The position numbers were made by a program, and so were the translations under genes. Source: a bacterium (lineage in GTDB: Bacteria; Patescibacteriota; Patescibacteriia; 2-12-FULL-60-25). From it: a stretch of DNA of 35,363 bases. The notes beneath the pieces are model-generated. The model saw only the letters and a list, made by a program, of their open reading frames with translations, searched no databases and had not been told where the DNA came from. Where the stretch lies: the NCBI GenBank assembly GCA_021806685.1, contig JAJZQU010000007.1, forward strand, positions 1 through 35,363, in the 5' to 3' direction. Of this stretch, positions 1 to 35,363 are shown in pieces. Numbering within the stretch: the stretch's first letter is position 1; each line of letters opens with the position of its first letter.

Positions 1-1669
1 TGGAGGTTAAGGCTCCGGCCACATTGCGGCCCTCATCTGAGTCATAAGGCAAGCCCATACTCATGAGCAAAGCTCCCAAGTTGGCATAACCAATACCTAA
101 CGAACGGAAGGCATGGGAGTTGTACTCGATGGCCGGCGTGGGATAAGACGAAGCGCCAACAATAATCTCCTGGGCAATGATAATGATGCGGCAGATGTGC
201 TCGTAAGCAGCTACGTCAAACTGGCCGTCCGGCGTGCGGCATTTCATGAGGTTGATGGATGCCAGGTTGCAAGCTGAGTCATTCAGGAACATGTACTCCG
301 AGCAGGGGTTTGAGGCGTGGATACGGTCGGTATTGGAGCAGGTGTGCCAGTTATTGACTGTCGTGTCGTATTGCATGCCAGGGTCGCCGCACTGCCAGGC
401 TGCATCGCTGATTTCGCGCAGCAGGTCGCGCGCGCGGAACTTTTCGCATGGTTCGCCGTTAGTCACGAACTTAGTCCAAAAATCAGTATCTTGGTCAACA
501 GCCTGCATGAAAGCGTCGGTTACGCGCACGCTGTTGTTGGCATTTTGGAAAAAGATGGAAGAGTAAGCTTCGCCATCCAACGATCCGTCAAAACCGGCGT
601 TGATCAAGGCATGGGCTTTCTTTTCCTCTTTGGCTTTACACCAGACAAACTCTTTGACGTCCGGGTGGTCTATGTTCAAGATGACCATCTTGGCCGCGCG
701 GCGTGTTTTGCCGCCGCTCTTGATAACGCCTGCAAAAGCATCGTAGCCGCGCATGAAAGATACCGGGCCGGATGATTTGCCGGATGAAGCTGCCAGGTTC
801 TCTTTGGAAGAACGCAAGGAAGAAAGGTTTGAGCCGGCGCCTGAACCATATTTGAAAAGCATGCCTTCGGTCACTGCCAACTGCAGGATTGACCGCATGT
901 CGTCCTGGACTGAGTTAATGAAACAAGCTGAGCATTGCGGATGCGGGTTAACGCCCACGTTAAACCAGACCGGGGAGTTAAAAGCCGCCTTTTGGTTAAC
1001 GAGTACTGATGTTAGTTCGGCTTCGTAGATATCAGCATCTTGGGCTGTTTGGAAATAACCGCCAACTCTGCCCCAGTTAGTGATAGTCTTGGCTACACGG
1101 TCAACCAACTGGCGCATGGAGGTTTCACGTTCCGGTGTGCCCAAACGACCGCGGAAATACTTGGAAACGATGATGTTGGTGGCTGTTTGGCTATAAAATT
1201 TAGGTACCTCGACACCTTTTTGTTCAAAGACAACCTTTCCCTTCTCGTTGGCAATGACAGCATCGCGTTGGTCCCACTCAAGCTCGTCGTAAGGATGGCT
1301 TTCTTCAGTCGTAAAAAACCGATGGACTTTTATGCCATGGCCATAGTCAGGTTCTTGGGACCGTTCTGAGAGCTGCAACCTGTAGAGCAAGTAAAGTCTG
1401 GCAACTTGGGTAAAGTTCAAATCAATCAAAGCGGCACCGGCCGTTTCCCTCACATCTTCTGTTGTCGGGACTGTGTGGCCATCAAAACGCTGGTTTAGCT
1501 TATGGATTACGTAATTGACTGCGCGGTCAATTGAGGAAGCGTTCTTTTCTGGGTCAAAACCGGCTGACCTAAAAGCCTCGCGGATGCTGTTCCTGACTTT
1601 TTCCGGTTGAAAACGGTCTATGTGCCCGTCACGGCGACGGATCGATTTAAGTGTTTTCAGATATGCCAT
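1..1669 (-). CDS. nrdJ: Adenosylcobalamin-dependent (class II) ribonucleotide reductase, C-terminus cut by window edge
   Basis: This gene makes deoxyribonucleotides from ribonucleotides using vitamin B12, without oxygen or a second subunit. My reverse-strand reading is open from an ATG at 1669 to the window edge, about 556 codons, with no stop. Residues 1-100 are an ATP-cone allosteric domain (SIRRRDGHIDRFQPEKV). The reductase barrel follows, with NSPVWFNVGVNPHPQCSACF, and the active-site loop NPCSEYMFLNDSACNLASIN, which contains the N-C-E catalytic set. The start is supported by GAGG (1675-1678) five bases before the ATG. The C-terminal Cys pair that re-reduces the enzyme lies outside the window. 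Upstream are a TATAAT promoter, tandem NrdR-like boxes and a roughly 235-nt structured leader. Class II is assigned from the NSPVWFN/CSACF pattern and the ATP cone directly fused to the barrel. Confidence 0.93.
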   Translation of the reverse strand, partial: MAYLKTLKSIRRRDGHIDRFQPEKVRNSIREAFRSAGFDPEKNASSIDRAVNYVIHKLNQRFDGHTVPTTEDVRETAGAALIDLNFTQVARLYLLYRLQLSERSQEPDYGHGIKVHRFFTTEESHPYDELEWDQRDAVIANEKGKVVFEQKGVEVPKFYSQTATNIIVSKYFRGRLGTPERETSMRQLVDRVAKTITNWGRVGGYFQTAQDADIYEAELTSVLVNQKAAFNSPVWFNVGVNPHPQCSACFINSVQDDMRSILQLAVTEGMLFKYGSGAGSNLSSLRSSKENLAASSGKSSGPVSFMRGYDAFAGVIKSGGKTRRAAKMVILNIDHPDVKEFVWCKAKEEKKAHALINAGFDGSLDGEAYSSIFFQNANNSVRVTDAFMQAVDQDTDFWTKFVTNGEPCEKFRARDLLREISDAAWQCGDPGMQYDTTVNNWHTCSNTDRIHASNPCSEYMFLNDSACNLASINLMKCRTPDGQFDVAAYEHICRIIIIAQEIIVGASSYPTPAIEYNSHAFRSLGIGYANLGALLMSMGLPYDSDEGRNVAGALTS

Positions 1670-1905
1670 GATTGCCTCTGTATTGAGGTTGGCATCCAAG
1701 ATTCTCTCCGTGCTGGTTTTTCCAACCGAAGAATTTGCCTGTGGGCACATAGGGCGGTGGTGGGTCACGGCACTCGAGAGTGCCGTGATGGGTTAAATTT
1801 TGTTATTTCCGACAGCAATGTAATTTCTCCAAGTTTGAATCTTGGAAAAGCGCGTTTTACATTGGTTGTGGCTAAAGTCGGATGACCACAACATCTTGTG
1901 GTCTA
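1670..1905 (-). ncRNA. Structured 5' leader of nrdJ with alternative pairing over the ribosome site
   Basis: The predicted transcript starts near 1905 and runs about 235 nt to the ATG. It contains a small hairpin CCAAG/CTTGG (about 1830-1846) and a perfect 24-bp palindrome at 1765-1788 whose arms begin TCACGGCACT. Near the start codon, GGTTGG (1722-1727) can pair locally with CCAGC across five A residues, or with CCAACC (1687-1692). CCTC (1685-1688) overlaps CCAACC and can instead pair with the Shine-Dalgarno GAGG (1675-1678) across a six-base loop. The last two pairings exclude each other, as in a translational riboswitch platform. I see no clear B12-box, so I do not call it a cobalamin riboswitch. 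The ligand, if any, is unknown. Confidence 0.5.
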
Positions 1906-1933
1906 AGCGCGATTATACCACAAGATGTTGGGG
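1886..1933 (-). promoter_or_regulatory. nrdJ promoter with tandem NrdR-type boxes
   Basis: Two 16-bp boxes lie 32 bp apart, start to start, about three DNA turns: 1886-1901 (CCACAACATCTTGTGG) and 1918-1933 (CCACAAGATGTTGGGG). They match about 12 and 11 positions of the NrdR consensus ACACwATATATwGTGT. Between them, on the minus strand, is a perfect -10 hexamer TATAAT (1912-1917). The -35 is weak. One box overlaps the -35/-10 spacer and the other overlaps the expected transcription start, as at known NrdR targets. The next gene is a ribonucleotide reductase, which fits NrdR repression. Confidence 0.75.
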
Positions 1934-1958
1934 AGGACGAAAGTCCTGGGGATAAGGT

Positions 1959-2546
1959 TCAAAGGCCCAATGAAAGGTTGATCTTCGGAGCTTCTTGCGC
2001 CTCAGCCGGCGCGATCGGCATGGTGATATTTTGTTTTTGTCCTAGGCGGTCAAAGTATTGGATTTGTTTTTCGGCCAAAGCTTTCTCGTAAATATCTCTC
2101 GTGACTCTCACGTCCTGTAGGCAGTAATCTTTCAATTCATCGATTTTGCCCTCTTTCCAAAACCGGACCGCTTGCAAGCCATCACCGCTCTTGCCCATGC
2201 CCAAAGTCGCCTGGGCCACAGTATCCAATTTAATCCTGAACCCCAAGCGCTTTTCTATCTCAAGCAAAAGATCGACCGTGGGCAGGCTCATAATGTTGCC
2301 TGTGTAGTAAGTCTGCATGCAGGGGTAATCAAAACCAAAAAGGTTGTAACCGATGATGCGGCTCGACCTCTCTAGGCGCGGCCAGAGTTTTGGCAGGTCT
2401 GCTTCCAAGAAAGATTCAAAAGTATCTGTCTCATAAAAATATACGCCCACCACTGAAATTTTAAGCAATGAGGCTTTATAAGCCCCCACGTCTTGGAAGG
2501 TGTTTTGGGTTTCAATATCCAGGACAATTTCAGTGCGATCCGACAT
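1959..2546 (-). CDS. DEDD-superfamily (RNase H-like, YprB-type) 3'-5' exonuclease
   Basis: A 195-residue protein with the DEDD exonuclease motifs in order: LDIET near residue 9 (Exo I, D and E), IGYNLFGFDYP near 64 (Exo II, with N and D), and LKDYCLQDVRVTRDIY near 137 (Exo III, with the final D's). These residues bind two metal ions that cut the 3' end of DNA or RNA. The fold is that of YprB/RNase_H_2 proteins, which act as single-domain nucleases. About the last 30 residues are Ala/Pro-rich and probably a loose tail. The ATG at 2546 is the only good start and has no Shine-Dalgarno site. The gene ends 25 bp before the nrdJ promoter boxes, so nrdJ is transcribed separately. The substrate cannot be told from sequence. 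Confidence 0.8.
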   Translation of the reverse strand: MSDRTEIVLDIETQNTFQDVGAYKASLLKISVVGVYFYETDTFESFLEADLPKLWPRLERSSRIIGYNLFGFDYPCMQTYYTGNIMSLPTVDLLLEIEKRLGFRIKLDTVAQATLGMGKSGDGLQAVRFWKEGKIDELKDYCLQDVRVTRDIYEKALAEKQIQYFDRLGQKQNITMPIAPAEAQEAPKINLSLGL

Positions 2547-2642
2547 ATAGAGACAAGCCGTAATCTAGCACAAATTACACAAATTTAGGATTGTGGATAA
2601 ATCGCCGTGGTCTTGCTAGATTTATGAGAGTTTGTATACAAG

Positions 2643-2667
2643 AAAAAACCGCCTAAAGCGGTTTTTT
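2643..2667 (-). terminator. Rho-independent terminator after typA
   Basis: AAAAAACCGC - CTAAA - GCGGTTTTTT is a perfect stem with A- and T-runs on either side, so it can work on both strands. The typA stop codon (2666-2668) lies within its outer arm, so termination follows translation without any gap. Confidence 0.9.
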
Positions 2668-4465
2668 ACAATTGCCCTGCGCGGCGCCTTTCGTATTCTT
2701 TGAGGAACATCTTACGCATTCTGATATTTTTGGGAGTGACCTCTACTAACTCGTCGTCCCCTATGTATTCCAAGGCCAGTTCAAGCGACATGATGCGGTG
2801 GGGAGTCAGGGCTTCTGACACGCCATCCCCTTTTGAGCGCATATTGGACAACCTTTTTTCTTTGCATACATTGACCACCAAATCTTCCGGCTTGGCGTTT
2901 TGGCCAACAATCATGCCTTCGTAAACTTCGGTATTGGGCGGGATGAAGAGGATGCCCCTCTCTTGGGCAACCAACATGCCATAAGAAACAGCCGTACCCG
3001 ATTCGTGTGCGATAAGTGAACCATGCTCCTGGCGCATTAAGTCCCCGGCATAAGGCTTATAACCCAAGAGCAAAGTGTTGATGATGCCTTGGCCGCGCGT
3101 ATCAACCGTGAATTCATTGCGATAACCGATTAAGCCGCGGGTTGGGATCTCGAAAGTCAGGTAAGCCACGCCGTTTTCATTCAGCATGTTTTTGAGTTCA
3201 CCACGGCGGCGACCCATCTTCTCGATAACAGTCCCGCTCATGGTATCAGGCACTTCAATCTCAACCTGCTCAAACGGTTCTTGTTTTTGTCCGTTAATTT
3301 CTTTGAAGATGACTTGAGGGCGGGAAACTTGCAGCTCAAAGCCATCACGACGCATCTTTTCGATCAAAATCGCCAAGTGCAGTTCTCCCCTGCCCTCAAC
3401 AGTAAAAGACTCGCCAACATTCTGAAAATCAACACGCAAAGCAACGTCGTTCTGCAACTCGCGTTCCAACCTTTCTTTAATGTTGCGTGAGGTAGTGTAT
3501 TGGCCTTCTTTACCTGAAAAAGGTGAGGTATTGACGCCAAAGGTCATTTTAACTGTTGGCTCTTCAATAGCCATGACAGGCAATGCCTCGGGGTTAGTTG
3601 GATCAGCGATCGTTTCACCGATGTTGATGTCACTCACGCCCGAAAAAGCCACAATTTCACCAGCTGGCGCTTCAGCCACTTCCTTGCGGTCCAAGCCATC
3701 AAAAATCATGATATTGGTTATTTTGGCTGGTGCAGACTTGCCATCACGGTTAATCCAAACCACATTGCCCGGGCGGAAAACTCCCCTTACAACGCGTCCT
3801 ATGGCAATACGTCCCTTGTAGTTGTCGTGTGAAACATTGACGACAGAGACTTGCAAAGGAGCCTCAAGGTCGACTTTTGGTTCAGGGATGTACTTAACGA
3901 TAGCATCAAATAGCGGAGCAACGTCGTTCATGCGGCTCAAATCAGGGTCCAAGCCAGCTTTGGCTTGCTTGGCAGAAGCGTAGATGACCGGGAAATCAGC
4001 CTGCTCACTGGAAGCCCCAAGCTCAAAGAACAAGTCAAAAGTCTTGTCCAACACCCAGTCCGGGCGGGCGTCCGGCTTATCAATCTTATTAATGACAACA
4101 ATAATGCGGTGCCCTGCCTCGATGGCCTTTTTAAGCACGAATCTGGTCTGTGGCATTGGCCCCTCTTTGGCATCCACCAACAATAAAGCTCCATCCACCA
4201 GTTTCATGATACGTTCCACTTCGCCGCCAAAGTCAGCGTGTCCCGGAGTGTCTACGATGTTGATTTTTACGCCATGGTAATTAACGGCCGCGTTTTTGGA
4301 GAAGATGGTAATCCCGCGTTCCCGTTCAATATCATTGCTGTCCATGATGGTATCACCGGTCAACTTTTGGACGCTTAAAGTGTCTGATTGCTTCAATAGC
4401 GAATCAACCAAGGTAGTCTTACCGTGGTCAACGTGGGCAATAATCGCTATGTTGCGCAATTCCAT
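2666..4465 (-). CDS. typA: Translational GTPase TypA/BipA
   Basis: Full-length 599-residue ribosome-binding GTPase. In other bacteria TypA helps ribosome assembly and growth at low temperature or under stress. The GTPase motifs are all present: AHVDHGKT at residues 10-17 (P-loop), ERERGITI (switch I), DTPGHADF (switch II) and NKID. The EF-G-like domain II follows, then two alpha/beta domains, and the TypA-specific C-terminal domain ending in MRKMFLKEYERRRAGQL. The length matches the family, about 600 residues. The ATG at 4465 is only eight bases after a strong promoter, which implies an almost leaderless message. The gene appears monocistronic, with its own terminator at 2643-2667. Confidence 0.97.
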   Translation of the reverse strand: MELRNIAIIAHVDHGKTTLVDSLLKQSDTLSVQKLTGDTIMDSNDIERERGITIFSKNAAVNYHGVKINIVDTPGHADFGGEVERIMKLVDGALLLVDAKEGPMPQTRFVLKKAIEAGHRIIVVINKIDKPDARPDWVLDKTFDLFFELGASSEQADFPVIYASAKQAKAGLDPDLSRMNDVAPLFDAIVKYIPEPKVDLEAPLQVSVVNVSHDNYKGRIAIGRVVRGVFRPGNVVWINRDGKSAPAKITNIMIFDGLDRKEVAEAPAGEIVAFSGVSDINIGETIADPTNPEALPVMAIEEPTVKMTFGVNTSPFSGKEGQYTTSRNIKERLERELQNDVALRVDFQNVGESFTVEGRGELHLAILIEKMRRDGFELQVSRPQVIFKEINGQKQEPFEQVEIEVPDTMSGTVIEKMGRRRGELKNMLNENGVAYLTFEIPTRGLIGYRNEFTVDTRGQGIINTLLLGYKPYAGDLMRQEHGSLIAHESGTAVSYGMLVAQERGILFIPPNTEVYEGMIVGQNAKPEDLVVNVCKEKRLSNMRSKGDGVSEALTPHRIMSLELALEYIGDDELVEVTPKNIRMRKMFLKEYERRRAGQL

Positions 4466-4473
4466 AGGTGCGA

Positions 4474-4502
4474 AGTATATGCTAAAACTTAAAATAAGTC
4501 AA
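4474..4502 (-). promoter_or_regulatory. typA promoter (leaderless type)
   Basis: On the minus strand, TTGACT (4497-4502), a 17-bp spacer, then TATACT (4474-4479). The -10 ends eight bases before the typA ATG, so transcription should begin one to three bases before the start codon. Confidence 0.85.
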
Positions 4503-4503
4503 C

Positions 4504-4574
4504 GACAAACCACCCCCCGAGTCAAACTCGGCTCCCCTCCTTAGCCAAGGAGGGGAAACAAAGGGGTGGTTGTT
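4504..4574. repeat. Multi-hairpin palindromic intergenic element
   Basis: The outer arms AAACCACCCC and GGGGTGGTT enclose two inner hairpins: CCGAGT-CAA-ACTCGG and CCCCTCC(TT)-AGCC-(AA)GGAGGGG. The layout of an outer stem around smaller stems recurs at several gaps in this window. It touches the stop codon of the ROK-like ORF. Confidence 0.8.
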
Positions 4575-5035
4575 TAAGCTAGAGTGATTTTGACTGTTGG
4601 TTTTTTGCCCAAGTGTTGTTTTCTGGCTTTGCCCATAGCATGGCCCCAGGCATCAAAAGTCTTGGCCATAGGCCCTTTGATTGTAATCTCAGTTGGTTGG
4701 AGCAGCCTTTCCAGGTTGGCGATCAAGGCTCCTATATGGGATCCATACTCCACGAAAAGGTCAGCTCCTTCAGGGTCGCCTTCCTGAGTTTTGTGATAGA
4801 TAGTTTCCGCGCTCAAACCGGATTTGCGTTTGAAAAAGTCAGAACCGCAAAAATCTTTTAGCAAATAACTCTCGTGTGGGACATCCAAGGCTTCCTGGAA
4901 ATTGGCGATTAGCATGTTCATGACCACTGTTGTTGGCTTGCCTCCGGTTATCTGGCTGGTTAGTTTTATGTCCTGCCCCAACTCAAGAACCAGGCCAAGG
5001 CCTTTTTTTACTGCTCGTTTTGATGTAGCAGGTTT
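4574..5035 (-). CDS. ROK-family kinase C-terminal half, N-terminally truncated (possible pseudogene)
   Basis: The last 80 residues align by eye with the C-terminal domain of ROK sugar kinases: GLSAETIYHKTQEGDPEGAD, then SHIGALIANLERLLQPTEIT, comparable to the family pattern GxxLGxxLANLxNxLNPxxIVIGG. The first part (KKGLGLVLELGQDI) resembles the GTGIGGGII strand in the middle of ROK kinases. The N-terminal domain with the ATP phosphate loop and catalytic Asp is absent, and the zinc site CxCGxxGC is not seen. The frame is also open from an ATG at 5059, but that ATG lies inside the palindromic element 5055-5136. I therefore prefer the ATG at 5035 (153 residues), although it has no Shine-Dalgarno site. 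The reading frame is intact. It is either a decayed gene or a small protein that has lost kinase activity. Confidence 0.5.
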   Translation of the reverse strand, partial: KPATSKRAVKKGLGLVLELGQDIKLTSQITGGKPTTVVMNMLIANFQEALDVPHESYLLKDFCGSDFFKRKSGLSAETIYHKTQEGDPEGADLFVEYGSHIGALIANLERLLQPTEITIKGPMAKTFDAWGHAMGKARKQHLGKKPTVKITLA

Positions 5036-5054
5036 CATAATATTAAGTATTCTT

Positions 5055-5136
5055 GTCATTCCGAGGGAGTTCGACGAGTCGAGGAATCTTAGTTAACTGA
5101 GATCCCTCCACTTCACTTCGTTGCGGTCGGGATGAC
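5055..5136. repeat. Multi-hairpin palindromic element (GTCATTCCGA type)
   Basis: The outer arms are GTCATTCCGA (5055-5064) and TCGGGATGAC (5127-5136), with one mismatch. Inside is AATCTTAG-TTAA-CTGAGATC with one wobble. Repeats starting GTCATTCCGAG are common between genes in many bacterial genomes. This copy sits at the broken 5' end of the ROK-like ORF and just after the glycoside hydrolase stop codon. Confidence 0.8.
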
Positions 5137-5143
5137 ACGAGGG

Positions 5144-6145
5144 TTATCGGAAGATGGTTTTAGCTGTTTCCCAGAACTCTGGACGGTTTTGGGTGGTCTT
5201 CATCCAATACCACCATTCTACACCCCAGTAATCGATTGTCGAAATACCGGAATTTTTGGCGAAACTGATATTGTTCATCATCTGTTTTAGGTCAAAAGTC
5301 TGCATTTGTTCATCGATAGGCGTTTCTAGCAAAGTTACTCGCTTGGTCCAGGGTTCCATTTGGAATTCGCTGATATAAAAATTTTTTATGCCCCAGAGCA
5401 AGCTCATGGCCTGGCCCTTGCGTAGATAAAATTGGGGAGGCACAAACCAGTAATGGAAGATGCCTAACGGACCTATGACTACGCGGTAAACGCTGACGCC
5501 CAATCGATCGACTCTGCCGCCTAAAGTCCAAAAAGACAATTCACCGGAATCAGTTGTGGCTATTGGTTTAGTGTCCAGCGAACGGACGAGCTTGATTTCC
5601 TTATCAAACAGACCGTCAGCCGTTTCAGGGCACTTGCCAAATGGGAAACCCGGTTCATTTTCTACCTGCCAACTTTTGACTGCCGGATGGTTTTTGTAAC
5701 GGTTAATTACTTGGTTCATATAATCCAAAACAGCCTGCTCCCGTTCGCCGTTCGATAAATTGACGGCCCAGTCCGGTATCCAACATTCTGGCCAGCGCGG
5801 TAGCTTTTCACCGACTGCCAAAACGACACTCCCCTGTTTGGCAGCTACGCTATCCAACTCGCGATCAAGCCATGCCCAGTCCCACTTTCCTTTTTGCGGT
5901 TCGAGTAAACTCCAGTAAGCCGGAATACGGAAACGGCGGATGTTCAAATCATTCAAACTCGCTGCCAGAACTTCGTCCGGATCTAGTTTAAATTCTTCGG
6001 CATATGGCTTGCTGAAAGTAACGCCAGCTGTTTGCTGCAAAGGCAGCCTTAAGCTCATGGCCAAAAAACCGCAGGCAACAGCGATGAAACAAGCAGCTAG
6101 TATCAGCCCGACTATCTTAATATGTTTCTTTGTTTTAGGTTTCAT
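5144..6145 (-). CDS. Membrane-anchored clan GH-A-like glycoside hydrolase
   Basis: A 333-residue protein with one N-terminal membrane segment (about residues 10-32) after a Lys-rich start, so the enzyme domain should face outside. The rest is a TIM-barrel glycosidase of the GH5/GH39/GH42 kind. The acid/base Glu is in WQVENEP (E164) and the likely nucleophile Glu is in ISEFQMEPW (E260), at the ends of strands 4 and 7 as expected for a retaining clan A enzyme. IRRFRIPAYWSLLEPQKGKWDW near residue 69 matches the start of such barrels (R..W...EP..G.W.W). The substrate is unknown. It is a single gene with palindromic elements on both sides. Confidence 0.75.
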   Translation of the reverse strand: MKPKTKKHIKIVGLILAACFIAVACGFLAMSLRLPLQQTAGVTFSKPYAEEFKLDPDEVLAASLNDLNIRRFRIPAYWSLLEPQKGKWDWAWLDRELDSVAAKQGSVVLAVGEKLPRWPECWIPDWAVNLSNGEREQAVLDYMNQVINRYKNHPAVKSWQVENEPGFPFGKCPETADGLFDKEIKLVRSLDTKPIATTDSGELSFWTLGGRVDRLGVSVYRVVIGPLGIFHYWFVPPQFYLRKGQAMSLLWGIKNFYISEFQMEPWTKRVTLLETPIDEQMQTFDLKQMMNNISFAKNSGISTIDYWGVEWWYWMKTTQNRPEFWETAKTIFR

Positions 6146-6150
6146 AGATT

Positions 6151-6244
6151 AATTCCCCCTTCGCTTCCCCCTTTAATAAAGGGGGCTTTTAGTCAACCCC
6201 CTTATTAAGGGAGGTGTCCCGCAGTATTGCGGGACGGAGGAATT
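6151..6244. repeat. Multi-hairpin palindromic element with three inner stems
   Basis: The outer arms are AATTCC (6151-6156) and GGAATT (6239-6244). Inside are CCCCCTTT-AAT-AAAGGGGG (6167-6185), a CCCTT-ATT-AAGGG stem (about 6199-6211), and the near-perfect palindrome GTCCCGCAGTATTGCGGGAC (6216-6235). The last differs at one base from a palindrome at 35150-35169, so modules are shared between elements. Confidence 0.85.
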
Positions 6245-6250
6245 TAGACA

Positions 6251-7177
6251 TTATAAACTAATCATCGCCAGTCCAACAGCCATGACGGCCAGAGCCACTG
6301 CTTTTAGGGCAATAACATTTCGTTTCAAAGATTCGCCAAGCAGGGTTTGTGCTTTTGATTTAAGGACAAAAGCCACGATGACCAGTAGCGCGAATTGCAT
6401 GACTTGCAGCGCGTTGACGATCGAGGCGCTACCCAAGGAAATGGCGTATTGGAGCAGGATAAAGCCAATGCCGCCCAAGACTTGGCCGACGATAGCTAAT
6501 TTGGCAGCTGATGAGCCGGATATTACCTCCCCTTTTTTCTTGCCTTTATGGGCACGAATGATGGATAGCATCTCAGCGCCAGACATCGGGTCAATCAAAC
6601 ACGCCAAGATGAGCGCCGTGGCAGCGGCCACTATCCTGGTTGTAACAAAGCCACCCAGGAAACCGGCACTGTCGTAAACCGCCTTGCCGCTAATGGCGCT
6701 CACGGCAAACATCAAAGCCGAAAGTATGCATAAGAGGATGGTTACCCTGGTCAGCCTGGTCTGCGCCTTGCCTCCGGCCAAAAGAATGGTGGCGACAATC
6801 AATAAAGCAAAACCGATTAATTGCTGGTACGAGAGGCGTTCGCCCAAAAAAGAATAAGCTCCAATTAGAGTCATGACCGGTATCAAGGCACTGATGATCG
6901 GAACAACGCGGCTGGCTTCACCCCGCGACAAGGCAGCAAAAAACGTCCATAGCGCCACCATAAAGGTTATGCCGCAAAGGATGGCCCACAAAATATCCAC
7001 GCCAATCGGCCAGCTGGTAACCCAAGGGATCAGCACGATGGCCAGGCCTGACAGAAGCCCGACCATGCCGGCATAAGTGGCGCTGCGCTTGAAGGCGTTC
7101 TTGAGAAGTATCTTGTCGATCACGAAGGCAAACCCGTTGGCTGCGTGACCGATAAGTGCGATGATGATCCAAGTCAT
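6251..7177 (-). CDS. DMT-superfamily (EamA-like) transporter
   Basis: A 308-residue protein made almost entirely of hydrophobic segments, about ten in total, in two related halves as in EamA-type drug/metabolite transporters. EASRVVPIISALIPVMTLIGAY, followed by LGERLSYQQLIGFALLIVAT, is typical of the end of the first half. Family members export amino acids, nucleotides or other metabolites; the substrate cannot be inferred. A roughly 20-residue cytoplasmic loop (RAHKGKKKGEVISGSSAAK) is predicted in the second half. The gene starts five bases after the stop of the upstream metallo-hydrolase, so the two are probably co-transcribed. There is no Shine-Dalgarno site, which suggests translational coupling. 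A paralogue lies at 26671-27579. Confidence 0.85.
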   Translation of the reverse strand: MTWIIIALIGHAANGFAFVIDKILLKNAFKRSATYAGMVGLLSGLAIVLIPWVTSWPIGVDILWAILCGITFMVALWTFFAALSRGEASRVVPIISALIPVMTLIGAYSFLGERLSYQQLIGFALLIVATILLAGGKAQTRLTRVTILLCILSALMFAVSAISGKAVYDSAGFLGGFVTTRIVAAATALILACLIDPMSGAEMLSIIRAHKGKKKGEVISGSSAAKLAIVGQVLGGIGFILLQYAISLGSASIVNALQVMQFALLVIVAFVLKSKAQTLLGESLKRNVIALKAVALAVMAVGLAMISL

Positions 7178-7182
7178 ATTTT

Positions 7183-8532
7183 TTAAATTTCAATTGTTTC
7201 TCCAAACCTCGGCACGTCGGCCGTCACTTCCATTTCGTCTTTGATGCGGGTGGCTAAGGCGGCTGAGGCCGCTTCTTCGCCGTGCGTGCAATAGATTTTT
7301 TTGGGGAGCTTGGTGGCAGTTTTAATCCAATCCAGCAGCATGCGTTGGTCGGCGTGGGCGCTGTAGGCCCCGATACTGGTTATCTTGGCTTTAACGTCAA
7401 TCCTTTCGCTCAGGACAGTTACGTGCTTTTCGCCTGTGTAAAGGCGCCTGCCAAGAGTGCCTTCAGCTTGGTAACCGATGATCAGCACGGTTGAATTTTT
7501 ATCGCCTAAATAACGGACCAAATGATGAAGGATCCGCCCGCCGTTCATCATTCCAGAGCCGGCAATAATGACTTTAGGACGAGGAGCTTGGTTAATGGTT
7601 TTGGAATCCTCCCGCGATAAAGTTTCTTTAAGACCGGGGAATTCGAAAAGTTTATCTCCGGCCGCGATCAACCTCAGAGCTTCACGGTTATAATATTTCG
7701 GAAACTGGTCGAAAATAGCCGAGGCTTTGATAGCCATGGGACTGTCGAGATAGATATCCACGGGTGGCATGAGCTTATTTTCGACAAAATGGTTCAGTTC
7801 AAAGAGAATCTCCTGGGTGCGTTCGATGGCAAAGGACGGGATCATTAGCACGCCTTTTTTATTGATGGTTTCCACGATTGTCTTTTTTAACAACTCGGCC
7901 CGGGTGCTCTCGTTTTCATGGATGCGGTTGCCGTAAGTTGATTCGATAAAGAGCGTATCAGTCATGGTTAAAGCATCTTTGGGCTGGAGCAAAGGCGTGT
8001 TGACATTGCCTAGGTCGCCGGAAAAAACCGCCCTTGAGCCATCCCCTGCCTCGATAGATAAAAAGGAGCTGCCAAAAATGTGGCCCGCATTATGATAAGT
8101 GACTTTAAGGTCTTTAATTTTAATTGGTGAATTATCGTCAATCGTCTTAAAAAGAGAAACAACACCTGCCACGTCTTCGTTTGAATATAGCTTAGGCGTA
8201 TATGACCTTTGGAATTCTTCGTCCATGATTTCAGCTGCATCCTCTAAGACGAGTTGGGTCAGTTTGGCCGTGGGAGGTGTCAGAAAAATCCGGCCCTTGA
8301 AGCCGTTTTTGACCAAGACCGGCAAGCGCCCGACATGGTCGAGGTGGGCGTGCGTGACAACCACGGCATCAAGCTTGGAGACATCAAAGCCAAAAGGTTC
8401 AAAGTTCTTGGAATGCGCCAAAGTTGTGCCCTGAAAAAGGCCGCAATCAACCAGGATTCTGGTTTTATTGGATTCCAGGTAATAGCACGAGCCAGTAACT
8501 TCCCGCGCAGCTCCAAAAAGCGTGACGAGCAT
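7183..8532 (-). CDS. Beta-CASP metallo-beta-lactamase-fold RNA hydrolase
   Basis: A 449-residue nuclease of the CPSF73/Ysh1-like bacterial group that cuts RNA using two zinc ions. The zinc-binding THAHLDH lies at residues 60-66. The GHIFGSS His and SGDLG Asp follow near 155-175. The beta-CASP insertion starts after FIESTYGNR, and its motifs include IPSFAIERTQE, GSGMMNGGRILHHL and the C-terminal AYSAHADQ. It lacks the extra KH domains of archaeal forms. Bacterial homologues take part in RNA decay or maturation. A -10-like TAAACT (8539-8544) ends six bases before the ATG, suggesting a leaderless message. It is probably the first gene of a two-gene operon with the DMT transporter. Confidence 0.88.
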   Translation of the reverse strand: MLVTLFGAAREVTGSCYYLESNKTRILVDCGLFQGTTLAHSKNFEPFGFDVSKLDAVVVTHAHLDHVGRLPVLVKNGFKGRIFLTPPTAKLTQLVLEDAAEIMDEEFQRSYTPKLYSNEDVAGVVSLFKTIDDNSPIKIKDLKVTYHNAGHIFGSSFLSIEAGDGSRAVFSGDLGNVNTPLLQPKDALTMTDTLFIESTYGNRIHENESTRAELLKKTIVETINKKGVLMIPSFAIERTQEILFELNHFVENKLMPPVDIYLDSPMAIKASAIFDQFPKYYNREALRLIAAGDKLFEFPGLKETLSREDSKTINQAPRPKVIIAGSGMMNGGRILHHLVRYLGDKNSTVLIIGYQAEGTLGRRLYTGEKHVTVLSERIDVKAKITSIGAYSAHADQRMLLDWIKTATKLPKKIYCTHGEEAASAALATRIKDEMEVTADVPRFGETIEI

Positions 8533-8554
8533 GTCACTAGTTTAGCATGATGGT

Positions 8555-9373
8555 TTAGAATCTTACAGGTTGCTTAAGGTCGGATATACACCTCCGATTC
8601 AGTTGTTGGTCAATATATTCCAATAAGCTCTTGTTGGCAGTCAGGCTTTGGTATTGGGTTGATTGCTTATCTTCTTGCCAGGCAGTCGGTGCATAAAAAC
8701 CTTGCGCGTCTCTATTCATCTGTGCATTTACCATGGCCGACTCCCCAGTTTTCGTTGTTTGGCAGGTATCAGCTTGCCAAGTCTGGCAGTAAGCGAAAAA
8801 TGTAAAGTTGGATTGAGTCAAATCAAGCTTGTCTGTTGGCAATACTATGCACGATCCTGCCATGGCAGAAGGTATTAAATGTTTTTTGGCAGCCTCTTCC
8901 AATGAATAAGTCAGGGCAAACTCTTGTCTGTTGATTGTCGGCTTATTCTCGAACATCGGACAGACGATATGGGCAAAGGGCGCTTGGGGGGTAGTACATT
9001 GCTTGCGGGCCAGGACGTTTAAGATCATGCCGTCGACTGCCGGGTTTTGTAAAAATTCAAAGACCAGTAAAGACTCCAGTATGAGTAGCACGCCTCCAGT
9101 CACAACTAAGATTCGGAAAGGAGTTTCTTGGTGTTCAAATATATGGCGGTAACCATCTTGGAAGATCCAGCTCTTGCCTCGCACAATAGCTTCGATGAAA
9201 AGGACGGCCAGAGTGGCTACGCAAGCCATGAGAAAGGCGGCGTATGGTTGCCACCCTAAACTGGCCAATGAAAGGGCGACAGCCGGGAAACTGATGACGC
9301 TAAGGGCTGCCCAAACACTGTCTGCATGTTTCCAAGTTATTAGCTTGGCCTTTTTGGTTCGAGGCTTTGGCAT
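8555..9373 (-). CDS. Hypothetical membrane protein
   Basis: I do not recognise this family. The ATG at 9373 gives 272 residues (a TTG farther upstream is possible but has no support). The N-terminus is basic (MPKPRTKKAK). Three hydrophobic segments follow at roughly residues 20-40, 43-62 and 83-103, and the last 160 residues are a polar domain, probably outside the cell. That domain has several Cys residues (RKQCTTP, IVCPMF, GSCIVLP, YCQTWQADTCQ, RRCIS), which could form disulfides. It shows no enzyme motif. It lies between the metallo-hydrolase and a palindromic element and is probably transcribed alone. Confidence 0.6.
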   Translation of the reverse strand: MPKPRTKKAKLITWKHADSVWAALSVISFPAVALSLASLGWQPYAAFLMACVATLAVLFIEAIVRGKSWIFQDGYRHIFEHQETPFRILVVTGGVLLILESLLVFEFLQNPAVDGMILNVLARKQCTTPQAPFAHIVCPMFENKPTINRQEFALTYSLEEAAKKHLIPSAMAGSCIVLPTDKLDLTQSNFTFFAYCQTWQADTCQTTKTGESAMVNAQMNRDAQGFYAPTAWQEDKQSTQYQSLTANKSLLEYIDQQLNRRCISDLKQPVRF

Positions 9374-9441
9374 ACTTTTAATCTGGAGCGCTGCTAACAA
9401 AATGCGCCCCGATGGCAGTATAGCACATCGAAGCTCTGTTC

Positions 9442-9514
9442 GTCATTGCGAGCGAGTCAGACGAGCGCGGCAATCTCCGGAGATTGCTTCGTCGCTGCTG
9501 CTTCTCGCAATGAC
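9442..9514. repeat. Multi-hairpin palindromic element (GTCATTGCGAG type)
   Basis: The outer arms GTCATTGCGAG (9442-9452) and CTCGCAATGAC (9504-9514) are perfect. The perfect 18-bp palindrome GCAATCTCCGGAGATTGC (9470-9487) is nested inside. It is related in its ends to the element at 5055-5136. Confidence 0.85.
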
Positions 9515-9522
9515 AGGTGCTG

Positions 9523-10377
9523 CTAAACAAGCTTGATGAACAACGAGCGCGGCAATAATTTAAGGGCCCACTTTGTCCAGCCTGTGGAGTTGCCGACGAT
9601 TACTAGATTCTTGTTTGACCTGAGGGCATCTAAAGTTTTTTCAACAATGGTTTGGGGGTCGGAGTAACGCTTATAATCATTAGGATCGACTTTCAATCCG
9701 GCGCGTTCTTGGAAGGATGTGGCAACCGGCCCAGGGCATGTGCAAAGGACTTTAACGCCTTTGCCTTTGAGCTCTTCAGCCAAACCTTGTGAGTAGCTAA
9801 TGACAAAAGCTTTGGTCGCAGCATAAGTTGTCATGGTTGGCCAAGGGAAAAAGCCGGCGGTTGACGCGACGTTGATGATGGCGCCCTTACGTCGTGCTAG
9901 CATGCTTGGCAGGAAAAGTTTGGTTAAAGCCAAGACAGCGCGGCAATTCAGGTTGACCATGTTCAAATCATCTTCGTAACGTATCTCGCTTTCTTGGCCA
10001 AACTTACCAAAGCCTGCATCATTGATCAGGACGTCAACAATAATGCCCATGTTTTGGAGCTTGCCTGGCAACAAGGGCAGCTCTTTGGAACGAGCCAAGT
10101 CAATCGGCAAAAAACGCACATCTATCCCCTCCCTTGCCCTTAGCTCTTCAGCCAAGGCTTTGAGTTTAGCCTCGTTTTTACCGATCAATATCAAAGGTTT
10201 CTTTTTGGCTGCCAGGACCTTAGCGAAAGCCTCGCCAATGCCTGATGATGCGCCGGTAATCAAAGCATAGTCCTTTTTTGCCTCTTTAGGGGCAGCTGCC
10301 AGCTTGGGCTGTTCAGGTGTGGCTTGAATGGCATAGTCAATCGTTGGCTGTACGAGCGATGAATTCTGGTCAGTCAT
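9523..10377 (-). CDS. Short-chain dehydrogenase/reductase (classical SDR)
   Basis: A 284-residue NAD(P)-dependent oxidoreductase. It has an unstructured N-terminal extension of about 35 residues, then the Rossmann nucleotide site TGASSGIG (41-48), the NDAG motif at 119-122 (usually NNAG), catalytic Ser172 in ASTAGF, and Tyr185/Lys189 in YAATK. PGPVATSF near 215 is the usual loop after the active site. It resembles the DltE/YqjQ-like group. The substrate is not predictable. A promoter is possible at TAGACA-17 bp-TTAAAT about 30 bp upstream. It is divergent from the 3D-domain gene across an 82-bp gap. Confidence 0.9.
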   Translation of the reverse strand: MTDQNSSLVQPTIDYAIQATPEQPKLAAAPKEAKKDYALITGASSGIGEAFAKVLAAKKKPLILIGKNEAKLKALAEELRAREGIDVRFLPIDLARSKELPLLPGKLQNMGIIVDVLINDAGFGKFGQESEIRYEDDLNMVNLNCRAVLALTKLFLPSMLARRKGAIINVASTAGFFPWPTMTTYAATKAFVISYSQGLAEELKGKGVKVLCTCPGPVATSFQERAGLKVDPNDYKRYSDPQTIVEKTLDALRSNKNLVIVGNSTGWTKWALKLLPRSLFIKLV

Positions 10378-10445
10378 AGTAGTTTGGTTAGGCTTGCGCT
10401 GGCCTTATTTAAACTCAATATCTCGCTATTGTCTAATATCGGGGT

Positions 10446-10451
10446 TATAAT
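10446..10451 (+). promoter_or_regulatory. -10 hexamer of the 3D-domain gene (leaderless type)
   Basis: A perfect TATAAT ends eight bases before the ATG at 10460, so transcription should begin about two bases before the start codon. No clear -35 is visible. Confidence 0.6.
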
Positions 10452-10459
10452 GCTCTCAG

Positions 10460-10996
10460 ATGCCAAACGAGCCAGAAAAATCCTTAAAGCTTTGCCAACC
10501 GGAAGAATGCGAAAAAATACCGCTTAGCGTCAAAATGTGGATGATAGCTGCATTTTTAGTTATGTCCCTCATCATAATAGCTATCGCCGCTTGGATCTTG
10601 GTTATGGTCCCTAGGATGCCTTTGCCGCGCTTGGTTTGGGAAGGCCAAGGCGAAACGCCTATCTGTCGCCAATCTTTAGAACCTAAGAAGAAGATTAGGG
10701 TTTTGGCCACTGCCTATTCCAGTACTTTGGACCAGACAGATAATACCCCCTGCTTAACAGCCACTGGTTATGACGTTTGTGAGAACTACGCACGCTATGG
10801 TGCGGCCAACACAATTGCTTCCAACTTTCTTCCTTTGCACGCGATTGTCAAAATCCCCGAGTTTTTCGGGGACCAGATTTTTGTTGTTCGTGACCGCATG
10901 AACGATCGTTATTATAACCGGCTGGATCTTTGGATGCCGACGCGCACGCAGGCTGTCCGTTTTGGCGTTAGGTATGTGACAGTCGAGGTCTATTGA
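10460..10996 (+). CDS. Membrane-anchored 3D-domain (double-psi beta-barrel) protein, probable wall hydrolase
   Basis: A 178-residue protein with a short cytoplasmic tail, one membrane segment (about residues 26-49) and an outside domain. The domain starts with VLATAYSSTLDQTDNTPC and ends with VVRDRMNDRYYNRLDLWMPT. This is the 3D (Asp-Asp-Asp) domain pattern found in YabE/YuiC-type and RlpA/MltA-related peptidoglycan-cleaving enzymes. The expected Asp residues (DRMND, RLDLWM) are present. A role in cell-wall remodelling is inferred from the family. Its stop codon directly abuts the stop of the convergent ABC permease gene (TGATCA), leaving no space for a separate terminator. Confidence 0.8.
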   Translation: MPNEPEKSLKLCQPEECEKIPLSVKMWMIAAFLVMSLIIIAIAAWILVMVPRMPLPRLVWEGQGETPICRQSLEPKKKIRVLATAYSSTLDQTDNTPCLTATGYDVCENYARYGAANTIASNFLPLHAIVKIPEFFGDQIFVVRDRMNDRYYNRLDLWMPTRTQAVRFGVRYVTVEVY

Positions 10997-11743
10997 TCAG
11001 ACTTCTATCTTTGAAAAAAGATAACTGCCAATACCCGTCAATAACAACCAGATTGCGACGATGGCAAAAAGGTTAATCGCTAAGCTCATTTGTGAAGTCC
11101 CAATCAGGATATTTCTTAAGGCGTCAACTCCATATGACAATGGGTCGATGTAGGTTATTTCAGTTATGGCTGTGGGCAAGCCCTGGAGCGGGAACAATGC
11201 CCCTGACAAAAAGAACATGGGCATAATCAGGAAATTAACAATCAACTGGAAGCCTTGCATGTCGTCCAAAAGCGAAGCAATAGCCGTACCCAAGGTCGTA
11301 AAGACCAGGGCAATCAGCAGCATGACTAAGACGGCCGGTATGAGAAAAAGCCAGTTGCTTGGACGAAAACCAATGGCAATGGAAATGGCTAAAACTAAAA
11401 CGCCTTGCAGAGCAGCCACTGTAGCGCCGCCCAAGGTTCTGCCCAACATAATATTAAAACGCGAGACTGGCGCGACCATGGTTTCTTTTAGGAACCCGAA
11501 CTGGCGGTCCCAAATCATTTCTATGCCCATGAAGACAGCGGTAAACATAATACTCATGCCTACAATGCCTGGCACTAGAAATTGGATGTAGTTGCCGCCA
11601 CCGGCTTTTGAGTAGATTGGCCCAAAACCAAAACCTAAAGCCACCAAGAAGAGCAGCGGTTGGGCCAAGGAACCGATAACGCGCGATTTTGACCTGAAAT
11701 AACGGATCAATTGCCTTAGCCAAAGAATATAGATAGCATTCAT
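10997..11743 (-). CDS. ABC-2 type transporter permease (DrrB/NodJ-like)
   Basis: A 248-residue permease with six hydrophobic segments. Conserved features include PLLFLVALGFGFGPIY near residue 28 and LIMPMFFLSGALFPLQGLP near 168, the latter being the ABC-2 signature region. It should pair with the ATPase encoded upstream to export a lipid, polysaccharide or drug. It starts three bases after the ATPase stop and has its own Shine-Dalgarno AGGAG seven bases before the ATG, one of few such sites in this window. Residues after the last segment are few, as usual for this class. Confidence 0.92.
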   Translation of the reverse strand: MNAIYILWLRQLIRYFRSKSRVIGSLAQPLLFLVALGFGFGPIYSKAGGGNYIQFLVPGIVGMSIMFTAVFMGIEMIWDRQFGFLKETMVAPVSRFNIMLGRTLGGATVAALQGVLVLAISIAIGFRPSNWLFLIPAVLVMLLIALVFTTLGTAIASLLDDMQGFQLIVNFLIMPMFFLSGALFPLQGLPTAITEITYIDPLSYGVDALRNILIGTSQMSLAINLFAIVAIWLLLTGIGSYLFSKIEV

Positions 11744-11746
11744 ATT

Positions 11747-12535
11747 TTATCTCCTGTTCCAAAGACGTCGGCGCATGCGCATCTGGTCAATGCTGCCAGC
11801 ATGTTCGTCTCGGATATTTTTACCGGTTAAGGACAAGAAAGCTTCTTCCAGAGTTGGAGTATTTGTTTGGTTCCTCAAGTCTTCAGGCGTACCTGTGGCT
11901 ACGATCTTACCCTGGTCAATAATAGCAATACGGTCTGCATTCTGCTCTGCCTCTTCCATGTAATGAGTCGTAAAGAAGATAGTCATGCCTTCGTCCTTAC
12001 TGAGTTTGCTGGCATAGGCCCAAATATGGTTCCTGGTCTGCGGATCAAGGCCCAGTGTAGGCTCGTCCAAAAATAGGATCTTGGGGCGGTGCAATAATCC
12101 GCGGGCTATTTCCAGGCGTCGCTTCATGCCACCGGAAAAAGTTTTCGCCAAGTCATGTCGCCTGTCCCAAAGCTCAACAAATTTCAGGAGTTCTTCGATA
12201 CGCTTATTCCTCTCAACTTTTGGGATGTTATAAAGCACGCCATGGAACTCCATGTTTTCCAAAGCCGTCAACTCATCGTCCAAGCTAGGGTCTTGGAAGA
12301 CAATACCAAAAGATTTGCGTGCCTCTGTAGCTTCTTTGACAGGGTTATGGCCATTCAAATCTATTTCACCGCTGGTCGGGTGAAGCAAGGTCGTCAGCAT
12401 TTTAATGGTAGTCGTCTTACCTGCTCCGTTTGGCCCCAAGAAAGCAAAAATCTCCCCGGCTTTGACATTAAAAGATATTTTGTCGACAGCCACGAAATCC
12501 CCGAAATTTTTTGATAGGTCCTTAACTTCGATCAT
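11747..12535 (-). CDS. ABC transporter ATP-binding protein (DrrA-like)
   Basis: A 262-residue ATPase with Walker A GPNGAGKTTT (34-43), Q-loop VFQDPSLDDELTALENM, signature FSGGMKRRLEIARGL, Walker B ILFLDEPTLGLD and the H-loop TTHYMEEAE. The pattern is that of daunorubicin-resistance/ABC-2 exporters. The C-terminal tail with TPTLEEAFLSLTG is typical of this group. It forms an operon with the permease at 10997-11743. A TATAGT (12545-12550) ends nine bases before the ATG, so the message is probably leaderless. The exported substrate is not predictable. Confidence 0.95.
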   Translation of the reverse strand: MIEVKDLSKNFGDFVAVDKISFNVKAGEIFAFLGPNGAGKTTTIKMLTTLLHPTSGEIDLNGHNPVKEATEARKSFGIVFQDPSLDDELTALENMEFHGVLYNIPKVERNKRIEELLKFVELWDRRHDLAKTFSGGMKRRLEIARGLLHRPKILFLDEPTLGLDPQTRNHIWAYASKLSKDEGMTIFFTTHYMEEAEQNADRIAIIDQGKIVATGTPEDLRNQTNTPTLEEAFLSLTGKNIRDEHAGSIDQMRMRRRLWNRR

Positions 12536-12567
12536 AGGATATTAACTATACTTTAACTGCCTTGGGA

Positions 12568-12966
12568 TTAGTTCACTAAGCCAAAATACTTGAGGGCTGG
12601 TTTGATATTTGGCCCCAAATCATTGTCCGGCAAAGCATCGATATCCAACCAAGCATATTCGCGGATATCTGGCCCGAGTTTAATCTCGCCTACGCGTTTG
12701 GCCAAGAAGTGGACTAGGATAACATCTATTGTCCCCTCTTCAGTCTTTTTAGTCGTGTACATGATATAGGGGTTTTGATCTAATATTTCCAAATCAACCC
12801 CGATTTCCTCTTTTGTTTCACGTCGAGCCGCATCGATTAAGCTCTCTTCGAAATTTTCGACACGTCCGCCGCAAAACTTCCAGAAAGCCGTGTCACCATG
12901 CTTATTTAGCAGGACTTTGCCATCTTCAATGATGACCGGGCCAGAAGCGATGATGATTTTAGACAT
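12568..12966 (-). CDS. NUDIX hydrolase
   Basis: A 132-residue NUDIX protein, which cleaves nucleoside diphosphates linked to other groups. The Nudix box is GRVENFEESLIDAARRETKE followed by EIG, matching G-x5-E-x7-RE-x2-EE-xG and coordinating Mg2+. The frame continues farther upstream, but the ATG at 12966 sits naturally before the first strand (SKIIIASGPVII) and four bases after the stop of the DUF2127-like gene. The two genes are probably co-transcribed. The substrate is unknown; oxidised nucleotides or ADP-sugars are possible. Confidence 0.85.
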   Translation of the reverse strand: MSKIIIASGPVIIEDGKVLLNKHGDTAFWKFCGGRVENFEESLIDAARRETKEEIGVDLEILDQNPYIMYTTKKTEEGTIDVILVHFLAKRVGEIKLGPDIREYAWLDIDALPDNDLGPNIKPALKYFGLVN

Positions 12967-12970
12967 AGGG

Positions 12971-13450
12971 TTATGATATTTCACCGTGCTTGAGATGTTT
13001 TGGCAAGATTTGCCAGAGATAATAAAGAATCGCCAAGTCAGCAACCAATGTCAATAACTTAAAAATTGTGAAATGGTTGAGGACGGCGAAGATGGCATAG
13101 GCACCGATAAGGCTGAAATAAGCAATCCCGATATTGCGCATGAGAGATGAACGGTACCAGATACCAAAAGCAATCAACAGTTTGCCCAAGCCTAATAAAC
13201 CGATCATGATCCCGAATTCTTTGGCAGCGGAAAGGTTGATATGGTTGTTAGTTAACAGCCAATTTACGAAAAGGTCTTGCGGGTCTTCCGTTAGTTCACG
13301 GGCGATTAGGAATGAAGAGAAATAAAGCAAGATTCCACTTAAGACTTCGATTGATCCCCAAACAAATTTGTAGACAACTATCAGTATCAAGCCAAGCGGC
13401 CTGCCATAAAAATGCCAACCAGTATCTCTTATCTTTTGGTATCCAAGCAT
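12971..13450 (-). CDS. DUF2127-like integral membrane protein
   Basis: A 159-residue protein with four hydrophobic segments at about residues 18-47, 80-97, 105-124 and 130-150. The start GRPLGLILIVVYKFVWGSIEVLSGILLYF and the central LGLGKLLIAFGIWYRSSLMRNIG resemble DUF2127 membrane proteins of unknown function. That assignment is from general pattern and is moderate. A -10-like TACAAT (13457-13462) ends six bases before the ATG, so transcription may start at the ATG. It is followed by the NUDIX gene four bases on. Confidence 0.6.
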   Translation of the reverse strand: MLGYQKIRDTGWHFYGRPLGLILIVVYKFVWGSIEVLSGILLYFSSFLIARELTEDPQDLFVNWLLTNNHINLSAAKEFGIMIGLLGLGKLLIAFGIWYRSSLMRNIGIAYFSLIGAYAIFAVLNHFTIFKLLTLVADLAILYYLWQILPKHLKHGEIS

Positions 13451-13486
13451 GGCAGCATTGTAGATGAGTTAGGGGGAATTTTCCAG

Positions 13487-16400
13487 TTACAAAGAGGCCC
13501 TTTGCAGTTCCAGCTCATTGACCGGGCCGTCGACATGGCGGCGATTATCCTTCACGAATGTCATGAAGAGTGTAGGCACGATAAACAGGGTGAAAAATGA
13601 TGAGAGCATGAGGCCGAAAATGACAGCGCTGCCCAAGGCCGTCCATGTAGCATTGGATAAGGTGATGGGGATCATGCCCAGGATCGTGCAGATGGACGTA
13701 ATGAAGATGGCTTCCAAGCGTGACTTGCCGGCATCAACAATTGATTCTGTGAAAGGAATTCCGCTCTTCAGGTTCAAATTGATTTTATCAACCAGGATAA
13801 TGGCATTTTTTACCACAATGCCGAATAAGGCCACGATACCAATCAGGCCAGGGAAGGAGAGGCTGATTCCGAGAGCTGCCAATCCAAAGAAGACGCCGAT
13901 CAAACCAAGCGGGATGGTCACGAGGACAATCAAAGCCTTGCGGAAAGAATTGAATTGGATGACGAGCGTCGAGATGATAAGCAGGACGGCAATTAACATG
14001 GCCTGGATGATTGAAGTGACGGATTCTGCGTTTTGTTCGTTCTGGCCGCCGTAAGTGATTATGTATCCGCTGGGCAACTTATGTTTTTCCGCCACTCGAG
14101 CTTGGAATTCCTTGACTACATCGGCCGGTTTATTGGAGCCATTGACGCTAGCCGAAAGCACAACCGTCCTTTTCTTATCGATGCGGGTAATGGTATCCAC
14201 CGAAGGCTCGAGTTGGATGTTAGCCACGTCCTTTAGGAATACCGGCTGTTTAGCGTTGTTCAGGATTTGAATGTTTTGGATGGCTTCGAGGTTAGGGATT
14301 TTTTCCTTGTCAAAGCGGGCAGTAACGGAAATCCTTTGCCCATCCAGGACAACTGTAGTCACTTCCGTGCCAGCAATCGCCGTGCGGAGGACAGAGCCGA
14401 CATAGGCGGCGTTTAAGTTATAGAGTTCCATGCGAGCCGGATCAAGCACAAAGGTATAATCAGCCGGTGCCATCTTCAACGATAGCTTAGGATTGACTAC
14501 GCCTGTAATCGAAGCCAGCTCAGGTTTTAATTCCTGGGCTATCTTATCCAGTTCCTGTAAGTCGTCGCCTGCTATATGCGCTTCGAAGTCTGCACCGGAA
14601 GGCGGTCCGCCGCTTTGCGTCGTGGCACTGACAGTGGCTTCACGGATATTTGAGAAATCTTTCTGCATGGCATCGGCGATTTCGTAAGATTTGCGCTTGC
14701 GTTCCGATGCGTCCTTAAGCTTGACCGTAACGTTGGCCATATTGGATGAATTTCCCGAGCTGATCCCGAACATGCTGGTCGATCCCCCATTACCAACCAA
14801 GGTCGAGTAACTGGCAACTTCGGGATATGACAAGAGCTTGGACTCGACTTGGCGCACAATGGCGTCCGTTTCATCCAGTTTTAAGCCGGTTGGAGCCTCG
14901 ACGCTGATGTTGACGCTATCAGAATCAGTTCGGGGGAAGAATTCGCTTTGGACTATCCCTGTAATTGGCAAGGCAATGGCCAAGCAAAAAATCAGAAGGA
15001 CGCTGCCTAAAGTCAGCCAGCGCGTACGTTTGGTGGCTAAAATTTTACGTAAGTATTTTTCGTAGATTGGCACTAGGCGATCAAATCTTATAATGCCGTG
15101 CATCAAGCGCGAGCCAAAATTGCTGTCGTGGCCATTGGCCTGTGATTTCAGTTTTTGTTTGATCAAGTCATCGTCGCGCCATTCGGCATCCGCCAACTTA
15201 CGGTTGGCTTCTAGTTTTTCTTTTCCGCCGCGGTAATACCAGCGCAGCAAGAAACCTAAAACCATGGTCGGTAACAAGGCGATGGCCAGGCCATAAGGAA
15301 AAATAACCATGCCCAAACCGACTGCCATAAGCGCCAAACCTGCCAAGATCGTCCAGAAAAAGTTTTTGGTTAGGCGTATGCGCTCAAGCACGGCGGCCAA
15401 AGGATGATTAATCAGCAAGGCAATGACGAGTGAGGCGGCCAAGGTAGTCGATACGGTGATAGGTATTGATTTTATGAATTCGCCGATGATGCCTTTAGAA
15501 ACCAGGAGCGGCAGGAAAGCCCAGACAGTCGTGAGAGTCGTGGTAGTTAATACGACTTTAAAATCATTAAGCACGAGCAAGACAGCCTCTTCGGGTGTGA
15601 ACTTGCCTGTATTCATGTATTGTTTGGTGGCGCTCACAACCACGATGGCGTCGTCCACCAGCAAACCCAAAGCCAGGATCAACGAGAACATGGAGAGGAA
15701 GTTTAGGGTGGTACCGGTTTGGCCCATTATGCCAAAGGTCGCGAAGAAGACGAGTGGTACGGCTAACCCGGCCACAAAGGCTTCTTTCAAACCAACGATA
15801 AGGAACAAGACCAAGGCAACTAAGCTTATCGTTAAAATAAAATCACGCGTCAAATGGTTAAAATCCGTATTAATCGTATCGGCTGAGCTTAGTACGACCG
15901 AATAAGTTGTACCTTTTGGCATTTTACCCACCACCTCGTCCATCTTAGTTTCAACTTCCTTGACAGTACTCACGATATTGCCGCCGGTCTTCTTGACAAC
16001 CTGGATCGTTACATTTTCTTGAGCCTGTTGGCTGTTTTCGTTGGCAAACCTGGAATACACGGTTTTATCGATGGCATGTTCCTGGACTTTAGCGATATCT
16101 TTCAACAGAACCTGGGCCCCGTCATCCGTATGGAATAGCGGCAGGTTGGATAATGTTTCCGTTGTCCAAAAGCGGCCGTCAGCTCTGACCGGAAAATTAA
16201 ATTTTTGCCCTTCAAAGCTGCCGGCCGGTATGGCTAAGTTTGCGGCCTTAACCAGCTGGTTGGCTTGATCGGGAGAAAGGTTGTAGTAAGTGAGCTTTTG
16301 CGGATCGTAAGCAATCTCAAATTCCCTTTGGTCACCGCCTGAGATATTGACCTGGCGCACACCCGGGATCTTTTCCAGCTCATCTTTGATATCATCAGCT

Positions 16401-17038
16401 TCCTTGCGTAATGTAAAACCGTCGACCGGGCTAGTGAAAGAAGCAGTCCAAATGGGAGTATCGTCCAAAGAGACAGCAATGACGGCCGGGTCATTGGCAT
16501 CGGTGGGCAGGTTCCTTTTGGCATCATTGACCTGGTCGCGCAGGCTGCGGATGGCATCATCCAAATTAACTGAAGAGTCAAACTCCACACGTATAGATGA
16601 GATAGAGTTTGAGGAATTGGCTGTTATCTTACTGATGCCTTTAAGCCCAGTCACTGAAGTCTCGATTTTTTTTGTGACTAATTCCTCGATGTCAGCCGGT
16701 GATGCGCCAGGATAGGTCGTAACCACCATGGCGATCGGTATTTTAACTTCAGGGTTTGATTCCCGAGGCAGCGTGATAAATGAATAGACGCCCCATCCGG
16801 TCAGAAGGATGATGAGCAAAATAACAACCCGAAAATTACTGACAAAAAAGTTCAGCCAGCTTTTGCGAAGTGACGGGTCAAACGTTAAACGCTCCAAATA
16901 CAAATGGTCAGAAGACTTATCTTCCTTTTTTTCAGGAGGTTTTTCAGGTGATATCGATCCAATCGGATCCGCAATCATTGGCCTTAGCAACTGGGGCGGC
17001 GGAATCGATAGGATTTCATCCATGGGGAGCTGATCCAT
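13487..17038 (-). CDS. RND-family efflux transporter (AcrB/HAE1-like), enlarged
   Basis: An 1183-residue proton-driven exporter, about 130 residues longer than AcrB. A proline-rich cytoplasmic N-terminal tail of about 65 residues precedes the first membrane helix (71-90). The porter domain follows, with GVRQVNISGGDQREFEI. The helix-4 proton-relay pair is present in GLLVDDAIVVV (D462, D463). After helix 6 there is an insertion (about 557-600) with two further hydrophobic segments and a charged linker, so I predict 14 rather than 12 helices. The second half ends normally (GIVVKNAIILVDKIN, then SNATWTALGSAVIFGLM). It lies directly after its adaptor gene and has no Shine-Dalgarno site. Regulation is probably by the MarR protein at the head of the operon. 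Confidence 0.95.
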   Translation of the reverse strand: MDQLPMDEILSIPPPQLLRPMIADPIGSISPEKPPEKKEDKSSDHLYLERLTFDPSLRKSWLNFFVSNFRVVILLIILLTGWGVYSFITLPRESNPEVKIPIAMVVTTYPGASPADIEELVTKKIETSVTGLKGISKITANSSNSISSIRVEFDSSVNLDDAIRSLRDQVNDAKRNLPTDANDPAVIAVSLDDTPIWTASFTSPVDGFTLRKEADDIKDELEKIPGVRQVNISGGDQREFEIAYDPQKLTYYNLSPDQANQLVKAANLAIPAGSFEGQKFNFPVRADGRFWTTETLSNLPLFHTDDGAQVLLKDIAKVQEHAIDKTVYSRFANENSQQAQENVTIQVVKKTGGNIVSTVKEVETKMDEVVGKMPKGTTYSVVLSSADTINTDFNHLTRDFILTISLVALVLFLIVGLKEAFVAGLAVPLVFFATFGIMGQTGTTLNFLSMFSLILALGLLVDDAIVVVSATKQYMNTGKFTPEEAVLLVLNDFKVVLTTTTLTTVWAFLPLLVSKGIIGEFIKSIPITVSTTLAASLVIALLINHPLAAVLERIRLTKNFFWTILAGLALMAVGLGMVIFPYGLAIALLPTMVLGFLLRWYYRGGKEKLEANRKLADAEWRDDDLIKQKLKSQANGHDSNFGSRLMHGIIRFDRLVPIYEKYLRKILATKRTRWLTLGSVLLIFCLAIALPITGIVQSEFFPRTDSDSVNISVEAPTGLKLDETDAIVRQVESKLLSYPEVASYSTLVGNGGSTSMFGISSGNSSNMANVTVKLKDASERKRKSYEIADAMQKDFSNIREATVSATTQSGGPPSGADFEAHIAGDDLQELDKIAQELKPELASITGVVNPKLSLKMAPADYTFVLDPARMELYNLNAAYVGSVLRTAIAGTEVTTVVLDGQRISVTARFDKEKIPNLEAIQNIQILNNAKQPVFLKDVANIQLEPSVDTITRIDKKRTVVLSASVNGSNKPADVVKEFQARVAEKHKLPSGYIITYGGQNEQNAESVTSIIQAMLIAVLLIISTLVIQFNSFRKALIVLVTIPLGLIGVFFGLAALGISLSFPGLIGIVALFGIVVKNAIILVDKINLNLKSGIPFTESIVDAGKSRLEAIFITSICTILGMIPITLSNATWTALGSAVIFGLMLSSFFTLFIVPTLFMTFVKDNRRHVDGPVNELELQRASL

Positions 17039-17040
17039 AG

Positions 17041-18981
17041 TTATTGCGCAATCCGGACTTTATCCCCGTCTTGGATTAATTTATTGCCATCAACCACAAT
17101 CTTGGCATCTTCAGGCAACTGGACAATGACTTCGGCCGTCTCGCCTTCGATTTTTCCGACCTGCACCAATATTTTTTTAGCAGTCTCCCCTTCCAGGGTA
17201 AAGATGCTAGCTCCACTTTGCCCGATATCAACCGCTACTAATGGCATAAGCAACGAACCTTGTGGCGCGAGCTTGATAATAGGCAAAGTTACAGTGGCGA
17301 TAGTCCCAAGCGTTAAGTTGGTTTTAGGTACCGTATTAGCTTTAGCTTCCACCAAGAAACGTTTGGTTACGGCATCGGCCTGGGGAGTTACTGCCAGTAT
17401 GGTGCCGGTAGCTTGCTGCCCCTCGCTATCTTTAATGGTCATGGCCATGCCCGGCCTGATGGTTTCCAAGTGGCCTTGGTCAATAAAGAATTGGATTTTT
17501 ATGTCATCCTGGGTACTGATGACTGCTATAACCTGACCGGCCGAAACAGTCGCTCCGTTGTCAACGTATTTTTTAGTAATGACGCCGGTGATAGGCGCAA
17601 TTGACTCATGCATGTCGATCAAGCTATTCAAGCTGGTCAAGGCGTTTTGGTATTGGATACCTGCCAGGTCAGCTTGGGATTTGCTGACTGATATTTGAGT
17701 ATCAAGCTTGGTTCTGATTGACGAATACTGGTTGTCAGCAGCTTGGGCGCCAAAATCAGCCGCATCGATTTGTGATTTTATGCTGGATTTCAGGTTCTGC
17801 AGGTTCTGTGCAGCCATCTGCTCTTGTTGTTGGGCAAGCTCGTATGCTTTTTGCAGGCCGTCTAACGTGGCATCGTTATTTAATCCGACATTATTTATTC
17901 CTTGTTTCACGTTTGTCAGCTGAGTGACCAAGCCGCTGGCTTGTGCCTGGTATCCGGCCACTGTTGATTGCAAGCCATTCAAAGAAGCTCCGGCAGCAGA
18001 GCTTAGGGGCAATGACACGGACTGGAAAGTGTTATCCAAAATCCGTTTGGAAGCATCTGTCAGAGTTTTGGTTTTTTTGGCAATATCAATAGCTGCATCA
18101 ACTTTCGCCGAAGTTTCGGTTGGCGGGTTGAGACGATAAGCGTCGATGGCTGCTTTGGCGGCCAAGTAGGCCATCCTGCCTGCGGGGCGGGCAGAAGGCT
18201 CTGCTATGCCCAACATGTTGCTATAGGGTTGGATTCCGCCAGCGTCGCGATCTACATCCAGCATGTTAAGCAAAGAAGTTATGATTGTATTGCAAGTATC
18301 AATGGCTGTCTCGGCTGAAAGGGATGCATTGGCTGCCGTGTCGGTCGTGCTTTCATTGCTTATGGCTTTACGATTTTCAAAAGCTAGCCTGGCTTGTTCG
18401 GTGCCGATTTTAGCAGTGTCATAAGCTAGTTGGGCTGATTTGAGAGAGTCAGAAGTCGTTTGGTTGAGATTTATCTTTCCGGTCTGGGCCTGGCTTTTGG
18501 CAATCTCGGCCTGCTTCAGATCTTTGGCCGAAGAGACTATCAAATTGTCATAATTATTCTGGGCCATCTGATACGAGGTAAAGGCCTGCTGGGCTGCTAG
18601 TTGAGCCTGTTTGATTTGGTACGCCGAAAAACCGTCAGTCGGGGAAGAACCGTTGACATCGTCTATCTTAAACAGCCTGTCTCCGATGTTGACTTTGTCG
18701 CCCACCTCGAATGCAGCTTCGGAAAGAGTGCCGCTTGTTTTGGCGATAACTTTTGCTTCTTGCTCAGCCACGACCATGGCAGGGTAATCCAAAGTATAAG
18801 CAATCGAAAAACGTTCTTGGGCCGTCTGGACTTTAACCGATACCGGATCAGGTTGGATAATTTTTGGTGCAGCCTGCTTGCTGCAGCCGACCGCTATAGC
18901 CGAAACTAACACGAAAAGCATGATGGCGCTGGCAATGGGTATGCTTATTTGTTTTCTTTGAGATGGCATAGTCTCTGACAT
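17041..18981 (-). CDS. Efflux periplasmic-adaptor (HlyD/AcrA-like) lipoprotein, long coiled-coil
   Basis: A 646-residue membrane-fusion adaptor, well above the usual 350-450. The N-terminal hydrophobic segment ends in a lipobox-like AVGC (Cys33), suggesting a lipid anchor. A first lipoyl half (EVGDKVNIGDRLFKID) is followed by a long Gln/Ala-rich helical hairpin (about 115-450). The second lipoyl half is ITGVITKKYVDNGATVSAGQ, then the beta-barrel and membrane-proximal parts. The start overlaps the marR stop by 37 bases; an ATG four codons later is equally possible. It pairs with the RND pump that starts two bases after its stop. The long hairpin could bridge a thick wall, but this is inference. 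Confidence 0.92.
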   Translation of the reverse strand: MSETMPSQRKQISIPIASAIMLFVLVSAIAVGCSKQAAPKIIQPDPVSVKVQTAQERFSIAYTLDYPAMVVAEQEAKVIAKTSGTLSEAAFEVGDKVNIGDRLFKIDDVNGSSPTDGFSAYQIKQAQLAAQQAFTSYQMAQNNYDNLIVSSAKDLKQAEIAKSQAQTGKINLNQTTSDSLKSAQLAYDTAKIGTEQARLAFENRKAISNESTTDTAANASLSAETAIDTCNTIITSLLNMLDVDRDAGGIQPYSNMLGIAEPSARPAGRMAYLAAKAAIDAYRLNPPTETSAKVDAAIDIAKKTKTLTDASKRILDNTFQSVSLPLSSAAGASLNGLQSTVAGYQAQASGLVTQLTNVKQGINNVGLNNDATLDGLQKAYELAQQQEQMAAQNLQNLKSSIKSQIDAADFGAQAADNQYSSIRTKLDTQISVSKSQADLAGIQYQNALTSLNSLIDMHESIAPITGVITKKYVDNGATVSAGQVIAVISTQDDIKIQFFIDQGHLETIRPGMAMTIKDSEGQQATGTILAVTPQADAVTKRFLVEAKANTVPKTNLTLGTIATVTLPIIKLAPQGSLLMPLVAVDIGQSGASIFTLEGETAKKILVQVGKIEGETAEVIVQLPEDAKIVVDGNKLIQDGDKVRIAQ

Positions 18982-19433
18982 ATATTTTCGTGATTAGCGT
19001 CTATAAAGTTATTGATCTTGGAAATAACTCTTTGGCAGACTGCTTTTTCTTCATCCGTGAACTGGAGTTCTGTCTCAAGTTTTTTAGCATTGTCGCTTAA
19101 ATTTTTTTGCAGTGAGTGATATCGTTCGTGTCCTATTTCAGTTAGTTGGATCGTGACCAAACGCTTGTCTTCGGAACTATTCTCTTCGCGTTTTATGTAG
19201 TTCAGCCGTTCCAGGAACCTGAGCCGTTGGCTTATATTGGATTTGGTTCCGCCGGTATGTTTGAGAATTTCAGAAGAAGTTATTGGGCCGAGGTGCTCAA
19301 GCAAGTGGAGGATCATGGCGCAAGAAACTGTCAAGCCCATTGGTTCAAAAAAATACCGGTTGGCGTATGCTTGGATACGCGCAGCGGTCATGCCGAATTG
19401 TCTGAGCAGGTTGTCTTCGTCGAGTATTAGCAT
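18945..19433 (-). CDS. MarR-family transcriptional regulator
   Basis: A 162-residue winged-helix regulator. The recognition helix region is ITSSEILKHTGGTKSNISQR, followed by LRFLERLNYIKREENSSEDK and then RLVTIQLTEIG, which is the wing with the D-x-R pattern typical of MarR. Helices on either side should form the dimer. MarR proteins usually repress efflux genes and are released by small ligands. This one heads an operon with the adaptor and RND pump, overlapping the adaptor gene. A perfect 30-bp palindrome covers its promoter (19441-19470), so autorepression is likely. The ATG at 19433 lies 14 bases after the proposed -10 and lacks a Shine-Dalgarno site. Confidence 0.93.
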   Translation of the reverse strand: MLILDEDNLLRQFGMTAARIQAYANRYFFEPMGLTVSCAMILHLLEHLGPITSSEILKHTGGTKSNISQRLRFLERLNYIKREENSSEDKRLVTIQLTEIGHERYHSLQKNLSDNAKKLETELQFTDEEKAVCQRVISKINNFIDANHENICQRLCHLKENK

Positions 19434-19440
19434 ATATAGG

Positions 19441-19475
19441 AAAAATTAGTTTACCAGTAAACTAATTTTTGTCAA
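19441..19475 (-). promoter_or_regulatory. marR-adaptor-RND operon promoter with 30-bp palindromic operator
   Basis: The perfect inverted repeat AAAAATTAGTTTAC (19441-19454), CA, GTAAACTAATTTTT (19457-19470) lies just before marR. On the minus strand, TTGACA (19470-19475), 16 bp, then TAAACT (19448-19453) forms a promoter whose spacer and -10 lie fully inside the palindrome. MarR dimers bind such palindromes, so bound protein would block the polymerase. Confidence 0.85.
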
Positions 19476-19575
19476 GGCTGCCTTTTCGTGAAAATTATAA
19501 AATGGCTTATTTTAGATAAAAAATTGACGAAATAGGTTGATATTCTGGTTATGAGCAGCAATCCATGGTACAAAT

Positions 19576-20814
19576 ATGCGCATGAAAGTCGCGATTATTG
19601 GCGGCGGCGCAGCCGGGCTCATGGCAACTGCCGCCTTGCTCGAAGCTGATCCTAAGGTTGAAGTATTTTTGATTGATAAAAACGACGGGTTAGGTAAAAA
19701 AGTCATCATTTCCGGCGGTGGGAGGTGCAATGTCACGACAGGCATCCAAGATATCAAAGTTGTACTGACTAAATACCCGAGGGGCGGAAAGTTTTTAACC
19801 TCAGCCATGCATAAGTTTTCTCCAGCAGATGTTTATCAGTGGTTTGAGTCCCACGGCGTGTTGCTTAAAGTTGAGGCTGACTCAAGAGTTTTCCCTTGTT
19901 CCAATGACGGGCATGATGTGGTGGGAGTATTTGAAAAACTTTTCAAGACGTCAAAAGTCAGATTAATTTTAAATACCCAAGTCAGTGATATCAAAAAAGT
20001 AAGACAAGTTTTTGAGGTCGAGCTGAAGGATAAGCCTCCCCTGCTTGTTGACAAGGTTATTTTGACAACCGGCGGACAAGCTTATCGCCAAACAGGATCA
20101 ACTGGCGATGGTTATGCTTTCGCGACTTCACTCGGCCATACAATCACTGAACTTGCACCAAGCTTAAGTGCACTCTTTACTCAAGAAACTTGGCCAGCCA
20201 AGGTCGCGGGCCTTTCCTTCCAATCAGTGAGTTTAGGACGATCAGGACGTGGGACGTTTAGGACGACGGGTCCGTTATTATTTACCCATAAAGGCATTAG
20301 CGGTCCGGCTGCCTTCGCTTTATCGTCACTTATTGCTTTTGAAAAGTTTGACGCTAAACACCCTCTCGAAATCGCGATTGACCTCTTTCCTGATAAGAAA
20401 GTAACCGATCTCACCTCGTCCATCGAAACTTCTAAGCTCGCTAACCCCAGGAAGAGCTGGCTTAATGTCCTGGCAGAATTTGTTCCAAAGTCATTGGCCG
20501 AGGTTATTTGCCAAGAATTAGAGTTGGACGGTGACAAGAAGTCACACGACATTAGTAAAAAGGATTTGGCCAGGTGCGTGGATTGGCTCAAGAGCGTGCC
20601 TCTGCATATCATCTCGCGTAGTGCTGGCGATGAGTTTGTGACGGCCGGCGGCGTTAACTTAAAAGAAGTTGATCCAACTACCATGCAATCAAAAATCTGC
20701 CCCAACTTATATTTTGCCGGGGAGATTTTGGATATTGATGGTTTTACCGGCGGCTTTAACCTGCAAGCCTCATGGGCGACCGGTCATTTGGCCGGTACAT
20801 CAGCTGCGTCCTAA
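19576..20814 (+). CDS. BaiN/HI0933-family FAD-dependent oxidoreductase
   Basis: A 412-residue flavoprotein. The FAD Rossmann motif is VAIIGGGAAGLMAT near residue 5. Next comes VIISGGGRCNVTTG, the HI0933-family signature, then VILTTGGQAYRQTGSTGDGY and, at the C-terminus, PNLYFAGEILDIDGFTGGFN followed by LQASWATGHLAG, which closes the FAD site. The length matches the family (about 400). Its natural substrate is not established for most members. A second ATG at 19582 is an equal start candidate. It is convergent with the leucine-rich-repeat lipoprotein, three bases between stops. Confidence 0.92.
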   Translation: MRMKVAIIGGGAAGLMATAALLEADPKVEVFLIDKNDGLGKKVIISGGGRCNVTTGIQDIKVVLTKYPRGGKFLTSAMHKFSPADVYQWFESHGVLLKVEADSRVFPCSNDGHDVVGVFEKLFKTSKVRLILNTQVSDIKKVRQVFEVELKDKPPLLVDKVILTTGGQAYRQTGSTGDGYAFATSLGHTITELAPSLSALFTQETWPAKVAGLSFQSVSLGRSGRGTFRTTGPLLFTHKGISGPAAFALSSLIAFEKFDAKHPLEIAIDLFPDKKVTDLTSSIETSKLANPRKSWLNVLAEFVPKSLAEVICQELELDGDKKSHDISKKDLARCVDWLKSVPLHIISRSAGDEFVTAGGVNLKEVDPTTMQSKICPNLYFAGEILDIDGFTGGFNLQASWATGHLAGTSAAS

Positions 20815-20817
20815 AAA

Positions 20818-21312
20818 TTAGAGAATGTAATTCACGTTAGGCAAAGCCCGACGTATAACCTCCAGGTCTTGGGTTGAATATTTATTGCCAGACAGATTTA
20901 AGGTTTTTAACTTTTTCAAATTGGCCAGTTCGTTTGGCAGACCGGTCAACTGGTTATTGGACAAATTGAGCACTTCCAAATTTTGCAATTGGCCAACTTC
21001 GGCCGGCACGCCGGTCATTTGGTTATTGCTAGCATTAAGCACGCGAAGGTTATTTAACTTCCTGATTTCTGCCTGGATGGAACCTGTTAATCGGTTGTTT
21101 GAGACATCCAGTTCTTCGAGGTTTTGTTGGTCAAAGACATTGGCAGGGATCTTTTCCAAGCCCTTGTTGCTTAAGTCGAGCTTTTTGGCATTGCTGACTT
21201 GGGTCGGAACGCTGGGAACATTTGTTTGGTTGGTTGTTCCCACGTAGTCAGCGGTGCATCCGGCGCCAAGCAAGCCCAAGGCGATGATGGCCGACAAATA
21301 TGTGATTTTCAT
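20818..21312 (-). CDS. Leucine-rich-repeat lipoprotein
   Basis: From the ATG at 21312 the protein has 164 residues. Residues 1-18 are a signal peptide ending in the lipobox LLGAGC, so it should be a lipoprotein. After a Thr/Asn/Pro-rich linker come about five leucine-rich repeats of 22-23 residues (LEELDVSNNRLTGSIQAEIR, LRVLNASNNQMTGVPAEV, LEVLNLSNNQLTGLPNEL, LKTLNLSGNKYS). Such repeats bind other proteins. The frame extends 29 codons farther upstream, but this would place the signal peptide internally, so I reject that start. A surface adhesion or interaction role is possible. It is divergent from the ABC-F gene. Confidence 0.88.
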   Translation of the reverse strand: MKITYLSAIIALGLLGAGCTADYVGTTNQTNVPSVPTQVSNAKKLDLSNKGLEKIPANVFDQQNLEELDVSNNRLTGSIQAEIRKLNNLRVLNASNNQMTGVPAEVGQLQNLEVLNLSNNQLTGLPNELANLKKLKTLNLSGNKYSTQDLEVIRRALPNVNYIL

Positions 21313-21361
21313 AAGTTTTGATTGGGTTAGTTGTCTTAAAACCTTGAGTTGGTTCAAACCA

Positions 21362-21390
21362 TTGATTTTTTGTAGATTTAAAGGCATAAT
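21362..21390 (+). promoter_or_regulatory. Promoter of the ABC-F gene
   Basis: TTGATT (21362-21367), a 17-bp spacer, then CATAAT (21385-21390). Transcription should start near 21397, leaving about 12 bases before the ATG at 21409. Confidence 0.75.
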
Positions 21391-21408
21391 GCGGGTCACA
21401 AAACTCCA

Positions 21409-23226
21409 ATGTCTATTGTCCTACAGTTGCAAGGAATCTCCAAATCCTTCGGTCTCCGAAGGTTATTTGACGAGGCTACGGTTTCTGTGGCCGAGGGACA
21501 AAGGATTGGGCTGATCGGCGCCAATGGCTCTGGCAAGACAACGCTTTTGCGCATGATCTTAGGCCAAGAACAACTGGACGAAGGTAAGGTCGTCCTCCAC
21601 CCAAACGCCCGCCTTGGTTATTTGGAGCAGAACGAAGTTTTTCCTTCCAACGAGACGGTTATCGATTATTTGGTTAGGGTCTCAAGCCACGAGCCGTGGG
21701 AGTGCGCCAAAATGGCCGGGTCTTTTGAGATTAAGCATGAAAAGTTAGAGGCGCCTTTTCTCAGTCTTTCCGGCGGCTACCAGATGCGCGTGCGTTTGGC
21801 CGGCATTCTTGTCCGTGAGCCCAACCTCCTGCTGCTCGATGAACCTACAAACTATTTGGACTTGCAGACAGTCCTGCTGCTCGAGGACGTTTTGCGTACT
21901 TATCGCGGCGCTCTGTTACTTATCTCGCACGATCGCGAGTTTTTGAAGAATGTTTGTACGCATACTCTTGAGCTTGAGCACGAGAAGCTCACGCTCTTCC
22001 CCGGCAACATCGAAGCTTATTTTGAGTATAAGGAAGGCCGTTTGGAAGAAGCCAGGCGTTACAACAAAAAAATCGAAGCCCAGCGTCGCCACTTGCAGGA
22101 TTTTGTCGACCGCTTCCGTTACAAAGCATCCAAGGCAACTCAGGCGCAATCTAAAATGAAACAGATAGATAAGTTGAAAACAATCGAGATTGCCCATTCA
22201 TTGCGGACTGTCCGCATCAAGATACAAGCCCCTCCTCAGAAAAATGCCTTAGCTTTGGAGTGCAAGGATCTATCCGTAGGCTACCAGGCTGATAAGCCTG
22301 TACTTGAGCATATCAATTTTGAGATTAACCGCGGTGAACATTTGGCCGTGCTGGGTGAAAACGGACAAGGCAAGTCAACTTTCTTAAAGACAATTGCTGA
22401 CCAACTTCCCCTGCTTTCTGGTTCATACAAATGGGGCCACAACCTGCGTGTGGCTTATTATGCCCAGCACGTGCCTTTAATGTTGCCGACGATTGGGACG
22501 GCCGGTGATTACCTGCAAACAGCGGCTGGCAGGGTTTTACCCGAGGACATGTTGCGCATGGCCGGCAACTTTTTGTTTACCAAAGACGATTTGGAAAAGC
22601 CAATTTCCGTCCTCTCCGGCGGCGAACGCGCACGTCTTTGCTTGGCTGGCATTTGTCTTGGCCGTTACGACGTCCTCGTCTTTGACGAACCAACCAACCA
22701 TTTGGACTTTGATACGGTCGAAGCTTTGGGTGAGGCTTTGTCAGAATACGAAGGCACAATTATCTTCGTCAGCCACAGCCGAACCTTTGTTTCACAGATC
22801 GCCACCTCGATCTTGGAGATCAAAGACGGGCGCGCTGTCCGTTATCCTTATCCGTATGAGATTTACGTTTACGAGTTAAAGACCCACGAAAAGTTTTCTT
22901 TGCCTGACGAAGAAAAACCCATCGTAGAAGGTATAATCCCCTACATGCGGACCAAGGTTGATATCTTTGGCGATATCCAGGAGACCAAAAATACGCTCAA
23001 GCGCTTGGAACACGACCTGGGAGCACTGACCAAAGAAAAAAATTCAATCCTCCAGTATTTTATAGAACATCCGACCCCTGTCGACGTCCAAAAAACCAAA
23101 CGCCTTAAAGAGTTGGACGAGTTAATTCTGGTCCTTGAGTCTGACTGGTTGAAATCACAAGAAAATTTAGAAGCATTTAAAAAAGAAATGCAGACGGCGG
23201 TTACCTCACCTTCCATCCCCTCCTAA
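21409..23226 (+). CDS. ABC-F family ATPase (ribosome-associated, Uup/YdiF-like)
   Basis: A 605-residue soluble protein with two ABC ATPase domains and no membrane segments. The first has GANGSGKT (37-44), LSGGYQMRVRLAGIL and LLLLDEPTNYLD. The ABC-F linker RYNKKIEAQRRHLQDFVDRF follows. The second has GENGQGKS, LSGGERARLCLAGICLG and VFDEPTNHLDFD. The C-terminus (about 525-600) is a charged coiled coil, as in Uup and many antibiotic-resistance ABC-F proteins. Such proteins bind the ribosome E site or aid assembly and can rescue stalled ribosomes. The exact subtype cannot be set. It is transcribed alone from a clear promoter, and its end is followed by a palindromic element. Confidence 0.93.
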   Translation: MSIVLQLQGISKSFGLRRLFDEATVSVAEGQRIGLIGANGSGKTTLLRMILGQEQLDEGKVVLHPNARLGYLEQNEVFPSNETVIDYLVRVSSHEPWECAKMAGSFEIKHEKLEAPFLSLSGGYQMRVRLAGILVREPNLLLLDEPTNYLDLQTVLLLEDVLRTYRGALLLISHDREFLKNVCTHTLELEHEKLTLFPGNIEAYFEYKEGRLEEARRYNKKIEAQRRHLQDFVDRFRYKASKATQAQSKMKQIDKLKTIEIAHSLRTVRIKIQAPPQKNALALECKDLSVGYQADKPVLEHINFEINRGEHLAVLGENGQGKSTFLKTIADQLPLLSGSYKWGHNLRVAYYAQHVPLMLPTIGTAGDYLQTAAGRVLPEDMLRMAGNFLFTKDDLEKPISVLSGGERARLCLAGICLGRYDVLVFDEPTNHLDFDTVEALGEALSEYEGTIIFVSHSRTFVSQIATSILEIKDGRAVRYPYPYEIYVYELKTHEKFSLPDEEKPIVEGIIPYMRTKVDIFGDIQETKNTLKRLEHDLGALTKEKNSILQYFIEHPTPVDVQKTKRLKELDELILVLESDWLKSQENLEAFKKEMQTAVTSPSIPS

Positions 23227-23227
23227 T

Positions 23228-23341
23228 GTAGGTGGGGTGGCGAACGAACGTGAGCCAGGGTGGTTTTTTCGTCATTCTAAACGTAGGTGAGGAATCTGCG
23301 AAGCTGATTAACACCGTCTCGGCTGCAGCTTCTTACAGATT
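23228..23341. repeat. Multi-hairpin palindromic element between ABC-F and NUDIX genes
   Basis: GGGGTGG and CCAGGGTGGTTTTTT near 23234-23266 resemble the ends of the element at 4504-4574. A GTCATT (23271) start follows, then nested arms AATCTG (23293-23298)/CAGATT (23336-23341) and GAAGCTG (23300-23306)/CAGCTTC (23326-23332). It seems to be a mix of two element types and reaches the NUDIX stop codon. The T-run could help end the ABC-F transcript. Confidence 0.6.
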
Positions 23342-23765
23342 ATTCGTAAATGACTCCAGAGACAAATCTCTCAATTAAAACGCGATCCGGCGGAAATAGG
23401 TTAAGCTTAAGCGCTTCATCGACTGAATACCAACCCCAATCCAGTCGTCCTTCGTCGTGAAGGTCAACAAGCTCGCCGGAAGCATAATCAGCTTTCATGC
23501 CAATTGAGATGTAGCTCTTACCTTTGTCCTCGCGATAAAAGTCGTAGACAGAAATTAAGGTTGGATTTGAGCAGGTCACCCCGCTTTCTTCCTTAACTTC
23601 CCTAGTGGCGCATTCCTTTAAAGTCTCGCCGCTTTCCCAATGTCCGCCCGGCACGCCATAAACTTCTCCTTTTCTCGTGTCTTTACCAAGCAGTATTTTG
23701 CCGTGTTTGACGACGACCGTGGCTACGCCGACGGATGGGCGGTTGGATTCGTTGTTGTTGCTCAT
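23340..23765 (-). CDS. NUDIX hydrolase
   Basis: A 141-residue NUDIX protein. The Nudix box GGHWESGETLKECATREVKE, followed by ESGV, is complete, with the G, E, RE and EE positions that bind Mg2+. The GVPGGHWE start resembles ADP-ribose or nucleotide pyrophosphatases that clean damaged or surplus nucleotides. VGVATVVVKHGKILLGKD is the first strand pair. It starts 14 bases after the stop of the nucleoside phosphorylase and probably shares its transcript. A joint role in nucleotide salvage or clean-up is inferred from this pairing. Confidence 0.88.
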   Translation of the reverse strand: MSNNNESNRPSVGVATVVVKHGKILLGKDTRKGEVYGVPGGHWESGETLKECATREVKEESGVTCSNPTLISVYDFYREDKGKSYISIGMKADYASGELVDLHDEGRLDWGWYSVDEALKLNLFPPDRVLIERFVSGVIYE

Positions 23766-23779
23766 ATTAGTTATTTTCG

Positions 23780-24562
23780 TTAATTTTTAGTATCGCTTAA
23801 CACATCCAAAGCCAATTTATAAAGCAACTCTTTTCTTTTCTTCATCTTCTTGAGATGAAACTTAGGCTTCCATTCTAGGTCAGCCAAGGAGTCGCTAATG
23901 GTAAAAATGCAACCAAGGTCTACTTTTCTGTATTGGGCCACGGCAAACAAGGCTGAGGCTTCCATCTCAACGGTTGCAACACCTTCTTTTTGGTATTGCT
24001 TAGCTTCGGCGACTGTTTCTCGATATGGAGCGTCGATTGTCCAGCTTGTCCCGACAAAATATTTTTGTCCAAGTTTTTCTAGGGATTTTTTGATTTTATC
24101 TGTTATGTCTTTAGAGGCATAAGCGTACTTTGATGACTTTAAATAGTGATGGGATGTCCCCTCGTCTCGAATAGCTCTGTCACAAACCATTAAGCTTCCG
24201 ATTTGAATATGTTTTTGCAAAGTCCCTGCAGTTCCGATTGAAATGAATTTTTTAGTTCCAAAGGCGATTAATTCTTCCAGCAAGGTGACGACCACAGGCG
24301 CGCCAATGCCAAATTTGCCAATAACTGCGACTTTGTTTTTTGTTTCACTCAACAGATACATTTCGGCAAGAAAGCCGTCAGCCCGGGTGGTTTTATGGTT
24401 CTTTAATATATATTCCATCAGAGTTCTTGAATAGCAAAAAATGACACCTATCGGAGGCTTGTATTTAGGGTATTCGCCCATTTTTTTCTGGTACGCCATG
24501 AACTCAAGCGGAGTGATCATCGAGTCTTTTAGGTGCTTGTTTTTTAAATTTGGAAATGCCAT
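23780..24562 (-). CDS. Purine/uridine nucleoside phosphorylase family protein
   Basis: A 260-residue member of the PNP/UDP phosphorylase family, which splits nucleosides with phosphate into base and ribose-1-phosphate. FISIGTAGTLQ near residue 107 is the GTAG phosphate-side motif. ATVEMEASALFAVAQYR near 197 is the ribose-binding signature, and ISDSLADLEW follows. VIGKFGIGAPVVVTLLEELI matches the family GxGxP region. Whether it prefers purines or uridine is not clear. A TATAAC (24571-24576) ends eight bases before the ATG, so the mRNA may be leaderless. The NUDIX gene lies 14 bases downstream. Confidence 0.88.
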   Translation of the reverse strand: MAFPNLKNKHLKDSMITPLEFMAYQKKMGEYPKYKPPIGVIFCYSRTLMEYILKNHKTTRADGFLAEMYLLSETKNKVAVIGKFGIGAPVVVTLLEELIAFGTKKFISIGTAGTLQKHIQIGSLMVCDRAIRDEGTSHHYLKSSKYAYASKDITDKIKKSLEKLGQKYFVGTSWTIDAPYRETVAEAKQYQKEGVATVEMEASALFAVAQYRKVDLGCIFTISDSLADLEWKPKFHLKKMKKRKELLYKLALDVLSDTKN

Positions 24563-24610
24563 AAATATAGGTTATAGTCTACACTTCTTATCTAAAATGA
24601 AAAGCGTGGT

Positions 24611-24641
24611 AAAAAATAATCCTTGACCAGCTGGTCAAGGA
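24611..24641 (-). terminator. Terminator after the cysteine-rich protein gene
   Basis: The arms TCCTTGACC and GGTCAAGGA enclose AGCT (24620-24641). On the minus strand the stem is followed by TTATTTTTT. It lies about 30 bp after the stop of the cysteine-rich gene. Confidence 0.88.
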
Positions 24642-24672
24642 CTTTTATGAGCTGTTCGCTCCGGTGAGTTGC

Positions 24673-26517
24673 TCACTGGAACGTAATGCTCGTGATGCGT
24701 ACGGACGATCCCCAATCGCCGCTGTAGAGTACGAAGCTAATGTCGTTCCACGTGGTTCCGCCCGGGATGGATATTGAGAAGAAAGAATTGCTGCTGCCGC
24801 AGGCCTGCGGAAACGTGAAAGTATATGGTTGGCTGCCCACCCAAACCGTAAAAGTCGGCAGCGCGCCGCACGAGGAGGATGAAGCAAAGAAATCAAAGTA
24901 AATCCACATGATCGAAGGTGCTACCAAGGGCTTTCCAAGACAGCCCGCGACATCATTGCCGGCTGAGGAATTCAGCGTGTTAGTGCTCTGCCCGTCCAGC
25001 CAGTCATGGCAGTAACCGGACAAACATTGGAAGACCGGCAAGTTTTGTTTTGCCATGCATATTGAGTACGAGCCGTGGCACAGTCCAGCCGTGCACAATC
25101 CGTCGGTCGCACAGGCATTTCCGCACGAACCGCAATTAGCAGAGTCGTTGGACGTGTCTTTGCATCCGCCGCTGCACAAGCTCTGGCCGCTCGGACAAGA
25201 GCAGGTGCCTGAGACGCAGGTCTGGCCCGTGCTGCATGCATGGTAGCAACTGCCGCAATTAGTATTGTCCGTGTTCAGGTTCTTGCACGTAAGGCCGCAC
25301 TTGGTGAGGCCGCCGGTGCAGGCACAAATACCGGCCGAGCAGGTCTGAGTGGCGCTGTTGCACACATAACCGCACGATCCGCAGTTGTTGTTATCGATCG
25401 AAGCGTTCACGCACAGGCCGCTGCACGAGGTCGTCCCGCTCGGGCAATTCGAGATGCAGCTGCCATTGACGCAAAGGTATCCTTGGCTGCACGCATGCCC
25501 GCAACTGCCGCAGTTAGTTATGTCCACGGCCGTATCCGCGCACTTGGTGCCGCAGAGCGTCGTTCCCCCGACACATTTCAGTCCGCAGCTCCCAGCCGAG
25601 CAGACCTCGCCATTCGCACAAGCGTGTCCGCACGTGCCGCAATTTGCCGGGTCGAGTGAGGTATCCACACACTTGGCGCCGCAATTCGTCGCACCGCCTC
25701 CGCAGATAATTCCGCATACTCCGGCCGAACAGGCTTCACCCGAAGCGCAAACGTGCCCGCAACTGCCGCAGTGGCTCGGATCCCATTGCGTATCTTCGCA
25801 ACCAAAGATTGGTTTGCAATCGGTCAAGCCGTTAGGACATGCAATCTGCATGCAGGATCCTTCGACACAGGCAGATATACCATAGCCGCCCCAGCAACCA
25901 TTGCCGCAGGAGCCACAGTTGTCCACATCTGCCATGGTGTCAACGCACTTGTTCCCGCACAAAGTAGTTCCACCTCCGCAGGACAGGGCGCATTGGCTAT
26001 TGGAACAGACCTGACCGTTGGTACAGACATTGCTGCAATTGCCGCAGTTGGCAGGATCCATCTTGGTGTTTGTACAAACATAACCGCCGGTGCCGTGACC
26101 CTGACCGTCAGTGGCTCCGCATTTGGTAGTGCCACCTCCGCAGGTCAGGTTGCAGGTTCCGCTCGAACACACCTCGCCGCTCGCGCAAGCGTGTCCGCAC
26201 GATCCGCAATTGTTCGAGTCCACCTTGATGTTCACGCAGCTGTAGTTGCAAACTTTCGTGTCGGGCGGACAAGACAAACAGCTCCCGTTATTGCAGATTT
26301 GGTTTTGCTGGCAGGCAGTGCCGCACGATCCGCAATTGCTAGTATTGGTCAGCTTGTTGATGCAAACCTCGTTGCATTTGATGTACGTGCTGGTGTCCCC
26401 GGGGCTATAGAGGCATGGTTCTTCCTTGGTGTCGGACTTATCGCTGCAAGCCAAAGCCAGCGACGAGACGCCGAACGCAAGACAAACCGCAATCATTCGC
26501 CAGAGGGTGTACTTCAT
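24673..26517 (-). CDS. Secreted cysteine-rich repeat protein (Stig1-like NCGxCG modules)
   Basis: From the ATG at 26517 the protein has 614 residues. GGAG nine bases before this ATG supports it over an upstream in-frame start. A signal peptide ends in SLALAC, a lipobox-like sequence, so it may be a lipoprotein. Ten tandem modules of about 40 residues follow, each with a core like DPANCGTCGHAC and paired C-x-x-x-x-C stretches (GEVCSSGTCNLTCGGGTTKC), giving dozens of Cys and probably many disulfides. The last 110 residues are a separate, beta-rich domain (FTVWVGSQPYTFTFPQ, SSVRITSITFQ). Such modules are typical of Myxococcota surface proteins. The gene is richer in G+C than most neighbours, suggesting transfer. 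The function is unknown; surface binding is plausible. Confidence 0.8.
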   Translation of the reverse strand: MKYTLWRMIAVCLAFGVSSLALACSDKSDTKEEPCLYSPGDTSTYIKCNEVCINKLTNTSNCGSCGTACQQNQICNNGSCLSCPPDTKVCNYSCVNIKVDSNNCGSCGHACASGEVCSSGTCNLTCGGGTTKCGATDGQGHGTGGYVCTNTKMDPANCGNCSNVCTNGQVCSNSQCALSCGGGTTLCGNKCVDTMADVDNCGSCGNGCWGGYGISACVEGSCMQIACPNGLTDCKPIFGCEDTQWDPSHCGSCGHVCASGEACSAGVCGIICGGGATNCGAKCVDTSLDPANCGTCGHACANGEVCSAGSCGLKCVGGTTLCGTKCADTAVDITNCGSCGHACSQGYLCVNGSCISNCPSGTTSCSGLCVNASIDNNNCGSCGYVCNSATQTCSAGICACTGGLTKCGLTCKNLNTDNTNCGSCYHACSTGQTCVSGTCSCPSGQSLCSGGCKDTSNDSANCGSCGNACATDGLCTAGLCHGSYSICMAKQNLPVFQCLSGYCHDWLDGQSTNTLNSSAGNDVAGCLGKPLVAPSIMWIYFDFFASSSSCGALPTFTVWVGSQPYTFTFPQACGSSNSFFSISIPGGTTWNDISFVLYSGDWGSSVRITSITFQ

Positions 26518-26629
26518 GGTTCCCATCTCCAATTGTAAAAAGAGCACTTCAGGCACCTGATGGCTGTTCTGTTTCATGCTGCACCTCGACTTCTTTTGGC
26601 ATGAAAAATTTCTTCTGACGCCTAATGGC

Positions 26630-26658
26630 GTTGTAGCCCTGTTAATGTCAATTGTCAA
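26630..26658 (-). promoter_or_regulatory. Promoter of the cysteine-rich protein gene
   Basis: On the minus strand, TTGACA (26653-26658), 17 bp, TACAAC (26630-26635). The leader would be about 105 bases, unlike the very short leaders of most nearby genes. The rest of the 150-bp gap shows no other clear feature. Confidence 0.65.
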
Positions 26659-26670
26659 GGTTAAACCGCG

Positions 26671-27579
26671 CTACTGGTTAACCAAAATGACGCCAATGAC
26701 TACCAAAATGGTGGCAATGCCTTTTTGGATTAAGCTGGCGGCAGTTATCTCTTCTCTTCCAAGTTTGGGGAAGAAGACGGAAAGCAAGATGCCAAACAAC
26801 AAGACAAAAAACAAAGTCGTGCTGCTGATGGCTTGCACGATCCCCAAAGGAGCCAAGAGAAGCGCATAACGCACTCCCAAACCTCCTCCCAGATTAATCA
26901 ATTCATTGGCACCATTGATGGCAAGAACGGCACCTGTGTTTGTACGGATTGTTTGATAAAAACGTTTGCGGTTAGCAGCCGTAGCCATCAGGACAACGCC
27001 GAAGAGGGCTTGGCCGACAAAATTCCAAAAGGATGTTGTCCAATACTCATTTTGTAAAGAAAAGAATTTGAAGATGAGTGAACTAAAGGCAAGCGCCAAG
27101 GTGCAAGCGAGCATCAATAAAATCAATCGGCGTTTGAGCTTTGTTTTTTTACCCGTAAATTTTAGCGATAGGAGCGTTGATCCCGCGATGATCAGCAAGC
27201 CTCCGGCAAGTTGTGCCGGAAGTGGAACTTCACCCAGGAATAAATACCCTAATATAAAACCAAAAATAGCAGCTAACTGAAAAAATGGGGCGACAACCGA
27301 GGCTTCTTCTGATTGCAAAGCTTGGAGGTAAACGTATATTGCACCCATGTACAAGATTCCGGAAACCGCCGTTTCAACCATCTCTTGCAGGGGGATGCAT
27401 AACACGCTTGGTTGAAAAAAATAAATGAAGGGTAGGGCAAAGAGGCCGATAATCGCCGTAAAAACCATTAAGACTGCCACGCTCCCATGTTTGAAATATT
27501 TTTCTACCAGGTACTTATCTATATGCGTGGATGCAGCCCAGAGGATCGGGCCTGAGAACGCGAATATAAGCCAGGACAT
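26671..27579 (-). CDS. DMT-superfamily (EamA-like) transporter
   Basis: A 302-residue protein with about ten hydrophobic segments in two halves. EEASVVAPFFQLAAIFGFIL, followed by GYLFLGEVPLPAQLAGGLLI, is the end of the first EamA half, and a basic loop (TGKKTKLKRR) separates the halves. It is a paralogue of the transporter at 6251-7177, with the same overall plan but low residue identity by eye. The ATG at 27579 is preferred over a TTG four codons upstream. A TATAAT (27596-27601) lies 16 bases before the start. It is divergent from the C39-like peptidase gene, sharing a 53-bp AT-rich promoter gap. The substrate is unknown. Confidence 0.85.
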   Translation of the reverse strand: MSWLIFAFSGPILWAASTHIDKYLVEKYFKHGSVAVLMVFTAIIGLFALPFIYFFQPSVLCIPLQEMVETAVSGILYMGAIYVYLQALQSEEASVVAPFFQLAAIFGFILGYLFLGEVPLPAQLAGGLLIIAGSTLLSLKFTGKKTKLKRRLILLMLACTLALAFSSLIFKFFSLQNEYWTTSFWNFVGQALFGVVLMATAANRKRFYQTIRTNTGAVLAINGANELINLGGGLGVRYALLLAPLGIVQAISSTTLFFVLLFGILLSVFFPKLGREEITAASLIQKGIATILVVIGVILVNQ

Positions 27580-27632
27580 AAATAAGAACAATGATATTAT
27601 AACATAAAAATAGTTTATGATATGCTATATAC

Positions 27633-28277
27633 ATGACAAAAAATAAATTTACGTTGATCTTTGCAGTTCTTCTAGCGATGGCCATAGCCTATCCCGTCCA
27701 TGCAACCACTGTCCCCTTCTTGGTCCAAGCGCCTTTTGGCAACTGGGGAGATCCTCGGCTGGCGCAAGGCTGTGAGGAAGCCGCAGCGCTTATGGCAGTA
27801 GCCTGGGCAAAGGGTCAAACCTCAATCTCACCGGCTACAGGACGGAAACAGATCATAGCCATCTCAAATTGGGAAAAGAAAAAAATCGGTTATTACCAAG
27901 ACACATCAATCCAAGATACGGCAGACTATATATTAAAAAGTTATTTAGGTTTTAATGCGATTGAGGTGCGTAAGGACATTTCAACAGCCGATATCATCAG
28001 TGAAATCCAAAAGGGAAATATTTTGTTAGTGGCCATCGACGGACGGAAAATAGGCAGCCCGTATTATCGCAAGCCCGCTCCCTTTCAACATACTATTTTG
28101 GTTTTTGGTTATGACCTAGCAACAGATTCTTTCATAGTTAACGATCCGGGCACAATCCATGGCGCAGGCTGGAAGGTTCCGCAGGCAACAATGCAAGTTG
28201 CTTTGCAAGACTATCCCACGGGCAACGGTTCTTCGCGCGCGGTTTTGCCTCCGGCCATGATTATAGTAAAAAAATAG
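27633..28277 (+). CDS. Secreted C39-like cysteine peptidase family protein
   Basis: A 214-residue protein with a signal peptide (about residues 1-25, ending AHA-like VHATT). The mature part carries the papain-like C39 set: Cys in LAQGCEEAAALMA, His in PFQHTILVFGYD and Asp in FIVNDPGTI. VPFLVQAPFGNWGDPRLAQG is the usual start of Peptidase_C39_2 domains. It could cut peptides or wall cross-links outside the cell; the substrate is unknown. A TATGCT (27621-27626) ends six bases before the ATG, so transcription may begin at the start codon. It is convergent with purB across a terminator. Confidence 0.8.
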   Translation: MTKNKFTLIFAVLLAMAIAYPVHATTVPFLVQAPFGNWGDPRLAQGCEEAAALMAVAWAKGQTSISPATGRKQIIAISNWEKKKIGYYQDTSIQDTADYILKSYLGFNAIEVRKDISTADIISEIQKGNILLVAIDGRKIGSPYYRKPAPFQHTILVFGYDLATDSFIVNDPGTIHGAGWKVPQATMQVALQDYPTGNGSSRAVLPPAMIIVKK

Positions 28278-28302
28278 CGGTCGCTCGAGCTTGAGCGCCG
28301 CT
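28268..28302 (-). terminator. Terminator after purB
   Basis: On the minus strand, AGCGGCGCTC-AAGCTC-GAGCGACCGCT (one bulge), then a run of seven or eight T's with one A. It lies directly at the purB stop codon and overlaps the end of the convergent peptidase gene. Confidence 0.85.
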
Positions 28303-29733
28303 TTAGGTTGTCTTCACGAAATTATCGGCCGCTTCGGCGATTTCGAGTGCCTTTTGGCTAGCCAAGCCGGTGTAGGTTTCGGGCTTGGTCAAAAGGGCGA
28401 GAATCTCTTGTGGAATTTGGTCGAAGGCCCGCGCCACTTCATCGTTATCCAATTTCTCATGGACCATGGCCATGAGCAGGGACTCGCCCTCAAGCCGGCA
28501 CTTCCGCATGAGTCTCTTATTGACTAAAGCGTGGGCGTCGCCAGGGTATCCTGCCATCTGCATGGCAATGTACATCGGTTCGGCCAGTATCACCTTGGAG
28601 CTGGTTTGGAAATTCCGCTGGCAGGCCTCGGCATCAATCGAGATCCTCATGATGAACGGCGTGCCCAGTTTGTTCTTCTTGAGCAAAGTGTTCAGTTGGT
28701 GCACCAGGTTGACCACGATGATCGGGAAATCCCGCATGATGCTACTACCTACCAAGTCGCGCTGATGGTCGCTGATCATGCATTCCAGAACCTTGCCGAA
28801 TTCGCACTTGGTTTTTAGCCAAGTGCCCTCCAGGTTCTCGAAGTTGATCGGGTTACGCTTGTGGGCCATGGTCGATGACCCGCCTTGGTTCTCTTCGAAG
28901 TCCTCTCGTATCTCACCAATCTCTGAACGCATGAGATTGCGCCCGTCGCGGCCGAATTGGCCGAGGGCTGCCGAAAGCGTGAGACAGGAGAACAGGAACA
29001 TGGTTAGTGGCTCGGGCGGAGTTATCTGCGTACTGATCCTGGCCGGCTTGAGCCCGAGCCTTGCGAGCACCTTGGCTTCGAACTCTCCTTTACGGCTCGT
29101 GTCCATACTGAGCCCGACTTGTGCGTTATAGGCGCCGACTGCACCTGAGAGTTTGCCGATGAGCGAAGATGCTTGGCGGTCAATCTCAGCTGTGCAGTAC
29201 ATGATCCTTGAAAGGATTGTCGCCATCCAGAATCCCACGGTGATGGGCAGTGCGTGTTGTCCGTGTGTCCTTCCGATCTGGAGAGTAGTCGCTTGTTTCC
29301 GTACCATGGACGCCATGAGCTTGATTAGCTCCCTGGTTTTGGGAACCAGGACTTGTTGGTGCGCCAGTGAGAACTGGAGGGCGTAGGCTGTGCTGATGGA
29401 ATCGTAGCTGGTAAGCGGAACGTGCAGCCAACGCCGCAAAGGTTCGGGCAAGATCTGCCGTGCGAGGTGGATCCAAGCCAGGATGTCATGATGCGTTATT
29501 GCACGTTCGATCGTGTCCACCTCGCTGGTCGGGATGGCCAGAATTTTTTCGATGACATCCGGTGTGAGTAAGGCGATTTCGTGAGCCGGTATTATCCCGA
29601 TCTCGCCCAGGGTTTGCAGGTTTGCAATTTCGACCTTGCCGACGAAGGCCATGGTGTTGTCATAGCCGAAGATTGGCACGAGCTCCTTGGGTTGGTAGCG
29701 CGGATTGCCTGGCATCATCAAATTGGGAGCCAT
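28303..29733 (-). CDS. purB: Adenylosuccinate lyase
   Basis: A 477-residue enzyme acting twice in purine synthesis: it splits SAICAR to AICAR and adenylosuccinate to AMP, releasing fumarate. The family signature is GGSSTMAHKRNP (residues 284-295), where S286/S287 lie on the mobile catalytic loop. GRTHGQHALP (154-163) holds a catalytic His, and THHDI (80-84) the second His region. The ATG at 29733 is preferred because AAGGA lies seven bases upstream; a TTG 24 codons earlier has no support. The gene is G+C-rich with long C/G-ending codon runs, like purL and unlike most neighbours. It is followed by its own terminator and preceded by the purL terminator. Confidence 0.93.
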   Translation of the reverse strand: MAPNLMMPGNPRYQPKELVPIFGYDNTMAFVGKVEIANLQTLGEIGIIPAHEIALLTPDVIEKILAIPTSEVDTIERAITHHDILAWIHLARQILPEPLRRWLHVPLTSYDSISTAYALQFSLAHQQVLVPKTRELIKLMASMVRKQATTLQIGRTHGQHALPITVGFWMATILSRIMYCTAEIDRQASSLIGKLSGAVGAYNAQVGLSMDTSRKGEFEAKVLARLGLKPARISTQITPPEPLTMFLFSCLTLSAALGQFGRDGRNLMRSEIGEIREDFEENQGGSSTMAHKRNPINFENLEGTWLKTKCEFGKVLECMISDHQRDLVGSSIMRDFPIIVVNLVHQLNTLLKKNKLGTPFIMRISIDAEACQRNFQTSSKVILAEPMYIAMQMAGYPGDAHALVNKRLMRKCRLEGESLLMAMVHEKLDNDEVARAFDQIPQEILALLTKPETYTGLASQKALEIAEAADNFVKTT

Positions 29734-29802
29734 GTTCAGGTCCTTTCCGGTTGGAATTTCGACGAACGACGGCCATTTCTTATCATGAGCATTGAGTTGG
29801 GT

Positions 29803-29836
29803 CAATAAAAACAGCGCACCTGAGCAGATGCGCTTT
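29803..29836 (-). terminator. Terminator after purL
   Basis: On the minus strand, AGCGCA-tctgctcagg-TGCGCT followed by GTTTTTATT. It separates purL from purB, so the two have separate 3' ends even though they point the same way. Confidence 0.75.
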
Positions 29837-29844
29837 GTGAGACT

Positions 29845-29897
29845 CCTTTCCCCTGCAATGTGGGGGAAAGGTGTCGAGTTTGACGAGACGGATAGAG
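29845..29897. repeat. Palindromic element after purL
   Basis: CCTTTCCCC (29845-29853) and GGGGAAAGG (29863-29871) form a perfect stem. The sequence continues GTGTCGAGTTTGACGAGACG, which resembles the GTTCGACGAGTCGAG part of the element at 5055-5136. Confidence 0.6.
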
Positions 29898-29904
29898 GGA
29901 CTGG

Positions 29905-32900
29905 TTATCGCATGCACCAGTCGTAGGCATTCTGGAACATCTTGAGCCAGGGACTGGCCTTGAGGTGCCTCATTTCTTCGGGCATCCAGGGCCACTGCCA
30001 AGGCAGGAAGGTGCGTTCCGGGTGGGGCATGAGCGCCAAGTGCCGGCCGTCTTCCGAGCAAAGTCCGGCTATACCGTGTGGGCTGCCGTTCGGATTGAAC
30101 GGATAGGCCGTATTCGCAGTGCCTTCGGGGTCGACATAGCGGAAAGGTGCGAGGTCCAAGGCCAGGATGCGTTCTGTAATCGTGTCGTTAGCATGGAACA
30201 GGCCTTCGCCATGGGCAGACCAGACTCCGAGCGTGGAGCCTCTCATGTCCTTGAGCATAATGGCCTTGCTGTGTCCGATCCGTACTGTCGGGAAACGCGA
30301 CTCGAAACGTCCAGAGACGTTGCGGATGAACCGCGGTTGTTGCGCTTCCTCGGAAGCCATAAGGTCGAACCCAGGCACCCATCCGAGGAGTGCCATGAGC
30401 TGGCAACCATTGCAGACGCCGAGCGAGAACGAATCCACACGTCGCCGGAAGCGCTCGAGCTGTTGGCCGACTCTTTCGTTGTAGCGGATGACGCCTGCCC
30501 AGCCCTTACCGGCGTCGAAGACGTCGGCATACGAGAAGCCGCCAACGAAAGCAATGCCGCGGAAGTCGTCGAGTGAGACGCGGCCTTCCAACAGGTCAGT
30601 CATGGTCACATCCCAGGGATCGAAGCCGGCTGCGTAGAACGCAGCCGCCATTTCGCGGTCGCCATTACTTCCCTGTTCGCGGATGATTGCCACCCGCGGT
30701 TTGTGCTCGGCCTTCAGGAGTTCCTCCGGAGTCGGCTGAGGTTTGAAGCTCAGCTTGTACGGAGGCGGGGTCAGCAGATGGTGGCAGAGCAGTTGTTCCG
30801 AACGCACACATTCGGGATTGGTCTGCAGCATATCCAACGCGTCGCTCGTTGCTTCCCAGAGGGCGCGCAGGTCGGTCATGGTTTCATTGAGCACGATGCG
30901 ACCGCAGAAGTCCACTACGATCTTGTTGTCTGAGATGACGCTGCCGATGCACCGAGCCGGAACGCCGGCGTACCAAAGCGTCTCGAGGACAGACCGTCTG
31001 TCTTCGCATTCGATGACTACTCCTAGTTCTTCGCAGAACAGGCACGCCAAGGCATCGTTATTTTCGTTCACGTAGGCGCGGAAACCCTTGTTCCCGCCAA
31101 AGGCCATCTCGAGCAACGTGACGATCAGTCCGCCCTCGCTCCGATCATGGATCGAGACGATGCGTCCTTCGGCGATGAGCCTTTGGATGACTTGGAACGC
31201 GGTCTTGACCAGTTTGGGTTCGTCCACGTCCGGCGCCTCGTTCCCGACTTGATTGTGGACCTGAGCCAAGGCTGACCCTCCCAAACGGTGCTTGCCGTAT
31301 GAGATGTCAACCAGGATCAGAGCATTGCCAGCCTTCTTGAGGTCGGGTGTGACCTTCTTGGTCACGTTATCCATGGGCGCGTAGGCCGAGAACACCAAGG
31401 TTGGCGGAGACTTGACTGTTACGGGATGGAACTCGTGGTCTACAGTTATCACGGCCATGGCAGAACTGTCTTTCCCGCCGTCTGGTCCTATGCTCAGGTC
31501 AATGCAGAATTGGCTCATGGCTTTGGCTGCGTCGAAGAGCCAGGCGGCCATGCCGGGCATCTTGGCAGCCAACATCCAGTTAGCCGAGCCTTTCAAGTCC
31601 TCGAGCTTGGTGATCTTGGCGCCGACCATATTGAGCAGAGCTTCGGCAACAGTCATGCGGGCCATGGCAGCCGGGTTGAGCAACCCGATCATGGGCCGCT
31701 CGCCCAAGCTGTGGGCCGCGCCGGTCAGTCCGAAGTAGCTGTCGGCTCGAACCGCAAAGTCTGCCAGCGGCAGATGGTTGGGGCCGACGCACTGTTGCTG
31801 TGGCGTCAGTCCTCGCACGCTGCGGTCAACGTTGCGTGTCAGGAATTGCTTGGAGCCGACGGACGGCAGGCGCAGGACTCTTTCGAGAGCTTCGCGGACC
31901 GTCAGTCCTTCCGGCAATTCGAGAGGCTTGGTCACAACCGGCACATGCTTGTCTTCGAAGTACTTGGGCGGCAGCTTGCCGAGGATCTTTTCCAAAGGCA
32001 AGTTGACCGGGGTTGAGTCGTCATGTGAGTCATGGAGGACTAACTGACCATCGTCAGTAATTTCCCCGATGACCGCGCATGGCGCGCCTTCGCGTTTGCA
32101 GATAGCCATTACCAGTGAGAGACTCTCGGATTCTATGACAGCAACCATTCTCTCCTGGGATTCATTTCCCCAGATCTCAACATCCGAGAGGCTGGGATCG
32201 CCGCATGGGATTGAACGCAGGTTGATCCACCCGCCGATCTTGACGAGTTCTGTCACCCCGTTGCAATCCCCGCCCGCTCCCAAATCGGTTAGGGTAATGA
32301 TCGGATTCTCGTCGCCAAGGGCGACGCAAGCCATGATAACGCGGTAGGCACGCTGTTCCATTTGAGCGTCGCCGCGCTGAACGGCTTGATAATCCAATTG
32401 GGCATCGGCCTGGCTTGAAATGCCTGAGCTTCCGCCGCCTCCGCCCATACCGATGCGGTAGGCCGGCCCGCCGATCTGAATGACTAGCATGCCTTTTTTG
32501 GGCGGGAGCTTTTTGACATGCGCTTCATCCAGAGATCCGGCCGCCGTCACGTACAGGATAGGCTTTTGATAAGCGTAGTGCTCGCCGTTGGGCAAGGTGA
32601 TAGCAATACTCCGGACAAAACCGAAGGTGGTCGGCTCGCCAAAGCAGTTGCCATAGCCATGCACTCCCCGGTTTCCTTCCAAAAGGATCCGGAGCGGCGA
32701 GGCGTTGTTCGGCGGATACGGCCAGGCATCCTTTTCCCACGGCAAATCGTAGCCGGGGATTCTGAGTGCGCCCACGCTGTAACCGGCTCCGTGCATGCCA
32801 CAAAGTCCTCCCCTGCCTACGGCGATGGCGTCGCGCAGGTCCCCGCCGATGCCGGTTTCAGCGCCGGGTTGCGGGCAGATGAGGGTCGGGTAGTTATGCG

Positions 32901-33804
32901 TCTCAGCCGTCAGTGTAATGTTCCTGACCCTTATTTTGATCTTATACGGACCCGGACCAGCCAGACCCAAGGGTTCGAAGACGCTGACTTGCTGGCCGCG
33001 GATGGCGGAACTGTCATCACAAAAAGCCAACAAGGAGTTGTTCGGGTTGAGTCTCAAGGGTTCCTTGATGATATGCATCAAGGACATGCTTTCCTGGACG
33101 CCATCAATCGTATGGACCCCCTTGAAGAAGCCGTGTCGGCAGTGTTCTGAGTTGGATTGCCCCAGCTGGAACAATTCAACATCAGTCGGGTTGCGCTTCA
33201 GCTCACCTCGGAACAGGTTGCCCAGGTAATCCAGGTCCTGTTCGTCCCAGTGGCACTTGTTGTTTTTCCCAAACTCCAACAGTTTCTTGCGCCAGTCGTC
33301 GTTCATGACGTCAATGATCCGGACGGGCTCCGGTTCTCGGGGAGTACCGAAGGATTCAAGCGGCTTGAGATAGCGCGTTTGGATCATACGGTCGAGCAAA
33401 GGCGCAAGGAAGTCTTCGGCCTGCTTCTCAGTCAATGTCGTATGCAATCCGTAGCGGCAGGCGCGTTCGAGGCGCGTGACTTTCCAGAGCCCGCAGTGGT
33501 GGCAGATGTCAACGGCCGTATTTGAGTAGGCCGTAACGAAGTTGAGAAGCGGCCCCACTTCCAACACGGTTGGGGCCGAGATACGGGACGTGTCGCTGAA
33601 ACCATGGGGTTCGAAGGTTTCTGACAGCAGCCAGTCCAGTCTCACCATCTCTCTGACATCGAACGGCTCTTTGTGTTCGATGTAGAAGCACCATTCGGCT
33701 TCGATCCGTCCGATTGCAAGACCAAGGCGGTCAGAGGCATTGGACGCGATCTGGGCAGCTTGCGAAGCGGTCAAGGCATTGGCACGGAACAACTTGGTCA
33801 ACAT
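29905..33804 (-). CDS. purL: Phosphoribosylformylglycinamidine synthase, single-chain long form
   Basis: A 1299-residue enzyme of the fourth step of purine synthesis (FGAR to FGAM, with glutamine and ATP). The length equals the long form of Proteobacteria and eukaryotes, not the split PurL/PurQ/PurS system. Domains: N-terminal PurS-like region, then LFQLGQSNSEHCRHGFFKG (ATP-side signature), TAETHNYPTLICP, GIGGDLRDA, a second synthetase half with SIGPDGGKDSSAM, and a C-terminal glutaminase. The glutaminase holds Cys1131 in GVCNGCQLM and His1261/Glu1263 in MPHPERT. The ATG at 33804 has a strong AGGAGGA five bases upstream. G+C is clearly higher than in most neighbours, as in purB. Transfer from a long-form lineage is likely. 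Confidence 0.97.
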   Translation of the reverse strand: MLTKLFRANALTASQAAQIASNASDRLGLAIGRIEAEWCFYIEHKEPFDVREMVRLDWLLSETFEPHGFSDTSRISAPTVLEVGPLLNFVTAYSNTAVDICHHCGLWKVTRLERACRYGLHTTLTEKQAEDFLAPLLDRMIQTRYLKPLESFGTPREPEPVRIIDVMNDDWRKKLLEFGKNNKCHWDEQDLDYLGNLFRGELKRNPTDVELFQLGQSNSEHCRHGFFKGVHTIDGVQESMSLMHIIKEPLRLNPNNSLLAFCDDSSAIRGQQVSVFEPLGLAGPGPYKIKIRVRNITLTAETHNYPTLICPQPGAETGIGGDLRDAIAVGRGGLCGMHGAGYSVGALRIPGYDLPWEKDAWPYPPNNASPLRILLEGNRGVHGYGNCFGEPTTFGFVRSIAITLPNGEHYAYQKPILYVTAAGSLDEAHVKKLPPKKGMLVIQIGGPAYRIGMGGGGGSSGISSQADAQLDYQAVQRGDAQMEQRAYRVIMACVALGDENPIITLTDLGAGGDCNGVTELVKIGGWINLRSIPCGDPSLSDVEIWGNESQERMVAVIESESLSLVMAICKREGAPCAVIGEITDDGQLVLHDSHDDSTPVNLPLEKILGKLPPKYFEDKHVPVVTKPLELPEGLTVREALERVLRLPSVGSKQFLTRNVDRSVRGLTPQQQCVGPNHLPLADFAVRADSYFGLTGAAHSLGERPMIGLLNPAAMARMTVAEALLNMVGAKITKLEDLKGSANWMLAAKMPGMAAWLFDAAKAMSQFCIDLSIGPDGGKDSSAMAVITVDHEFHPVTVKSPPTLVFSAYAPMDNVTKKVTPDLKKAGNALILVDISYGKHRLGGSALAQVHNQVGNEAPDVDEPKLVKTAFQVIQRLIAEGRIVSIHDRSEGGLIVTLLEMAFGGNKGFRAYVNENNDALACLFCEELGVVIECEDRRSVLETLWYAGVPARCIGSVISDNKIVVDFCGRIVLNETMTDLRALWEATSDALDMLQTNPECVRSEQLLCHHLLTPPPYKLSFKPQPTPEELLKAEHKPRVAIIREQGSNGDREMAAAFYAAGFDPWDVTMTDLLEGRVSLDDFRGIAFVGGFSYADVFDAGKGWAGVIRYNERVGQQLERFRRRVDSFSLGVCNGCQLMALLGWVPGFDLMASEEAQQPRFIRNVSGRFESRFPTVRIGHSKAIMLKDMRGSTLGVWSAHGEGLFHANDTITERILALDLAPFRYVDPEGTANTAYPFNPNGSPHGIAGLCSEDGRHLALMPHPERTFLPWQWPWMPEEMRHLKASPWLKMFQNAYDWCMR

Positions 33805-33925
33805 GGAATCCTCCTCTGAGTTTTGAACGCTGGTTTGCCAGCGTTAGTTCACTTGTCAACGAAAATACCCGTGCGTATCACGGATACCACGGCCAAAGAT
33901 TAAGGCTTATATATAAGGATGTCAA
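33805..33925 (-). promoter_or_regulatory. purL upstream region: candidate promoter and leader hairpin
   Basis: On the minus strand, TTGACA (33920-33925), 17 bp, TAATCT (33897-33902). The spacer holds the palindrome CTTATATATAAG (33906-33917), a possible operator. The leader of about 85 bases contains the perfect stem AACGCTGG-TTTG-CCAGCGTT (33826-33845), 21 bases before the ATG and just before the Shine-Dalgarno site. A second TTGACA lies at 33854-33859. I see no purine riboswitch or PurR box. The remaining 70 bp to the cold-shock terminator shows nothing clear. Confidence 0.45.
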
Positions 33926-33998
33926 ACCTTAATTAAGCAAGAAAATATCGTCAATTTTAGCTTTAAGAGCCTTAGTTACATCATTTCAAGTACCTATC

Positions 33999-34029
33999 AA
34001 AAAACCACCAACTTTCGTTGATGGTTTTC
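33999..34029 (-). terminator. Terminator after the cold-shock gene
   Basis: On the minus strand, AACCATCAAC-GAAA-GTTGGTGGTT (one wobble pair, GNRA loop) followed by six T's. Confidence 0.88.
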
Positions 34030-34049
34030 TACTATTTGTCGTTAGACAA

Positions 34050-34247
34050 TTAGACGCGTTGCACGTTAGTGGCGCGAGGACCCTTTTCGGATTGCTCCGT
34101 TTCAAAGGTCACTGTATCACCGACCTTGAGTTCGTCGAACAAAACGCCGACGAGCGCAGTCTGGTGAAAAAACAGATCTTTGTCCTGACCTTCTTGGGAG
34201 ATGAAACCAAAACCCTTTTCGGTCAAGCTTTTAATCGTTCCTTGCAT
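34050..34247 (-). CDS. Cold-shock domain protein (CspA family)
   Basis: A 65-residue single cold-shock domain, the usual size. The RNA-binding motifs are KGFGFI (RNP1, residues 11-16) and DLFFH (RNP2, 24-28), and the C-terminus SEKGPRATNVQRV is typical. Such proteins bind single-stranded RNA and keep it unfolded. No Shine-Dalgarno site is seen before the ATG at 34247. A strong promoter (34340-34368) and a leader of about 85 bases with a long hairpin precede it, as in regulated csp genes. It has its own terminator. The next gene upstream also encodes a probable RNA-binding protein. Confidence 0.96.
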   Translation of the reverse strand: MQGTIKSLTEKGFGFISQEGQDKDLFFHQTALVGVLFDELKVGDTVTFETEQSEKGPRATNVQRV

Positions 34248-34270
34248 AGGATATACGATAAATGAATGAG

Positions 34271-34300
34271 TTTACAGCAAATAACGGCTATTTGCGTAAA
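34271..34300 (-). promoter_or_regulatory. Hairpin in the cold-shock gene leader
   Basis: Arms TTTAC-A-GCAAATA (34271-34283) and TATTTGC-GTAAA (34289-34300) pair over 12 bp with one bulged base and a five-base loop. It lies 24 bases before the csp ATG, so it could act as a temperature- or Csp-sensitive element. Confidence 0.55.
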
Positions 34301-34339
34301 ATCGACTAATTTCTACGCTAAGGCTCTTTTTGCCCTAAC

Positions 34340-34368
34340 AGAATACACTAATTTGGCTAAAAAGTCAA
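34340..34368 (-). promoter_or_regulatory. Cold-shock gene promoter
   Basis: On the minus strand, TTGACT (34363-34368), 17 bp, TATTCT (34340-34345). Transcription should start near 34333, giving a leader of about 85 bases. Confidence 0.85.
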
Positions 34369-34400
34369 GGGGCAAGCCTTTCTTATCCACTTTTATGATT

Positions 34401-35006
34401 TTAAGCTTTCTCAGCCTTCTTCTTTTTAGGTGCAGCCTTTTTCTTTTCAACCTTCTTAGGCGCTTCAATTTCAGCCTCAACCTTTACTGATTTGACCGTC
34501 TCAACAGGAGCGGCAGGAGCTAAGATCTTCAAGATGGCGTCCAGCTTGGCGTTAATAGCCTTAAATTGTTCCTTGTTTTGGTCAACGCCTTTGTTCTCAA
34601 AACTGTTGCTCTTAACCGGACCATCCTTGCCCATGCAGGGACGGCAATAAATGGGTTTTGAACCATTCGGACGAAAAGGCACTTCGCAGTCAACTCCGCA
34701 TTTGTCGCAAACAGCCTTAAACATGCGCTTTTCCTCGAACATTGGCCTTTCTGACCTGCCTCCGCCGTAGCTAGGTGCTCCACCATCTTCATCCCTTTTA
34801 AAGCAATTGCTGCAAAAAATAGGCCGATTGCCTGTCGGACGAAAAGGCACTTGGCAATCCTTGCCGCACTCGCTGCAGACTGCATCATGCATCATAGGAC
34901 GGCCAGAATCACGGCCGCCAGAACCCCTATCCCAGGGGCCCCTGTCTCCAAACTTCTTGCCATTGCCACGGCCGCCAGAACTGTTGCCTCGATGGGGGTT
35001 AAACAT
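34401..35006 (-). CDS. CxxC-x17-CxxC zinc-ribbon protein with RGG-like N-terminus
   Basis: A 201-residue protein. Residues 1-38 are rich in Arg, Gly and Ser (GGRGNGKKFGDRGPW, RGSGGRDSGR), like RNA-binding RGG tails. Two copies of the CxxC-x17-CxxC zinc domain follow: CSECGKDCQVPFRP...CSNC (about 44-68) and CDKCGVDCEVPFRP...CRPC (about 100-124). Each has 17 residues between the Cys pairs. A short helical piece (EQFKAINAKLDAILKILAP) may drive self-association, and the C-terminus is Lys/Ala-rich (EKKKAAPKKKKAEKA). The domain is common in Patescibacteria and related groups. Nucleic-acid binding is inferred from charge and the cold-shock neighbour. Confidence 0.85.
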   Translation of the reverse strand: MFNPHRGNSSGGRGNGKKFGDRGPWDRGSGGRDSGRPMMHDAVCSECGKDCQVPFRPTGNRPIFCSNCFKRDEDGGAPSYGGGRSERPMFEEKRMFKAVCDKCGVDCEVPFRPNGSKPIYCRPCMGKDGPVKSNSFENKGVDQNKEQFKAINAKLDAILKILAPAAPVETVKSVKVEAEIEAPKKVEKKKAAPKKKKAEKA

Positions 35007-35046
35007 AATATTTACGCATTTATGGGGTTGTTATTAGAGTTGCCGA

Positions 35047-35075
35047 AGTATAGACCATATTGCGGAAAATAGCAA
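35047..35075 (-). promoter_or_regulatory. Promoter of the zinc-ribbon gene
   Basis: On the minus strand, TTGCTA (35070-35075), 17 bp, TATACT (35047-35052). The leader would be about 34 bases. Confidence 0.8.
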
Positions 35076-35093
35076 GGGTTCGGACATTGTATC

Positions 35094-35119
35094 AAAAAAT
35101 GCCCATTCGGGCATTTTTT
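35094..35119 (-). terminator. Terminator (bidirectional) beside the partial tRNA copy
   Basis: AAAAAATGCCC-ATT-CGGGCATTTTTT (one unpaired base at the loop side). It lies four bases beyond the 20-bp copy of the tRNA 3' end, in the position expected for a tRNA terminator. Confidence 0.88.
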
Positions 35120-35122
35120 ATC

Positions 35123-35142
35123 TGGCTCCGAGGGTGGGGATC
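35123..35142 (-). repeat. 20-bp duplicate of the tRNA 3' end
   Basis: On the minus strand, GATCCCCACCCTCGGAGCCA, identical to the last 20 bases of the tRNA at 35296. The rest of the tRNA is missing, so this is a remnant, or an attachment-site-like direct repeat 173 bp from the intact copy. Confidence 0.9.
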
Positions 35143-35253
35143 TCACGTCGTCCCGCAGTACTGCGGGACTCCCACGAAAACCTTCTGGTTTTCGTGTGCT
35201 TTCCTCGACAAGTGAAAACTCCCGTTTTCACCCTTTCCCGTTCGATCCCCCAC
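35134..35253. repeat. Four-stem hairpin cassette between the tRNA 3'-end copies
   Basis: The outer arms GTGGGGATC (35134-35142) and GATCCCCCAC (35244-35253) enclose three perfect hairpins: GTCCCGCAGTACTGCGGGAC (35150-35169), CACGAAAACC-TTCT-GGTTTTCGTG (35173-35196) and GTGAAAAC-TCCC-GTTTTCAC (35212-35231). The left outer arm is part of the tRNA T-arm copy. The first hairpin differs at one base from 6216-6235. Confidence 0.88.
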
Positions 35254-35259
35254 AGATAT

Positions 35260-35294
35260 AAAAAATTACCTGCCAATATGGCAAGTAATTTTTT
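35260..35294 (-). terminator. Terminator of the tRNA gene
   Basis: AAAAAATTACCTGCC-AATAT-GGCAAGTAATTTTTT, one mismatch, right after the tRNA CCA end (35296-35298). Confidence 0.85.
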
Positions 35295-35295
35295 A

Positions 35296-35363
35296 TGGCT
35301 CCGAGGGTGGGGATCGAACCCACGACCAAAGGATTACATTTGTCCTAGCGTTTCCGCTGGGGA
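35296..35363 (-). tRNA. tRNA 3' half (tRNA-Asn-like), cut by window edge, possibly intron-containing
   Basis: On the minus strand the 3' end reads GTGGG-TTCGATC-CCCAC (T arm), CCTCGGA (acceptor strand), G (discriminator) and an encoded CCA. The variable loop is TGGTC-like. TAATCCTTT before it matches the 3' side of an Asn (GTT) anticodon arm, and G before CCA also fits Asn. The bases upstream (35337-35363) do not form a normal anticodon loop or D arm: the loop would have nine bases without U33, and the next stem is AGCG-GAAA-CGCT with a four-base loop. This fits the 3' end of a group I intron that finishes with G at 35337. If so, the 3' exon is 35296-35336. Thr (TGT) with an odd loop is the alternative. 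Confidence 0.7.

Follow-up and report, generated by a model that had tools for sequence, protein, structure and literature searches.

Is the half tRNA-Asn gene at the end of this contig a truncated remnant, or is it one side of a gene that is interrupted by an intron and may still supply the asparagine tRNA of the cell? The window, which is the whole stretch of DNA analysed (35,363 nucleotides), is the entire contig C22 of a 920-kb genome that is assembled in 61 contigs and is 85% complete. The analysis leaves us in very little doubt that tRNA-Asn(GUU) is split at U35/U36 by a 567-nt group I intron that would remove itself from the precursor and whose P1 loop encodes an HNH protein with a presumed role in homing. 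The features are listed in Table 1.

Table 1. Position of the split tRNA-Asn gene, its intron and neighbouring features on contigs C22 (the window) and C47 (locus L039)
Feature	Location	Strand	Remarks
tRNA-Asn(GUU) 3' exon, U36 to CCA, 41 nt	window 35296..35336	minus	equals positions 35-75 of the intact tRNA-Asn of G004 and G033
Group I intron, last 27 nt, terminal (omega) G at 35337	window 35337..35363	minus	remainder on contig C47 (L039 708-142, minus); 68-nt exact overlap
P9 hairpin, CCCAGCG-GAAA-CGCTAGG	window 35344..35361	minus	helix 11 of the consensus; 95.7% of cells paired, compensatory change in 5/7 pairs
Hairpin and T-run 3' of tRNA-Asn	window 35258..35295	minus	from the sequence; probably the transcription terminator of tRNA-Asn
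Structured element, ~130 nt, just behind the tRNA-Asn terminator	window 35123-35257	minus	fold z = -4.6 for 35121-35253
tRNA-Asn 5' exon, 34 nt, ending GGACUGU	L039 742-709	minus	TCCGAGGTAGCTCAGCGGTAGAGCAGAGGACTGT
Group I intron, 567 nt, between U35 and U36	L039 708-142	minus
HNH protein ORF, 108 aa, in the P1 loop	L039 677-351	minus	Pfam PF01844

The tRNA-Asn gene and its missing half

On the minus strand, positions 35336-35296 read TAATCCTTTGGTCGTGGGTTCGATCCCCACCCTCGGAGCCA, the part of tRNA-Asn that comprises T arm, acceptor strand and CCA; the motif AGCG-GAAA-CGCT of P9 is at 35358-35347, and the contig ends inside the intron at 35363. ARAGORN found no tRNA in the window and no Rfam match there reached the gathering score, as expected because the gene is both truncated and split. 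The terminal 68 nt of the window (35296-35363, minus) are 100% identical to positions 101-168 of contig C47, which continues beyond them, on the minus strand of L039, through a complete group I intron and into a tRNA 5' half. Rfam family RF00028 matches L039 417-149 over its full length (model 1-253) with 72.3 bits, where the gathering score is 50. The exons meet at CUGU^UAA, giving the anticodon GUU, and when joined they fold into a cloverleaf with a weak D arm. A continuous tRNA cloverleaf was ruled out, since ARAGORN found no tRNA in L039 or in the window.

The sequence-only reading of the window had taken the 3' half for tRNA-Asn, the junction G at 35337 for the last nucleotide of a group I intron and the GAAA-capped hairpin for its P9, and had predicted a 5' exon ending in GGACTGT and a G.U pair at P1. 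Extension of the sequence through C47, the check that it had proposed, bears this out: the predicted 5' exon is supplied by that contig, the group I core lies well within 1 kb, the hairpin is a covarying helix of the intron consensus, and the joined exons are identical to an intact tRNA-Asn of the same genus. This 75/75 identity, together with the fact that many relatives have this gene split in the same way, confirms that the observation is real and excludes chance.

The connection between the two contigs is the 68-nt identity, because the complete intron sits on C47 and the 3' flank beyond CCA differs between C47 and the window. The gene rpoD, upstream of C47, is also the upstream neighbour of intact tRNA-Asn loci in relatives, and a gene for a zinc-ribbon CxxC protein in the window (34401-35006, minus) resembles a gene found 3' of tRNA-Asn in several relatives. 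On account of this synteny on both sides, C47 and C22 are favoured as neighbours. The simplest reading would be a single locus for which two variants of the downstream side, both present in the population, were assembled, and two gene copies are a possible alternative.

Structure of the intron

For each of 13 genomes, one tRNA-Asn intron was parsed base by base. Every one has the break at CUGU^, a terminal G, a downstream guide GCAGC and a P1 of 4-6 bp with the U.G pair at the junction, and approximately 12 further introns from other searches agree on the splice signature (for one of them, L130, the 3' end was misplaced in the parsing). A consensus structure for P2-P9 was built from 10 aligned cores, with P7 added by hand; 96.2% of its cells are paired and 44 pairs show double (compensatory) changes, a result equalled by none of 500 shuffles, while versions in which the structure was slid along the alignment had 32-43% of cells paired. 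The core helices P3-P9 are thus present with covariation support, including P7, the guanosine site, which is itself invariant (GACUA/UAGUC) in the aligned cores. Helices 8 and 9 of the consensus, both of which covary, lie between P7 and the 3' strand of P3. Two extra helices in this position are a mark of subgroup IA, and introns of subgroup IC3 are not known to have them. Comparison by eye of the bases on the 5' side of the guide with UAAUCC gave no evident P10; this pairing is not universal in group I introns. A short tRNA-Asn intron of 199 nt with CUGU^ and GCAG was also seen in another relative (L110, G018:C7:25194-25467), where the RF00028 search had missed it.

Intact and split alleles in relatives

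When 57 relatives were searched with the joined exons, an uninterrupted tRNA-Asn identical at 75/75 nt was found in G004, of the same genus, and in G033, of the same family. The gene in G004 is, as judged by this comparison, the empty site of the intron. Six more genomes of the same genus (G001, G002, G003, G005, G006 and G008) have an intact tRNA-Asn with 89-97% identity, and G007, also of this genus, has an intact-length match with 84% identity over positions 6-75. The gene is split in G000, G009, G014, G018, G022, G029, G031 and G037. Both states occur within genus g14 (split in G037, intact in G021 and G033) and within genus g7 (split in G014 and G031, intact in G035).

No intact tRNA-Asn was found in the source genome at its 85% completeness, nor in six relatives with the split gene that are 98-100% complete (G014, G018, G037, G063, G072 and G081), in which the other tRNA-Asn matches that were checked are tRNAs for Lys, Phe or Met. 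G114 is the one relative in which a split tRNA-Asn is accompanied by an intact one. Because no intact tRNA-Asn was found with this exception, the ribozyme probably must work for the reading of AAC and AAU in most of these cells.

The HNH reading frame and its relatives

The ORF within the intron matches PF01844 with 22.7 bits against a cut-off of 21.4, and the HNH and zinc residues are invariant among its relatives over a wide divergence. Its nearest named relatives are from Candidatus Uhrbacteria and other Paceibacteria-type genomes. The reading frame passes through the guide sequence and P2, so that one stretch serves both as protein code and as splicing guide. The same arrangement, with the ORF present and the guide inside it, was found in G000, G029, G031, G037, G072 and G075; the ORF has an internal deletion in G022 and a frameshift in G114, and the intron is without an ORF in G089, G095, G100, G063 and G081. 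As in homing introns, an endonuclease ORF lies inside the intron and close relatives hold intronless alleles (G004, 75/75). The cycle of gain, decay and loss of homing introns is established, and the states of the ORF seen here by sequence comparison (intact, decayed, absent, empty site) fit such a cycle.

Of 240 genomes of the class, 22 carry a member of the HNH family. Among 16 of its loci that were examined, 12 have tRNA-Asn exons around the ORF and 2 lie 16-28 nt upstream of tRNA-Pro. At L070, L071 and L132 the HNH ORF is located immediately upstream of a tRNA-Asn having an ORF-less intron; this is the order seen in G063 and G081, and it is possibly a two-part (collaborative) arrangement. 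HNH relatives of the intron protein (L134, L135, L136, L137, L138, L139, L157 and L159) end within ~30 nt upstream of intact tRNAs or overlap their 5' end. Such free-standing relatives were seen at tRNA-Pro(UGG) in two cyanobacteria and two Patescibacteria, at tRNA-Arg in a Nitrospirae genome, at tRNA-Phe in Levyibacteriota, and at tRNAs of Nanoarchaeia (Glu) and Pacearchaeota.

We tentatively suggest, as an idea that is somewhat more apt to be wrong than right, that an HNH family specialised on tRNA genes, which stands alone at the 5' end of intact Pro, Arg, Phe and archaeal Glu tRNAs in Cyanobacteria, Nitrospirae, DPANN archaea and Patescibacteria, may have entered an intron specific to tRNA-Asn and settled in its P1 loop, so that the HNH coding sequence there overlaps the guide, and that the sole tRNA-Asn of many hosts thereby came to depend on a mobile ribozyme. 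Such a partnership would be previously undescribed.

Distribution and comparison with known introns

Matches to RF00028 were found in 49 of 115 relatives. The hosts of the intron loci that were fetched and read by eye were tRNA-Asn for the most part, tRNA-Phe, one initiator tRNA, and 23S rRNA or a host that could not be determined. An Asn tRNA had been thought an unusual host from the window alone, a view that does not hold, for it is the commonest host among these loci. The tRNA-Phe introns of the class lie between U33 and G34, with a guide matching GGACU or GGCCU (L044, L045, L046, L052, L053 and L055), and the group I intron in the initiator tRNA (L058, in G091) is also from this class.

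Group I introns in some tRNAs of circularised CPR genomes are mentioned in PMC8172020. A 2025 preprint by Nakagawa et al. (bioRxiv 2025.07.03.662931, cited in PMC12641178) reports group I introns in Patescibacteria tRNAs and, by its title, a novel tRNA-gene insertion site; to go by title and citation, its introns are like ours in phylum, intron kind and tRNA host. Group I introns in the tRNAs of Patescibacteria are thus already reported, and the tRNA-Asn intron joins that known kind. In Synechocystis, the product of the tRNA-fMet intron ORF, I-SspI, is not known to be an HNH enzyme. The cyanobacterial tRNA-fMet introns (Biniszkiewicz 1994 and Paquin 1997, as cited in PMC8450103 and PMC5733544) share with the present introns the position in the anticodon loop, the group I type, a sporadic distribution and an ORF in some members, whereas the tRNA host differs. 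Likewise, the introns of tRNA-Leu(UAA), tRNA-Ile(CAU) and tRNA-Arg(CCU) are of the anticodon-loop group I type and have the P7 sequence AGACUA...UAGUC, but the introns studied here are in the 35/36 site of tRNA-Asn and have two extra helices from P7 to the P3 3' strand and an HNH ORF. These tRNA-Leu(UAA) (cyanobacterial and plastid), Azoarcus tRNA-Ile(CAU) and Agrobacterium tRNA-Arg(CCU) introns belong to subgroup IC3. The group I introns of phages and of rRNA genes also have HNH homing endonucleases (reviewed in PMC3943268), which are similar in that the ORF lies in an intron loop and has spread sporadically; unlike them, the present family is tied to tRNA genes, either in the P1 loop or free-standing just upstream.

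Proposed mechanism and alternative explanations

With the exons, junction, covarying core, P1, ORF and empty sites in hand, and no second tRNA-Asn found, we infer splicing activity and DNA cleavage by the HNH protein as follows. The precursor tRNA-Asn would be transcribed with the intron included, and the intron would fold into its P2-P9 core, with the guide GCAG pairing with the 5' exon end CUGU to form P1 and place U.G at the splice site. Guanosine would then attack after U35, and the freed 5' exon would in turn attack behind the terminal G, which would ligate the exons and give a normal tRNA-Asn. The 108-aa HNH protein would cut intronless tRNA-Asn genes, into which the intron would be copied (homing).

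That the split gene has lost its function as a pseudogene or is an artefact of assembly, with a normal tRNA-Asn elsewhere in the genome, would be compatible with an assembly that is 85% complete in 61 contigs and with the coexistence of both forms in G114. It is nevertheless very improbable, for the exons are perfect (75/75), neither the core nor the HNH ORF is disrupted, the split gene is the only one found in six relatives of 98-100% completeness, and the same structure recurs in independent assemblies. An intron of the protein-spliced, archaeal bulge-helix-bulge type would share the anticodon-loop position, but the length of 567 nt, the complete group I core, the U.G pair of P1 and the terminal G leave this explanation with practically no chance.

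A more serious alternative is that the intron splices and is immobile, the HNH ORF being a relic or an RNA-acting maturase and the pattern of presence and absence resulting from inheritance and loss. The f1 introns form a loose cluster in the tree, and decayed and ORF-less copies exist, as would be expected in this case; the tree of intron cores is without resolution and gives no proof of horizontal transfer. We consider immobility unlikely all the same, given that an intact HNH motif is kept over a wide divergence, that split and intact alleles occur inside single genera, and that HNH relatives occur on their own next to uninterrupted tRNA genes, which have no intron in need of a maturase.

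A structured element behind tRNA and tmRNA genes

The core of the element that lies behind the tRNA-Asn terminator reads GAGGAAAG...CACGAAAACC-GAAG-GGTTTTCGTG...GACGTGAGA. Its 3' end repeats 20 nt of the tRNA-Asn tail exactly, and its 5' arm is the reverse complement of the T loop and stem of the tRNA. A model built from 8 copies recovered 31 copies, spread over 14 of 57 relatives, and among 240 genomes of the class 21 had matches; this model includes the tRNA-derived arms, so that the association with tRNAs is partly built in, and the core carries most of the signal. Nearly all copies that were fetched lie just downstream of a tRNA, and one lies behind tmRNA. In relatives, the core was found 3' of tRNA-Tyr, Gln, Glu, Ser, fMet, Ala, Arg, Leu, Ile, Thr, Gly, His, Lys and Cys. 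In most copies the 3' end repeats the tail of its own host, often whole to CCA and sometimes through the terminator (shuffles gave a mean of ~6 nt), and the 5' arm is often the reverse complement of the host T loop and stem. One core lies outside a tRNA, in what appears by eye to be a LepA-type gene (L188/L167, G010:C2:285120-285245), between 37-bp direct repeats of the target, and its 5' arm is the reverse complement of the repeat start.

No family in Rfam 15 matches the element; Rfam hits in 35080-35363 (ylbH, mir-1200 and a tmRNA tail) were rejected as far below their cut-offs. No clear cargo ORF of a mobile-element type was found between two tail elements in G002. This undescribed structure looks like a small element targeting tRNA 3' ends.

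Implications

Standard tRNA finders miss split genes such as this one, and the genomes that carry them seem to be without tRNA-Asn. The sole asparagine tRNA of several near-complete genomes would depend on a mobile ribozyme, which would tie the decoding of AAC and AAU to splicing. With split, decayed and empty alleles present inside single genera, the homing cycle of a tRNA intron can be put to the test. That one HNH family is associated with tRNA genes in both bacteria and archaea is relevant to the question of how endonucleases come to combine with introns.
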